From Aphanocapsa lilacina HA4352-LM1 (GTDB lineage: Bacteria > Cyanobacteriota > Cyanobacteriia > Gloeobacterales > Gloeobacteraceae), in NCBI GenBank assembly GCA_019359725.1, contig JAHHGR010000015.1, positions 1-64,000 on the forward strand: 64,000 bases of DNA, written 5' to 3'. Below are positions 1-64,000 of the stretch, in pieces (the stretch's first letter is position 1; the number at the start of each line of letters is the position of its first letter). The position numbers and the translations under genes were made by a program. The notes beneath the pieces were generated by a model. The model was not told where the DNA came from, searched no databases, and was given only the letters and a program-made list of their open reading frames with translations.

Positions 1-117
1 GAGCAGGTGCAAAGGGCAATGGACATGATCAATGACCGCCCGCGAAAAGTGCTTGGTTATCGGACACCACGGGAGGTATTCTTAGCTCAGTCAGGTGCTG
101 TTGCACTTCAAACTTGA
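1..117 (+). CDS. IS30-family transposase, C-terminal fragment (cut by window edge)
   Basis: Frame 1 reads EQVQRAMDMINDRPRKVLGYRTPREVFLAQSGAVALQT*, typical IS30 transposase C-terminus; the terminal GTTGCACTTCAAACTTGAA resembles an IS30 right end overlapping the stop codon. Confidence 0.8.
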   Translation, partial: EQVQRAMDMINDRPRKVLGYRTPREVFLAQSGAVALQT

Positions 118-627
118 ATGGGCCTTTTGATGCGTATCAAGAGCAATTACAAGTAAATTTTTGAAGGCAATGAAGGTCTGGTGCGTGTGGGGACAGGTAA
201 AGAATCGGGACAGTATCGCGTGGTCAGTTTTTGCGATATTGAGAACCGAGCCGAGTATCGATTGGTGACGAACTTGCCTGGCAAGGGCGAATGGCTTGTC
301 CGTGACGAAGAGGTGATGGAACTGTACCGTCAACGCTGGCAGATAGAGCTGTTATGGAAGTTTCCGAAGATGCATTTAAAGCTGAAGCGCTTGATGACAA
401 AAAACGAGAATGGCATCCGGATGCAGCTCTACGTCACCCTAATTGCTCACCGCCTGCTGGAACTGGTGGCTGTGCCAAAGATTTGGGGAAGCAAGCGGTT
501 GGATAAGTTGCGTTACTTGCAATGTTGTATGTGTCAGGAAGTCAGTTATGTGCATTGGCTGGGAAAATTGCTGGGCAGCTGGAGGCGCAGGGTCTGGCCG
601 CTCGAACTGTGTGCAAGCGTTTACTGA
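118..627 (+). pseudogene. IS4-type transposase remnant, 5'-truncated, with an in-frame stop
   Basis: Frame 1: MRIKSNYK*IFEGNEGLVRVGTGKESGQYRVV...LVTNLP...YRQRWQIELLWKFPKMHLKLKRL...; YRQRWQIE.LWK is the DDE-transposase E-region signature; the N-terminal catalytic part is missing. Confidence 0.75.
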
Positions 628-697
628 TTCAACACTTCTGGTGGCCAACCTACAAGGTGTCGTCTAGTCTAACAACGGACCCTTTGTGAAACATCAC

Positions 698-982
698 TCA
701 AGGCTGATGGTGCGCGATATATTCACGCAAGGCCCGATTGATGCTGGTTTGATAGCCTTCGTCTTGAGGGTGATTTCTTTTGAACCAGTCGATCAGGTCA
801 GCATCAAGGCGCAGGGTAATTTGTTGCTTGACAGGACGGTAAAACACACCGCGCCTAGCTCCACTCCAGTCTTGCACTTCAGGGATATCACTCGTGTTGA
901 TCTGCTCGTCTGGCAACTCTGCCAGAGACTGAAGCTGGGCTTTTTGTTGAGCCGTTAGATGCTCAGAAATTTCCTTCTTCAT
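698..982 (-). CDS. brnA: BrnA-family antitoxin (internal Met start chosen)
   Basis: Protein MKKEISEHLTAQQKAQLQSLAELPDEQINTSDIPEVQDWSGARRGVFYRPVKQQITLRLDADLIDWFKRNHPQDEGYQTSINRALREYI; RHH-like BrnA pattern; overlaps upstream toxin ORF. Confidence 0.85.
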   Translation of the reverse strand: MKKEISEHLTAQQKAQLQSLAELPDEQINTSDIPEVQDWSGARRGVFYRPVKQQITLRLDADLIDWFKRNHPQDEGYQTSINRALREYIAHHQP

Positions 983-1259
983 ATGCCCTCCGTTCTTGCC
1001 TCGTGGCTTTACGGGCGCTGATGATCCGCCCAATTTCTTTATCGCTTTGCGGGTCATACACAAGCATTGTATGAACGACGATGATCGTTACCTGATCGAT
1101 GACCCCAACAGTTTGCCAGCGCTCTTCGTCGGGATAGCTGTCCATCCGACTGACAGCGAGGGGATCGTCAAAAACAAGCTGCGCGGTCTCAAAGTCCAGA
1201 CCATGTTTTGAAGCATTTGAGCTGCTTTTGTTTTCGTCCCATACCCAGAGCAACCTCAA
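963..1259 (-). CDS. brnT: BrnT-family toxin
   Basis: WDENKSSSNASKHGLDFETAQLVFDDPLAVSRMDSYPDEERWQTVGVID...IISARKATRQERRAYEE is the BrnT signature. Confidence 0.88.
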   Translation of the reverse strand: MRLLWVWDENKSSSNASKHGLDFETAQLVFDDPLAVSRMDSYPDEERWQTVGVIDQVTIIVVHTMLVYDPQSDKEIGRIISARKATRQERRAYEEGNF

Positions 1260-1273
1260 CTCCCTACACCCAA

Positions 1274-1312
1274 CGTAGCTACAATTATGTAGCTACGGCA
1301 GTGGTTTGTCAA
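1274..1312 (-). promoter_or_regulatory. brnTA promoter (TTGACA-N17-CATAAT) overlapping an inverted repeat CGTAGCTAC-AATTAT-GTAGCTACG
   Basis: -35 at 1312..1307, -10 at 1289..1284, inverted repeat 1274..1297, 15 bp upstream of the brnT start. Confidence 0.75.
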
Positions 1313-1655
1313 GGATTTGTTGCATCCCACGAAAACTCTTAGCCAAAGATTCCCCCACTTCCTCTTTATAATTAGAGGAAAGAGTGCTGCGAAAATCCAC
1401 GGCGGCATAGGCCTTACAGTCGGTATTGTCTAGATTTTTCTTCTTTTTTGTCGCTGCTCATCGGCTTCTGATTCACAGCTCATTCTCAGCGATGCCCCGC
1501 CCATCCTGTCCAGGACCGTCTTGAGCATCGCCTCCCAACGCCCTGCTAGCGGGCAAGCTTGATCGAGCCCCGCTTCTGCACTGGCCAGTCTTCCCCTTAT
1601 TTTGCGCACCTCGGCTCTAGCCATGGCACCATAGGCGCGACTGCTCGCTGCGCCC

Positions 1656-2545
1656 GTGGCCGACACTGAACGCCGTCCCTTCGATACCAGTTTGCAGGGC
1701 CTTGCCGCTCTCTACAGCCAACACTTCCTCGCCTGGCTGCGTGGTCCAGATGCTACATGGCAGCAAGAACTCAACTCCGTTATCGTTGCTCAGCAACGTC
1801 GCGCCGACTTTCTGATCCGCTTTCTCGACGCGCAGGGCCAGCCGCAACTGCTGCATGTCGAGTTCCAGACCGTTGTGCAGCGCGGCGAGCTGCGCGAGGA
1901 GCTACCTGTGCGCATGGCATGGCCACCTACGCCGCCTTCGTACTCAATCGCTACGGCCAAGTGCCACAGCAGGTGCTGGTGCTGCTGCGGGACAGTGCCG
2001 CCAGCCGCCGGGTGCCGGAGTATTTCGCCCAGGGCGGCCTGCGTGCGGACTATCAGCTGGTGCGTCTGTGGGAGCAGGACCCGGCGCCTATCCTGACGGG
2101 TGGCCTGGTCGGGTTGATGCCCCTGGTGCCGCTGATGGGCAGCCAGGAAGTAGAGGGCTTGCTCAGCGCCAGCGTCGAGGCGGTCGAAGCAGGACTAGAA
2201 TCGAGCCAGGAGCGCAACGAAGTGCTCGCTGTAACAGGCTTGCTCGCCTCGCTGCGCGACGGACAGGCGGTGGCGGAGTTTTTTCGCAGGAGGTCGCTGA
2301 TGAATCTGTTGCAACAGACGCCGCTGTTTCAGGAGCTGACCCGAGACATCGTGCTCGAAACCGAGCGGCGCAGCAAAGTCCAGACATTGCTCCACCAACT
2401 GGGGCACAGGTTCGGGTCAGTGCCCGAAGCCGTGGCCACGGCTCTGCAAGCGATCACGGATCCACAGATCCTGGACCGGCTTAGCCTTGCCCTGCTCGAC
2501 GCTCCGGATCTGGACACTTTCCGTCGGCAGCTGCCTCCCGACTGA
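1656..2545 (+). pseudogene. Rpn-family (PD-(D/E)XK, transposase_31-like) nuclease, frameshifted
   Basis: First half in one frame (RRADFLIRFLDAQGQPQLLHVEFQT), second half in another (MATYAAFVLNRYGQVPQQVLVLLRD...); a 5-bp tandem duplication ATGGCATGGC at 1914-1923 explains the shift. Confidence 0.75.
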
Positions 2546-2614
2546 CGGATCTGCAGATTCTCGCTCGCCGCGCCGACGGTGCGGCGTCAGCATCGGGGCA
2601 GGGGGTACGGCCGC

Positions 2615-2878
2615 TCAGTGTTCCATGCCCCGGTCTCTATCGCTTTTCTTTTGGCGCTCGGCCCTCCGCTTCTCCACCTTGCCCAGGGTTGTCCCGAAGC
2701 GATCCACGTCTTCATCGCTCAGCTCGAAAGTCACCACCCGCCCGTGCTCGACGCAGCAGAGCACCCCGCGCCCGTCCTTGGCCGTGACCGTGTAGTCTTC
2801 GCCTTGCAGCTCGACACGGTCGTGGCCTCCCCCCTGCATGATCCGCTTGCCGTCCCGCTCCTCACCCAGGTGACCCAT
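2615..2878 (-). CDS. hypothetical protein
   Basis: ORF of 87 aa between lptB and the Rpn pseudogene; no recognised domain. Confidence 0.4.
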   Translation of the reverse strand: MGHLGEERDGKRIMQGGGHDRVELQGEDYTVTAKDGRGVLCCVEHGRVVTFELSDEDVDRFGTTLGKVEKRRAERQKKSDRDRGMEH

Positions 2879-2899
2879 CAGCTTCTCGTCAAAACAGAG

Positions 2900-3628
2900 C
2901 TAAAGCTGGAAATCCTCGCCCAGGTAGTACTGGCGCACCAGCGGATTGACGGCCATCTCGACGGGGGTACCGGCGGCAAAGACCTTGCCCTGGGCCATGA
3001 TGTAGGCCCGGTCAGTGGTGGAGAGGGTGGCGCGCACATTGTGATCGGTGATCAGAATGCCGATGCCCCGGTTGCGCAGGCGGGCGATCATCTTCTGAAT
3101 GTCGGCGACGGCGATGGGATCGATCCCGGCGAACGGTTCATCGAGCAGCAAAAACTGCGGACCTTCCATACCTGCGGCCAGCGCCCGGGCGATTTCGACC
3201 CGGCGCGACTCGCCGCCTGAGACTTGGATGCCCAGGCTTTTGCGGATGGTGCTGATCCCGAACTCCTCCAGCAGTTCCTCCAAGCGCTTGCGCCAGAACT
3301 TGCGGGGTACACCGGTCTGCTCGAGCACCAGCAGAATATTTTCTTCGACGCTCAGGCGGCGGAAGATACTCTGCTGCTGCGGCAGATAGCCGATGCCGAG
3401 CCGGGCGCGACGGTGCATCGGCAGGGTGGTGATGTCGCGCTCGTCTAGACCGATGCTGCCGCTGTCGGGCTTCTCCAGACCCGTAATCATGTAAAACGTC
3501 GTGGTCTTGCCCGCACCGTTGGGACCGAGCAGCCCCACCACCTCGCCCTGCTCGACTGCGAGGCTCACCGCGTCGACTACGACCCGTTTGCTGTACTGCT
3601 TGGAAATTTGATTGACGGTGATTTTCAC
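2900..3628 (-). CDS. lptB: LPS export ABC transporter ATP-binding protein
   Basis: GTG start; [52 protein letters not shown]. Confidence 0.93.
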
Positions 3629-4083
3629 TGCTGCGGCTTGGATTCGGAGGTTTTCTGCGGCGGCTCCTGCGGATCTTCGGAGGGGGGAACGGTGTAGATG
3701 GCTTCCACTTGCTTGCCCTCGGGAGGCTGGGCGTCGAAGATACCCTTGTCGATAAAATAGGTCATCACCTCGGCGTTCATGCGGTTCTCGTCCTGAATGG
3801 CCCGCACGTTGCCCGACAGGACAATCTTCTTCTCGCGCATCAGATAGGTGGCCTTCTGGGCAGTTGCCACCACCTTGCGCGCCGGATATTCGATGCGCAC
3901 GTTGCCGCGGGCGATCACGATACCGGCTTTGGTGTCCGCTTCTTGAACATCGGAAGTGATCTTCAACTGTCCACCGCCGCCGCCGGCACCAGCCCGGCTG
4001 GCGGTCTGGGCGGCGATGGCCTGGGACATGACAACACTTCCAGCCGCCAGCGCGCCTACCAACCATAGTGCTGTCCGTCCCAT
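3625..4083 (-). CDS. LptA/OstA-like periplasmic protein
   Basis: Signal peptide then [54 protein letters not shown]; 4-bp GTGA overlap with lptB. Confidence 0.85.
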
Positions 4084-4171
4084 CTTTCGCCAACCCTCAC
4101 TTTTTCCTATGATGCCACGAGCGCCGGTCGTACCCGGTACCATGGCGCAGGGAGCCGGAGAGATTTTGTCC

Positions 4172-4729
4172 ATGAGCATCGAGCGCCTCGATCGCCAACC
4201 GGTCCACAGCGGCAGCCGGCTGAGTCTGTTTCGTGACCGCGTGCGCCTTCCCAATGGGCTGGTGCGCACCTGGGACATCCTTGAGCAGCCGCCGGTGGCG
4301 GTAATCTTGCCCTACCGGAGCGGACCGGACGGCGCACAGGTGCTGATGGTGCGCCAGTACCGCTACGCCATCGGCCAGGATTTGCTTGAATTTCCAGCGG
4401 GGATCGTCGAAGCGGGCGAAGATCCCGCCGCCGCCGCCCGCCGCGAACTGGCCGAGGAGACCGGGCTTACAGCAGCGCGTTGGGTGATCTTGCCGCCGGT
4501 TTACCGGATGCCGGGCAACTCCAACGAGCGCACCCACTTTTTTCTGGCCACCAATCTCGCCGCCGCCGACAGCTACGGCGTCGATCCCGAGGAGGATATC
4601 GCCCTGGAGTGGCTGGCGGTGGAGGAGTTCGAAAGCCGTATCCATCGCAGCCAAATCGAAGACGGCAAAAGCCTCATCCTCTGGCTTTTGGCCCAACCGC
4701 ACCTGTGGGCAGCGACTTCTCTGCCTTAG
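4172..4729 (+). CDS. NUDIX hydrolase (ADP-ribose pyrophosphatase-like)
   Basis: Nudix box GIVEAGEDPAAAARRELAEETGL. Confidence 0.9.
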   Translation: MSIERLDRQPVHSGSRLSLFRDRVRLPNGLVRTWDILEQPPVAVILPYRSGPDGAQVLMVRQYRYAIGQDLLEFPAGIVEAGEDPAAAARRELAEETGLTAARWVILPPVYRMPGNSNERTHFFLATNLAAADSYGVDPEEDIALEWLAVEEFESRIHRSQIEDGKSLILWLLAQPHLWAATSLP

Positions 4730-4877
4730 GTTACCGGCGGCTGGAGTTTTGAGCAGCAGGAACGGGATGCCGCAGCCGCATGAAGTAAAGTCAACACACT
4801 TTGTCAAGTCTTACAATTTCTCTCGATTTTTAGGGACTGTCCATTTAGAGCTTGCACAGAGGTGTGCCATCCCTATA

Positions 4878-4935
4878 GGCTCCTCGACTGGTGTCGATTT
4901 CGGTCGATATCAGCCGGGACTTTTATCGAGGAGCC
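4878..4935 (+). promoter_or_regulatory. nested stem-loop in 5' leader covering the Shine-Dalgarno of the downstream protease gene
   Basis: Outer arms GGCTCCTCGA (4878-4887)/TCGAGGAGCC (4926-4935), perfect; inner arms CTGGTGTCGA (4888-4897)/TCGATATCAG (4904-4913), pairable with two G-U; GAGGAG SD (4928-4933) lies inside the outer 3' arm, 8 nt before ATG 4942. Confidence 0.6.
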
Positions 4936-4941
4936 AAAGCT

Positions 4942-5759
4942 ATGATCCACATCGCGTCCATGCGCGGGTTTTGTGCCGGTCTGTGCGTCTTGCTGCTGAC
5001 GGTGGGCACTGTGGCCCACGCCCAGCCGCCGGTTGTTGAACTTACAGGCGGGCCGTTGCCCGTCGATCACCCTGCCGCCCAAGCCGATCCGGGGTTTTTG
5101 GGACTGCCGGACCTGGTCCCGCCGCCTTACGATCCCAACAGTCCCCGGCTACCGGACGCTTTGGCCCTTAGGGAAATGGGCTACAACCCGCTGACCGGCG
5201 AGGTGCACATGGGCGCCCCGGCGAAGTTGCCCGCAGGCAACCTGTCCAGCTTTACCCCCGCCTACGCGGGTCCGGATGGGGGCAAAGGCAGCGCCGATCC
5301 TGGCTCCGACAGCGTCATCGGCACCGACAACCGCGTGCAGATTACCAGCACCACCACCTTTCCCTATCGGGCGGTCACCAAGCTCAACGTCCAGTTTCCC
5401 TACGGTGCCGGCGGCTGATCACCCTCAATTCGTCCGTGGGCACCACCACCGGCTGGATGGGTTACGGCTACGATTCGACAATCGTGGGCACCACCGGCAA
5501 CATCGCCGGGTATCCCGGCGACAAAGGCGGCTCGACGATGTGGTACGACAACGACCCGGTGATCAGCGCCACTACCTATCGGGTCACCTACAACATCGAT
5601 ACCTACGGCGGCCAGAGCGGCAGCGGCGTCTACCAGTCGTCGGGCAGCACGCTCACGGTCTTCGCCACCCACACCAACGGCGGCTCCTCCAACAGCGGCA
5701 CCCGCATCGATTCGAGCAAGAACAGCACCCTTGGTTCGTGGATCAGCAGCGGGTATTGA
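4942..5759 (+). pseudogene. secreted trypsin-like (glutamyl endopeptidase/S1B-type) protease with internal deletion
   Basis: Signal peptide + ...ITSTTTFPYRAVTKLNVQFPYGAGG in one frame, then LITLNSSVGTTTGWMGYGYDS...GGQSGSGVY...ATHTNGG in another; the His (TAGHC) and Asp region is absent. Confidence 0.75.
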
Positions 5760-5779
5760 TCTCTCCCCCGGCTTCGCTG

Positions 5780-5798
5780 CCCCCCTTAGCAAGGGGGG
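5780..5798. terminator. short palindrome CCCCCCTT-AGC-AAGGGGGG between convergent genes
   Basis: 8-bp perfect stem, 3-nt loop, lies between convergent stop codons at 5759 and 5799. Confidence 0.55.
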
Positions 5799-6767
5799 TT
5801 AGAACGGCGACTTGACCTTGGGCTCCTGGTAGTTCTTCTCGCGCAGCCGCCGCTTGATGATTGCGAAGTACTCCTGCAGGAACGGTTCTACCTTGGTTAG
5901 CGACGTGGCGGGAATGCCGAACAGCTCTCCCGCCGCTTCCATATCGGCGCTGTAGGTTTGGCCGGTGGTGAACGCCTCGCTGAAGCGCAACAGCTCGATA
6001 AGGTTTGGGTTCAGCATTCTGGCCAACAGTTCGTTGATGCGCTTCTGGCCTTCAGAAAGAATGCTCACCTTGGGCATCTGCTTGATGCCGGACAGATCGT
6101 CGCACAGCTTGATGAGGGCCTGGACATCCCAGACTTCGGGGCCGCTTACCCCAACTGTGCGGTTTTCGAGGGCAGGAAGGGTGCAGGCGGCCACTGCGAA
6201 TTTCGCCGCATCCAAGGTGCTGATGTAGGCAATCGGCGAGGGGTTGCGCTGGATGCGCACGGGTTTTTTCTCCAGAATCGGCAGGGCAAATTCGGGAATG
6301 AGCCCCTGCATGAAGGCACTCAGCCGCAGGATGGTGTAGGGCACCCCCGAGCGCTCGATATGCTCCTCGACTTTGCGCTTGATGCGCATCATTTTGTTGC
6401 CCGCAAATTCGTCGCAGCGCAGTACTGACGTGTAGACCAGCCGCTGGAGGAGTCGGCCGCGCATCGCATCGACAAAGGCGCGCACGCCGACATCATCCAC
6501 GTTGTCGATGTTGTTGGTCTTGTCGCGGCCGTCGCGGCTCGCCAGGGCACTGGGCGTGAGGATCACCGCCTCCATTTCGGCAAGCAGCGGCCCGTAGCAG
6601 TCCGCCTCGCGCAAGTCACCGCCAAACAGTTGCGCCCCCCACTGCTCCAGAAACTGGGCCTTCTCGCGGTTGCGCACCGCGCAGCGGACCGTATGTCCCT
6701 CGTCGATCGCCCGCCGCACGACCTGCCGTCCCAGGTTGCCCGTCGCACCCACCACCAGGATCTTCAT
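5799..6767 (-). CDS. NAD(P)-binding SDR / NmrA-like, Ycf39-like protein
   Basis: MKILVVGATGNLGRQVVRRAIDEGHTVRCAVRN...; atypical SDR glycine motif GATGNLG. Confidence 0.85.
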   Translation of the reverse strand: MKILVVGATGNLGRQVVRRAIDEGHTVRCAVRNREKAQFLEQWGAQLFGGDLREADCYGPLLAEMEAVILTPSALASRDGRDKTNNIDNVDDVGVRAFVDAMRGRLLQRLVYTSVLRCDEFAGNKMMRIKRKVEEHIERSGVPYTILRLSAFMQGLIPEFALPILEKKPVRIQRNPSPIAYISTLDAAKFAVAACTLPALENRTVGVSGPEVWDVQALIKLCDDLSGIKQMPKVSILSEGQKRINELLARMLNPNLIELLRFSEAFTTGQTYSADMEAAGELFGIPATSLTKVEPFLQEYFAIIKRRLREKNYQEPKVKSPF

Positions 6768-6828
6768 CTTTACCGTCCCACTGCTTATAACAAAATGTTA
6801 CAGCCCTCTCAGAAGTGGGGATCAGGTT

Positions 6829-7419
6829 TTAGAGATCCAACCATAAATCGACTGCATCCGCTGATATCTGACCTTCGCAGTTGGGCAGTTTGCCGCTCAG
6901 GACGAGGGTAATCGCTTCGAATTGGCGAGGGGTGGCCTGCGGGTAGCGCAGGGTCGCATCGACGGTGCCGGAGGCGATGAGGGGCAGTTGTACCGAGGGG
7001 TCCGCCTGGATGGCGGGTAGATAAGCAAGCAGGTATTCCGGCAGCGGGGCGCAGCGGCCCGGGAAGTGGCGGTCGAAGTAGATGATGTAGTCACTCTTCC
7101 AGAGGTTGCATCCTTGACAGAGCGGTTGCAGGTTCTTCGCCTCGTTGGGGCCGCCGCGGCTGACCGGCACGATGTGATCGCGGGCGACGATCCCGGCGGT
7201 GGCCCAGGGTTTGCCGCAGCAGGGACAGGCGCGGTACCAGCGCAGCAGATCCCAAAATTCCCACTCCTCCACCTGGCCCACCGGGTCGTAGGCGGCGCGG
7301 CGCTCCTTCGCTTTTTTGGCGCGCGAGCGCACGGCGGCCAGGTCCACACAGCCGGGGCAGGGGTCGGTGCGCAGCAAAAAATCTTGAAGGCAATGGGGGC
7401 AGCGGTGCATGCCACCCAT
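6829..7419 (-). CDS. HNH endonuclease family protein
   Basis: CPCCGKPW...ARDHIVPVSRGGPNEAKNLQPLCQGCNLWKSD plus N-terminal CPHC/CPGC zinc pairs. Confidence 0.85.
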   Translation of the reverse strand: MGGMHRCPHCLQDFLLRTDPCPGCVDLAAVRSRAKKAKERRAAYDPVGQVEEWEFWDLLRWYRACPCCGKPWATAGIVARDHIVPVSRGGPNEAKNLQPLCQGCNLWKSDYIIYFDRHFPGRCAPLPEYLLAYLPAIQADPSVQLPLIASGTVDATLRYPQATPRQFEAITLVLSGKLPNCEGQISADAVDLWLDL

Positions 7420-7613
7420 CCTACCCGGAGGCCCAAAGCGCCTCCCATCCAGGTCTGCACCAGGCTTTATGTACACCAGCGCCTTCAGGAAAAACAGCCG
7501 GGTATCAACTGAAAATTCTCATCCCGGGAGCTCTGAAGCCAAAGCGTAACCGCGCCCAGCCTGAGACCATTTGGACCTTGTATTTCTCCAGACACTTCAT
7601 AGAATGTTCCATA

Positions 7614-7805
7614 CTAATCTTCTCTGTCTCTTCTAGCGTCGTTACGAGCAATCAAATCGTTTATTGCAGACAGTAGAAACTCTGGATCGCTCAGCAGAGA
7701 ACCTGCCTGTGCCAAATATTTGGATTTGTCGTCACGGACTCTGGGTACCAACAGGTATCGCGTGAGCTTTTGTTCCGGAATGAGCGCACTCTGGGGAATC
7801 CTCAT
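7614..7805 (-). CDS. short DUF6883-like protein (possible fragment)
   Basis: MRIPQSALIPEQKLTRYLLVPRVRDDKSKYLAQAG resembles DUF6883 N-terminus. Confidence 0.4.
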   Translation of the reverse strand: MRIPQSALIPEQKLTRYLLVPRVRDDKSKYLAQAGSLLSDPEFLLSAINDLIARNDARRDRED

Positions 7806-7864
7806 CCACTATCCGCGGTCCCGTATTCAGCATAGGCCAAGGGAAACTCCCGCGCACAAACCGA

Positions 7865-7894
7865 GAACCCCGGCAGCAAGCGCTGCCGGGGTTC
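7865..7894 (-). terminator. glnA intrinsic terminator-like hairpin
   Basis: Perfect 13-bp stem GAACCCCGGCAGC-AAGC-GCTGCCGGGGTTC located 22 bp after the glnA stop; U-tract weak. Confidence 0.7.
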
Positions 7895-7915
7895 AAAATG
7901 CCACTCAGGCGTCCG

Positions 7916-9334
7916 TTAGACGTCGAAGTAGAGCGAGAACTCGTACGGGTGAGGCCGAAGCGACATCGGGATCACTTCTTTTTCGAGCTTGTACTCGATC
8001 CAGACGTTGATCAGCTCCTCGCTGAAGACACCGCCCTCGGCCAGAAAAGCGTGGTCTTCTTCGAGCGCCTTGAGGGCTTCGGAGAGCGAACCGGGGGTGG
8101 AGGGCACCTTGGCCAGCTCCTCGGCGGACAGCTCGTAAATATCGACATCGAGGGGCTCGCCCGGGTCGATCTTATTCTTGATGCCGTCCAGACCCGCCAT
8201 CAGCATCGCCGCAAAGGCGATGTAGGCGTTGGAGCTGGCGTCGGGGCAGCGGAATTCCAGGCGCTTGGCCTTGGGGCTCTTGCCGCTCAGCGGAATGCGG
8301 ATTGAAGCGGAGCGGTTGCCCTGGGAGTAGGCCAGGTTCACCGGCGCCTCGAAACCGGGCACCAGGCGCTTGTAGGAGTTGGTGGTCGGGTTGGAAAAGG
8401 CCAGAATCGCCGGGGCGTGCTTGAGCAGGCCGCCAATGTAGTAGAGCGCCATTTCGCTCAAGTCGGCGTACTTGTCGCCTGCGAACAGCGGCTGGCCATC
8501 CTTCCAGAGCGACTGGTGGGTGTGCATGCCGGTGCCGTTGTCATTAAAGATTGGCTTGGGCATGAAGGTCGCCACCTTGCCGTGCTTGCGGGCGACGTTT
8601 TTGATTACGTACTTGTAGATTTGCAGCGCGTCCGCCGCCTCCACCATCGACAAAAAGCGCACCCCGAGTTCGGCCTGACCGCCGGAGGCCACCTCGTGGT
8701 GGTGCTTCTCGATGGGCACTCCCAGGCTGCCCATGGTCAGCAGCATCTCCGTGCGGATGTCCTGCATCGAATCGGTGGGGGCAACCGGGAAGTAACCTTC
8801 TTTGTTGCGCGGTTTGTAGCCCAGGTTGGGGCCTTCGCTGCGGCCGGTGTTCCAGTTGCCTTCGACCGAGTCGAGATAGTAGTAGCCCGCATTCTGGGTC
8901 TGATCGAAGCGCACATCGTCGAAGATGAAAAATTCCGCCTCGGGGCCGAAGTAGGCGGTGTCGGCAATGCCGGTGCCTTTGAGATATTCAAGTGCCTTGG
9001 CGGCAATCGTGCGCGGGTCGCGGCCGTAGGGTTCGCCCGTGCGCGGCTCGCGAATCGAGCAGGTCAGGCTCAGGGTCGTCTCTTTGAAGAACGGATCGAT
9101 GAACGCCGTGCTCGGATCCGGCACCATCAGCATGTCCGACTCGTTGATGGCTTTCCAGCCGCGGATGCTCGAGCCGTCAAAAGGGATGCCCTCGGCAAAA
9201 GCATCCGCATCGATCTGGTTGGTGGCAAACGAACAATGCTGCCAGGTGCCCGGCAAATCGATGAACTTTAAGTCAACTATTTTGACATCCTCGTCTTGGA
9301 TCATCTTGAGAACGTCGTCGGGAGTCTTCGCCAT
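7916..9334 (-). CDS. glnA: type I glutamine synthetase
   Basis: 472 aa; [78 protein letters not shown]. Confidence 0.97.
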
Positions 9335-9407
9335 GTCGAGGCTCTCCTAGAGCTGTAGTGGGCCAAGTGAAAGAGTGGAGCCAAGCCGGCCAGGGCAGGG
9401 CCAACCC

Positions 9408-9449
9408 ATACTAAGGAGGCTCAGGGAGGTGTTTTGTAGTCTGAGATAC
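9408..9449 (-). promoter_or_regulatory. NtcA-activated glnA promoter: GTATCTCAGACTAC - N22 - TAGTAT
   Basis: GTA-N8-TAC at 9449..9436 and TAN3T at 9413..9408, separated by 22 nt, upstream of glnA start. Confidence 0.85.
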
Positions 9450-9526
9450 GCTCTTGCGGTGTGCTGCGCAGGGCTTCGGCGGCGGTGTGGGGATATGCTG
9501 ATGAAGTTGTCTGTCTGCTGTTCACT

Positions 9527-10933
9527 ATGACCGCCACCCCCTGGAGCGCCCGCTTTGAAGCGGGCCTGCACCCGACCGTCGCCGCCTTTAATGCGAGCAT
9601 CGGCTTCGACATCGAGCTTCTCGAGTACGACCTGAGCGGCTCGGCGGCCCACGCCCGGATGCTGGCGCATAGCGGCATCCTGAGCGAAGCGGAGGCTGAG
9701 GCCCTAGTCGGTGGTCTTGAGCAGATCCGCTCGGAGTGGCGCGCCGGTCAGTTCCGCCCGGGTCTTGAACAGGAGGATGTGCACTATGCCGTCGAGCGGC
9801 GGCTGGTGGAACTGGTGGGCGAGGTGGGCAAGAAACTGCACACGGCCCGCTCGCGCAACGACCAGGTGGGTACCGACCTCAGGCTGTGGCTGCGCGATTG
9901 TATCGACCGGATTGTCGGGCGACTTGGCGCATTTCAGCGCACCCTGCTGGATCTGGCCGCTTCCCACGTCGAGACGCTCATTCCCGGTTACACCCACCTG
10001 CAGCGGGCACAACCGGTGAGCCTCGCCCACCACCTGCTTGCCTACATCGAGATGGGCGAGCGCGACATCGAGCGGCTGACGCAGATCCGCGAGCGCGTCA
10101 ACGTCTGTCCGCTGGGCTCCGGGGCGCTCGCCGGAACGGTTCTACCCATCGACCGGCACTACACCGCTCAGCTTCTGGGGTTTGTCGCCCTCAGCGAAAA
10201 TTCGCTCGATGCGGTGAGCGACCGCGACTATGTGGTCGAATTTCTGGCGGCAGCGAGCCTGATTGCCGTGCACCTGAGCCGGCTTTCAGAAGAAATCATC
10301 CTCTGGGCTTCGCAAGAATTTCGCTTTCTTACCCTCACCGACCGCTGTGCCACCGGCTCCAGCTTGATGCCCCAAAAGAAAAATCCGGACGTGCCGGAAC
10401 TGGTGCGCGGCAAGACGGGCCGCATCTTTGGCCACCTGATGGGGATGCTCACCGTACTCAAGGGTCTGCCGCTCGCCTACAACAAAGACCTGCAGGAGGA
10501 CAAAGAAGGTATCTTCGATGCGGCGCGCTCGGTCGAAAGTTCTCTAGAGGCGATGACAATTCTGCTGGCCGAGGGCATCGTCTTTCAGCCCGACCGGCTT
10601 GCCGGGGCTGTCGAAGAAGATTTCTCCAACGCTACCGACGCCGCCGACTACCTGGTGCGCAAGGGGGTGCCCTTCCGGGAGGCCTACGGCGTGATCGGAG
10701 CGGTGGTCAGGCATTGCTTAAAATCGAATGCGCTGCTGCGGGATCTGCCCATTGCCCAGTGGCGGCACTTTCATCCAGCCTTCGACGATGATCTCTACGC
10801 GGCTATCACCCCCAGAACGGTGGTGGCTGCCCGCAACAGCTACGGCGGCACCGGCTTCGAGCAGGTGCGCGCCGCCCTCGGGCGCGCCGAGGCCCGCTGG
10901 CAAGGACATTTCCCCTCCGCTGCGGCCCATTAA
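9527..10933 (+). CDS. argH: argininosuccinate lyase
   Basis: [41 protein letters not shown] fumarase/lyase signature. Confidence 0.96.
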
Positions 10934-11000
10934 GTGGACAAATTGTCTACTAGATGTCCAGCGGCATAAGCCTGGTAAGACATGGCGAAAACCCGCGCCA

Positions 11001-11243
11001 TTAGAGGTTGTGGGCGAGGCGCAACACCTCGATAAGAAAGCTTGCCGCCTTGCGCGCGCTGTCGTGAGCGTGCTCTTCGACAAGGGCACAGGCCTCCTCC
11101 AGGTCGGTCTCAGCCGCCATCGCGCTTTGCAGGTCGTTGGTGATCTCCCCGAGCCTGCGGCAGGCGTCGAGCACGCGCGGATCACCGAGCGGAAGGCACT
11201 GAAGCACCTCGAGTGCATTGGCAAATGTATCGTCCGCTGACAT
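11001..11243 (-). CDS. hypothetical protein
   Basis: 80-aa ORF with plausible start, no recognised domain. Confidence 0.45.
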   Translation of the reverse strand: MSADDTFANALEVLQCLPLGDPRVLDACRRLGEITNDLQSAMAAETDLEEACALVEEHAHDSARKAASFLIEVLRLAHNL

Positions 11244-11443
11244 AGATTATTTTAAGAGAAGGACTGCGAGAAATACTACACGCTCTCCGAGCGTATTTCC
11301 AGTAAAATCTCACGAAAGTGTGAAAAATCCCACAGATTGTGTCGGGCGGCGCCGGGGATCACCTTCCCATGCCCGGGGGTGCCTGCACCGGTAAGTTACC
11401 GCCGATGGGATAACATAGTATCACCGTATACACGCAAACGGCA

Positions 11444-12115
11444 ATGAATGGTGCACTTCCAAAACGTCAGTTCCCTCTCGGGCAATTGCTGGAGAATTTT
11501 CTCAACGAAGCCCGCATGACCCAGACGGATTTTTGTTTGCTTTCGGTCGATCAGTACACCGGTGAACGCAACATTACGCAAAACACCCTGCGGCGGATCA
11601 TGCTGGGTTACAACCCGCACGGGCCAAACCGCCAGGCGGTTCCGTACAACCCGACACCCAAGATCGTCCGCAGTATCCACACGGTCTTCAGCCGCATTCG
11701 CGATTGGGAGCAGAGTGTCACTGCCGCCCTGTTTGAAAATTACAATCGTCTGCTCAAAGAGCGCATGGAGCGCGAGGAAGGCGAAGAGGAACGCCACTGG
11801 CATGGGCGGCTTGCCAAACTCGAAAAGCTGATCGTGGACCGGCCCGAAATTGAACAGTTGCGCCTGGTGTGCAAGCAGTCCGTAGGTCTGGTGCCCGAGC
11901 GCAGCGAGGCGGAATTGTTCAATCTGGCGGGGATTGCCGGCGAATTTGCGGCCTCCGACTTTCGCAACGGCCACAAAGGCTTCGTCGGTCTTCCCAAGCG
12001 CAAGGGCGAGCTGATCTTGGAGCTGCGCAACACCGGGCTCAATCCCCAGGAGCAGCAGGAGATTATGAGCAAGCTGGAGACGATCGTGCAAACTTATCTG
12101 CAGACCTTGCTGTGA
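11444..12115 (+). CDS. hypothetical protein
   Basis: 223-aa ORF; GTGA overlap with downstream YbjQ-like gene. Confidence 0.65.
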
Positions 12116-12459
12116 ATCAGGAGCATCCTGTTGTGATTGTCAGCACCACCACCGTCGTCGAAGGCCGCCCGGTCCGGAGTTATCTGGGTGTCGTGACCGG
12201 CGAGGCCATCCTGGGCGCCAACGTCTTTGCCGACTTTTTTGCTAAGATCCGCGACATCGTGGGAGGCCGCTCCGCCGCCTACGAGCGAGAATTGCGCAAA
12301 GCCCGCCAGATTGCTATGGACGAGATGACCCGCGAGGCGCGCGAACTAGGCGCCGATGGGGTGATTGGCGTCGACATCGACTACGAGACCATCTCCGTCC
12401 CCGAAGGCGGCAGCATGCTGATGGTCTCGGTCTCCGGCACCGCCGTCAAACTCAGCTGA
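12112..12459 (+). CDS. YbjQ/UPF0145 family protein
   Basis: [86 protein letters not shown]. Confidence 0.9.
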
Positions 12460-12469
12460 GACACGTTCT

Positions 12470-13498
12470 ATGGAAATGTCCGCCGCCCACCGGGCGCGCC
12501 TCGCCTCACCCCTGACCATCGGTTCGCGCCGCTTCCCCAGCCGCGTACTCCAATCGCCGCTGGCCGGGGTGACCGACAAAGCGTTTCGGCAGCTGGTGCG
12601 CCGCTTTGCACCCCGCTCGCTGTTGTACACCGAGATGGTGAGCGCCTCGGGACTGCACTACAGCCGCTCGCTGCCGCAGGTCATGGACATTGCAGAAGGC
12701 GAGACGCCCATCGGCATTCAGCTGTTCGATTGCCGCCCCGACTTTCTGGCGGAGGCGGCGCGCGTCGCCGAGGCCCAGGGTGCCGATGTGATCGACATCA
12801 ACATGGGTTGCCCGGTCAACAAGATCACCAAAAACGGCGGCGGCTCCTCGCTGCTGCGCGATCCGGCCGCTGCGGCCAAGATCGTCGCCGCCGTCACGGG
12901 GGCGGTGAGTTTGCCGGTCACCGTCAAGACGCGCCTGGGCTGGAGCGACGGGGAGATCAATATCCTCGAATTTTCGCGCCTGATGCAAGAAAGCGGCGCC
13001 CAGATGCTCACGGTCCACGCCCGCACCCGCGCCCAGAGTTTCGAGGGCACCGCCCGCTGGGAGTGGATAGCCCGGGTCAAAGCACAACTGGCTATCCCAG
13101 TCATCGCCAACGGCGACATCTTTTCGATCGACGCGGCGATTCGCTGTCTGGAGTTGACCGGTGCCGACGGCGTCATGTGCGCGCGCGGCACGATGGGGGC
13201 TCCGCACCTGGTAGGTCAGATCGATCACTACCTGCGCACCGGCGAGCGGCTACTCGATCCGACGCCCCGCGAGCGCCTGGAACTGGCCTGTGTCCATCTT
13301 CACTGGCTGTTCGACTATCTTGGAGTGCCGGGGGTGCGCCGGGCGCGCAAACACATGGGCTGGTACGTGCGCGACTTTCCGGGGGCGGCGGCCCTGCGCG
13401 CCCAACTGATGCGCATTGAGACTGTCGAGCAGGGAGAAGCGTTGCTAAGGGAGACCAGGGACCAGTTAGAAGCGGCTCCGGAGCTGGTCAAAATCTGA
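12470..13498 (+). CDS. dus: tRNA-dihydrouridine synthase
   Basis: APMAGVTD-like SPLAGVTDKAFRQLVRRF, DINMGCPVNKITKNGGGSSLLRDP, IANGDIFSIDAA. Confidence 0.93.
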   Translation: MEMSAAHRARLASPLTIGSRRFPSRVLQSPLAGVTDKAFRQLVRRFAPRSLLYTEMVSASGLHYSRSLPQVMDIAEGETPIGIQLFDCRPDFLAEAARVAEAQGADVIDINMGCPVNKITKNGGGSSLLRDPAAAAKIVAAVTGAVSLPVTVKTRLGWSDGEINILEFSRLMQESGAQMLTVHARTRAQSFEGTARWEWIARVKAQLAIPVIANGDIFSIDAAIRCLELTGADGVMCARGTMGAPHLVGQIDHYLRTGERLLDPTPRERLELACVHLHWLFDYLGVPGVRRARKHMGWYVRDFPGAAALRAQLMRIETVEQGEALLRETRDQLEAAPELVKI

Positions 13499-13568
13499 TG
13501 TTTTCGTAGATTTCAGTCATCGGGACCTGCATTCCAAGACTATCGAAGGAGACCACCGACGGAGTATT

Positions 13569-14099
13569 TTAGAACTGTAGCAGCCAGATGTTCTCAGCGG
13601 TAGCGCTGCGGCGAAAGCACTCAACGCCGGCTTTTTGGCTGTCAATCAAAATATATTCGCGGAGAGTAGCGATGCGGCGATACTGTTCGAACTTGCGGCC
13701 TCGATCGTAGGCTTCAGTTGATGGAGAAAGCACCGCAACAATTGTGCAAGGGTACTGAATAATGCACACAGCGTCGTCGTCTCGTTTGTCGCAAGTGACC
13801 ATGACGTCCGGGTAGAAAAATGGGCCTTCGTGATCGACTTGAACTTTAAGATCACCCACGAAATATCCTTGATCTGTCAGACATGGGTGAAACGTTAATG
13901 TCTCGTGGGCTGAAACGCCCTGCCTTCGTTGAAAAGTCTCAATATGATAGATCAGGGGTAAGGCTGCATAGACTGGAAACCTAACGCTGGATCCAGAATA
14001 CCCGACTTTGTACAGGATTAGCCCAAAAACCGCTCTAGCCGCCGACACCCTCGTGTTCGGTGTGCCGATGTACAACTTTGGACTGAGCGCCGGCTTCAA
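13569..14099 (-). pseudogene. Uma2-family (PD-(D/E)XK, DUF820) endonuclease, N-terminally degraded
   Basis: [61 protein letters not shown] is Uma2; upstream ~50 aa not Uma2-like. Confidence 0.6.
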
Positions 14100-14415
14100 A
14101 GCCTATATCGACCAAATCGTGCGTGTCGGTCGCACGTTTTCCTATCCCGGCTTCGAAGGTCTGGCTAAGGGCAAGCGGGCGGTGGTGATGATGGCGGCGG
14201 GCCAGGAGTATTCCGAAGGCGCTCCAATGACCGCGATGGATTATGTCACGCCTTACCTGAGCACGGTGTTGGGCTTTGTCGGCATTACCGATGTTGCCTT
14301 CATCGCCGTGGCGACCAACGCCGGGGAGGAGACGCTCACGCGCACCCTGGAGAGCGCCCGGGCAAGCATTCAAGCCGTCGCCGCCCGCACCACCACCGTG
14401 GGTTCGGCCACCTGA
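14026..14415 (+). pseudogene. FMN-dependent NADH-azoreductase, 5'-truncated
   Basis: [54 protein letters not shown] = AzoR from mid-domain on; N-terminal flavodoxin-like part missing. Confidence 0.7.
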
Positions 14416-14433
14416 GGCCGCCCGTAGCTGGCC

Positions 14434-15033
14434 TCAGTGGTTGCGCACGACCTCGTTTTTCCAGGCCGTCTGGGTATTGCGCACAGCCTCGGGACCGACG
14501 GTGCTGTCCACGGCTTCACCGTCGTCCGCCAGTTCCCTGGCCACCACCAGGGGAATTACTTCGCTGATTTCGACAATCAGCGGACTGAGATCCGTCAGAT
14601 GGCGCAGGGCCAGATCCGCCGTGGCCGCGCTTTTGAGAGCAAGACCGGTGGTGTGCAGCATCGTGTAGCCGATAGCGTCGAGCCCCAGGCCCGCATAATC
14701 GTCGCGCAGCATCTTTGAGACGGTGTTGACGGGCCGGACCCGATCGATCACCCCGGCGGCAATCCCCGCCACCGTCGAGATTGCTGCTTTGATCCCCGAG
14801 CCGGGATCGCCCCCGAGCGTGCCCAGGTGCTGTTCGGTCTCGGCGACGTGGCCGTGCAGGACGCCCTCGATTTTGCCGATCAGGTTGACGGCCTCGGCAT
14901 AACGGTTGGCGTTTTCGTCCTCGCGCTGGTGTTTGACGGCTTCGAGCAGGTGCTTCTCGAGGGCCAGCATGTCGCCAACGTAATTCTGCAGCGTGCTGCG
15001 CTGCTGGGAATTCAAACTGTCTGCCACGGTACT
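14434..15033 (-). CDS. ferritin-like / DUF892-type hypothetical protein
   Basis: Helical ORF DSLNSQQRSTLQNYVGDMLALEKHLLEAVKHQREDENAN...; ferritin-like spacing; start codon uncertain. Confidence 0.55.
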   Translation of the reverse strand, partial: STVADSLNSQQRSTLQNYVGDMLALEKHLLEAVKHQREDENANRYAEAVNLIGKIEGVLHGHVAETEQHLGTLGGDPGSGIKAAISTVAGIAAGVIDRVRPVNTVSKMLRDDYAGLGLDAIGYTMLHTTGLALKSAATADLALRHLTDLSPLIVEISEVIPLVVARELADDGEAVDSTVGPEAVRNTQTAWKNEVVRNH

Positions 15034-15122
15034 CACCTTTTCCAGCGGTCTACCTGTCCAGTCTGGGCGGTATGGCATTCTGCCCTCATCTTCCTGCGGA
15101 GAGAAGCTCCAGCCAGGGCCGC

Positions 15123-15417
15123 TCAGCGCTTGGGGTTTTCTTCATCCCCTGCCGTCACCGTCGCCGGGGCGGCAAAAATCTCCCCCGCCCCCAGCGCACG
15201 GAAGATGGTCTCTTTACCGGTGGCAGCGGTGCGGGTGATGCGCAGAGAGCCTTCGAGCAGGGCGTGGAGTGCCGCAGGGAGCGGATCGCCCTCGTGGATA
15301 ACGATCTCTCCTGGCCGGTAGACGCACGCGGGCATGGGAGCAAAGTTGTCCCAACTCTTCCTGGGTGAGGGCTGCGAATACGCTCACTGCCGCCAGTTGC
15401 TCAACGGTCACCTGCAT
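15123..15417 (-). pseudogene. cyclic-nucleotide-binding (Crp/CAP) domain remnant with 1-nt frameshift
   Basis: QLAAVSVFAALTQEELGQLCSHARVR (one frame) continues as VYRPGEIVIHEGDPLPAALHALLEGSLRITR (other frame), then ends early. Confidence 0.65.
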
Positions 15418-15466
15418 CTATAGACTCGCTTCAGCGGATCTATCCTGCCCGAGTTTGCCTGCCGTG

Positions 15467-17035
15467 TCAGCCGCCGAATAGATACACCACCGGTGGCCAA
15501 TCGCACAGACCCTTCCAGCGCACCGGTACCAAGCCGCGCACCAGATCGAGATCGCCAGGCTCGAAGAAGCGCACCAACCGCAGTAGAGCAAGCAGAATGC
15601 CCACATACACGGTCAGCAGTGCAGCCAGGACCGCCATGCCCCCCAACCGCTCCGCAAACCACACCCCCGGCAGCCAGGTGACGACAACAGCCAGGGTGGC
15701 CGCCGACACCCCCGTAGGCAGCACCACCCGCCACAGCCAGCTGCCCAAAGCGATCCACCAGCCGAGCTTCCGGTCGCAGTGGTAGAGCCACAGGAAAAGC
15801 AGCGAGCCGATGAGCGATCCCAGGGCGGTGCCGCCCAGGATGCCCGCCAGCCCGAAGCGCGGCGCCAGAGCGAGGGTGATTCCGACGTTGAGCGCCGCTC
15901 CCGTGAGGGCGTAGTACGACTCGTAGCGGGGGCGGCCCAGGGCGCGCAGCAAGGTCGTGCCGGGACCGGTGAGGTTGTTGACGGCGTAGCTCACCACTAA
16001 TAATGCCGTCATCGCAGGCACCCAGGCAAAGTCGCGGCCGATCCAGACGCGGGCCAGCGGGGCGGCGGCACCGGCGATGAAACCGCCCAAAGCAAAGGTT
16101 GCGAGGGCCAGAAAGCGGCTGGTACGCACGTAGATCTGATCAAGTCTGTCTGGATCGCTCGCGGCCACCGCTGCTGCCGAAGGTAACAGCGCGCTCAATA
16201 GGGTCAGCGGCAGGGCGCGGGCGAGCAGGGCCATTTTGTTGGCGACTTCGTAGGCGGTGACGCTCGCAACATTCACAAAACCGGCGATGAGCAACCGGTC
16301 CGCCTCCAGATTGACGATGGCGGCGGTGTTGTTGACCTGCATCCAGCCGCCGAAACCCAGGAGCGGTTTGAGCACCGCTTTTTCGAGGCGCAGGGGATTG
16401 GTGAAGACAGGACCAAACAGCCGGCGGGTGCTCAGGTACAGACCCACCAGGTACAAAGCCAGGTACATACACAGCCCGAAGGCCATCGCCCAAAGACCAA
16501 ACCTGGGCAGCAGCAGGGCGGCCGAGGTCGCACCGCCCACCTGGCTTGCCACTTGCAACAGCGCACCGATGCGCATTTTTTCGAGCCCCGCGAGCAAAGC
16601 CGCGAGCACGCTCGCCACACTGGCTGCGAAGGCACAGACATACACCAGCACGAACAAACGGCTGCCTTCCATCACCAGTGCCGGGCTCAACTTCAACCAG
16701 CCCATCAGCACAGGGGCACAGGCCACCGCCAGAGGCGAGAGCACCAGACCGGCCAGCACAAAAAACAGTACCCCCGCGGTGATCACCTGCCGCACCCGCG
16801 CAAGCTCGCCGCGGGCTGTGTAGGTGGCGACCGCCTGGATGCAGGCGGTGCCCAGGCCCAGGTCCAACAGGGCGATATAGGCGACGGCGGAACTGAGCAC
16901 TGCCCAAAGACCGTAGGCTTCGCTGCCCAAGATGCCAATCGCATAGGGTGCGAGGGCCAGGCCGATGAGCAGGGCTCCCAGCCGGGCTCCCAGCGTGGCG
17001 ACGGCGTTGAGCAATACCCGGCGGGTGCGATCCAT
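15467..17035 (-). CDS. oligosaccharide flippase (MOP/Wzx-like)
   Basis: 522 aa, ~12-14 hydrophobic segments, Wzx-like N-terminus ...GARLGALLIGLALAPYAIGILGSEAYGLWAVLSSAVAYIALLDLGLGTA. Confidence 0.85.
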   Translation of the reverse strand: MDRTRRVLLNAVATLGARLGALLIGLALAPYAIGILGSEAYGLWAVLSSAVAYIALLDLGLGTACIQAVATYTARGELARVRQVITAGVLFFVLAGLVLSPLAVACAPVLMGWLKLSPALVMEGSRLFVLVYVCAFAASVASVLAALLAGLEKMRIGALLQVASQVGGATSAALLLPRFGLWAMAFGLCMYLALYLVGLYLSTRRLFGPVFTNPLRLEKAVLKPLLGFGGWMQVNNTAAIVNLEADRLLIAGFVNVASVTAYEVANKMALLARALPLTLLSALLPSAAAVAASDPDRLDQIYVRTSRFLALATFALGGFIAGAAAPLARVWIGRDFAWVPAMTALLVVSYAVNNLTGPGTTLLRALGRPRYESYYALTGAALNVGITLALAPRFGLAGILGGTALGSLIGSLLFLWLYHCDRKLGWWIALGSWLWRVVLPTGVSAATLAVVVTWLPGVWFAERLGGMAVLAALLTVYVGILLALLRLVRFFEPGDLDLVRGLVPVRWKGLCDWPPVVYLFGG

Positions 17036-17091
17036 CCTGGCGGCATCTTATCGCAGCAGAGAGACTGTGCTTTCGCGTTATCTTTGTGCCT

Positions 17092-18576
17092 GTGGAGAAA
17101 GATGCGGCGCAGGCGCAAGGTCTCAGTAGGCAGGCGGCCCGCGGTGGGGTGGCGCTGGTGGTTCGCCAGATTGTCACCCAGGCTCTGACGCTGGCAGGTG
17201 GTCTGGCGCTGTTGCGCTTTTTGCAGCCGGAGGATCTGGCGCTCTATGCGGTCATCGCGATCCTGCGCGATTGGTACGCGCTGGTGGCGGACTTGGGGCT
17301 GGGGGCAACGCTCATTCGCCAGTCCGAGCCGCTCACGCGCGCTCAACAGCGGGGGCTGTGGTCGCTGCAGTGTCTGGTGAGTCTGGCGGTGGCCCTCGCT
17401 CTGACGGTGGCCGATCCGTGGGCGGTCACCAGTTTCGGCTGGCCCGCGCCCTACGCAGGGGTGCTCACCCTGGTGGGCTGGGGACTGCTGCTGGTCCCGT
17501 TTCGTGCCGTTCCGGCGGTGCTGCTGCTGCAGCGGCTCGCCCTCGACCGCTTTGCCCTCATTGAAGTGAGCGAATCGGCGGCGTTCGTGGCGGTGGCCCT
17601 GGGGGGAGCGATCGCCGGGTGGGGCAGTTGGGCCGTCGCCTGGGGTGTGGTGGCCCGCTTCGTAACCGGCGCGCTGGTGGCAAACGCCCTGTGCCGCTGG
17701 CCGATCGGCTGGTACTGGCCGTGGCAGGTGCCCTTCAGCTGGCGACTGGGGCTGGGCTACCAGGCGGGCAATCTGCTCACGCTGCTCAAAGAATCGACGC
17801 TGCCGCTGCTGTTGGCGCTGGTCTTCGCTCCCCGGACCGTCGGCTATCTCAAATGGGCTCTGACCGTGGCGCTGCTGCCGCTGGTATTGCCCCTCAGCCT
17901 GGATCGGTTGTTTTTTCCACTCCTCAGCCGCGTGCGCGACGAGCCTGAGCAGTTGCGCCGCTGGGTGGTGCGCTCGGTGCAGGCCAATTGCCTGGTGGTC
18001 GTCTGGCTGTGTGCGCTGCTCGCCGTGCTGGCCGAACCGCTGGTGTGCTCGGTGCTGGGCAGCCAGTGGCTACCGGCCCTGCCTTACTTCTACGGATTGT
18101 TGCCCACCCCCCTCGCCTTCGCGCCGGTCTTTGCGCTGATTCAGGCGTATCAGGCCCAGGGCCGCCCCCAGGTCAACTTCGCGCTCAACTGCGGCTGGCT
18201 GGGGCTTCTGTGGCTGGGTACCTGGTTTGCCGTACCGGCGATGGGTCCGATGGGCTTCGTGGCGGCAAGCCTCGCCGTGCACATCGCCAGTCTGGCTTTG
18301 ATGGCGATGGCCGCCCGCGATTTTCGCATCGACTTTGTCAGGGAACTCTGGCCGCTTGTGGTGGCCGGGACGCTGGCCACGCTGACCGGTTTCGGCCTCG
18401 CACGGCTGCTGCCGATGCCGGATCTGCCCCGCATCGCCCTGGTCGGGGTGGTGGTAAGCGCTGTCTACGCCGCCGGATTGTGGGCTTTGTGGCGCGATGT
18501 ATTGGAGCAGGGATTCGAAGCTCTGCGCGCCGGGTTCAGTACCGAAGCGCCTCGGGCCGGCTCATCGGTGGGCTAA
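17092..18576 (+). CDS. oligosaccharide flippase (MOP/Wzx-like)
   Basis: GGVALVVRQIVTQALTLAGGLALLRFLQPEDLALYAVIAILRDWYALVADLGLGATLIRQ; multi-TM. Confidence 0.83.
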   Translation: MEKDAAQAQGLSRQAARGGVALVVRQIVTQALTLAGGLALLRFLQPEDLALYAVIAILRDWYALVADLGLGATLIRQSEPLTRAQQRGLWSLQCLVSLAVALALTVADPWAVTSFGWPAPYAGVLTLVGWGLLLVPFRAVPAVLLLQRLALDRFALIEVSESAAFVAVALGGAIAGWGSWAVAWGVVARFVTGALVANALCRWPIGWYWPWQVPFSWRLGLGYQAGNLLTLLKESTLPLLLALVFAPRTVGYLKWALTVALLPLVLPLSLDRLFFPLLSRVRDEPEQLRRWVVRSVQANCLVVVWLCALLAVLAEPLVCSVLGSQWLPALPYFYGLLPTPLAFAPVFALIQAYQAQGRPQVNFALNCGWLGLLWLGTWFAVPAMGPMGFVAASLAVHIASLALMAMAARDFRIDFVRELWPLVVAGTLATLTGFGLARLLPMPDLPRIALVGVVVSAVYAAGLWALWRDVLEQGFEALRAGFSTEAPRAGSSVG

Positions 18577-18719
18577 TTGCAGAACAGCATGTCTTTCTTT
18601 TCGCACGTTATTTTTTCCATTGGGTAATGCTGAGTGATTTACTGCCCACTGAACACGTGTGCTGGTTCGACTGGTCTCACAAAGCGCTATGGTGGACTTG
18701 TTCAGGCTTTTGCGGCTGC

Positions 18720-19610
18720 ATGGAAAGCGAATACTCCAATCTCATCCAGTGGTACCCGGGCCATATCGCCAAGGCCCGCCGCCAGCTTGCCGAGCAGCTC
18801 AAGCAGGTGGACCTGGTGCTGGAGGTGCTCGATGCGCGCATCGCCCATTCCTCGCGCCACGACGAGATCCAGAAACTGGCCGGTGAGCGCCCGCGTCTGG
18901 TGGTACTCAACCGCGCCGATATGATCCCGCAGGGGATGCTTCGCAGCTGGCTGAAGTGGTTCGCCGCCCGGGGCGAAGCGGCCTACCCGACCAACGCCCA
19001 AAACGGCGACGGGGTGCGCGCCGTGCTCAAAGCCGCCCAGCAGGGGGCCGTGGCCGTCAACCAGCGCCGCGCCGGGCGGGGGATGCGACCCCGGGCGGTG
19101 CGCGCGGCGGTGATCGGTTTTCCGAATGTCGGCAAGTCGGCCTTGATCAACCGGCTGGTGGGCAAGCGGGCCGTCGAAAGTGCCGCCAAACCCGGGGTGA
19201 CCCGCGCCCTGCGCTGGGTACGCATTGCCGATGTCATCGATTTACTGGATAGCCCCGGCATTTTGCCCCCGCGCCTGAACGATCAGCGCGCGGCGGCCAA
19301 ACTCGCCATCTGCGACGACATCGGCCAGGCGGCCTACACCACTTCTTGGGTGGCGACCCTCGCGGCTGAGTTGCTCACCCCGCTGGTGCCGGGACGGCTT
19401 GCCGAGCGCTTCGGGGCCGACCCGCTCGCCGTCACCGCCGAGGAGTGGCTCGAACAGGTGGCCCGGCACAAATATCACGGCAATCTCGACCGTGCCGCCG
19501 AGGCGCTCTTGGGCGATTTTCGGCGCGGTCAGTTGGGGGCGATTGCCCTGGAGGCACCGCCGGAGGAGCCGCTGGTGCCGCAGGAAGAGGCCGGGAGCGA
19601 GGAGGGATAA
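18720..19610 (+). CDS. RbgA/YlqF-like ribosome biogenesis GTPase
   Basis: IQWYPGHIAKARRQL, circularly permuted G motifs (LNRADM before GFPNVGKSALINRL, then DSPGIL). Confidence 0.92.
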   Translation: MESEYSNLIQWYPGHIAKARRQLAEQLKQVDLVLEVLDARIAHSSRHDEIQKLAGERPRLVVLNRADMIPQGMLRSWLKWFAARGEAAYPTNAQNGDGVRAVLKAAQQGAVAVNQRRAGRGMRPRAVRAAVIGFPNVGKSALINRLVGKRAVESAAKPGVTRALRWVRIADVIDLLDSPGILPPRLNDQRAAAKLAICDDIGQAAYTTSWVATLAAELLTPLVPGRLAERFGADPLAVTAEEWLEQVARHKYHGNLDRAAEALLGDFRRGQLGAIALEAPPEEPLVPQEEAGSEEG

Positions 19611-20195
19611 GTGCACCAAATCAACAAGGCGGTCGATATCGTCGACTTTTGGTTCTGTGAGCCGGAACACCCCGAGTACGGTCAGTTCCGCTGGATGTGG
19701 TTCACCCAGGATGAAAGTTTCGACGAGCAGATGCGTGGGCGCTTTGTGGAGGACTACGAGCAGGCGGCAGGGGGAGCTTACGACGAATGGCGGCAGATGC
19801 CCTACAGCGGCCTGGCACTGATTTTGCTGCTCGACCAGTTCCCGCGCAACCTCTTTCGCGGCACTCCAAAAAGCTTCGCCACCGCCCCCAAGGCCCTCGC
19901 CGTCGCCGAATCGCTGGTCGAGCGAGAACTGGATCAGGTATTGATCCCGGTGCAGCGGATGTTCGTCTATTTGCCCTTTGAGCACAGCGAAAATCTTGCC
20001 CATCAAGAGCGCTGCGTGGAGTTGTTCGAGCGTCTGGCGGCCGAACCCGGCATGGAAATTCCGATCGACTACGCCCGCAGGCACCGGGACGTGATTGTCC
20101 GCTTCGGCCGCTTCCCGCACCGCAATGCGATCCTCGGCCGCCCCTCGACGCCGGAGGAGATCGCTTTTCTCCAGCAGCCGGGTTCGTCGTTTTAG
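19611..20195 (+). CDS. DUF924 family protein
   Basis: VDIVDFWFCEPEH...LALILLLDQFPRNLFRGTPKSFATAPKALAV...RFGRFPHRNAILGR. Confidence 0.9.
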   Translation: MHQINKAVDIVDFWFCEPEHPEYGQFRWMWFTQDESFDEQMRGRFVEDYEQAAGGAYDEWRQMPYSGLALILLLDQFPRNLFRGTPKSFATAPKALAVAESLVERELDQVLIPVQRMFVYLPFEHSENLAHQERCVELFERLAAEPGMEIPIDYARRHRDVIVRFGRFPHRNAILGRPSTPEEIAFLQQPGSSF

Positions 20196-21163
20196 ATCAG
20201 CTGGCAGATGGCCTGCAAATCGACGTTCCCGCCGCTGACGATCACTCCAACCCGCTTGCCCGCCGCCTCCACCCGGCCCTCGAAAAGGGCTGCCGCCCCA
20301 AGGGCGCCGGTGGGCTCCACGACAATCTTGAGCCGCTCCCACAAAAACAGCATCGCCCGCCCAATCGCTTCCTCCTCCACGGTCACCATCTGATGAACGC
20401 AGTGGCGCACCAGCGGAAAGGTGACTGTTCCCAGCGACGGCGTGCGCGCCCCGTCGGCGATCGTGGCGGGATTGTGGACCGTGTGCAGGGCGCCCGAATA
20501 AAACGAGCGCGTCGCATCGTCCGCCTGCTCTGGTTCGACCCCGACCACCCGGCAACCGGGGCTCATGGCTGCCGCCGCGATGGCGCATCCCGAGAGCAAG
20601 CCTCCCCCACCACAGCAGACCAGGAGCATATCGAGAGGCCCCACCTGCTCAAACAGTTCTAATCCAGCGGTTCCCTGCCCTGCCACCACCTGGGGGTGAT
20701 CAAAAGGCGGGATCACCGCCAGTCCCCGTTCGTGCGCCAGTCTGGCAGCGAGTGCCTCGCGGGTGGTCTCGGCCCGCTCGTAAAGGATCACCTCGCCGCC
20801 GTAACCTTCGGTGGCGCGCCGCTTGACCGCCGGGGCGTCGCTGGGCATCACGATTGTCGTGGGGATATTCAAAATTCTTCCAGCCAGGGCAATCGCCTGG
20901 GCGTGGTTGCCGGAGGAGTAGGCGAGCACCCCGCGCCGCCTTTGCGCTGCGTCCAGTTGCGAGAGGGCATTGTAGGCTCCCCGAAACTTGAACGCCCCCA
21001 TGCGTTGGAAATTTTCGCACTTAAAGAACACCTCAGCCCCGGTCAGCCCGTTCACCGTGCGCGAAGTCAGAACCGGTGTGCGGTGAGCCACTCCCCTCAG
21101 ACGGTCGGCAGCCGCCTGGACATCGTCGAAATTGACCGATAAGGCAGGGACGAATGAGGACAT
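20192..21163 (-). CDS. PLP-dependent threonine/serine dehydratase (or serine racemase-like)
   Basis: ENFQRMGAFKFRGAYNAL (PLP Lys motif SFKxRGA-like), CCGGGGLLSG. Confidence 0.9.
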   Translation of the reverse strand: MSSFVPALSVNFDDVQAAADRLRGVAHRTPVLTSRTVNGLTGAEVFFKCENFQRMGAFKFRGAYNALSQLDAAQRRRGVLAYSSGNHAQAIALAGRILNIPTTIVMPSDAPAVKRRATEGYGGEVILYERAETTREALAARLAHERGLAVIPPFDHPQVVAGQGTAGLELFEQVGPLDMLLVCCGGGGLLSGCAIAAAAMSPGCRVVGVEPEQADDATRSFYSGALHTVHNPATIADGARTPSLGTVTFPLVRHCVHQMVTVEEEAIGRAMLFLWERLKIVVEPTGALGAAALFEGRVEAAGKRVGVIVSGGNVDLQAICQLI

Positions 21164-21372
21164 CGAAGCACTTTCTGGTAATGGGATCACCTTATTTTGA
21201 CGGATTTCCCCCGCAGGGCGGAGAGCGATGATGCGAAGTGCATTCTATGATTTTTGTGTTTTTGGCCTTCCGAACGGGGGGTGACGACGGGTCCGGGGGA
21301 TGTTGGAAGTCCGCCCCGGGCTGACCGGATTCATTGCGCAAGCAATCGGCCGACTTTTCAGGAGACCTCCGG

Positions 21373-22494
21373 ATGACATTGAACGAAATTTTCAATTTTT
21401 CAATTTTGGGTCAAACGCTGCTTGCCTGGCTGGTGGCGGTAGCGGTGGCGATTGGTGTCTATGGGCTGCTGCAGGCGGTGCGCTACTTGATCGGACGGCG
21501 CGTCGAAGCTTTGCCGGACGGGTGGGGAAAATTGACGGGCCAACTGCTCGAAGTGACCCAGCCGCTGTTTTTGGCCGCGGTGGCGCTGTATTTTGGGGCG
21601 CAGGTGCTGGAGTTGCCTGCAGGTCAGGTGCGGGTGCTCGATGGAGCCGTGACGATCGTGGCCCTGCTGCAGGTGGGGTTGTGGGGAAACGCCCTGTTTG
21701 GCCACTGGTTTAAAAATTACCGCCAGTCGCGCGGAGTCGGACAAGGTGCCGCCACCCTTGGGATTTTGAGCTTTCTGGCCCGGCTGTTGCTCTGGTCGGT
21801 GCTGATGCTGGTGGCTCTGGCCAACCTCGGTTTCGACATCACCGCTTTGGTGGCAAGCCTCGGCATCGGCGGCATCGCCGTCGGCCTTGCGGTCCAAAAC
21901 ATTTTGGGCGACCTGTTTGCTTCACTGTCGATCGTGCTTGACAAGCCCTTTGAAGTGGGTGATTTCATTATCGTGGGCGAGTTGATGGGCACCGTCGAAT
22001 ACATCGGTTTGAAGACCACCCGGGTGCGCAGTATCTCCGGGGAGCAGCTGATCTTTGCCAACGGCGATCTAGTCAAAAACCCGATTCGCAACTTCAAGAC
22101 CCTCAGCGAAAGGCGGGTCGCCTTCGAGATCGGTGTGACCTACCAGACCCCCGCCGCCAAGCTCGAACAGGTGCCGACCATCGTGCGCGAAATCATCGAA
22201 AGCCAGCCGGAGGTGCGCTTCGATCGCGTCCACTTCAAGGCGCTGGCCGATTCAGCACTCACTTTTGAGATTGTCTACTTTGTGCTGAGCGCCAATTACA
22301 CGCTGTTTATGGACATCCAGCAAGCCATCAACCTGGCCATCTTCAAACGCTTCGAGCGGGAAGCCATTGCTTTTGCCTATCCCACCCGGACTTTGTTCAT
22401 CGACCAGGCCGCCGCTAATGTAGCGGTGCGGATGCTGAACGCCAATGGCGTCCAGTCGGAGCGATCCCGTCAGCCTACTGCAGATGGCGGCTAA
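21373..22494 (+). CDS. MscS-family mechanosensitive ion channel
   Basis: LGIGGIAVGLAVQNILGDLFASLSIVLDKPFEVGDFI...TTRVRSISGEQLIFANGDLVKNPIRN. Confidence 0.93.
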   Translation: MTLNEIFNFSILGQTLLAWLVAVAVAIGVYGLLQAVRYLIGRRVEALPDGWGKLTGQLLEVTQPLFLAAVALYFGAQVLELPAGQVRVLDGAVTIVALLQVGLWGNALFGHWFKNYRQSRGVGQGAATLGILSFLARLLLWSVLMLVALANLGFDITALVASLGIGGIAVGLAVQNILGDLFASLSIVLDKPFEVGDFIIVGELMGTVEYIGLKTTRVRSISGEQLIFANGDLVKNPIRNFKTLSERRVAFEIGVTYQTPAAKLEQVPTIVREIIESQPEVRFDRVHFKALADSALTFEIVYFVLSANYTLFMDIQQAINLAIFKRFEREAIAFAYPTRTLFIDQAAANVAVRMLNANGVQSERSRQPTADGG

Positions 22495-24724
22495 AAAAGC
22501 GGGCGGTGCGCTCCTCCAGACGCACGCGCACGACCGGATCGGGCACCATGTGGGTCAAGCCGCTTAAGGGCAGTACCTCGTGTTCACGTCCGGCGCGAAA
22601 GAGGGCGTCGGAAAGTTTGAGCGTGTGCAGGAAAAAAACGTTGTCGTCGCTGGTGCCGTGCACCAGCAGCAGCGGTCGCTCCAGGTCGGCGGCGTGGGTG
22701 AGCAGTGAACTTGTGCGGTACCCCTCGGGGTTCTTTTGGGGCAGTCCCAGATAGCGTTCGGTGTAGTGGGTGTCGTAATCAAGCCAATCGACCACCGGGG
22801 CTCCCGCCACGGCCGCTTTAAAAACGTCCGGCCGCCGCAGCACCGCAAGAGCGGCCATGTAGCCGCCGAAGGACCAGCCGGTGATGCCGACGCGCTTGAC
22901 GTCCAGTTCGCTGTAGTGCTCACCCAGCAAGGTGAGGGCGTTCACCTGATCCTCCAGGGGAATGGTGGCGAAGCTGCCGTAGATGGCCCGCTCCCAGGCG
23001 CGGCCCCGGCGGGGAGTGCCGCGGCCGTCGATGGAGACGACCACAAAGCCCTGGTCGGCGAGCCACTGGGGGCGCAGGTAGCCCCCCATGGCGATGCTGA
23101 CTTTCTGAGTGCCGGGTCCGCCGTAGACATCGACAATGACCGGGTAGCGCTTCGCAGGATCAAAATTCCGGGGACGCACCAGGCTGCAGTAATATCCGGG
23201 GGTTTGTGGCCCCGTCCCGACTTTGACAAATTCGACTTTCGGAACAAACGGCGGCTCCAATGCAACCGAAGGTAGCGTTCCAAGACGTCGGCCCTCGCGG
23301 TCGACCACCTCCCAGGCGGGCATCGCCCGGGGATCTGTGAAACTGCGCGCAGCGAGCGAAAAATTGCGGGCGTAGACAGCTAGGTGCTGGCCTGGCCGAT
23401 CGGTGAGGGCCGCCGGCTCACCCCCATCGAGCGAAACGCGCCACAGCCCTACCGCCGTGGGTGTTGCTCCCGCCTGAAAATAAACCTCGCGGCGGGTTTC
23501 ATCGACGGCCAGGTCGCTTTTTTCAGGCACATAGCCGATGGTCGGCGGAATCAGCAGGCGCACGAACTGGCCCTGCCGGTCGCGCAACTCCAGTTGGGGT
23601 GCGCCCTGCCGCTCGCTTGTCCATAAAAAGCCCAACCCGTCCCCCAGCCAGCGGGGGGTCTGCTGATCGAGGTTCAGCCAGGCGGGATCGCTCTCGGTGA
23701 GCAATACCGCCGTTCTGCCGCTATCGGTGTCGGCGGCGAGCACTGCCTCCTGCTGCTGCAGACGGTCCTGCACCACCAGCGTCAGCGGTCCGCCCTTATC
23801 CCATTTGACAGTGGCCAGATACGGATAGCGCTTCCGGTCCCACCCCACCCAGGTGGTCTGGCCGCCATTGGCCCCGACGACGCCGAGGCGCACTTCGACA
23901 TTCGGCTTGCCTGGCCGGGGGTAGTGCTGGGCGTGAGGAGATACCTCCGGCTTGGCCGGATCCGCAGGCCGCCAGATCTCGACGGGGCGCGCATCGGCCT
24001 GTTCGTAAGCGATCCAGCGGCTGTCGGGAGACCACCAGTACCCCGAAAAGCGTCCCATCTCCTCCTGGGCGACAAATTCGGCGAGGCCGTTACTGACCTG
24101 CCCATTGCCCCCGCTGGTGATCTGCCGCTCCTTACCCGAGGCCAGGTCGATCGCGTAGATGTCAGCGTTCAACACATAAGAAACCTGGGTGCCGTCGGGG
24201 GAAAATTTCGGGTCCAGCAAAGTGCCGGGGCTGGTGGGCAACTCTTGCACGCGGCCGTCGAGTCGCGAATAGACGAACAACCGCCCGGACAGGCTCACCA
24301 GCACCCGCTTGCCATCCGACGCAAGCTCGAAGCTGGTGATGCCGGTGGCGCTCACGCGCTGGCGCTCGCGGCGGGCTTTTTCCTGCGCGCTCAATTGCTC
24401 CTGCCCGCCTCCCAGCAACTGGGTGGGGGTAAGCAGTTCGCGGGTCTTGCCGCTGGTGGTGTCCCATTCGTACAGTTTCAGTTGCGCCGAGCGGGCCTCC
24501 GAGCGCAAAAAAAGCACCGCATCGCCGCCGGGGGTCGGGCGCGGGCGAACCGGTCGTCCCAGGCTGAAGCCGCGGGTGACGGCATAATCGCTTAAAAACA
24601 CGTTGTCCACTTTCGAGGGAAGACTAGAGACGACTTTTGAGGCGGTGGGTTGGGGCAGACCGGGGGTCGCTGCGCCCAATTGCAGGCCTATACAGGCCAG
24701 CACAACGGACAGGGTTGTACGCAT
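22475..24724 (-). CDS. S9 family prolyl oligopeptidase / dipeptidyl-peptidase IV-like
   Basis: Signal peptide, beta-propeller repeats, active-site GWSFGGYMA, YDTHYTERYLGLP. Confidence 0.92.
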   Translation of the reverse strand: MRTTLSVVLACIGLQLGAATPGLPQPTASKVVSSLPSKVDNVFLSDYAVTRGFSLGRPVRPRPTPGGDAVLFLRSEARSAQLKLYEWDTTSGKTRELLTPTQLLGGGQEQLSAQEKARRERQRVSATGITSFELASDGKRVLVSLSGRLFVYSRLDGRVQELPTSPGTLLDPKFSPDGTQVSYVLNADIYAIDLASGKERQITSGGNGQVSNGLAEFVAQEEMGRFSGYWWSPDSRWIAYEQADARPVEIWRPADPAKPEVSPHAQHYPRPGKPNVEVRLGVVGANGGQTTWVGWDRKRYPYLATVKWDKGGPLTLVVQDRLQQQEAVLAADTDSGRTAVLLTESDPAWLNLDQQTPRWLGDGLGFLWTSERQGAPQLELRDRQGQFVRLLIPPTIGYVPEKSDLAVDETRREVYFQAGATPTAVGLWRVSLDGGEPAALTDRPGQHLAVYARNFSLAARSFTDPRAMPAWEVVDREGRRLGTLPSVALEPPFVPKVEFVKVGTGPQTPGYYCSLVRPRNFDPAKRYPVIVDVYGGPGTQKVSIAMGGYLRPQWLADQGFVVVSIDGRGTPRRGRAWERAIYGSFATIPLEDQVNALTLLGEHYSELDVKRVGITGWSFGGYMAALAVLRRPDVFKAAVAGAPVVDWLDYDTHYTERYLGLPQKNPEGYRTSSLLTHAADLERPLLLVHGTSDDNVFFLHTLKLSDALFRAGREHEVLPLSGLTHMVPDPVVRVRLEERTARFFSRHLQ

Positions 24725-24779
24725 GAAGTGAAGTGTAACCCGCCTGTGAAAGTAAAAAGAGAGCCGGATGAACGGACGT

Positions 24780-25178
24780 TCAAGGCGATTTTTTCCGCTC
24801 GAACACGTAAAATTCTTCGCCGCTCTCGTCGGTGGCGAAGCGCGCGTCGAGGACAAGAGCCTTTTCATCGAGGTAGCGCTTCGCCTCCGCCTCGGCGATC
24901 CCGGCTGCCTGGGCCAGGCGGCCGGCTGAAATTCGCCATTGGTTCTGCTTGAGCGTTGTGGCAAAGGCGATGTCGAGGTCGCTGTAGCGTCCTTGCGGCG
25001 CTTGCTGCGTGCGGCTGCTTCTAAGCAGATAAAAGCCGCCCACCGCGGCCGGAAAAGCAATGACCCAGGCGGTGAAAGCCGTCTGAAAATCGTTGTAGAC
25101 GACCGCATAGACGACAAAAGGCAGCAGCAACACCCCCAGCAACAACAGTGCCGCTCCTGCGATTCGTTTGGTGCCCAT
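24780..25178 (-). CDS. small membrane protein, hypothetical
   Basis: Two hydrophobic segments at the N-terminus followed by a soluble winged-helix-like region. Confidence 0.6.
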   Translation of the reverse strand: MGTKRIAGAALLLLGVLLLPFVVYAVVYNDFQTAFTAWVIAFPAAVGGFYLLRSSRTQQAPQGRYSDLDIAFATTLKQNQWRISAGRLAQAAGIAEAEAKRYLDEKALVLDARFATDESGEEFYVFERKKSP

Positions 25179-25236
25179 TTAGAAGCCGGGTAGTGTTCTT
25201 GGTCCGTTGTAACGTACTTCTTGCGCGCGAACGGAT

Positions 25237-25848
25237 TCACCTGCTTTTGCGCAGGATCAATGAAAGGTTGTTGGCGGGCATGGGGAGCGCCTGTTCGAGG
25301 ACCAGTCCCTGTGCCCCCGCCGCCCGCTCTACCGCTTCGAGATCGCGCACACCCCAGGCCGGATCCTGGGCGCGCAGCGACTGGTCGAACGCTTCGTTGC
25401 TGGGGGAGGTGTGGCGGCCCGCTTGCTTGAAGGGTCCGTAGAGGACCAGGGGAGCACCCTCGGGCAACAGCCTTCCCGTCCCGGCCATCAACCCGAGACA
25501 GGCCCGCCAGGGAGCAATATGGATCAGGTTGATGCAGATGACCGCATCGGCCTGGGAAATCTGCCACTGTTCGGCTGCAGCGTCGAGGGCAATTGACGCG
25601 AGGACGTTGGCGACACCGGCCTCTGAGCACCAGGCCGCGATGCTCTCCAGATGCAACGGCTCGGGATCGCTGGGCTGCCAGACCAGCCTGGGGAAGTGGG
25701 CGGCAAAAAAGGCGACATGTTGACCGGTGCCGCTCGCCACCTCAAGCACCGTCCCCCGCTCCGGCAGGACCGCTTGCAGAACCGTGAGTATGGGTGCGCG
25801 GTTGCGCTCGGTGGCAGGGGCATACAAACGGTCTTGTGGGTTCGGCAT
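25237..25848 (-). CDS. DUF938 SAM-dependent methyltransferase-like protein
   Basis: YAPATERNRAPILTVLQAVLPERGTVLEVASGTGQHVAFFAAHFP...ICINLIHIAPW...LVLYGPF. Confidence 0.9.
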   Translation of the reverse strand: MPNPQDRLYAPATERNRAPILTVLQAVLPERGTVLEVASGTGQHVAFFAAHFPRLVWQPSDPEPLHLESIAAWCSEAGVANVLASIALDAAAEQWQISQADAVICINLIHIAPWRACLGLMAGTGRLLPEGAPLVLYGPFKQAGRHTSPSNEAFDQSLRAQDPAWGVRDLEAVERAAGAQGLVLEQALPMPANNLSLILRKSR

Positions 25849-25944
25849 GGTGCAACCTGTCGTCAACGCTGGGAAACGGCGACTCTCGATCGATCAATGT
25901 ACGCGGATTTGTCGGCACTGTCAGCGGGCCTGACGACTTGCAAT

Positions 25945-25967
25945 GATGTACACTCAGAGTGTATATC
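25945..25967. promoter_or_regulatory. imperfect palindrome GATGTACACT-CAG-AGTGTATATC upstream of vapBC
   Basis: 10-bp arms with one mismatch, 16 bp before the antitoxin ATG at 25984. Confidence 0.65.
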
Positions 25968-25983
25968 AATACATAGGTAAACG

Positions 25984-26232
25984 ATGTCCGACTCTGGTGT
26001 TGCCAAAATTTTCTGGCATGGGCGCAGCCAGGCTGTGCGTCTGCCCATGGCTTTTCGCCTGCCTGGAGACCGGGTGCGGGTGCGTAGAGTCGGAGATGGC
26101 ATCTTGCTGGAGCCTATCGTTACCGACATCGATGCGTGGTTTGGTGAAATGGATCGTTTTGCCGATGTCCCTTTTATGGAAGAGGGTCGTCAGCAGCCGC
26201 CTATGCCCGAGGCAAAGACTTTATTCGAGTGA
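25984..26232 (+). CDS. vapB: VapB-like (AbrB/SpoVT fold) antitoxin
   Basis: AKIFWHGRSQAVRLPMAFRLPGDRVRVRRVGDGILLEPI. Confidence 0.9.
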   Translation: MSDSGVAKIFWHGRSQAVRLPMAFRLPGDRVRVRRVGDGILLEPIVTDIDAWFGEMDRFADVPFMEEGRQQPPMPEAKTLFE

Positions 26233-26642
26233 ACTACCTTCTCGATACCAACGCTGTGATCGCAGTGATCAAAAATGCCCCGCCCGGCGTCCGAACTCGA
26301 CTACGAGAAGTTCTTGCGGCGGAAGCTTCGGTGGCAATTTCCACGATTGCCTTGTTCGAGCTTTGGTATGGCGTAGCCAAGAGTGCGCGGCGCAAAGAAA
26401 ATACCGAACGCCTGCGCGCCTCTCTATCCGGCAGTGTGGAAGTGTTCGCCTTTGAGGAGGAGGATGCTGTCCGTGCGGGCGAATTGCGCGCTGTATTGCA
26501 CGCGGCCGGCACCCCTATCGGTCCTTATGACCTGCTGATGGCTGCCCAGGCACAGCGGCACGGCGCAACACTTGTAACCGCCAACGTTGCGGAGTTTGCC
26601 CGCGTACCCGGTCTAATCTGGGAGGATTGGACCGGCACCTGA
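26229..26642 (+). CDS. vapC: VapC-like PIN-domain toxin
   Basis: MNYLLDTNAVIAVIKN...ISTIALFELWYGVAKS...GPYDLLMAAQAQRHGATLVTANVAEFARVPGL. Confidence 0.93.
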   Translation: MNYLLDTNAVIAVIKNAPPGVRTRLREVLAAEASVAISTIALFELWYGVAKSARRKENTERLRASLSGSVEVFAFEEEDAVRAGELRAVLHAAGTPIGPYDLLMAAQAQRHGATLVTANVAEFARVPGLIWEDWTGT

Positions 26643-26648
26643 TCGATC

Positions 26649-27563
26649 TCAGCGCTTCGCCTGACTGGCCCAATCCTGGGGCACCAAGAATACTTCGTAC
26701 AGTTCGGCCTCCGCTGTACCGGGATCGGGGCGATAATTGTACTCCCAGCGCACCAGCGGTGGCATCGACATTAAGATCGATTCGATCCGGCCGTTGGTCT
26801 GCAGACCGAAGATGGTGCCGCGGTCCCAGACGAGGTTGAATTCGACATAACGTCCGCGGCGGTAGAGCTGAAAATTTCGCTCGCGCTCTGCGTAGGGCAG
26901 GTTGTGGCGCCGCTCGACAATCGGCAGGTAGGCGGGCAAAAAGGCGTTGCCGCAGGACTGAGCAAAGGCAAAGATTTTCTCCCAATCGCCCTGCACGTAA
27001 TCGAAAAAGATCCCCCCCACCCCGCGCGGCTCCTGGCGGTGCTTGAGATAAAAGTACTCGTCGCACCACTTTTTGAAGCGCGGATAGTACTCGGGGTCGT
27101 GGGCGTCGCAGGCGGCCTTGAGGGTGGCGTGAAAGTAGGCCGCATCCTCAGCGAAGCCGTAGTAGGGCGTCAGATCCGCACCGCCCCCGAACCACCAGAC
27201 CGGTCCCGCCTCGAAGTAGCGGTAGTTGAGATGCACCGTCGGGACGTAGGGATTGCGCGGGTGAAGCACCATCGAGGTACCGGTCACATAAAAAGGGTGC
27301 CCTTCGGCCTCCGGGCGCTGTTGGAGGATCGAGGGGGGCAGGTGGGAGCCGTGCACTTCCGAAAAACCGATCCCAGCGCGCTCGAAGACGCGGCCCTCGG
27401 TGAGTATCCGCGAGCGGCCCCCGCCCCCTTCCTCGCGCTCCCAGAGATCTTCAACAAAGCGCCCCTCGCCGTCGACCGCTTCAAGGCGGCTGGTGATGCT
27501 GTCCTGGAGCGACTGCATGAAGGCGCGCACGCGGGCGCGGCGATCGGTCACAACGGCGGTCAT
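26649..27563 (-). CDS. hemF: oxygen-dependent coproporphyrinogen III oxidase
   Basis: [61 protein letters not shown]. Confidence 0.97.
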
Positions 27564-28603
27564 CGGGCGCTCACCGGGGCGAGGGATTTGACGGTCTCGA
27601 AGAAAAATCGGGCGTTCTCTTCGGGTGTCGAAGGCAGAATGCCGTGGCCCAGGTTCATGATGTGACCGGTGGGACCGGCTTTCTGGGTGATATCGAGAAT
27701 GCGGGAGCGAATCTGGGCTTGATCTCCCAACAGCACGCACGGGTCGAGGTTGCCCTGAACCGCCATATCCGGTCCCAGGATCGCCCGGGCCTCGGCCATG
27801 TCCACCGTCCAGTCCAGGCTCATCACATCGACACTGCTCTCGCCGACGTGCCGCAGCAGCCCGGCGGAGTGGTTGATGTACAGAATCAACGGTGTCTCGG
27901 GGTGCACCTGGCGCACCTGCTCGACGATGCGCCGCTCGTAAGGCAGCGCAAACGCCCGATAATCGGCGGGGTTAAGTTGCCCCGCCCAGGTGTCGAACAG
28001 CTGCACCGCCTGTGCTCCCGAGTCGATCTGAAAGATCACATAGCGGGCGATCGCATCGGCGAACTTGGCCAGCAGCGCGTGCAGCAAGTCCGGCTCGCTG
28101 AAGGCCATCTGCTTGATGAGGGCATAATCTTTGGAGCTTTTGCCTTCCACCGCATAGGCAGCCAGCGTCCAGGGCGCCCCCACAAACCCGAGCACCGTCG
28201 CCGCCTCCCCCACCTCGCGGCGCAGCGTCTGCAAGATCGTGCGCACAAAAGCCAGCGACGCCTCCGGATCGAGGGGCCGCACCGCCTCGACCTGCTCGCG
28301 GGTGCGAATCGGCGGATCGATCACCGGGCCACGGCTTTCCACCAGCTCGAAAGGAATGCCCATGCCATCGAAGGGCGTGAGGATATCGGAGAACATGATC
28401 ACCCCATCGGGCCTGAAGGCCCGAAAAGGTTGCAGCGAAATCTCCACAGCCAGTTCCGGATTTTCGCAGCGCTCTTTAAAGCCGTATTTGTCGCGCAGGG
28501 CGCGGTATTCGGCCATATAGCGGCCCGCCTGGCGCATCATCCAGACCGGAGGCCGGGCTACGGGTTTACCGCGGGCGGCGTCGAGCAACAGCGATTGGGT
28601 CAC
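27560..28603 (-). CDS. hemE: uroporphyrinogen decarboxylase
   Basis: [59 protein letters not shown] overlap with hemF. Confidence 0.97.
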
Positions 28604-28674
28604 AGCCGGTTCATCCTCTCATCGATTCGCGCCACCGATTATAGCCCCCACCCTGATCCCACCCACAGCATCAA

Positions 28675-28704
28675 GCGGGAGGGCGAGGCAACGAGCCCTC
28701 CCGC
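28675..28704 (-). terminator. hairpin GCGGGAGGGC-N10-GCCCTCCCGC
   Basis: Perfect 10-bp stem in the glgP-hemE intergenic region. Confidence 0.45.
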
Positions 28705-28720
28705 AAACTGCCCAACCACC

Positions 28721-28737
28721 CCCCCTTTCCAAGGGGG
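28721..28737. terminator. palindrome CCCCCTT-TCC-AAGGGGG
   Basis: Immediately after the glgP stop; same design as the 5780-5798 palindrome. Confidence 0.5.
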
Positions 28738-28746
28738 CAGAGGGGA

Positions 28747-30699
28747 TCAAACCCCCACCAATGCCGGCAGCCGATAGATCATCTCGGCATACTGCGAGAC
28801 CATGCGGTGGGTGTTGAAGAAGGCGGCGGTGGCGACGGCGGCCTTCATGCGGACGGTCCAGTCGGCGGGGCGGTTGTAGAACTCATCGAGAATCTGCTCG
28901 GAGAGCAACTGGGCGATGCTCGCCGCATCGAATTCATCCTCGTCCTCGATGCCGTCGACGTAGTCTTCGCCCACGGCCCAGCCGTTCTTGCCGTTGTAGC
29001 CTTCCACCCACCAGCCATCCAGCACCGAGAGGTTGGGGATGCCGTTGAGGCTCGCCTTCATGCCACTGGTGCCGCTTGCCTCCAGGGGACGGCGGGGGGT
29101 ATTCATCCAGATGTCGACGCCTGCGACTAGCTTGCGCGCCACCGACATGTCGTAGTTCTCGACGAACACCAGCCGGATGCGCCGCTCCTCCATCAAGTCG
29201 TGGATCTTCTGGATGTACTCTTTGCCGCCGTTGTCGCGGGGGTGGGATTTGCCCGCGAAGACCAGCTGGATGCGGTCGCCCACCTCCGGCGGCAGCTTGT
29301 CGATGGCGCGCACAATCAAATCGCCGCGCTTGTAGGTGGCAAAGCGGCGGGCAAAGCCGATGGTGAGCAGACCCTCTTCAAAGTCGACGCCGTGGGCGCG
29401 CTCGTTGATGAACTGGACCAACCGGGCTTTCGCCTGGGCGTGGGCAGCGCGCAGCGCTTCGCCGTCGAGGTTGTCCGCCTCGGAGAGTAGAGTCGGGTCT
29501 TCGCGCCAGCCGGGGATTGCAGCGTCGAGTAGACGGGTCACTTCGGGGCTGGCCCAGGTGAGGTGGTGGATGCCGTTGGTAACGTGGGTGATCTGGCGGT
29601 ACGGAAACATCCGCTGGGAGACTTCCTGGTGCCTGAGGGCGACGGCGTTGGCGGTGCCGCTCAAGTTCAGGGCCAGTTCGGTCATCGAGAAGCGGCCCCG
29701 GCCTCCCAATACCAGCAAGTCGAACTGCGAAATGCCCAGTTCGTCGTGGCGATAGGGTTCGAGCACCTTCAGTAACAGTTCGTGCGAAAAAGCGTCGTGG
29801 CCCGCCGGCACCGGCGTGTGGGTGGTGAACACGCAGGCGTGGGCGATCTCGGCGCGGGCCAGCACGTAGTTGGACCCGGCCTGCATGCGCTGACGAATCA
29901 GTTCGAGGGTCAAAAAGGCCGCGTGCCCCTCGTTCATGTGGAAAATGTCGATGTCGAGCCCCAGGGCGTCCAGCAAGCGTACCCCGCCGATGCCCAGCAG
30001 CACTTCCTGTTTGATGCGGGTGTCCTGGTCGCCACCGTAGAGGTGACCGGTGATCCAGCGGTCAATCTCGCCGTTTTGCTCGACGTTGGTGTCGAGCAGA
30101 TAAAGCGGCGTGCGGCCCACCTGGGCGAGCCAGGCGCGGGCATAGACCTGCCGGTCTTCGATCGGGATGGTGACCTGCAGTGGGTTGCCGTCGCCGTCGC
30201 ACACCAGGCTCATGCAGGTCAGATCCATGATCTGATCGACGTAGCGCTCGATTTGCCAACCTTCGGGGCTCAGTTGCTGGTTGAAATAACCCTGCCGGTA
30301 CATCAGGCCCACGGCCACCAGGGGCAAGTTGAGGTCGCTTGCCGATTTGACGTGGTCGCCTGCCAGCACGCCAAGACCGCCGGAATAGATAGGCAGCGTT
30401 TCGTGGACGCCAAACTCGGCGCTGAAGTAGGCGATGCGCCGCTCACCGGCGGCAGCGAGGTACTCGCGCTGGAAGTCGACCGCCTGTTTGAGGCGGGCCA
30501 TAAACAGCGGATCGTCGCCCAAAGCTTCACTCTGGGCCGGACTTAACTCGGCAACCGCGACGTTCGGATGACCTTTGTAGGTGGGCAACGCCTCGAAAAC
30601 CTGCTGGAGCCGGTCCTGCCAGACCCAGAGGTAGTTGGTGATCAATTCGCGCAGAAGCGTACGCACCTGCAATACTTTACTACTTACTTCCGTGTTCAT
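28747..30699 (-). CDS. glgP: alpha-glucan (glycogen) phosphorylase, short form
   Basis: IAYFSAEFGVHETLPIYSGGLGVLAGDHVKSASDL, THVTNGIHHLTWASPEV, TPRRPLEASGTSGMKASLNGIPNLSVLDGWW. Confidence 0.95.
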   Translation of the reverse strand: MNTEVSSKVLQVRTLLRELITNYLWVWQDRLQQVFEALPTYKGHPNVAVAELSPAQSEALGDDPLFMARLKQAVDFQREYLAAAGERRIAYFSAEFGVHETLPIYSGGLGVLAGDHVKSASDLNLPLVAVGLMYRQGYFNQQLSPEGWQIERYVDQIMDLTCMSLVCDGDGNPLQVTIPIEDRQVYARAWLAQVGRTPLYLLDTNVEQNGEIDRWITGHLYGGDQDTRIKQEVLLGIGGVRLLDALGLDIDIFHMNEGHAAFLTLELIRQRMQAGSNYVLARAEIAHACVFTTHTPVPAGHDAFSHELLLKVLEPYRHDELGISQFDLLVLGGRGRFSMTELALNLSGTANAVALRHQEVSQRMFPYRQITHVTNGIHHLTWASPEVTRLLDAAIPGWREDPTLLSEADNLDGEALRAAHAQAKARLVQFINERAHGVDFEEGLLTIGFARRFATYKRGDLIVRAIDKLPPEVGDRIQLVFAGKSHPRDNGGKEYIQKIHDLMEERRIRLVFVENYDMSVARKLVAGVDIWMNTPRRPLEASGTSGMKASLNGIPNLSVLDGWWVEGYNGKNGWAVGEDYVDGIEDEDEFDAASIAQLLSEQILDEFYNRPADWTVRMKAAVATAAFFNTHRMVSQYAEMIYRLPALVGV

Positions 30700-31097
30700 A
30701 GTCCCGTGCCTTTCCCGCCATTGGCATTGCTGCAGCAAGACGCTCTGATCGGCTGCAATTGTTCTATCGAATGCTGTCGTCTCCAAAAAGCGTCCAACGT
30801 GTCAAACGCATAGAGCGCATACGTCTGATACCTCCGGCTGCGGAGATTATATTCCTTAATTGGCGCGATTGGCCAACGAATATGCAAAGGCTAGGCGACC
30901 CCGCAGCAAAGCGCTTCGCAGGGGCCTAAGGACGCATCTGGCCCATAGCGGGCGATCCCGCAATTTTGCCCGGCCATATTGCCTGTGCACTCCCAACAAA
31001 GATTGAAGGTGCAATAGCAGTTTTTAATCGATCAGGAGATGGTGTCGGCCGGGTTTGTCATTTAGTTTGAACTAATAATTGCAGCTATAAATTTAGG

Positions 31098-31568
31098 CTA
31101 CTGAGGGATCCGCATCTCGGGGAAGTCTCTAACGAACACACCCATATCGCTGCCGAGCGGGTAGCTCCAACCCGGTTCGCAGCGGCCGACCACCATCGAG
31201 ACGCGCCGGAAATGATCCGGGTAGCGGCCAGGATCGCACACGTATACCCAGGGTGCTTTGATCACCGGCCAGAACATCGCTTTGCCTTCGTTGAGCACCC
31301 CGGGCACTGGTACCGTCTCCGGCGTGCCGTCTCCAGTGCAATCGACGGCAAGGTTGGCTTGATTCCAGCAGGTGGTGGTGCCCGAGCGGTTGAACGTCGC
31401 CACCTGGGATCGCCAGTGGGCCAATAGTTCGACCCCCTGGGCGGTCGCTTCGACGTTGGCATCGCGAATGACGCCTACGGTGGTGGTTGCGGCCACCGCC
31501 CCTAAGATCGACAGCGCCGCGAGGGCAATCACCATCTCGAAGAGCGTAAAGCCGTGGGAACTTCTCAA
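31098..31568 (-). CDS. type IV prepilin-like / pseudopilin
   Basis: MRSSHG|FTLFEMVIALAALSILGAVAATTTVGVI: prepilin cleavage motif with E at +5. Confidence 0.85.
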   Translation of the reverse strand: MRSSHGFTLFEMVIALAALSILGAVAATTTVGVIRDANVEATAQGVELLAHWRSQVATFNRSGTTTCWNQANLAVDCTGDGTPETVPVPGVLNEGKAMFWPVIKAPWVYVCDPGRYPDHFRRVSMVVGRCEPGWSYPLGSDMGVFVRDFPEMRIPQ

Positions 31569-32140
31569 GGTGAGCCTCCTTGGGGAGTGCGGGTCAAAAA
31601 GAGGATAGCCACCCGCAACTGCACCTTGCCCGCCTCGGTGGAGTCGAACTCGTAGGAACGCAAGGAGACACTGCCGCGGCTGCGGGTGTGCAGCCCGTCC
31701 AGATCGGCCAGAAAATTCCAGATACTGCTCTCGCTACCGACGGTACTTGCGGTGCAAAGCAGCTCGCCCGCCTTAGGTTGACGGTGAAACTGCACCGCGA
31801 GCACCAGCGATTCACGCGCGGCAAGGCGGGTGAGCAGCTGCAGCGCCTGGACTTGGCTGTTGAGCTTGAGCGCCTCCAACTGGCTTGTCTGGCGGCGCAA
31901 CCGGCTAAGGCGCTGTTGCAGCCCGACGGCACTGAGGCCCGCATCTTGGGCAAGGGTCTGCTCTTCGCGGACGGCATGGTCGATCTGTACGTAGAAGTAG
32001 CTGCTGAGCAGCAGGGCGAACGCACCGCTTGCCAGCGACAGCCAGCCGACCCAGCGGTAGAGTTCAGGAATCCTTAGGCCGCTGCTGGGTCTGGAGGCGG
32101 TTGGCGAGGTCGATTTCGATGGGGATAGAAACCTGGTCAC
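31565..32140 (-). CDS. PilO/GspM-like bitopic inner-membrane protein (start approximate)
   Basis: Single TM (WVGWLSLASGAFALLLSSYFYV) followed by coiled coil (LQQRLSRLRRQTSQLEAL) and ferredoxin-like-size domain; ATGA overlap with downstream pilin gene. Confidence 0.65.
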   Translation of the reverse strand: MTRFLSPSKSTSPTASRPSSGLRIPELYRWVGWLSLASGAFALLLSSYFYVQIDHAVREEQTLAQDAGLSAVGLQQRLSRLRRQTSQLEALKLNSQVQALQLLTRLAARESLVLAVQFHRQPKAGELLCTASTVGSESSIWNFLADLDGLHTRSRGSVSLRSYEFDSTEAGKVQLRVAILFLTRTPQGGSP

Positions 32141-33110
32141 GGGTGCGGACCCCAAAATGAAGGTCGCCAAGCTTGCCGAGGTGCTCGAATTTGCCCAGCG
32201 ACTGCAGCACAGCGATTGGGCTGCCGACGACGGTGAGTTGGAGTTTGCGCCGCTCGGTGAGGATAACCTTTTGGAGGTAGGCACCTTCACCGACATGACG
32301 TCTTAGCAAACCGGCCAGCCGGGTGCTAGGAATGTGCCCGGAGCGAGCACGGCTAAATTCGCTCTCCAGGCCGGAGTGGCGGGTTTTGCTCGCTTTTAGC
32401 TGCGCCTTAAGCGGGGTCAGCTCCGGCTGCAACAGGCCCGGCCCATAGGTGGCCAGGGCTTGCCGGATCTGCCACCATTGCCCGGCACTCCAGCCCCACA
32501 GGCCGATTCCCGCGAGGGCAAGCGCCAGGGTCTGCTGGCGGGCGCTCAGCAGCACCAGCGGCAGCGCCCGCTTGCGACTGGTGCCCGCCTCCAACAGGGC
32601 CGCGAGCGTGACCGGATGGCCGGCGAGCGGAATGACCAAGGCTCCTAGTTTGGAGTCTTCCCCTTCCGGAAAGCGGCGAATGCCCAGGTAATACACCGGC
32701 TCGCCGTCGTCGGTGCTCAGTAACTCCACGGCCCGTGCCAGGCTGCCGGCGCTGCGCGAGCGCAGGGCGGCCAGTCGTTCGATACCGCCGTCGCCGATGC
32801 GGGCTACCTCGACGTAGGCCTCCTGGGCTGTGGACAGATCGACAATCGCCACGAAGGGCGGCAGCCGCCGCACCTTACGGACCACCGCCCGCAGCGCGGC
32901 AAGCATCAGCGGGTAGGCAAATTCCGGACCTTTAACCGGCGGGCGGGCCGCCTGCCAACGGATGTCGACCGGCCCCACCGCGTCGGGGCGCCAGGAGCCC
33001 GGCGGCTCCGGCGCCTCCGCCGGGGGTGTCTCCCACTGGGAGGTCGCCAGGTAACAGGCGGCTCCGAACCGACAGCCGACGACGTCTTCCTCGGTGCGCA
33101 GCAGTTGCAT
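32064..33110 (-). CDS. GspL-like / PilM-N-like protein
   Basis: N-terminal cytoplasmic region, single TM (LALALAGIGLWGWSAGQWW), periplasmic alpha/beta domain; position between pilin and PilO-like gene. Confidence 0.6.
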   Translation of the reverse strand: MQLLRTEEDVVGCRFGAACYLATSQWETPPAEAPEPPGSWRPDAVGPVDIRWQAARPPVKGPEFAYPLMLAALRAVVRKVRRLPPFVAIVDLSTAQEAYVEVARIGDGGIERLAALRSRSAGSLARAVELLSTDDGEPVYYLGIRRFPEGEDSKLGALVIPLAGHPVTLAALLEAGTSRKRALPLVLLSARQQTLALALAGIGLWGWSAGQWWQIRQALATYGPGLLQPELTPLKAQLKASKTRHSGLESEFSRARSGHIPSTRLAGLLRRHVGEGAYLQKVILTERRKLQLTVVGSPIAVLQSLGKFEHLGKLGDLHFGVRTRDQVSIPIEIDLANRLQTQQRPKDS

Positions 33111-33115
33111 GGCAC

Positions 33116-33631
33116 TTAGAGCGCCGCTGTAAAGGGCGAGGTGCCGACGCCGCCGGTCTGGCTGACCACCGGGTAGGCTCCCTCCCCGAAACCGGTGCCG
33201 CTCACCGAAGAGGCGGAGCAGGTGTTGGTGGCGCTCGCCTGCCCGAGGGCCGCCGCCGCCCGGTTTTTGATGTTGCCGGGGACTTTGTTGTCGGGGTTGC
33301 ACAGGTCGGTGAGCGAAATTTGCATCGGCAAGGGCCGGAAGTTGGTGCCCAGAACCGGTTTGAGAATTTCGATATTTGCTGCGTCCTCCGGACCGCTCAG
33401 GGCATTGAAAGCACCGATGGAGGTGGTGTCGCCGCGGGCGACCACCGAGTCTCGCCATTGCATCATCTTTTCGAGGGCGGCGACGGTCGCTTCTGCCTTC
33501 GAATCGCTGCTCAGGCTGCTCAAGGTAAAAAATGAGGCCAGGGCCAGGAAAATCAGCACGATCATCGCGATGGTCAGTTCGATGACCGTGACACCGCGGC
33601 GGTTGCGCTTGCGGACGTTCAGCTGAGACAT
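33116..33631 (-). CDS. type IV prepilin-like major pilin candidate
   Basis: MSQLNVRKRNRRG|VTVIELTIAMIVLIFLALASFFTL; basic leader, G^ cleavage, E+5, paired C-terminal cysteines. Confidence 0.85.
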   Translation of the reverse strand: MSQLNVRKRNRRGVTVIELTIAMIVLIFLALASFFTLSSLSSDSKAEATVAALEKMMQWRDSVVARGDTTSIGAFNALSGPEDAANIEILKPVLGTNFRPLPMQISLTDLCNPDNKVPGNIKNRAAAALGQASATNTCSASSVSGTGFGEGAYPVVSQTGGVGTSPFTAAL

Positions 33632-33658
33632 GGTGGAATCCTCCCTTGTTGGGTAACG

Positions 33659-34753
33659 TCACTGGAGTTTGGGCAGCACAACCGAGAACTGGATAATAAA
33701 AGCTTCCAGAAATACGACTGTCGCTGCGATGGGCAGATAACCCAGGCCCTCAAAGATCAAAGCGGTGGTGCCGGCCCCCCGCAAAGTCTGGTCGACCAGG
33801 GCTTCGCGCCGCGCCTCGATAGCCCCGATGCGGGTCTGGGGTTCCATCGATTCGAGGGTGGCAAGAAAGGCGCGCATCTCCGGGCGGATGCGCTCCAGGC
33901 ACAGGCCGCGCCGCAAAAAAGAGCGCACGGTGTTGCCTTCGATCTGCATGTGGCGGCCGATCCCGGCCAGCGAAGCGCTCAGATAGAAGCCGGCCACCCC
34001 CGCCGCCCGCTCGAGGCTGTCGCCGAAGAGCACCCCGGATTTCAACAGCACCTGCAAAGCCCCCAAAAAGCTCAGCCAGCGCAGGTCGAGGAGCACCTGC
34101 AAACTCGAAAGGCGGGCGGAGAGCGCTTCGAGTTGGTGCAGTACGCGCGGCTGTTTGAGCCCCCACACTCCGCCGACGAGCAATCCCGCCTGCAGGAGCA
34201 CCCACAGCCAGGGCCAGTCGTGGATGAAGCGGACGATGTCCGCCTGCAGGGCAAAGATGGCGTACTGAGAAAGATCCCGCCCTTCGATTTCCTTGAGGAT
34301 GGTGCCCAGTTGGGTGGCGCTCACCCCCACCAGGACCGCCTGCGAGAGCAGAAAAATAAATAGGATGCGCCGGAGTGGGCCGAAGACTTTGCCGCTCAAT
34401 TCGACCTCGACGCGCAGCGAGCGCTCGAGTACCGGTACGATGCCGTCGAGTTGACCGCGCAACTCCGCCTCGCGCACGCAGCCGGTGAGCATCGCCGGAA
34501 AACGCTTCGGAAAGCTCTGCATCGCCCGGGAGACAAACACTTCCGAGCCCTCGCGGGCGTAGCGGAACATCAACTGGGCGACCTCCAGCCAGGCGGGATC
34601 GTTTTTGGCCTGGCCGATCTCCACCAGTACCCGGCAGCGGTCAATGGGCTTGCCCAGGGCCGCGTTCCAGAGGTATTGCTGCAATAAGTCCAGCGTTTTT
34701 TGCCGATTCCAGGTTTTGATTTCGAAGCGGCGCCAGGAGGATGCAGCAGTCAT
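33659..34753 (-). CDS. GspF/PilC-like inner membrane platform protein
   Basis: Repeated domain with TMs; LRVEVELSGKVFGPLRRILFIFLLSQAVLVG and ...ALIFEGLGYLPIAATVVFLEAFIIQFSVVLPKLQ; gene context. Confidence 0.75.
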   Translation of the reverse strand: MTAASSWRRFEIKTWNRQKTLDLLQQYLWNAALGKPIDRCRVLVEIGQAKNDPAWLEVAQLMFRYAREGSEVFVSRAMQSFPKRFPAMLTGCVREAELRGQLDGIVPVLERSLRVEVELSGKVFGPLRRILFIFLLSQAVLVGVSATQLGTILKEIEGRDLSQYAIFALQADIVRFIHDWPWLWVLLQAGLLVGGVWGLKQPRVLHQLEALSARLSSLQVLLDLRWLSFLGALQVLLKSGVLFGDSLERAAGVAGFYLSASLAGIGRHMQIEGNTVRSFLRRGLCLERIRPEMRAFLATLESMEPQTRIGAIEARREALVDQTLRGAGTTALIFEGLGYLPIAATVVFLEAFIIQFSVVLPKLQ

Positions 34754-36615
34754 AGTGTCACCTCCGCCTCGCGACGCGACAACAGCCGCATCGCCTGCCG
34801 GTCCTCCTGCAGATGGGGTGCGACTTTTTCCCAACTCACCAGCCCACCGTGGCGGCGCTCGGCGTCGAGCATCCAGGCGGCGGTGCGCCGGTAGGTCTGC
34901 TGGTGCTGAACCTCGGCGGCTGCCAACAACTCAAAGACGGTGATCTCGGGGCGCAAAAAGTGCTCAGCCAGGGCCGGTACATAGATAGCCTCGGTGAGAG
35001 GAACGCGGTCGGCCAGATAGCCCAACAGCGGTCCTTCGCTGCGGCAGGTGCCCCGGCCGCAGCCGGGACCGGGCCGCCGCCATAGTCGGATTTGCCATTG
35101 CAATGCCTCGCGCAGAGGCTCCGGTACCGCTTCGACGATTGAACAGTGGGGGCAAACCCGCGGCAGGAGTCTCTGGCAGTACACATAGCCGGTGGTCGAG
35201 ACGAAGGCGGCGATCTGGGCGTGGCCGTCGCGCTCCGATTCGCCGCGCAGCAAGTTGCGCAGCCGCTCGGTAAAGCGCACTGCCCGGTTGGTGTGCAGTG
35301 TGGTGAGCACCAGTTTGCCGTTGGCGAATCCGAGAATGCGTTGGGCGGTGTCGCGGTCGTTGATTTCTCCGAAGATGATGTCGCCCGGGTCGTTGCGCGT
35401 GGCAAAACGCGACCAGCCCAACCAGTCGTTCTGCTCGGTGACTTCGTATTGGAAAATGCCCTCGATCAGCCGTTCGATGGGGCTTTCGAAGCTGTGCACA
35501 TGGTGGCCGCGGCGGGCGCGCAGCAATCCGACATTCTGCAGCAGCATCGACTTGCCGGAGTTCATCGAACCTGCCACCAGGCTGATGGCCGTCTCCAGAT
35601 CCAACAGACACAGCATCTCGGTGTCGGCGATGCGCTCCATCTCGCTTAAGACCTGTTCGGGCGGCTCCTCCTGGGTAGGCCACAAGCCGGTGATGCTGCG
35701 GTAGATGCGCGGGTGCAAGTTCATGCGCTCCAGGGGAATAAACCCCGCCTGGCTGATCACCCGCAAGCCGATTTCCCAGTCGCCGCCGTCGCCGGGACCG
35801 AGGGGCGCCATCACGAGGCGCATCGTCTGCAACTGGCCGCTGCGATCGGCCAGGGTGACGTTGCCGTACTGGATGCGCCGCTGGGAAATTTCGCAGTCGG
35901 CCGCCGAGGCGAGGCGGGCGAACATCTGACGGCCGCGGCCTTCGAGATCGACGCTTCCCCAATCGAGTTCGCCGATTTCTTCGCTGATAAGCACGCGCTC
36001 CTCGCCGATATGGGCAGCGACGTGGGCGCACCGGCCGCCGCGGGTAAAAAGCCGTACATCGGACGCTTCGTAGGCCAGCAGCACTTCGTAAAGCTGAATA
36101 ATCAGGCTGTCGGCGGGCGACTCGCCCCAGCGGAGAATCTTGTCCGCCGATTTGGCGGAGGTGGCCTGCAGCGTGGCCTGGCTGCCGCTTGCAATCTGGC
36201 GGCGCAACAGGTTGAACAACTCGATTTTCTCTGGGACATAGACCGGTAGCGCCTGCAGTTCGGCCTGCTCAGCGACCGTGAGGGGGCTTACGGTGAGCAC
36301 CGAGCGGCGGCCTCCGTGGGGGATGACCAGATGCCCGAGGCTCGCCCAGTTCTTCTCGATTTGCTGCATTTCGATTTGATCGATCTGCTCTGCACGCACG
36401 ATCCCATCCACCGAAAAGAAGACGGCGGCGCACTGATCCCAGAAGCGCTTTTCATCGGCTACCTGCTGACAGGCAACCTGAAAAAAGCGCGTACCACTGG
36501 TGCGGTAGAGTTCTTCAAGAACCTGGCGTTCGGTCTCGCCGGTACTCACCGCGCCAATGAAGCGTTCGATACGATTGTGAGTTCGGGCAGGTGGGGAACT
36601 TTTCACGGCTGTCAC
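34750..36615 (-). CDS. GspE/PilB-family secretion ATPase, divergent
   Basis: Walker A AGSMNSGKSMLL, Walker-B region RNDPGDIIFGEINDRDTAQ, His box GKLVLTTLHTNRA, four-Cys motif CPHC...GPGCGRGTC. Confidence 0.9.
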   Translation of the reverse strand: MTAVKSSPPARTHNRIERFIGAVSTGETERQVLEELYRTSGTRFFQVACQQVADEKRFWDQCAAVFFSVDGIVRAEQIDQIEMQQIEKNWASLGHLVIPHGGRRSVLTVSPLTVAEQAELQALPVYVPEKIELFNLLRRQIASGSQATLQATSAKSADKILRWGESPADSLIIQLYEVLLAYEASDVRLFTRGGRCAHVAAHIGEERVLISEEIGELDWGSVDLEGRGRQMFARLASAADCEISQRRIQYGNVTLADRSGQLQTMRLVMAPLGPGDGGDWEIGLRVISQAGFIPLERMNLHPRIYRSITGLWPTQEEPPEQVLSEMERIADTEMLCLLDLETAISLVAGSMNSGKSMLLQNVGLLRARRGHHVHSFESPIERLIEGIFQYEVTEQNDWLGWSRFATRNDPGDIIFGEINDRDTAQRILGFANGKLVLTTLHTNRAVRFTERLRNLLRGESERDGHAQIAAFVSTTGYVYCQRLLPRVCPHCSIVEAVPEPLREALQWQIRLWRRPGPGCGRGTCRSEGPLLGYLADRVPLTEAIYVPALAEHFLRPEITVFELLAAAEVQHQQTYRRTAAWMLDAERRHGGLVSWEKVAPHLQEDRQAMRLLSRREAEVTL

Positions 36616-38000
36616 TTGAGCGGCGTGATCCCGGAGGTGGGTTTGTGGCTGGCAAATTCGGGGGGCAGGTTGCGGGGACTGTCGGCGGCGGGAGCTTGCG
36701 CTTCGAGCAATTCCGCCCCAGCGAGGGGCTGTTCCTGGATGACCGGCTCGATCATCACCAGCAGCCGCTGGTCCTTGACCACCCGGTTGGAGGACTTGAA
36801 CAGATCTCCCAAAATTGGAATGGCGCTCAGCACCGGCACCCGGTACTCGATATTCGCTTCGTCGTGGCGGGTGATCCCACCCAGCAGGGCGACGCCGCCG
36901 CTGTCGAGGCGCAAATTTGGGATATCGATGGAGTTGGTATTGATTACCAGACCCTCCCCGGATCCCTGGGGATCGGAAAAATCGCCGCGCACCGAGATGG
37001 CGACCTGCTTTTTGGAGGGCAGGACCATCGGGGTGAGGTTGAGGGTGGTGCGGGCGTTGATCGCCTGGGTAGAACTGAGGGCAGTGCCGTTGGAGACGAT
37101 GGTCTGGGGAATGCGAAACTGAACATTCTGGCTGATGGTCGCCGTCTCGCCGTCGCTGACCACCAGTTGTTGATCGATAAGCGTCTGCAGGGCGTTGACC
37201 TGCTGAAGCAGCTGCAACTGTAGAACAATGTTTGCAAATGTCAGAGTGAGGGCAGAGCGGTTGGGCAGTACGCCGTTGTTGCCCAGAGGGGCGGTGCTCA
37301 AAGCTCCGGCCCCGGCCGCAAGCCCCGAGTACTGTGGAAACGCGCTGCCTCCCAACGCCCCGCCGCTGCCGAGATCCAGGCCGAAGCGGCCCATCGCCAC
37401 CGGACGGCCGAAGGCGTCGTACGAACCGGAGGTGATCCCGGTGCCCAGGCTGAGGCCGCGTTCATTGGCGACGCTGTCGTTGACCAACAGCACCCGCAGC
37501 CGGATGACCACCTGGGCGGGAGCACTCAGCTTGTCGGAGACATAAATAATGTTGCGGCTAGCCCGAGAGCGAAAGGCCCGAAAGCCGATGATTTCAAGGA
37601 TTTCCTTGAGTTGGGCGTAAGCGTCGAGGCCCTGAAGGTTGCTGAAGCTGAGATTAAACTGCGATGGCAGCGGGATGTCGATGCGTTTGCCGCGGGGATT
37701 GGGGTTGGCAAGGCCGGGGGTATTGGAGGTGGTGTTGACGACATTATTGCCGGAGTAAACGTCCCCTTCGGGCCGGGACTGTTCATTGGGCGCCTCCGTT
37801 CCCGTGGCGGCTCGCCCCTGGCCCCGTTCGATGAACACCACCGTCAGGCCCGCCTGGGAGGCCAGATCCTGGATGAAGTCCCGGGCGGAGACATTGCTTT
37901 GGGCTGAGAGGTTGAAGGTGCTGCTCTGGGCGCAGGCCGGAGCGCCCGCGAGCAAAACCACCAGTGCCCCGGTTACCAGAGGTAAGGTGCGAATGTGCAT
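36612..38000 (-). CDS. secretin (GspD/PilQ-like)
   Basis: Signal peptide; C-terminal secretin signature EYRVPVLSAIPILGDLFKSSNRVVKDQRLLVMIEPVI. Confidence 0.92.
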   Translation of the reverse strand: MHIRTLPLVTGALVVLLAGAPACAQSSTFNLSAQSNVSARDFIQDLASQAGLTVVFIERGQGRAATGTEAPNEQSRPEGDVYSGNNVVNTTSNTPGLANPNPRGKRIDIPLPSQFNLSFSNLQGLDAYAQLKEILEIIGFRAFRSRASRNIIYVSDKLSAPAQVVIRLRVLLVNDSVANERGLSLGTGITSGSYDAFGRPVAMGRFGLDLGSGGALGGSAFPQYSGLAAGAGALSTAPLGNNGVLPNRSALTLTFANIVLQLQLLQQVNALQTLIDQQLVVSDGETATISQNVQFRIPQTIVSNGTALSSTQAINARTTLNLTPMVLPSKKQVAISVRGDFSDPQGSGEGLVINTNSIDIPNLRLDSGGVALLGGITRHDEANIEYRVPVLSAIPILGDLFKSSNRVVKDQRLLVMIEPVIQEQPLAGAELLEAQAPAADSPRNLPPEFASHKPTSGITPLK

Positions 38001-38010
38001 GGGGTTGGGG

Positions 38011-38868
38011 TCAATAAAGGGGTGTGATTTGCTCTGGGCTGGGGACGGGCGGTGGCACAGACGATTCGAGCCGGGCGAATGCTTCCGGGGGGCTGCCGGT
38101 GGTTGCCACGCTGCTCACCAGACTGAGTTCCACCGCCCGGCCGTCCGCCTGGCGCACTCGCACGCTATAGCGGCCCAGGCTGGTATGCGCCGAGACCACG
38201 GTGACGGAGCGTGGGCCGCTCTGGCCGGGAGCGAGTTGCACCCGTTCGCCTTCGACCTCAAGCAGTACCACCCGCTCGTTGCCGCCAATCAGGGCCATTT
38301 TTGTCTGGCCGGCCTCCTGGGAGGGGCGCACCGGCGGCGGCAAGGGCGTAACACGATTCAGGGAGGGAGGGGCGGCAAGGGGCGGCAAAGGGGGCAGTTG
38401 GCGCACCGGCGGCGGCAGCATCTGGGCAAAGCGCGGGGGCGGCGGCGGGGGCGGCAGGGTCAGGACCGGCCGGGGAGGACCCTCCTGTTCTTCAAGTAGT
38501 TGTTCGATACTGGTCTGCACCTCAGCACCTTTGCGGGCGGCTTCGCTTTGCACGGAGTTTGCGGTGCGCTCGATTTGTCGGTCGAGGGTGTGCCGTTGGC
38601 GGACCAGCCACCAGTCTTGGGCAAGGGCGTACCCCCCGCCCGCCAGGAGCAGCATACCCGCGAGCACGAACAGCACCGGTCTTTGCCACTGCCGGGGGCG
38701 CACCGGCTCGATGCCGTCCCACTCCGGGTCCGGTACGAGCGGTTCGCTCGCCGCAGCGTCGCGCCCACTCAGCAAGGGGGCAATACTCGGCTCCGATGAC
38801 TCTGGGATAAAACCCGCCTGTGAAGGCGAATCGAACCGTTTTTTCCACTGTTCGCGCAAAAATGTCAT
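38011..38868 (-). CDS. GspC/PilP-like bitopic proline-rich protein
   Basis: TM LFVLAGMLLLAGGGYALAQ, Pro-rich linker, C-terminal HR-like domain KMALIGGNERVVLLEVEGERVQLAPGQSGPRSVTVV. Confidence 0.65.
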   Translation of the reverse strand: MTFLREQWKKRFDSPSQAGFIPESSEPSIAPLLSGRDAAASEPLVPDPEWDGIEPVRPRQWQRPVLFVLAGMLLLAGGGYALAQDWWLVRQRHTLDRQIERTANSVQSEAARKGAEVQTSIEQLLEEQEGPPRPVLTLPPPPPPPRFAQMLPPPVRQLPPLPPLAAPPSLNRVTPLPPPVRPSQEAGQTKMALIGGNERVVLLEVEGERVQLAPGQSGPRSVTVVSAHTSLGRYSVRVRQADGRAVELSLVSSVATTGSPPEAFARLESSVPPPVPSPEQITPLY

Positions 38869-39503
38869 GGTGATTCACCTGTCATCTGGTGAGCATCGGG
38901 ACGGCGGCTACCGGGGCAGACCCGTCCCTGGGAGCATTGGCGCCCCTGCGGCTCGCAGCAAAGAACGGCTTCTGGATAATTGAGCAAAATGTGGTGCCAG
39001 AGCGAGCCGGGTTGCGCCACCCGATAGCGGCTCGACAACGGAAGCGGCTCGACCCCCAGCGACTGCAGGTAGTCGTGGCGGTAGCGGGCGAGGCCCAAAC
39101 CGAAGGTGCGTCTGGAGCGTTGTAGCCGCTCGATGCAGTTGCGCACCCTGGCCATATTTTGAGGATCGATATCGGGGTGCACCAGCGTCAGCAGTCGCAC
39201 CTCCGGCTCACCGGGGATGGCACTCTGGTTGCTGATGAGGGCCAGTTCCTCCGCCTGAATCACAAGCAGGTCGCCGCGTTCGAGCCAGCGGGTGCGCCAG
39301 AGGCGAAAAATATGCATCAAAAGCGTATCTTCTGCGTAGCTGCGGCCCCCGGCCACCCGTGCTCCCACGACCACATCCTGCAGATGGATGGGCGGCCGTT
39401 CCGGATGCAATTCGACATGGGGCGGTTGTTCGCCCTGCAGACTGCCCTCAACGATAAACCATCCCTCCGTCGCCCGGATGATCAAGCGCCCTACCTTGGT
39501 CAT
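38865..39503 (-). CDS. unknown protein of the filament locus, Cys-rich C-terminus
   Basis: ATGA overlap with 38011-38868 ORF; C-terminal CCEPQGRQCSQGRVCPG; no recognised domain. Confidence 0.65.
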   Translation of the reverse strand: MTKVGRLIIRATEGWFIVEGSLQGEQPPHVELHPERPPIHLQDVVVGARVAGGRSYAEDTLLMHIFRLWRTRWLERGDLLVIQAEELALISNQSAIPGEPEVRLLTLVHPDIDPQNMARVRNCIERLQRSRRTFGLGLARYRHDYLQSLGVEPLPLSSRYRVAQPGSLWHHILLNYPEAVLCCEPQGRQCSQGRVCPGSRRPDAHQMTGESP

Positions 39504-39507
39504 AGCC

Positions 39508-40302
39508 TTACACCGAAGCTTGGACGTCGTACCAGGCCGCCTGACGGGCGGCCTCCGCGAGCATGCCCGCGGTCATACCCGCACTGGTCAGATACGTACC
39601 GACATAAGCCTCGAAGCTGGCGCTTTTAGGATCGAGGTGGGCGGCTTTTTCTAAGAAGCGCTGTAGCCTTGGAAACTGGCGCAGCTTACCGCGGTGGCGA
39701 ACGATAGCGTCGAGATCGGTGCCGGCACCCAGGCGGGGCTCGACGCTCAAAGGTTCGCTGGCCGGACGCAAGGGTAAAGCCGGGACCACGGCGGTCGGTG
39801 CTGTCGCATCCATGGCGAGCCCGGGTCGGGCAACTGTGACGAGTGTATCGGCGCGCACCGCGAGCGGGGCCACCGCAGGATCGACGTTGACCCGCGGCAC
39901 TTCGATGGTCGCGGGCTGCTCCGCGACCACCCCACCGGGCAGTACCGTGGGTGTCGAAGGTTCCGGGGGCGCCTGAGCCGCAGAGTGGCGCACCGAGCGC
40001 AATTGGGCCAACTCGCCCCTGAGGCGGTCGATAATCGCCTGCTGCTCCTGGTCACGGCGGACCATCAACTCGATGATCCGCGCCTCGCTCATCAGCAACT
40101 CTTCGCGGCGCACCGCCTGCTCCGGCCCAAAATACTGGCTTGCCGGATTGGTCTTGAAGATGCCATGCTTTTCGAGCACCTCCAGCCACCGCGCCTGGGC
40201 GGGATTGAGATCTTTAAATCGCGAGGGAGTCGCAGCAGGCGGCGGCGTCTGAAGGCTCGCCACCTGTGGGGGCTCGGGGGGCAGCGGAAGGATAGGCGCC
40301 AT
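39508..40302 (-). CDS. unknown protein of the filament locus, Pro-rich/coiled-coil
   Basis: ORF start codon of the minus-strand operon; coiled-coil RREELLMSEARIIELMVRRDQEQQAIIDRLRGELAQLRSV. Confidence 0.65.
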   Translation of the reverse strand: MAPILPLPPEPPQVASLQTPPPAATPSRFKDLNPAQARWLEVLEKHGIFKTNPASQYFGPEQAVRREELLMSEARIIELMVRRDQEQQAIIDRLRGELAQLRSVRHSAAQAPPEPSTPTVLPGGVVAEQPATIEVPRVNVDPAVAPLAVRADTLVTVARPGLAMDATAPTAVVPALPLRPASEPLSVEPRLGAGTDLDAIVRHRGKLRQFPRLQRFLEKAAHLDPKSASFEAYVGTYLTSAGMTAGMLAEAARQAAWYDVQASV

Positions 40303-40489
40303 GTCTACTCCTGAGGAATTTGCCCTGTCTGGGATGCAATGTCCGGATTGTGACAAATTTCCCACGTGTGGTCAAGGGCTGGATCAAGTTTTTCCGGTAT
40401 CGATGGTTGTCCAGGTGCCACACACTCCCGGCGGTAGCCGATCTTGCCTGCGGCAATATTTTGGTAAGGTGGTGGCAGCGCGATAGCTT

Positions 40490-41287
40490 GTGATGTATCC
40501 CTGGGAAAAACCAGTCAGTTCTTCTTCGGAGGCGGACATTGGCTCCATCGAGGATCCGTCCGAGAGCTACCCCTGGCTTAAACCGGCGGCTTCGGCGGAG
40601 GCGCTGACCGCCTTTGAGGAGGAATCCACAGCGGCGCGCTCCCCGGACGAAGAACGTCTGCTCGAACAGATTGCCGCCAACGTGCCTGTAGCCTTGAACC
40701 GGCCGGCGAGTGTGAGTTACAGCGAGCCGGATAGGCCCAACTGGTTGCCCCTGGTCAGGGTACTGCTCGGTGCCATCCTGGTGGGGGCACTGGCGGTCTG
40801 GTGGTTGCGCCCGGACCCGTCCGAGCCTGTGGTGCTGCCGTCTGGCCCCGCGCCAAAAACGCCCCCGGCGGGCGCTCCATCCCCGACCGGAGCTGCACAG
40901 CAACCCCCGGTGGCTGTGCTCATTGAACCGTCTCCGACGCGGCCGCTCGTCGAAAAGACCCTCAAAGACGGCGGCCGGACGAATCCCTTTGGCAGCGCCC
41001 TGCCTGAAGCAGCTCCCCCAAGACCGCCCGAGAATTTGCCGCCTGTCCCGGTGATCCGCACCCCGCCCCCGCTGCCTCCGGCCCCGCCGGTGCTGAATTT
41101 GGTGAGCCTCGCAGTCTCGGCTAGCAGCCGGGCGGCATTCATTCAGGTCACTGGCGCAGGAAGCGAGCCCAGTTACCACGAGGTGACCGTGGGCGATACG
41201 GTGGCGGGTTGGCGGGTTGTCGAAATTACGCGGGAGCGGGTGCGACTGACCCAGGGCAGCAAAAAGCAGACCCTGCTTGCCCAATGA
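40490..41287 (+). CDS. GspC/PilP-like bitopic protein (second copy)
   Basis: TM LPLVRVLLGAILVGALAVWWL, Pro-rich linker, C-terminal LNLVSLAVSASSRAAFIQVTGAGSEPSYHEVTVGDTVAGWRVVEITRERVRL. Confidence 0.65.
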   Translation: MMYPWEKPVSSSSEADIGSIEDPSESYPWLKPAASAEALTAFEEESTAARSPDEERLLEQIAANVPVALNRPASVSYSEPDRPNWLPLVRVLLGAILVGALAVWWLRPDPSEPVVLPSGPAPKTPPAGAPSPTGAAQQPPVAVLIEPSPTRPLVEKTLKDGGRTNPFGSALPEAAPPRPPENLPPVPVIRTPPPLPPAPPVLNLVSLAVSASSRAAFIQVTGAGSEPSYHEVTVGDTVAGWRVVEITRERVRLTQGSKKQTLLAQ

Positions 41288-41907
41288 AACGCATTGCGGC
41301 CCTTGTGCTGGCGCTGGCGGCCCTGGCGACCCCGGCAGCGGCGGCTCCCCTGGCCCAGATTGAGCCGGTGGAGGACGAGAAAGAAAGGATGATTCGCATC
41401 AGTGCCCAGGGGCCACTGCCCTTCGAGGTACTCGCAAAATCGGCCTCCTCGTTGGTGCTGTTTTTGCCCCGCGCCGAATTGGGCAATGCCCCGGCCCTCT
41501 TGTCGCTTGCGCCTTTGGCAGATCTGACGCTGGAGCAGAACCCCGTAGGGGTGCGGGTCAATTTCGAAAACCTGATGACGCCGTTTCTGGTGCGCGCGGG
41601 CAAAAAACCCGGCATCGTTGAGATCAGTTTTCCCAAGCCGCCCCCACCCCCCCCGCCGTCGGCCGCTCCCACACAGCAGGGGCGGCCCGGCACACCGGGG
41701 GCGCCGGGGCTGACCGGGGCTGCCGGTACCGCACAACGCACCGGCGTGCAGCCCGCAGGCACCCTGCAACCGTCGGATATCGAGCAGGGTCAGCTCACCG
41801 ACACTTCCCAGGTGGGCAAAGTTTCCGAAATCGCCGAGGAGGAACCGGATCCCCCCCGGCCGGGGATCGCTCCGGTGCCCCCGCGATCCAACCCGCCGCG
41901 ACCCTGA
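41284..41907 (+). CDS. secreted AMIN-like domain protein with collagen-like Gly-X-Y stretch
   Basis: Signal peptide; ERMIRISAQGPLPFEVLAKSASSLVLFLPRAELGNAP...VEISFPKP (AMIN-like); GRPGTPGAPGLTGAAGTA; ATGA overlap with 40490 ORF. Confidence 0.6.
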   Translation: MKRIAALVLALAALATPAAAAPLAQIEPVEDEKERMIRISAQGPLPFEVLAKSASSLVLFLPRAELGNAPALLSLAPLADLTLEQNPVGVRVNFENLMTPFLVRAGKKPGIVEISFPKPPPPPPPSAAPTQQGRPGTPGAPGLTGAAGTAQRTGVQPAGTLQPSDIEQGQLTDTSQVGKVSEIAEEEPDPPRPGIAPVPPRSNPPRP

Positions 41908-41948
41908 ACCCGCGCTGGCATAATAAAGCCAGCATTGGAAGATTTGCC

Positions 41949-42311
41949 GTGCAGATTGTTCGGGCTTTGCACACAGCGCTCTTAGTCAGCGATCTGAAGC
42001 GCGCCGAATATTTTTATGGAAACGTACTGGGTCTTGCCAAAGTCGAGCGCCCATTGCCCTTTGCCGGAGCCTGGTACCAGGTAGCCGACTACCAGATTCA
42101 CCTGATGACCGCCACGCAGTGTGTAGATGACCGCGTCGACCACGAGCGCTGGGGGCGCAACCGCCACGTGGCCTTTGCGGTGACTGATGTGCGGGCTGCC
42201 AAAGACCAATTGCTGCGACACGGCTATACGATCCAGATGAGCGCCTCGGGCCGGGCGGCGCTGTTTACCGAAGATCCCGACGGCAACCTCATCGAACTGA
42301 GCGAGATGTAA
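41949..42311 (+). CDS. VOC/glyoxalase family protein
   Basis: ALHTALLVSDLKRAEYFYGNVLGLAKVERP...RHVAFAVTDV...ALFTEDPDGNLIELSE. Confidence 0.92.
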   Translation: MQIVRALHTALLVSDLKRAEYFYGNVLGLAKVERPLPFAGAWYQVADYQIHLMTATQCVDDRVDHERWGRNRHVAFAVTDVRAAKDQLLRHGYTIQMSASGRAALFTEDPDGNLIELSEM

Positions 42312-42600
42312 ACGGCTCCGACGATGTGCTGGTAGAGTTTGATCGGTTTTTTGGCCTGGTGGCGCTCCTACCCATCACCGCCCAGGTTTTCGACCTTGCT
42401 ACAGAACTGCGAGCCCGCCAGGAGCTGAAGACGGCCGATGCGCTGCACCTGGCGACAGCCATAGTCCACGGCTGCACTGATTTCTGGACGAACGATCTGA
42501 GCCTTGGATCGGCAACGTCAACCCTTTCGGTTCGGGTGGTCCCTGAGAGCAAGTATCAGGCCATCGAGGTTTCCGGGCTGCCTGCCGCCCTCTGTGCAAC
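42312..42600 (+). pseudogene. PIN-domain (VapC-like) C-terminal remnant
   Basis: LLPITAQVFDLATELRARQELKTADALHLATAIVHGCTDFWTNDLSLG; N-terminal catalytic Asp region missing. Confidence 0.65.
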
Positions 42601-42672
42601 CGAAAACCGCTCTAAACGAAACGCTCTACCAGCAGTGGCAAATAACACAGGCCACAGCAACCGAGATTGACT

Positions 42673-43488
42673 TCACACAATCGGCGTCGGTACAGCCAGG
42701 TTGAAGCTGAAGCGCTCGAAGCGCAGGCCCACCAGCGGTTGGCGCAGTTGCAGCAGGTGGTAGGGGCTCTCGTCGGGAGCCTCGGCTCGCATCTCGAAGC
42801 GCACCGCCGCCGCCCCACCCTCGAAATGGACGGCCGTGCGCAAGAAGGTGCCGCTTTTGTAGGTGATCAGATTCAGCCCCCCAAACTGCAGCGGCACGCT
42901 CAGATCCTGCAGGGCGTCGCGCACCCCGGAGAGCCATTCGGGCAGGTCGATCGTGTGCAGGGGCAACGCCTCGGTGCAACTGGCCGTCACCAAAGCCGAC
43001 AGGTCGGGGGCGCGGCGCACGGCGAAGTCGGCCCGGCCGGGTTGCCAGGTGTACTCGAAGGTGCGCAGCTGCTTGGGTAGACCCCACTGGAAGCGGCCGT
43101 TGCGCCGCGACACTTCCGAATCGACGTCCATCACCGCCACCCACTGCGAAATCACGTCGCCCGAGCGGACCAACGCCGGGGCGATCACCAGTTCGTTGTA
43201 GGGTCCGATGGGCGACTCGTCGTAGGCAATAAAGGCAACCGTGCCCAGGGTATAGCCGGGCCAGGTCTGCAAAATCTCCAGTCCGGCGGGCACGAAGGGT
43301 CGCACGGCCTCCACCGGAAACTGCGCCAACTCCAGCGCCGCCTGTCCCCCCACCTGCCAGGGGGGCATCACCAACTCGGGGTCGTCCATGGGCACATCGA
43401 GGCTCGGGTCGCTCGGGGTACCTGTGCCCGGCACGCCGATATCCGGCAACGAAAGATTGCGCAGTCCCGAGAACAACTGATCGATCAT
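42673..43488 (-). CDS. acetoacetate decarboxylase superfamily protein
   Basis: PPWQVGGQAALELAQFPVEAVRPFVPAGLEI...NELVIAPALV...GRFQWGLPKQLRTFEY. Confidence 0.8.
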   Translation of the reverse strand: MIDQLFSGLRNLSLPDIGVPGTGTPSDPSLDVPMDDPELVMPPWQVGGQAALELAQFPVEAVRPFVPAGLEILQTWPGYTLGTVAFIAYDESPIGPYNELVIAPALVRSGDVISQWVAVMDVDSEVSRRNGRFQWGLPKQLRTFEYTWQPGRADFAVRRAPDLSALVTASCTEALPLHTIDLPEWLSGVRDALQDLSVPLQFGGLNLITYKSGTFLRTAVHFEGGAAAVRFEMRAEAPDESPYHLLQLRQPLVGLRFERFSFNLAVPTPIV

Positions 43489-43549
43489 GATGGCCCCCAG
43501 CGGCAGCGGTGTTACCAGTCTAGCGGCTGGTCGGCCGTGACCGGGGTGC

Positions 43550-46216
43550 TCAATCGCCGCGCAGCACGACCATCGGTTCGACCCGGGTGGCGCGGCGAGC
43601 AGGCAGGTAGCAGGCCAGCAAGGCGACGCCCACAAGCACGAGCGCGGCGGCGGCGAAGGTGATCGGGTCGGTGGCGCTGATTCCGAACAACTGGCTTGTG
43701 AGGATCCAGCTTAGCGAGAGAGAAATTGCCGCTCCGATCGCAATCCCCAGCAGTACCACCGACATTCCCTGGACAATCACCAGCCGCATCACAGCTGCGG
43801 GACTTGCTCCCAGGGCGAGGCGGATGCCCATCTCCCGGGCGCGCCGGCTGACCGAATACGCGGTGACGCCGTAGATGCCCGCGGCGGCCAGAAGCAGGGC
43901 AACCCCGGCAAAGAGCACCAGCAGGAGCGTCTGGAAGCGGGGCTGGGCAATCGAATCGGCAAGAATCGCATCGAGCGCCCTGACGCTGTAGATGGGCAAT
44001 CGGCTGTCGAGTGCCTGCACGATCGACCGCACAGCCGGAGCAAAAGCCCCGAGATCAGCGTCGGTGCGCACCAGAACGGTCACCGCGTTGATTGGGTACT
44101 GGGCCTGGGGAACATACATCTCGGGTTCGGCCGGTAGACCGAGGCCGGCGTGGCGGATGTCCGCCGCCACACCGACGATCTCCTTGAAGCCGCGACCGCC
44201 AAAACCCAGGCGTATGCGCCGGCCCAAAGGATCGGTGCCGCCGAAAAAGCGCCTGGCAAATTCGGCATTGACGATCACCCGCTCCGGAGCATTGGCGTCG
44301 TCCGCCTCGACAAAATCGCGGCCGCGGCGGATGGGAATGCCCAGCGTCCGGAAAAAATTGAGCCCAACAAAACGCAAAGCGGCGGCCTGCCGGGTGGCAA
44401 GAGTACTTGGGCGGCCTTCGAATTCGACGCTGGTGCCGTTGTCCAGGCCGCTCAGGGGCACAAACTGGGCGACGGTGGCGGAGCGGACGCCGGGCAACTC
44501 CCCGATGCGCTCCAGCAAGCGCCGGTAAAACTGCGTCACCTGGGACGAACCTTGCGGATAGGCAATCTCAGGCAGATCGACCTGAAAACTTAGCACCCCA
44601 CGCGCAGAAAAACCCGGATCGACGTTGCTCAGGCGCACGAAGCTCTGGACGAGCAGCCCCGCCCCCACCAGCAGCCCCATCGCCAGGGCCACCTCCGCCA
44701 CGATCAAAGCGGAGCGCAGGCGGCCACCTGCCCCGCTGACACTGCGGGCAGCGTCTTTGAGTGGTTGCATCCCATCGCCCCGCCCAAATTGCAAAGCCGG
44801 CACCAGCCCGAAACCCAATCCCGTGGCCAGGGAGACCGCCAGAGCAAAACCGAGGACCGCGCCGTCCAGCCCAATCTCGGCGGCGCGCGGAATATCGCCC
44901 GGAAGAAGAGACCCAAGCGCCCAGGTGGCGACGAAGGCGAGCACCCCGCCCGCGGCCCCGCCCCCGAGCGCCAACAGTAGGCTTTCGGTCAATAGCTGCC
45001 GAACGATGCGCGCCTGGGTGGCGCCGAGGGCAAGCCGCACAGCGATCTCCCGCCCCCGGGTGCTCGAGCGCGCCAGCAGCAAGTTGGCGACGTTGGTGCA
45101 GGCGATGAGCAGAACGCAGCCCACGGCGGCGAACAGCACCAGCAGCAGCGGGCGCACCTCCCCGGTCAGCCACTCGATGGCCGGGGTTATCCGTACCCCG
45201 ACCCCGGTGTTGAAGGCGGGGTATTCCCCGGCCAGGGAGCGGGCGACAAGCTGCAGGTCCGCGCGGGCGGCTCCCAGGCCGACTTCGGGTTTGAGACGGG
45301 CGAGGGCGGCGCTGTAGTGCGGGTAGCCGCGGCTTGTCGGGATGGTCCCCCCGTAGAGAGTCGGCTCGGCATCGAAGGCCACCGTCGTCCACAACTCGAC
45401 CGGGTCGTTCTGCACCGGAAAGCGAAACCGGGCTCCCATCACCCCCACCACGGTGTAGGACAAGCCGTTGAGGGTGAGAGCCCTCCCGAGCACCCGTCGC
45501 TCGCCGTTGAAGCGCTGCAGCCACAGACTGTGGCTCAAGATCGCGACGCGCCCGGCCGGACCGCCGCCGAAGCGGTCTTCTTCGGGGCGAAAGTCGCGGC
45601 CCAGTTCAGGGGCCGCCCCCAAAAGGGAGAACAATCCGGCGGAGACTACGGCCCCCGTCACCCGGCGCGGCCGGTCGCCGCCCGCTAGGGTGAAGTGGGT
45701 GGCGTTGTAGACGGCCATACCGCTAAAGACCCGGTTGCGCTCGCGCCAGTCGCGAAAGTTCGGGTAGGAAACGCCGTAGGCGCTTCGCTCTTTTTCTTGT
45801 TGCACCACGACGAGCCGCTCGGCGGCGGCGAAGGGCAAAGGCCGCAGCAGCACGGTGTTGACGACGCCGAACAGGGCCGTGAACGCCCCGATGCCGACGG
45901 CCAGAATCGACACCGACAGCACCGTGAAACCCGGATCGGCCAGCAGCGTCCGCAGGCCGTAGCGCAGATCGCGGCGGGCCATATCGAGGTGCTCGCCCGC
46001 CGCCGTGGTCACAAGGGCCGCCAGGGTGCGCAGCCAGAGCGCCGCCAAACCCCAGCTGCCGCACTCCGCCAGCGCGTCGCGGCGCTCGTCGCGGAACAAC
46101 TGGGCCATCTCGGCGCCGTACTCGGCTCGAAATTCGCTCGGGTAGAGTATCAGCAGCCAGCTGTAAAGACGATCCGACCATTGGACCGTCTGACAAGAGC
46201 GCGCTTCGCTTTTCAA
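43550..46216 (-). CDS. ADOP-type (MacB/FtsX-like) duplicated ABC permease
   Basis: N-terminal RLYSWLLILYPSEFRAEYGAEMAQLFRDERRDA prefix plus two FtsX-type permease units; ATGA overlap with upstream padR gene. Confidence 0.9.
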   Translation of the reverse strand: MKSEARSCQTVQWSDRLYSWLLILYPSEFRAEYGAEMAQLFRDERRDALAECGSWGLAALWLRTLAALVTTAAGEHLDMARRDLRYGLRTLLADPGFTVLSVSILAVGIGAFTALFGVVNTVLLRPLPFAAAERLVVVQQEKERSAYGVSYPNFRDWRERNRVFSGMAVYNATHFTLAGGDRPRRVTGAVVSAGLFSLLGAAPELGRDFRPEEDRFGGGPAGRVAILSHSLWLQRFNGERRVLGRALTLNGLSYTVVGVMGARFRFPVQNDPVELWTTVAFDAEPTLYGGTIPTSRGYPHYSAALARLKPEVGLGAARADLQLVARSLAGEYPAFNTGVGVRITPAIEWLTGEVRPLLLVLFAAVGCVLLIACTNVANLLLARSSTRGREIAVRLALGATQARIVRQLLTESLLLALGGGAAGGVLAFVATWALGSLLPGDIPRAAEIGLDGAVLGFALAVSLATGLGFGLVPALQFGRGDGMQPLKDAARSVSGAGGRLRSALIVAEVALAMGLLVGAGLLVQSFVRLSNVDPGFSARGVLSFQVDLPEIAYPQGSSQVTQFYRRLLERIGELPGVRSATVAQFVPLSGLDNGTSVEFEGRPSTLATRQAAALRFVGLNFFRTLGIPIRRGRDFVEADDANAPERVIVNAEFARRFFGGTDPLGRRIRLGFGGRGFKEIVGVAADIRHAGLGLPAEPEMYVPQAQYPINAVTVLVRTDADLGAFAPAVRSIVQALDSRLPIYSVRALDAILADSIAQPRFQTLLLVLFAGVALLLAAAGIYGVTAYSVSRRAREMGIRLALGASPAAVMRLVIVQGMSVVLLGIAIGAAISLSLSWILTSQLFGISATDPITFAAAALVLVGVALLACYLPARRATRVEPMVVLRGD

Positions 46217-46599
46217 ACTCCCTCCCAGCCCGCCGGGTGCTGGCCGGCTTCAGGCAACAGATGGTAGGCGCGGGCCGCTTCCACCAAGGCGTACAGCCGC
46301 TGCGCCTCGGCCCCGGCCACCTGCCGCCCCAAGTCCGTCAGCCGGTAATAGCGCCGTTGCTCCTCGCCCAAAGCCGGATCGAGGCGCGTTCCGGCTTCTT
46401 CTATCCAGCCGTCGGCCAGCATGCGCTTGATGGCCGGGTACAGCGTCCCCGAACCCAACCGGATTTGACCGGCCGTCCGCTCTTCGACCGTGCGCATGAT
46501 CGCGTAGCCGTGTCGCTCGCCAGCGCTCAAGACCAGCAGGATATGAAACATAGGTGCCGTCAGCGGCAAAAAGCGCTGCGGTTCGGGTGTGGGTGCCAT
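46213..46599 (-). CDS. PadR-family transcriptional regulator
   Basis: HILLVLSAGERHGYAIMRTVEERTAGQIRLGSGTLYPAIKRMLADGWIEE...RRYYRLTDLGR. Confidence 0.93.
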   Translation of the reverse strand: MAPTPEPQRFLPLTAPMFHILLVLSAGERHGYAIMRTVEERTAGQIRLGSGTLYPAIKRMLADGWIEEAGTRLDPALGEEQRRYYRLTDLGRQVAGAEAQRLYALVEAARAYHLLPEAGQHPAGWEGV

Positions 46600-46616
46600 C
46601 GCTGCCGTCCTCGGTA

Positions 46617-46646
46617 TGTCGATGTTCGACATGTCGAACATCGACA
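46617..46646. promoter_or_regulatory. 30-bp perfect palindrome, candidate PadR operator
   Basis: TGTCGATGTTCGACATGTCGAACATCGACA, no central spacer, 17 bp upstream of the padR ATG. Confidence 0.8.
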
Positions 46647-46677
46647 GCTTAAGGGCGGCGGCCGGCTCCTGTCAATG

Positions 46678-48399
46678 CTATCCCCGGCCGGGAGGCAGGC
46701 CAGTGGTATTCAGATCGGGGGTGGCCAGCGCCAGGGCGACGCGCGCCCGCTCGATCACGACACCGAGGGCACCGGGGGCAAAGGGAGAGACCAGCCCCGC
46801 CGAGCGGGCCAGTTCCTGGAAGGGCACTTTGCCCCCCCGGCGGCACAGCGCCACGTAATCGGCGAGCGCCCCCGCGTAGTCACTCTGGGCCTTGGCCCAG
46901 AACTGCAGTGCGCAGCAGCCTGCAAGGGTGTAGTCGATGTAATAAAAAGGCGAGCCGTAGATGTGCCGCTGCAACTGCCAGCGCCCGCCCGAGGCCGGGT
47001 AGGCCAGATCCCCGTAGTCGCGCCAGGGCAGATAGCGCCGCTCCATCTCCAGCCACATCTGTTTGCGCTCGGCCGTGGTCGCCTCCGGATGGGCGTAGAC
47101 CAGATGCTGAAAGTGATCGACCGCCACGCCGTAGGGTAAAAACAGCAGCGACTCGGCAAGGTGAATGGTGCGAAAGCGCTCGGCCTCAGCTCCGAAGAAG
47201 CGGTCCATATAGGGCCAGGTGAGAAATTCGAGGCTCATCGAGTGGATTTCGCACGATTCGAGGGTCGGCCACAGGTAGTCGTAGACGGGAGTATCGCGGC
47301 TTTGCCAGTTCTGAAAGGCGTGGCCCATCTCGTGGGTGAAGACTTCGACGTCGTGCTTGGTGCCGTTGAAATTGGCAAAGATAAACGGCATCCCGTAGGT
47401 CGGAAAGCTCGTACAGAAGCCGCCGCCGGCTTTGGCGGGGCGGTTTTTGAGATCGAGCAGGCGGCAATCCACCAGGGTCTGGAAAAAATCCCCGAGCGGC
47501 TCGGCCATCGCACCGAACATCCCGCGCGCCTGCTCAATCATCCAGTCGTGATCGCCCAAAGGGGCGGGGTTGCCCTTCGGATCGAAGACCGGCTCGTCCC
47601 AGAAGTAGACCCGCTCGACGCCCAGGTTTTGGGCCTGGCGGGCCACCAGTTGTGCAGCCAGCGGCACCACGCTCGCCGCTACCTGGTCGCGGTAGCGCGC
47701 CACGTCCTGGGCGTCGTAGTCGATGCGCTGCATGCGCCGGTAGCCCAGGGCGATGTAGTTGTCGAACCCGAGTTTGCGGGCCATGGTGTGGCGCAGGCGC
47801 ACCAGATCGTCAAAGATGCGGTCGAGGGCAGCCGCATTCTGCTCAAAAAACTGCCACTTCACCCGCTGGGCCTGGTGGCGCACCCCGCGGTCGGCGTGCT
47901 GGGTGTACTTGCCGATCCCTTCGAGGTTGAGAATTTCCCCGGCAAATTCGAGTTTGGCTGTGGCGAGCAGTTCGGTATACTCGGCCGCCAGGCGCGCCTC
48001 GGCCACCAGATCCGCTTCGATGGCCGGGTTAAAGGTAGTGACATCCGCCTCCCACAGGGCAAAGGCTTGAAGGCCGATGTGCGCTTCAAAGTCCGTCCGG
48101 CGAGGATCGGCAAGCAGTTGCCGCTTCAGTTGCACCTCCAGGTCGGTCAATCGGGGCGACAACTCGTCGCAGTAGTCGCGGGCCTGTTTGGACTCGGCGT
48201 TGGCGGTGTCCTGGCTGAAGCGCAGGTAGGCGAGGGCACTCCAGGAAGCGAGCCGCCGCCTGAGCGCGTCCCAACGGCTAAACGCGCTTTGCCAGTCGGC
48301 CTGGGCCAGCCCCCGGCGGATCTCATCGTACTCGGAGGCCACCTGCTCGTAGGTCGGCACCTCCGCTTGAATGTCTGAAAAATCTACCGGATCCGCCAT
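46678..48399 (-). CDS. M3 family oligoendopeptidase
   Basis: FTHEMGHAFQNWQ (HEXXH), TLESCEIHSMSLEFLTWPYMDRFF. Confidence 0.93.
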   Translation of the reverse strand: MADPVDFSDIQAEVPTYEQVASEYDEIRRGLAQADWQSAFSRWDALRRRLASWSALAYLRFSQDTANAESKQARDYCDELSPRLTDLEVQLKRQLLADPRRTDFEAHIGLQAFALWEADVTTFNPAIEADLVAEARLAAEYTELLATAKLEFAGEILNLEGIGKYTQHADRGVRHQAQRVKWQFFEQNAAALDRIFDDLVRLRHTMARKLGFDNYIALGYRRMQRIDYDAQDVARYRDQVAASVVPLAAQLVARQAQNLGVERVYFWDEPVFDPKGNPAPLGDHDWMIEQARGMFGAMAEPLGDFFQTLVDCRLLDLKNRPAKAGGGFCTSFPTYGMPFIFANFNGTKHDVEVFTHEMGHAFQNWQSRDTPVYDYLWPTLESCEIHSMSLEFLTWPYMDRFFGAEAERFRTIHLAESLLFLPYGVAVDHFQHLVYAHPEATTAERKQMWLEMERRYLPWRDYGDLAYPASGGRWQLQRHIYGSPFYYIDYTLAGCCALQFWAKAQSDYAGALADYVALCRRGGKVPFQELARSAGLVSPFAPGALGVVIERARVALALATPDLNTTGLPPGRG

Positions 48400-48434
48400 C
48401 GCCGCCCTCCCTCAATTGAAGACCTCCTGAATTT

Positions 48435-48674
48435 CTACCGTAACTTTTCAGAAGAGGTTGGCGCAGGCGCCTGGGTGGGTGGAACTTTACTCGTCACGGG
48501 TTTGTAGAGCAGCAGGGTCGCCCCAAAAAATGCAAAGCTCACGATCAGGCCCACCGCCACGCCGAGGGCGAGTTTCTTGCTGAGGGGCCGCCCTTCGTAC
48601 TGGAGCAGATCGTCGAACCAGGCGGGGTTGCCGCGCGGCAGGCCGTCGTCGTCGGGTCGCGAAGGGCGCATGGG
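48435..48674 (-). CDS. small single-TM membrane protein
   Basis: LALGVAVGLIVSFAFFGATLLLY TM helix. Confidence 0.5.
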   Translation of the reverse strand, partial: PMRPSRPDDDGLPRGNPAWFDDLLQYEGRPLSKKLALGVAVGLIVSFAFFGATLLLYKPVTSKVPPTQAPAPTSSEKLR

Positions 48675-48711
48675 GGTCTCCAAAAGATTCACCTTTCATC
48701 CTAGAACCGCT

Positions 48712-50883
48712 TTAGCGCCGCGGCGGCGCACCGGCCGCCGGCCGCATCGACAGACCAATGCGGCCTAAAGCCGTGTTCACCTCCAGCACGCGCACCCGGA
48801 CGATCTGTCCGACTTTGACCACCGCCTTCGGGTCGGCTACGTAACGGTCGGCCAATTGAGAGACGTGCACCAGTCCGTCCTGGTGGACGCCGATATCGAC
48901 GAAAGCACCGAAGTTGGTGACGTTGGTGATCACCCCTTCCAGTTCCATGCCGATGGCGAGGTCTTGGATGGCATGAATGCCTTCTTTGAAAGTGGCGTAC
49001 TCGAAGGCGGCGCGCGGGTCGCGGCCGGGTTTTTCCAGTTCGCTCAGAATGTCGCGCAGCGTGGGCCCACCGACGGTGGGACTGGCGTAGCGGCTGAGAT
49101 CAGCCGGTTGCAGGCGTTTGGGAATCTCGGCGATGCGGTCGAGGGGAATACCCAGATCGCTCGCCATCGCCCGGACCACCGGATAGCTCTCCGGGTGGAC
49201 GGCGGTGTTGTCGAGGGGGTTGTCGCCGTCGCGGATGCGCAGGAAACCGGCCGCCTGCTCGAAAGCTTTGGGTCCGAGCTTGGGAACTTTGAGCAGTGCG
49301 CGGCGGTTTTTAAATGGGCCTTGGGTGTCGCGGTGCACAACGATATTGCGTGCGACGGCAGCACCGATCCCCGACACAAACGTCAGCAGTTCGGCCGAGG
49401 CGGTGTTGAGGTCGACTCCAACGTGGTTGACGCAGCTTTCGACCGTCTCATCCAGCTTGCGCTTGAGCAATTTTTGATCGACGTCGTGCTGGTACTGGCC
49501 TACACCGATCGACTTGGGATCGATCTTGACCAGTTCGGCGAGCGGATCTTGCAGCCGCCGGCCGATGCTGATTGCTCCGCGCACCGTCACGTCGAGATCC
49601 GGAAACTCGGCGGCGGCCACTTCGCTCGCCGAATAGATCGACGCTCCCGCCTCGCTCACCATCACCTTGACGGGCTGCGGATCGAGCGCAGCGATCACCT
49701 CGCCCACGAAGGCGTCGGTCTCGCGCCCGGCGGTGCCGTTGCCGACGGCAATCAGCTCAATACGGTGGCGAACGATCCGCTCCCGCAGCACCCCTGCTGC
49801 CTGGGCGCGCCGGTCCGCCCCCTGGTGGGGAAAGATTGCCTGGTACGCGATAAAGGTGCCCGTAGGACCGAGGACCGCCACTTTGCAGCCGGTGCGAAAA
49901 CCCGGATCGATGGCCAGGGTCGGCCGGCGGCCGGCGGGGCTCGCCAGGAGCAATGCGCGCAAATTGGCCTCAAAAGTCTGAATCGAGGCGAGGTCGGCTT
50001 CTTGCTTTTTGAGGGCACGCACTTCGCCGGTGAGAGAATTTTTGAACAACCGCTGGAAGGCGTCCTGGAGCATCTGTTGCCAGAAGCGGCGCAGGGCCGG
50101 CTCGCTGGTGCGGATCTCGCGCGTCTCGAGATCACCCAGCACGGCGCGCTCATCAAACTCCAGATCCACTGCGAGCACTCCCTCGGTCTCACCCCGAAAT
50201 AGAGCGAGCAGGTTGTGGGGAGCGACATTGCGCACAGCAGTGCGGTAGTCGCGGTACATCTCGAATTTGGTGGTGCCCGCCGGGAAGTCGGGCTTGATGC
50301 GGGCGGCGAAACTTCCGGATTTGAGCAGATAATCGCGCACCCAGGCGCGCAGCGGCGCCCGCTCGGCCACCGCCTCCGCCAGGATGTCCGCGGCCCCGGC
50401 GAGCGCCTCCTCGACGCTTGCCACCGAGGCGCCCACGAACTTCGCCGCCTCGGCCTCCAGGCTGACCGCCGGGGCGTCGGGGCGGTTGAGGGTGGTGAGC
50501 CGCTCAGCGAGGGGTTCCAGACCCTTCTCGCGAGCCGCGGCGGCGCGGGTGCGCCGTTTGGGCCGAAAGGGCAAATAGAGATCTTCTAGATCGCTTTTCG
50601 TCGCGCATCGGGCGATGCGCTGTTTGAGATCGTCGGTAAGCTTGCCCTGCTCGGCGATGCTCGCCACGATCGTCGCCTTGCGATCCTCCAGTTCACCCAG
50701 GTAGGCGTGCCGCTCGGCCAAGGCGCGCAGTTGCACCTCGTTCAGGCCGCCGGTGCGCTCCTTGCGGTAGCGGGCTGCAAACGGGACTGTCGCTCCCTCA
50801 GCAAAGAGTTCGAGAGTGTTTTCCACCTGGGTTGGGGCAAGGGAGAATTCCCGCGCCAGCACTTGGACAAGATTCGAAGCCAT
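48712..50883 (-). CDS. tex: Tex family S1-domain RNA-binding transcription accessory protein
   Basis: VPFAARYRKERTGGLNEVQLRAL, LAIDPGFRTGCKVAVL, C-terminal S1 domain GVITNVTNFGAFVDIGVHQDGLVHVSQL. Confidence 0.96.
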   Translation of the reverse strand: MASNLVQVLAREFSLAPTQVENTLELFAEGATVPFAARYRKERTGGLNEVQLRALAERHAYLGELEDRKATIVASIAEQGKLTDDLKQRIARCATKSDLEDLYLPFRPKRRTRAAAAREKGLEPLAERLTTLNRPDAPAVSLEAEAAKFVGASVASVEEALAGAADILAEAVAERAPLRAWVRDYLLKSGSFAARIKPDFPAGTTKFEMYRDYRTAVRNVAPHNLLALFRGETEGVLAVDLEFDERAVLGDLETREIRTSEPALRRFWQQMLQDAFQRLFKNSLTGEVRALKKQEADLASIQTFEANLRALLLASPAGRRPTLAIDPGFRTGCKVAVLGPTGTFIAYQAIFPHQGADRRAQAAGVLRERIVRHRIELIAVGNGTAGRETDAFVGEVIAALDPQPVKVMVSEAGASIYSASEVAAAEFPDLDVTVRGAISIGRRLQDPLAELVKIDPKSIGVGQYQHDVDQKLLKRKLDETVESCVNHVGVDLNTASAELLTFVSGIGAAVARNIVVHRDTQGPFKNRRALLKVPKLGPKAFEQAAGFLRIRDGDNPLDNTAVHPESYPVVRAMASDLGIPLDRIAEIPKRLQPADLSRYASPTVGGPTLRDILSELEKPGRDPRAAFEYATFKEGIHAIQDLAIGMELEGVITNVTNFGAFVDIGVHQDGLVHVSQLADRYVADPKAVVKVGQIVRVRVLEVNTALGRIGLSMRPAAGAPPRR

Positions 50884-50937
50884 GGAACCGGATTATTGTG
50901 TCATGCTGTTTCTGCCAGGCCATCTTAGCCGTCCACC

Positions 50938-50966
50938 TTGTAGCCCACCGAGGCTTTGAGTACAAT
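50938..50966 (+). promoter_or_regulatory. sigma70-type promoter TTGTAG-N17-TACAAT
   Basis: Upstream of ORF 51001-51399. Confidence 0.5.
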
Positions 50967-51000
50967 TGTCCGCAATAATCGGGCGAGCGGGGAACTCCAC

Positions 51001-51399
51001 ATGGTAGCGACACAGCCCAAGAACGGGATGCAGGCGGAGGCATCGGCGGTGCCCACCAACCCAGGGGTGACCGAGTTGTCCAAATCGCGCCAACGCCAAC
51101 CCCAAGAGAACAACACCGAAAAGGCGATCAAAGAGATCAAAAATCTGGTCTCCCTCAAGCTCAAGGTCCAGCAGAGCCGCAAGCAGGTGGTCGGGGTCCG
51201 CGAGGCGATTGGGCGGCTATTTTCGGACGACGAGCTTGCCGAGGCCGAAGCCCAGCAGCTCCTTGAGCAAATCGACGCCCTTGGCGATTACATCAAGCTG
51301 CGCCAGCAGTACCGGCAGGCGCGCGAGAAGGCCCGTCCCGCCCTCGCCCTGCTCGAAGAAAGCGAGATTAGCGAAGACGAAATTCTCGAATTTAATTAG
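51001..51399 (+). CDS. hypothetical, coiled-coil acidic C-terminus
   Basis: 132-aa ORF with upstream promoter-like sequence; no recognised domain. Confidence 0.6.
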   Translation: MVATQPKNGMQAEASAVPTNPGVTELSKSRQRQPQENNTEKAIKEIKNLVSLKLKVQQSRKQVVGVREAIGRLFSDDELAEAEAQQLLEQIDALGDYIKLRQQYRQAREKARPALALLEESEISEDEILEFN

Positions 51400-53152
51400 C
51401 CCCCGGTTCGCCGCCGGTGCCCGATTCGGCCATGGGCGGCCACAGATCGCTCAGCGAGCGCACCCAGCGGATGAGCGCCTCGCGCAGCGCCAAAAATCCC
51501 GAGCCGTTCTTGGCGCAGATGAAGATCGCGAGCGGATATTCTTGCTCAGCGAAGGCGCGCACCTGGGAGCTGACCCGGTCGACTTTGTTGAAGACTAGTA
51601 GTTGCGGTCCGGTGGCGATGGGCAGGCTTTCGAGGATGTGCTGCACCGCCTGAATGTGGTTCATCCAGGCCGGGTTGGACAGATCGACCACGTGCAGGAG
51701 GGCGTCGGCCTCGGTGACTTCTTCGAGGGTGGCCCGAAAGGCGTCGATGAGCTGCGGCGGCAGATCGTGGACGAAGCCGACCGTGTCGGTGAGCAGCACC
51801 GCGTCGCCGGTGGGCAATTCCAGGCGGCGCGTGGTCGGATCGAGGGTGGCAAAGAGTTGATCCGCCACCAGGGTTCCGGCGCCGGTGAGGGCGTTGAGCA
51901 GGGTCGATTTGCCGGCGTTGGTATAGCCCACCAAAGCGAAGACGGGCACTTCCTTGCGCTGGCGACGGGCGCGCATGCGGGCGCGGTGGGCCTGCAGGTC
52001 GTCCACTTCGCCCTGCAATTTGGCGATCCGGCGGCGGATCACCCGCCGGTCGGTCTCCAGTTTCGTTTCACCGGGGCCGCGGGTGCCGATGCCGCCGCCC
52101 AAGCGCGAGAGGGCCTCGCCCTTGCCCGTCAGGCGCGGCATCAGATATTGCAACTGGGCCAGCTCCACCTGCAGCTTGCCCTCGTGGGAGCGGGCGCGGC
52201 GGGCAAAAATATCGAGAATCAGTTCGGTGCGGTCCACCACGCGCACCCCCAGGGCGAGTTCCAGGTTGCGCGCCTGGCTGGAGGTCAGTTCGCGCCCGCA
52301 GACGACCAGATTGGCCCCCAGTTCCTGGACGCTCAGGGCCACTTCTTCGAGTTTGCCCCGACCGATCAAAGTCGAGGAGTCGGGCTGTTCACGGCGCTGG
52401 TAAAAGACTTTGAGTACCTCACCGCCCGCGCTGGTGACCAGTTGCACCAGTTCGGACAGTTCTTCCTCCATGGCGCGCTGGCTGGTGCGCGTCGAGAAAA
52501 AGTCGATAAGGATGACCCGCTCGCGGTCGCTCTCGACCGCCCGCGCCGTCCACTCCCGACGAAATTCGTCTTCGAGATCCCCGAGAAATTCGTCAAAATC
52601 CTGGTTGGTCACCTGACCCAGCGGTTGGGGCGTCGAGACCACCCACTTGGCGAGCGGGTCCGGCACCAGGTTGGCGACGTGCACGCGCTGGACAAAGCCG
52701 CTCAGCCCGCCGCCCTGGCGCCGGTGGCCCTGGATGGCCACATCGAGGATCACCAGCGCATCCAGGCGCTGCAGGGCGAGGGCCGTCAGATCGCCGCGGC
52801 TGGGGCCGTCGCCATCGAGGCGGGTCGCCACACAGCGTAGTCCGCTCAGGCGCTCGGCACCCTGGCGCGGCAGTTCGTCCGGCGAAAATTGGGTTTCTTT
52901 GGGGGTGCCCACCCCGACGCGCACCACCTGGCCTCTGCGGTTGGCGTAGACGCACAGGGATGTCTCCAGCTCCGCACTCAGGGCGGCCAGCCGCTCGGCA
53001 AACTCAGGGCTCAAAAAGCGGTTCACGGGGAACGGCCGGCTGTACAGGCGGCTGAGTTGCCTTAGTTGGGCAGGCTTGAGACCTTTGTGCGGACCGTAGA
53101 TTTTGTCTATGGCTGGTTCTCTGAAAGCAGTAATCGTGGAATCGATGGCCAC
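51392..53152 (-). CDS. hflX: GTPase HflX (start uncertain)
   Basis: RGPGETKLETDRRVIRRRI, VGYTNAGKSTLLNALTGA, DTVGFVHDLPPQLIDAFRATLEEV. Confidence 0.95.
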   Translation of the reverse strand: MAIDSTITAFREPAIDKIYGPHKGLKPAQLRQLSRLYSRPFPVNRFLSPEFAERLAALSAELETSLCVYANRRGQVVRVGVGTPKETQFSPDELPRQGAERLSGLRCVATRLDGDGPSRGDLTALALQRLDALVILDVAIQGHRRQGGGLSGFVQRVHVANLVPDPLAKWVVSTPQPLGQVTNQDFDEFLGDLEDEFRREWTARAVESDRERVILIDFFSTRTSQRAMEEELSELVQLVTSAGGEVLKVFYQRREQPDSSTLIGRGKLEEVALSVQELGANLVVCGRELTSSQARNLELALGVRVVDRTELILDIFARRARSHEGKLQVELAQLQYLMPRLTGKGEALSRLGGGIGTRGPGETKLETDRRVIRRRIAKLQGEVDDLQAHRARMRARRQRKEVPVFALVGYTNAGKSTLLNALTGAGTLVADQLFATLDPTTRRLELPTGDAVLLTDTVGFVHDLPPQLIDAFRATLEEVTEADALLHVVDLSNPAWMNHIQAVQHILESLPIATGPQLLVFNKVDRVSSQVRAFAEQEYPLAIFICAKNGSGFLALREALIRWVRSLSDLWPPMAESGTGGEPGAN

Positions 53153-53241
53153 ATTATAACCACCTCACCGAGGCGATCCCCAGGGTATTGAGGTGTGTTG
53201 GTCGATATCGTTGACCGCGCAAAAATGCGGTCGCGCTACCG

Positions 53242-54036
53242 TCAATTTTTTAAGCCCGTCGTGGCGATGCCGCGCACCAGTTGGCGCTGGCCGAGGGCAA
53301 ATAGCACGATCACCGGCAGCGAGCCAATCACCGTCGCCGCCATCAGCAGCGAAAAATCGGTGGCGAATGTCTCCTGGAAACGGCTGAGGGCCAATTGTAC
53401 CGTGAGCAGATTACCGGCCGGTGCGAACACCAGCGGCTTGAACAGGTCGTTCCACTCGGCAATGAAGGTGAATAGTCCTAAAGTCACCAGCGCCGGGCGC
53501 GACAGCGGCAGCAAAATTTCCCACAGCACCCGCAGGCGGCTCGCGCCGTCGATGTAGGCCGCTTCTTCAAGAGCAAGCGGTACAGTGAGGAAAAATTGCC
53601 TGAGCAAATAGATACCGTAGCCGTTGGCGGCGGTGGGCAAGACCAGCGCCCAGAAGCTGTTGACCAAACCTCCGGCTCTGAGCACCAGAAAGATCGGTAC
53701 CACCAGCACCTGGTACGGAATCACGATCGTCGCGATCACCAGCAGCAGCACGCCGCGCCTGCCGCGAAAATCGAGGCGGGCGAGGGCGTAACCTGCGAGG
53801 GCTGAAGTGATCACCTGCAATAACGTCACCATTCCCGCCACCAGAGCCGTGAGGACGAAGGCGAGCAAAAAATCGGCCTGCGCCCAGGCCGCACGGTAAT
53901 TGTCGAAGTTCCAACGGCCGGGGTCGAGGCTTGCTACCAACCCGCCCGGTTGCAGAGAACCCAGGACGACCAAGAGGAGGGGCAACAGAATGATCCCTGC
54001 CCCCACAACCACCGCCAGCCAGCCGAAAGTGCGCAT
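53242..54036 (-). CDS. carbohydrate ABC transporter permease (MalG-type)
   Basis: EAAYIDGASRLRVLWEILLPLSRPALVTLGLFTFIAEWNDLFKPLVF (EAA motif). Confidence 0.93.
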   Translation of the reverse strand: MRTFGWLAVVVGAGIILLPLLLVVLGSLQPGGLVASLDPGRWNFDNYRAAWAQADFLLAFVLTALVAGMVTLLQVITSALAGYALARLDFRGRRGVLLLVIATIVIPYQVLVVPIFLVLRAGGLVNSFWALVLPTAANGYGIYLLRQFFLTVPLALEEAAYIDGASRLRVLWEILLPLSRPALVTLGLFTFIAEWNDLFKPLVFAPAGNLLTVQLALSRFQETFATDFSLLMAATVIGSLPVIVLFALGQRQLVRGIATTGLKN

Positions 54037-54091
54037 AGCGATCTATTGAACCACCCGTCAATGGTGTCCGCTGCTTTGTACCTGCTTTGGA

Positions 54092-54391
54092 CTAACGGCC
54101 GCCGCCCGGCATCCGGGGCGGTTGCTCCACTCCCAACCAGTCGAAGGTGTCGATGAATGCGTCTTTGCTCAGGGTGAAACGGCCGTCGTCGTTGCCGTCT
54201 CGGGGGCGGCCATTTGTACTTTTGGGCTCCTCGCGGCCCCAGGGATTTTGCATTTCTACCTGCCGTCTTCGTAGTGGGAGGCTCGCGAGCAGCTGCGGCT
54301 CCTCAGGTTCCGGTTCTTCGAGCGTCATCGCCGGCTCGTCTATTTCCCCAGGCGATACATCTTCTTCGTGAAGTTCTTCTTCTTCGGGCAT
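54092..54391 (-). CDS. hypothetical acidic protein with one EF-hand-like loop
   Basis: DGNDDGRFTLSKDAFIDTF. Confidence 0.45.
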   Translation of the reverse strand: MPEEEELHEEDVSPGEIDEPAMTLEEPEPEEPQLLASLPLRRRQVEMQNPWGREEPKSTNGRPRDGNDDGRFTLSKDAFIDTFDWLGVEQPPRMPGGGR

Positions 54392-54426
54392 CTGCCGCTC
54401 CCTGGCAACCGCCCGGCTACTAGGGT

Positions 54427-55509
54427 TCAAACCGGCGCGGGCAAGTTCCAGCGATCGAGCCAATCGTCGATTGCTCCCAAAAGCCGCCCGCAGTCGATAC
54501 CGGCAAGCTCGGCGGCAATCGCCAGACCACCCGCTCCTACCCCTTCTTTGACGTAGCCGCGCTCATAAGCCTGCAAAGCCGGATGCCGGGAGTGCGAAAA
54601 ATCCAGCGACGCGGCCAATAACGGTACCACCCCGACGCGCGCCGCCAACAGCGCCGCATCGGCCGTCGGATCGGCCGCTACCCAGCGGGTGGTGCCCACC
54701 GCCACGTTTTGTGGTTGCCAACCAAGCCCCGCCTCGGCTGCGAGGCGCTCGGCCACCGCCGCCACCGCGAGCATCTGCGTCCCCCCGGCCAGCAACACCG
54801 GCACCCGACGGCTCGCCGCCATCGCCATCCCGGCGATGGCCGGTTGGGCGGGGTCGCCCAGGGCGGCAAGAATCGCCAAGGCGGAAGCGTCCTTCGGCAA
54901 AGCGGCATTGGCAATCGCCAGGTCCACGAGGGCGCCTTTTTGGATATGGTTGCAGTGGGGATGGGAACTGCTCACCAACCCGTCGGCGGCGTGACCCAGG
55001 GCGCGCAGCACCGCGAGCGCCGTCGTCGTCCCGCCGGCCACGCACTCGCCGATGGCCAGGTAGCCGCCCACCTCCGCGAGCCGCTCGCCCCAGGCGAGAC
55101 CCTGAGAAAATAAGTGAGCGACCGTGTCGGGTGCTAGGGCTCGGCCGGTGCTCAGGCAGCGGGCCGGTGAGCCGCCCAGGTGGACCGCACCTTTGCAGGT
55201 CTCGGGCAGTCCGGCGTCGAATACCCGCACCGGCAGTCCCAACAGTTCCACCACCGCGCGGCTAATTACCACCGGCGAAGGGTACCCTTGCGGGGCGCTT
55301 GGCAGGCGCGCCGAGCGGCCCGCCAGCAGCACCTCGCCGTCGCCCAAAGCCGTGAAGCGCCGTACCTCCGGCGTCCGGCCCGCCGCCGAAATCCCTGGAA
55401 TCAAACAGGTCTCCGTAAACCCCAGCACGCAGGCAAAGTGCGGACGCCTCCCCATCAGGCGCTCCGTCCATCGCCGTCCCCGCTTTGCATCAAAACAGTA
55501 GATGACCAT
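54427..55509 (-). CDS. CobT-like nicotinate-nucleotide phosphoribosyltransferase family protein
   Basis: GECVAGGTTTALAVLRALGH, ALGDPAQPAIAGMAMAASRRVPVLLAGGTQMLAV, EGVGAGGLAIAA. Confidence 0.85.
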   Translation of the reverse strand: MVIYCFDAKRGRRWTERLMGRRPHFACVLGFTETCLIPGISAAGRTPEVRRFTALGDGEVLLAGRSARLPSAPQGYPSPVVISRAVVELLGLPVRVFDAGLPETCKGAVHLGGSPARCLSTGRALAPDTVAHLFSQGLAWGERLAEVGGYLAIGECVAGGTTTALAVLRALGHAADGLVSSSHPHCNHIQKGALVDLAIANAALPKDASALAILAALGDPAQPAIAGMAMAASRRVPVLLAGGTQMLAVAAVAERLAAEAGLGWQPQNVAVGTTRWVAADPTADAALLAARVGVVPLLAASLDFSHSRHPALQAYERGYVKEGVGAGGLAIAAELAGIDCGRLLGAIDDWLDRWNLPAPV

Positions 55510-55604
55510 GGGCAAAATTCTGGCACCGATCGGCCGAGATGGGCACGCCGCACCCACGTCCAACGGCAACTCCTCTCTAGTTGCTCGTGGGCAATCGATC
55601 AAAA

Positions 55605-58313
55605 TCAGGGTCCTCTTGCGGCCGGTTTAGCCACCGGGGCAGGGTTGGGGCTGACCACCACGGTGGTGAAGGCCTCCGGCTGCAGCAGGCGGTTGGCCAC
55701 CCGGCGGATGTCTTCGACTTTGAGCGCTTCTAAAGCACGCACGAAGCGGGTGGGATAGTCGCGGCCGAGGCCGTAGATCGTTTCTTCGAGCAGCAGATTG
55801 GCTACCCCGGCGTTGTCGGTGAGGGCCAGCGGAAAGCGATCGATCAGTGAGCGGCGGGCGCGTTCCAGTTCGGCTTCGGTGGGACCGTCTTTGCGAAAGC
55901 TTGCCAATTCTTCGTTCACGGCGGCCACCGCCCGCTCGATGTTGGCCGGGTTGGTCTGCATCTGAATGGTGAAGGGGCCGGCGAGTCCGCCGGGGGCGTA
56001 GCGGGAGTAGACGCCGTAGGTGAGGCCCAACTGGTCGCGCACGCGGGCGCCGAGGCGGCTTGAGAGCGTGTTGCCGCCGAGGATGTCGTTCATCACCAGC
56101 ACCGCGTAGTAGTCCGGATCGGTGCGGGCGATGCCGACGCCGCCCAGGATCACCTGCGCTTCGCGCTTGCCGGGCAGGACCACCGCCTCGCGGCGCAAGG
56201 CCGGGGTGACCAGGGCGGCCTTCAACTCGGGCGTCGGTCCTTCGACTTGCCAATCGCCGAAGTGGGTGCGCACCTGCTCAATAACCCGCTTCGGATCGAC
56301 ATCGCCCACCACCGTCAAAATGAAGTCCTGGGGCCGGTAGAAGCGGCGGTGAAAATCGACCAGGTCCGCGCGGGTGATCGCCTTGAGAGAAGCCTCGGTG
56401 ATCTGGGTATGAAAGGGGTGCGCCGGCGGGTACAGCAGCGAGTAAAACGTACGCTGGGCCACCCCCGCCGGGCTGTCCAGGGTGTTGGCAAGGCTGGTGA
56501 GGTACTGGGCGCGCACGCGCTCCAATTCTTTTTCAGGGAAGACGGGATTGCGCACTATGTCCGCAGCCAGGGCTATCAGCAGGTCGAAATCTTCAGAAAG
56601 GGCCGCAGCTTGCATCAGGGTGTTCTCGCGGCGGGCCTGAAAGCTCAGGCGGATGCCTTGATCTTCTAGCTTCGTCGCCAGTTCGTCGGCGCTGCGGGTG
56701 CGGGTGCCCTCGTCCAAAAGCGCGCTCACCATACCGGCGATCCCGGCCCGCTCAGAATTCTCAAAGGCCGAACCCGCGTGGAAGCGGCCCAACACCGACA
56801 CGGTGGGCGCACTCGGGTTGCGCAGCACCTGCACGCGAATGCCGTTGGGCAAAGTCGCCTCCACCGGCCGCGGCTCGCGCACCGGACCGGATTGACCGAG
56901 GGTGGGCAGGTAGCGGCTCACCGCGTCAAAGTCCACCGGCTGACCGCTCGCGTAGGAGGTGACCTGGGTGGTCTCGGGTGTGCCCTGGGGAGAGGTGGCC
57001 ACCCCGTCGGTGGGGATGAATACCCCCACGGTGCGGTTGGCGGGCTCGAAGTACTTCTGCAGCACCCGCTGGATATCCCCCGAACTCACCCGGTCGATCC
57101 GCTGCAGGTACGTGTCGAGTTTGCGATAATCGCCAAAGGTGGTCTGAAAGGAACCGAGCAGGTTGGCCTGGGCTTCGATCGAATCTTTGCCCAACAGCAG
57201 GCTGACGCGCACCTGTTCGCGGGCGCGGGCCAGTTCCGCCGCCGTGACCCCCCGGCTACGGACCTCGGCGAGGGTGGCATCGAGGGCTTTGAGTACGGTT
57301 TCAGGGTCCTGGCGGGGGGTGATGCTGAAGCTGTACCAGCCGGGGTCCTTTTGGGTCGACTGGCTGCCCCCGGCCCCGGTGGCGAGGCCCGTCTCGATGA
57401 GCGCTTTAAAGAGCCGGCTGCTGCGGCCGTTGGTGAGAATCGTGTCGAGCACGTCGATTGCCGGCACATCGGGGTCGTTCGCGGCAGGGGTGCGGTAGAG
57501 CACCTGCAGGGCGGGCACCCGGCCGGGACGGCGCAACTCGACGCGCTGCTCGGCGCTCTGGGGCGGCTCAACCGGGGGCACCAGCGGCTTGAAACCGGCT
57601 ATCGGCTCAATCGGCCCAAAGTAGCGGCGCACCTTATTGAGCAGCCGGGCGGTCTCAAAATCGCCCACAACGATGAGCGTGGCGTTGTTGGGACCGTAGT
57701 GGCGGCGGTAAAAATCGCGCACCTGATCGACTGTGAACGCCTCGACGTCTTTGCGCTCGCCGATGGGTGTGATGCGGTAGGGATGACGATTAAAAGCCTT
57801 GGCGAGCACCATTTCGTTCAGTACTGAGCGGGGATTGTTCTGGCGGCCGTCCAGTTCGGAGAGCACGACGGTCCTTTCGCTGGCAAGCGACGGGGCGTCG
57901 ATGACCGCCCCGCGCATGCGGTCGGCCTCCAGTTGCAACAGCGCATCCAGCTTGTCCGAACCGGCGGTGGCGTAGTAGGCGGTCTGATCAAAACTGGTAA
58001 AAGCGTTGGCATTTGCCCCCAGGGCGTTGAACAGCCGGCCGAACTGCACCGGGCGGGCTTTGGTGCCTTTGAACATCAAGTGCTCCAGCTGGTGGGCCAG
58101 ACCCGTGCCGCCGGGCACCTCATCGCGCGATCCGACGCCGTACCAGACCTGCACGGTGACGGCGGGGCTGGTGCGGATTTCTTTGGTGAGTACCCGCAGG
58201 CCGTTGGACAAGATCGTCTGCTGCACCTCGGCGGCGAGGGCAGGCGCTGCCGCCCACAACACCAGAAGCACACACCAGAACCAGAACCAGGGAGTTGTTC
58301 GCATTATCGCCAT
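55605..58313 (-). CDS. M16 family (insulinase-type) peptidase, fused catalytic and inactive halves
   Basis: GLAHQLEHLMFKGT (HXXEH), second M16 half lacking HXXEH. Confidence 0.93.
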   Translation of the reverse strand: MAIMRTTPWFWFWCVLLVLWAAAPALAAEVQQTILSNGLRVLTKEIRTSPAVTVQVWYGVGSRDEVPGGTGLAHQLEHLMFKGTKARPVQFGRLFNALGANANAFTSFDQTAYYATAGSDKLDALLQLEADRMRGAVIDAPSLASERTVVLSELDGRQNNPRSVLNEMVLAKAFNRHPYRITPIGERKDVEAFTVDQVRDFYRRHYGPNNATLIVVGDFETARLLNKVRRYFGPIEPIAGFKPLVPPVEPPQSAEQRVELRRPGRVPALQVLYRTPAANDPDVPAIDVLDTILTNGRSSRLFKALIETGLATGAGGSQSTQKDPGWYSFSITPRQDPETVLKALDATLAEVRSRGVTAAELARAREQVRVSLLLGKDSIEAQANLLGSFQTTFGDYRKLDTYLQRIDRVSSGDIQRVLQKYFEPANRTVGVFIPTDGVATSPQGTPETTQVTSYASGQPVDFDAVSRYLPTLGQSGPVREPRPVEATLPNGIRVQVLRNPSAPTVSVLGRFHAGSAFENSERAGIAGMVSALLDEGTRTRSADELATKLEDQGIRLSFQARRENTLMQAAALSEDFDLLIALAADIVRNPVFPEKELERVRAQYLTSLANTLDSPAGVAQRTFYSLLYPPAHPFHTQITEASLKAITRADLVDFHRRFYRPQDFILTVVGDVDPKRVIEQVRTHFGDWQVEGPTPELKAALVTPALRREAVVLPGKREAQVILGGVGIARTDPDYYAVLVMNDILGGNTLSSRLGARVRDQLGLTYGVYSRYAPGGLAGPFTIQMQTNPANIERAVAAVNEELASFRKDGPTEAELERARRSLIDRFPLALTDNAGVANLLLEETIYGLGRDYPTRFVRALEALKVEDIRRVANRLLQPEAFTTVVVSPNPAPVAKPAARGP

Positions 58314-58380
58314 CGCGCGCAAGCTTGAGCTAAGATGGCGCCCGATTTCGCGATGTTCCCCGTTTGCCGCAGGTGGGTCC

Positions 58381-59520
58381 GTGAAGCACAACCTGATCAT
58401 CTGGCTTGCCGGTCTTCTCGTGTGGGTTTCACCCGCAGTGTACGCGCACTCCAGCCAACGCACCGAGGATGGCACAACCCCTGTCCGCCTTGCCCAGGTG
58501 GGCATCGGGCGCTACGAAGCGCAGCAGCGGTTCAACGAGGCCGGCGCGAAGGCCGAGCGGGGCGATTACGCTGGGGCGATCGCCGACTACAGCGAGGCGA
58601 TTCGTCTCTATCCGCAGTACTACCAGGCGCTGGGCAAACGCGCCGACACCCGTTTGAAAATGGACGACCTGCAGGGTGCCGTCGCCGACTACAAAGCGAT
58701 GCTGCGCGTCTACCCCAACGACATCGGCGTTTACCACAATCTCGCCAAAGCCTATTTCACACTCAAAAATTACCCCGATACGGTCATCTACACCGGCGAA
58801 GCGCTCAACCGCAACCCCGGCATGATCGACGTGCGCCAGCTGCGCGCCCGGGCGCTGGTCAGGCAGGGGGAATTTGCCCGCGCCGTGGCCGATTACAACG
58901 ACATTCTTCAGAACCAGCCGGAGGAGGCAGCCGTACTTGCCCTTCGCGGTCGGGCCTACCAGCGCCTGGGGGACTACACCCGGGCGTTCGACGATTTCAA
59001 TGCGGCTTTGCAACTCAACCCGAAGCTCGCGGACATCTATGCCTACCGCGCCGCGATGCGCCTCGACCAGGGATCGAATCTGGCGGCCCTTGAAGATGGC
59101 GACCAGGCCATCAAGCAGGGGGCAAAAACCGCGTTGATCTACTTCATCCAGGGCAACGCCCGCTTCAACCTCGGCCAGGCTGCCCAGGCAGAAGCAGCCT
59201 ACCGCGAGGGGGAGGCGCTCCCTTTTGGCCTCGCAGGGGATCCCGACGATTTTGATTACAAACTGCGCGCCGACGCCCGGCTCAATCAAAAGCGCTACAA
59301 AGAGGCCCTGGCCGATTACACCGAGGCGCTCAAGCTCAACCCCGGCTACCCCGAGGCTTACTTCAAGCGCGGCAACCTGCGGGTGACCATCGAAGATCGC
59401 GCCGGAGCGATTAGCGACCTGCGCCAGGCCCGGCAGTTATTCACCGGCCGCGGCGACACCCTCAACGCCAAGCGGGCCGAAACGCTGCTGGTGAAGCTGC
59501 AGGCGGCCCCCACCTCCTAG
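58381..59520 (+). CDS. secreted TPR-repeat protein
   Basis: Signal peptide; repeats AGAKAERGDYAGAIADYSEAIRLYPQYYQAL, ...YKEALADYTEALKLNPGYPEAYFKRGNL. Confidence 0.92.
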   Translation: MKHNLIIWLAGLLVWVSPAVYAHSSQRTEDGTTPVRLAQVGIGRYEAQQRFNEAGAKAERGDYAGAIADYSEAIRLYPQYYQALGKRADTRLKMDDLQGAVADYKAMLRVYPNDIGVYHNLAKAYFTLKNYPDTVIYTGEALNRNPGMIDVRQLRARALVRQGEFARAVADYNDILQNQPEEAAVLALRGRAYQRLGDYTRAFDDFNAALQLNPKLADIYAYRAAMRLDQGSNLAALEDGDQAIKQGAKTALIYFIQGNARFNLGQAAQAEAAYREGEALPFGLAGDPDDFDYKLRADARLNQKRYKEALADYTEALKLNPGYPEAYFKRGNLRVTIEDRAGAISDLRQARQLFTGRGDTLNAKRAETLLVKLQAAPTS

Positions 59521-59564
59521 CTGCCCGCGGTGCCACAATTGAACTACTCCCATCGACAGTCAGC

Positions 59565-60890
59565 ATGAGCCACGCTTACCCCCGGGATCTGGCTTCCTTT
59601 GTGCTCAAGCACTGGAGCCGCAGCGAGGCACAAGCCGCCGCCGATGGCGCCGCAGTCGCCCAAGAGACCCCGCTGCCGCCTTTGAATGTGCTCGAAGAAA
59701 TTCTTTCGACGAGTTATCAGGCGAGTTTGCTGGTCGACGAGCAGCGCCCCGTCACCTTCCGGCTGATCTTTTGCGAACCGGTCGCTCTGCCGTCGGGGGA
59801 CGGTCCGCCCCAGGGGTTGCACCGCCTGCTGTTCGACGAATTGCAACCGTTTACCCCCCACGATCTGCGGCGGCTCTCGCCCGCGGCCACCTTCGACCGC
59901 TCGCTCATCGGCATCTGCCTGGACGGCGAAGGTGAACTCAAAATCTGGGGCATCGCCCACTCCGGCGTGCGCTGGTTGCGGCCGCTGCGCGGCGGGCGCG
60001 CTCCCGGCAGGCCGCTACCCCCGGCCCTGGTGATCTGTACCAGTGGACGGGGACGCCTCGAGGTCTGCAGGGGCTCCGTCGCCATCGCCCAGATCAACGA
60101 AGGCCGCTTGCTCTCGGCGGCGACGAACGTCTTCGATTCCCATTGGCTGCCGGCCGGTTTTGCCCAGGTCCGAAGCGAGCTGATTGCGCTGCACAGCGAG
60201 GCGCGCGAGCGCGCGGAAGAACCCTGGGCCACTCTGGATGGCCGAACTATCCAGTCGCTCGGCCAGAATATCGTCAAGCGCATCATCGCCACGATCCGCA
60301 CCCGCCACCACGGCGGCATGGTGATCTTTGTCGATCCCGATCGCGCCCAGGCGCTCACCCAGAAGAACCCGTATCTGAGCTTTAAGTACGGCTTCAAGCC
60401 GGAGGAGCCACAGGCGCGCTTTCGCACGCTGCTGCTGAAGATCATGAATGCCCTGGCCGCCCTCAACGGCGGCAGCGAACGGCCGGTGGGCTGGCGCGAG
60501 TACGAGCAGAGCAACAACCCCCTGCTTGCCACCCTCGACGAAGCCCTCTTCGAGACCGCCCACTTTGTGGCGGATCTGGCGGCGGTCGACGGCGCGGTGG
60601 TCATGACTCGGCGCTTTGAGCTGCTGGGTTTTGGTGGATTTATCGCCTGCGACAACGTCGATGTGCGGGTGGTGGCGCGCGCCCTCGATCTCGAAGGCGA
60701 GCAGGTGAGTTTCGAATCGACCGCGAGCGTCGGAACCCGCCACCGCTCCGCCTACCGCCTGTGCCACCAGTTGCACGACGCGATGGCCATCGTTGTCTCC
60801 CAGGACGGCAACGTGCGCTTTGTGCGCTGGAACGACGGCTTTGTCACCTGTTGGTCGCAACAGACGCTGCTGGAACTTAGCGAATTTTGA
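59565..60890 (+). CDS. diadenylate cyclase (DAC) domain protein with N-terminal sensor-like region (DACNV-like)
   Basis: DAC motifs [22 protein letters not shown] and [34 protein letters not shown]. Confidence 0.85.
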
Positions 60891-62743
60891 GCGCCGCCCC
60901 GGTCGGGTTAGCCTTGGAAAGTTCTCAACCCCAGCGTGCGGTGTCCGGAGTTCTCAAATCCCTGCGCACCGGTTTTGCCACCCATCCGCTGTGGCGGCTT
61001 TTGGCCTATGGCCGGGCCTACCGCACCCGCTTCTGGCAGGCGGCCGGCTGCTCGGTACTCAACAAAATTTTTGATCTCGCCCCGCCGGTGCTCATCGGCG
61101 CGGCGGTGGACGCGGTGGTCGAGAAGCAAAATTCGTGGCTGGCCCGCCTCGGGATTGCTGACGTCTTTGGCCAACTGGCGCTGCTATCGGCCCTGAGTGC
61201 GTTCATCTGGGCGCTCGAATCGCTCTTTGAGTACCTCTACGGCAGGTTGTGGCGCAACCTTGCCCAGGATATCGAGCACGAAATGCGCCTGGACGCCTAC
61301 GGCCACCTGCAGCGGCTCGAACTTGCCTACTTCGAGGAGCGCAGCACCGGCGGGCTGCTGGCCGTCTTGAACGACGACATCAACCAGTTGGAACGCTTTT
61401 TGGACAGCGGCGCCAACGAAGTGCTGCAGGTGGTGACCACGGTCCTGGTCATCGGCGGCATCTTTGTCTATCTCGCCCCCGGGGTCGCCTGGCTGGCGCT
61501 GCTGCCGATGCCGTTGATTCTTTGGGGATCGATCGCCTTTCAGGGACTGCTTGCCCCCTACTACGCCGAGGTGCGCGAAAAAGTCAGCCTGCTGAGCGCC
61601 CGCCTCGCCAACAATCTGGGCGGGATCACGACAATCAAAAGCTTTGCTAGCGAAGCGTTCGAGCTCGAACGCCTGCGCGCCGACAGCGACGCCTACCGCC
61701 AGAGCAACCGTCGCGCCATCGCCGTGAGCGCCGCCTTCGTACCGCTCATCCGGATTTTGATCTTGATTGGGTTTGTGGCCACGCTGCTGTTCGGCGGGAT
61801 GGCGGTGGCGTCGGGCAGTCTTTCGGTCGGCAACTACAGCGTGCTGGTCTATCTGATCCAGCGGCTGCTCTGGCCGCTGACGCGCCTGGGCCAGACGCTG
61901 GATCTTTACCAGCGGGCGATGGCTTCGACCGCCCGGGTGCTCGACTTGCTCGATACTCCCATTGCTGTCCTCGTCGGGAACCAGCCGCTCCCCGCCGCCG
62001 CGGCGCGCGGCGAGATTGTTCTAGCCGGGGTGCACTTTGCCCACCGGGGGCGCAAGCCGGTGTTGGAGAATTTTTCGCTTGTGATCCCCGCCGGAAAGAC
62101 GACGGCCATCGTCGGTCCCACCGGCTCCGGCAAGAGCACGCTGGTCAAACTGCTGCTGCGGCTGTACGAACCCACGGCCGGGGCGATCACCCTGGACGGA
62201 CGCCCCCTGGGCGAGATCGCCCTGGCCGATCTGCGGCGGGCCGTGGGCCTGGTGAGCCAGGAGGTGTTTCTCTTTCCCGGAACGGTGCGCGAGAACATCG
62301 TCTACGGCAGCTTCGACGCCTCGCCCGAGCAAGTCGTCGCGGCGGCCAGGGCGGCGGAGGCCCACGAATTTATCGGCGAGCTGCCCCAGGGGTACGACAC
62401 GGTCGTGGGCGAGCGCGGCCAGAAACTCTCCGGCGGCCAGCGCCAGCGCCTCGCCCTGGCGCGCGCCATCCTCAAAGACCCGCCGATTCTCATCCTCGAT
62501 GAAGCCACCTCCGCCGTCGACAACGAGACGGAGGCGGCCATCCAGCGCTCGCTGGAGCGCATCACCCGGGGGCGCACGACGATCGTGATCGCCCACCGCC
62601 TCTCGACCGTCCGGACCGCCGATTGCATCCGCGTCATCGACCGCGGGCGCCTCGTCGAGCACGGCCGCCACGACGACTTGCTCCGCCAAAGCGGTCTGTA
62701 CGCGGCGCTATGGCGGGTGCAGACCGGCGAGCGATCCCCCTAG
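60887..62743 (+). CDS. type-I ABC exporter, fused permease-ATPase
   Basis: [62 protein letters not shown] overlap with upstream DAC gene. Confidence 0.94.
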
Positions 62744-62809
62744 GGCGTCTCCCCTGCATCCAGCCCGGCCCCGGCAGGCGTATTGTAGGGGTGGTGCACG
62801 GAGCCGCCC

Positions 62810-63691
62810 TTGAAGACGTTCTGCCTGCTGAGCATCGGACAGAGGGGGGTGGGCAAAACCGTCTTTCTGGCCGGCAGCTACGCCGAGTGGCGGCAGACTG
62901 AGGACGCACGGCCCGCCGCCTGGTTCGACTGCGACGACGAGATCTCCCGCCGCCACCTGGAGCAGGTGCTCGCCTATATCGGGCGCACCGGCCACTATCC
63001 GCCCGCGACCATCAAGGTCACCGATTTTCACTTTCACCTGCGCGTGCGTCACTGGAGCGGCCAAAAGACCCTCTGTCACTTCGACTGGCAGGACATCCCG
63101 GGCGAGCTGTGCGAGCAACCCGACGGCCGCCTGCGCGCCATGGTGCTCAATTCCCACGGCTGCTGCGTTTTTCTGGATGCCCTGGCGTTGTACAACCGCG
63201 ACGATTACGCGGACCGGCTGCAGACCATCCTGGAAATGGTCAAATCGATCGCGCTGCTCGCGGCCGAGGCGGGATTGCCCTACGCCTTCGCCATCGTTCT
63301 CACCAAGTGCGATTTGCTCGCCGCGGCGGGCGGCGGCCGCGGCCAACTGATCGCCCGCCTCGCCCCGATGACCGGCTGGCTTGCTGCTCGCCGCATCGAC
63401 TGCCGTCTTTTTTTCGTCGGCATGCCTTTGGTCCGGGAGGCCCAGCGGGTCGTTCTGCGGCCGGTGGGCGCGACCGAGACGCTCGTCTGGCTGGTTGGGC
63501 GCATCGTGGATCTGCACAGTACGACCGGCCGGACTCCCTGGGCAGCGGCCCTGCGCACCTGGGTGCGCAGCTTGCGCGGCGAGCGCCCCCCCCCGGAGCC
63601 CGGTATCTTGGGTCGCCTGGCCCAGCGGCATCCGCCCCCGGCCGGAGACGGCATCGAACCTTCCCCACCGGAGATTGCCGGAGGCAGTTAA
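62810..63691 (+). CDS. P-loop GTPase-like protein, uncharacterised
   Basis: IGQRGVGKTVFLAGSY (G1), DWQDIPGEL (G3-like), VLTKCDLL (G4). Confidence 0.75.
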   Translation: MKTFCLLSIGQRGVGKTVFLAGSYAEWRQTEDARPAAWFDCDDEISRRHLEQVLAYIGRTGHYPPATIKVTDFHFHLRVRHWSGQKTLCHFDWQDIPGELCEQPDGRLRAMVLNSHGCCVFLDALALYNRDDYADRLQTILEMVKSIALLAAEAGLPYAFAIVLTKCDLLAAAGGGRGQLIARLAPMTGWLAARRIDCRLFFVGMPLVREAQRVVLRPVGATETLVWLVGRIVDLHSTTGRTPWAAALRTWVRSLRGERPPPEPGILGRLAQRHPPPAGDGIEPSPPEIAGGS

Positions 63692-63773
63692 GGAATCCTC
63701 ACAAAATGTGTAACTTGCTACAAAGCACTTGTTTTTGAGTAGAATTGGAGTGGTGATAGATGGGTAGGCGCAG

Positions 63774-63947
63774 ATGAAACTTTGGGGAAAAAGCGAAGGC
63801 ACACGCATCAGCCACTTTCGCCGGTTGCAGTTAGAAAACTGGAAACGGCAGCTCGATGGGCGCATCGTCAGAGCGCGACAGAGCGGCGACAAACGGTTGT
63901 TGACGGCGCTGCAATCTGAGCAGCAATATCTAGAGCGCTGCTGGTAG
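63774..63947 (+). CDS. short hypothetical protein (57 aa)
   Basis: MKLWGKSEGTRISHFRRLQLENWKRQLDGRIVRARQSGDKRLLTALQSEQQYLERCW*. Confidence 0.4.
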   Translation: MKLWGKSEGTRISHFRRLQLENWKRQLDGRIVRARQSGDKRLLTALQSEQQYLERCW

Positions 63948-64000
63948 CGGTGGCGTTCAACTCTCGAGACCTATAGCGGCCGAGGAATCGATTCCCCGGC

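Follow-up and report, generated by a model that had tools for sequence, protein, structure and literature searches.

A type IV filament (T4F) locus occupies positions 31098 to 41907 of the window, which is the whole analysed stretch of 64,000 nucleotides. Its twelve genes, each a genuine open frame, are arranged as a ten-gene minus-strand operon in the order u1-u2-C-D-E-F-pilin-L-M-minor pilin and two divergent plus-strand genes, p1 and p2. Most junctions in the operon are ATGA-, GTGA- or TTGA-type overlaps, and the others are gaps of a few to about 30 bases. To be complete, the encoded machine lacks only two parts, a prepilin peptidase and a retraction ATPase (PilT). The features, from the operon head to its end and then those on the divergent side, are as follows.

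u1, 39508..40302, minus strand: conserved head of the operon; weak S-layer-homology-like (SLH) N-terminal motif followed by a charged/coiled region
u2, 38865..39503, minus strand: conserved, cytoplasmic-looking protein; no HMM match (Pfam, NCBIfam, PHROGs)
gC, 38011..38868, minus strand: GspC/PilP-like alignment protein by its topology in sequence; a single membrane helix, then a Pro-rich linker and a small β domain at the C-terminus
gD, 36612..38000, minus strand: short secretin of 462 residues with a signal peptide; by eye, a single STN/N0-like region
gE, 34750..36615, minus strand: assembly ATPase with a lineage-specific N-terminal domain of ~330 residues
gF, 33659..34753, minus strand: inner-membrane platform (PilC/GspF), strongly diverged
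pilA, 33116..33631, minus strand: major-prepilin candidate; 13-residue leader MSQLNVRKRNRRG^VTVIE; head predicted to be purely helical
gL, 32064..33110, minus strand: GspL-like according to its model; α/β domain in the cytoplasm, a single membrane helix, a coiled coil and a ferredoxin-like domain in the periplasm
gM, 31565..32071, minus strand: GspM/PilO-like by topology and by its position after gL; membrane helix and coiled coil, with a short domain in the periplasm
pilX, 31098..31568, minus strand: second prepilin, likely the minor or tip subunit; 6-residue leader MRSSHG^FTLFE; four Cys
u1/p1 intergenic region, 40303..40492, no strand: divergent control region; one sigma-70-like match upstream of u1 in a consensus scan
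p1, 40493..41287, plus strand: second GspC/PilP-like protein by its topology in sequence; membrane helix and HR-like C-terminal domain with a Pro-rich linker between them
p2, 41284..41907, plus strand: exported protein (signal peptide by eye) with a Pro-rich tail; ATGA overlap with p1; AMIN-like by eye only

The start positions of gL and gF are revised to 33110 and 34753, respectively. The start of gM is probably a non-ATG codon near 32071, perhaps ATT.

Domains and predicted structures

The HMM sets of Pfam, NCBIfam and PHROGs were searched. The ATPase, secretin, platform and prepilins are recognized by Pfam and NCBIfam at the superfamily level only, and every class-specific cut-off is missed widely. 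In Pfam, gE matches T2SSE (PF00437, E 1.5e-20) and gD matches Secretin (PF00263, E 4.2e-30). The platform gF matches PilC/GspF in NCBIfam (E 2.9e-6) and PF00482 at 0.0038. The N_methyl motif is found in PilX (7.7e-7) and, slightly under its cut-off, in PilA (8.3e-4). PHROGs returned only weak N-terminal pilin motifs, the ATPase core and phage secretin. No HMM matches were obtained for gC, gL and gM, which are assigned by topology, gene order and, for gL, structural matches. The protein p1 has no significant HMM match. None was found for p2, AMIN included, and the AMIN-like call that the initial annotation had made for 41284..41907 is thus unsupported by HMMs. The SLH match of u1, which is without a signal peptide, is under the cut-off (E 0.02), yet it is present in 4 of 7 orthologs. 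An ortholog of u1 also occurs in L043. The identity of u2 is 53–98% within Gloeobacteraceae and 24% to L043.

In an alignment, gE retains the Walker A motif GSMNSGKS, the Walker B glutamate (GEIND), a TLHT box and a zinc-type CX2C...CX4C site, which suggests that it should be an active ATPase. No known family matches the N-terminal ~330 residues. In a PDB profile search, the best solved relatives of gE are GspE, PilB and PilF (1e-23 to 1e-20; GspE, 2.5e-23), with archaeal FlaI-type ATPases at 5e-4. Matches to DotB and VirB11 were set aside as general ATPase-core similarity. The secretin gD has PilQ and GspD matches in the PDB. An alignment of gL against PDB profiles returned only β-lactamases (E 0.02), which were judged to be chance matches.

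The gL model has a pLDDT of 43 and its overall fold is unusable, so that its order of secondary structures is read with caution. Its periplasmic domain, predicted at low confidence (pLDDT about 60), resembles both GspL and PilO, with Foldseek matches to XcpY, PulL, EpsL and PilO.

The AlphaFold model of PilA (pLDDT 83.5, pTM 0.69), a single prediction from one shallow alignment of five sequences, consists of five helices, a long one at the N-terminus and four short ones, with no strands. Foldseek found no relative of the model in the PDB. To our knowledge, a purely helical major pilin in an outer-membrane bacterium would be new. The structure of ComGC, the competence pilin of monoderms, has been solved (PMC7212644), and this major pilin likewise carries a purely helical head on a long α1. 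A filament for DNA uptake is nevertheless highly improbable. ComGC belongs to monoderm systems without a secretin and has no structural match to PilA, whereas the locus encodes a secretin, which sets it apart from the Com pilus (ComM). For PilX, the score with the ComGC model is 12.8 versus 75, and PilA gives no match to it. In addition, the locus has no com genes, and the canonical type IV pilus (T4P) of the genome would serve uptake.

Distribution and conservation

The host genome is a Gloeobacter of 4.2 Mb in 99 contigs, with the assembly 95% complete. The nearest complete genomes are G001, which we take to be probably G. violaceus PCC 7421, and G003, presumably G. morelensis; their gE ATPases are 97–98% identical. 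The neighbours that carry names are MAGs of Gloeobacterales. G002 is taken to be G. kilaueensis, and G007, a further Gloeobacterales genome, probably Anthocerotibacter panamensis. A profile of the gE N-terminal domain has matches in 6 of 6 Gloeobacteraceae and in G007 (E 4e-85), and in none of two other Gloeobacterales members or 385 other cyanobacterial genomes. The locus is lineage-specific among cyanobacteria, as had been suggested at the outset. A scan across phyla with exact peptide patterns matched Gloeobacterales only. Such a scan would miss distant relatives, and confinement to Gloeobacterales is thus tested within cyanobacteria. A plasmid search recovered only the general ATPase core at ~30%, and nothing in it hints at a mobile origin.

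The other five Gloeobacteraceae genomes have the same gene order over the parts that their contigs cover. All locus genes tested are under purifying selection, with dN/dS under 0.45 in comparisons of close species and 0.14–0.33 for G000 versus G002. PilA has no amino-acid change (dN = 0) among three close Gloeobacter genomes. The shared order and the purifying selection indicate that the locus is not a chance assembly. The initial annotation had described an atypical, self-contained T4F locus, and the twelve open frames, the ten-gene operon, the HMM matches and the recurrent gene order all bear this out.

In G007, the locus is found at ~30% identity in a shuffled order and with extra exported proteins. 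Counterparts of the secretin, gL, gM, gE, gF, the prepilins, u1, u2 and gC are recognizable or matched by position. Those of gL, gM, u2 and gC are weak, with 24–27% identity or assignment by position. The gene p1 occurs at this position only in the genus Gloeobacter.

Relationship to known type IV filaments

The genome also contains a canonical T4P set. The genes pilB, pilT and pilC lie together on contig 24, and contig 15 carries a pilMNOPQ-like cluster (a secretin gene with PilP- and PilO-like genes upstream) with pilD, the only prepilin peptidase gene of the genome, near it. The initial annotation had placed all parts but the peptidase and PilT in the locus, and these two are encoded on contigs 15 and 24, respectively. 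The T4F locus is a machine additional to the canonical T4P. Because the canonical set is separate, the possibility that all components of the locus are canonical and form the only T4P set of the genome does not hold. The locus shares with cyanobacterial T4aP (pilBTC, pilMNOQ) its superfamily and, since pilD is single, probably PilD, although a second peptidase could be missing from the assembly. It differs from T4aP in that its genes are separate in the same genome, gathered in one locus and without pilT. Elsewhere in the genome, contig 23 encodes another ATPase together with a large prepilin and a secretin of the AMIN type, and contig 2 has a secretin on its own.

The gene content fits the 'generic' T4F model of Denise et al. 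2019 (PMC6668835), in which an ATPase, a platform and a prepilin occur in a single locus and secretin and peptidase are optional. The NCBIfam cut-offs for T4aP are missed by both proteins scored (PilB, 48.3 versus 675.7 bits; PilQ, 70.6 versus 284 bits). No Tad model of NCBIfam matches, and the best solved relatives of the ATPase are not of the TadA/CpaF type.

The order C-D-E-F-G-L-M is that of the E. coli K-12 gsp operon, which encodes a type II secretion system (T2SS). Like that operon, the locus encodes a secretin, and it has candidates for the single GspL-like protein, with a GspL-like periplasmic domain in the model, and for the membrane-anchored GspC-like protein. These likenesses would be expected of a true but diverged T2SS that has lost its minor pseudopilins. 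We consider this improbable. Unlike the gsp operon, the locus has no peptidase of its own and no H, I, J or K, with one extra prepilin only. All T2SS family scores lie far under their NCBIfam cut-offs (GspE, 53.5 versus 630 bits; GspF, 19.3 versus 424; GspD, 68.2 versus 351; GspG, 12.8 versus 88.9), and union with T2SS is rejected by phylogeny.

In a concatenated tree of ATPase, platform and secretin, which is unrooted and based on a small reference set with very long branches, Gloeobacter and G007 form a clade (100/100) outside a group (99/98) of T2SS and the cell's own T4aP. The AU test rejects union with T2SS (p 0.0083) and with the own T4aP (p 0.0068). For the ATPase alone, the corresponding values are 0.048 for T2SS and 0.034 for PilB. 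Single-gene trees also unite the Gloeobacter genes with G007, with support of at least 100/96 for ATPase and secretin and 91/84 for the platform. The branches in the trees of ATPase, GspF and secretin are too long to place the clade by any one gene. Together, the phylogeny proposed as a check supports a locus that is neither T2SS nor the local T4aP, and suggests no firm placement. As judged from these trees, the three proteins behave as one old, diverged lineage. T2SS and T4P traits are both present in the locus. The trees do not bear out the mixture of the two described in the initial annotation, because the ATPase, platform and secretin act as one lineage.

Part of the phylogeny points towards type IVb (T4b) pili, which can also export soluble proteins. 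In the concatenated tree, the 99/98 branch separates the Gloeobacter clade and the T4b sequences from T2SS and T4aP. Union of the ATPase with T4b is not rejected (p 0.295, with few long-branch references), and in the platform tree gF falls together with a plasmid system of T4b-like type (93/94). A T4b-like pilus for adhesion or aggregation would have, as here, one major and one minor pilin in a single operon, along with a single GspL/BfpC-like protein and no dedicated retraction motor, and the structure of BfpC resembles GspL/PilM (PMC4471445). It is still a rather unlikely identity for the locus. The grouping involves just two or three T4b sequences on long branches. The PilA leader of 13 residues is intermediate in length, and its predicted helical fold is not a T4b-type α/β pilin and matches no pilin. 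Compared with T4b pili of the IncI/Cupriavidus and Tcp/Bfp/Cof types, the locus has no recognizable PilV or PilO2, and its gene order is unlike that of the Cupriavidus operon.

A distinct, deep-branching diderm T4F class, neither T2SS, T4aP nor T4b, is a possibility that we hold tentatively. It would be limited to the earliest-branching cyanobacteria, with a β-sheet-free major pilin and an alignment complex of its own.

Proposed function and earlier records

In view of the genes observed, their conservation and their distinctness from the canonical T4P, the evidence tips slightly towards a Gloeobacterales-specific T4F machine whose filament is short or slow to extend, is non-motile and serves cargo export or adhesive display. 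PilD would trim PilA and PilX. The gE ATPase, held at the membrane by gL and gM, would drive the gF platform to assemble PilA into a stack with PilX at its tip. Through gC, and perhaps also p1, the inner-membrane machine would be connected with the outer-membrane ring of the gD secretin. The filament would then push out a cargo protein or show an adhesive tip, and would not power twitching. No candidate substrate was found in the Gloeobacter operon. A short or slow, non-motile filament is suggested by the lack of PilT in the locus, the compact helical major pilin and the single minor pilin. We lean towards export or display by a non-retracting filament because the gene order and the L- and C-type parts are T2SS-like and pseudopilins H–K are lacking. 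This is the least certain step, which we infer from absences (PilT and H–K), and PilT encoded elsewhere could act on the filament in trans.

A 2025 review names T4aP as the only T4F systems in cyanobacteria (PMC12288463). According to a 2020 review, Denise et al. detected no T2SS and generic T4F in two cyanobacteria only, each a Gloeobacter (PMC7690835). In its main text, the 2019 survey itself does not mention Gloeobacter and gives no locus, parts list or function (PMC6668835). The two Gloeobacter systems of that survey are likely the T4F locus described here, with which the generic class shares an ATPase, platform, pilin and secretin without class-specific genes and, among cyanobacteria, an occurrence in Gloeobacter only. 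The claim of an undescribed system thus stands in part: no description of the locus was found in the literature searched, but such a Gloeobacter system had been counted before. The presence of a complete second machine in the earliest-branching lineage is relevant to the question of whether a dedicated secretion filament ever existed in cyanobacteria, and also to the origin of T2SS and T4b.

The secretin gene is intact in G000, G002 and G003. In G001, it is interrupted after residue ~116 by an element of 12.8 kb. This copy might suggest a decaying remnant without function, a reading to which we give very little credence: dN/dS is low in all genes, PilA is unchanged among three Gloeobacter genomes, and the locus is kept across genera. 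Conclusions on secretion or display in Gloeobacter that are drawn from the G. violaceus strain may, with its interrupted copy, mislead. The inserted element contains a VapE/DUF3854 gene and, beside its left end, a serine recombinase, and AAGC is found at both junctions.

Mobile element in the G001 secretin gene

The secretin gene of G001, presumably G. violaceus PCC 7421, is interrupted by a mobile element of about 12.8 kb that encodes a serine recombinase, VapE/DUF3854 and HTH proteins and carries AAGC at both junctions.

L055:1300-14100 (G001:C1:4093300-4106098), mobile element in the G001 operon copy
Window 37645-37648, its insertion site mapped on the window

The element is satellite- or IME-like, and its excision might rebuild the secretin gene, by analogy with heterocyst elements. 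Upstream of the element, G001 u2 (family unassigned), p1 (GspC/PilP-like) and p2 (exported protein) exceed the downstream half in both dN and dS (L055 compared with window 38865-41907), suggesting recombination with another lineage.

Exported proteins of the G007 cluster

The shuffled cluster of G007, a further Gloeobacterales genome, contains three exported proteins without a Pfam match. They look like paralogs by eye and are candidate substrates or tip proteins.

L043:13798-17422, three exported proteins

Other genes of the window's genome

Two further secretin loci and a permease are located as follows.

L044:2979-8746 (contig 23), single run of genes in which a second assembly-type ATPase is accompanied by an AMIN-type secretin and a 758-aa prepilin-like protein
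L063:7284-8939 (contig 2), lone secretin
Window 43550-46216, large MacB/ADOP-type permease adjoining an acetoacetate-decarboxylase-like protein

No platform gene was seen in the contig 23 run, whose ATPase has relatives in other cyanobacteria. The contig 2 secretin, around which machine genes are absent, lies near the contig 23 secretin in the tree (99/100). ADOP permeases are characteristic of Acidobacteriota.
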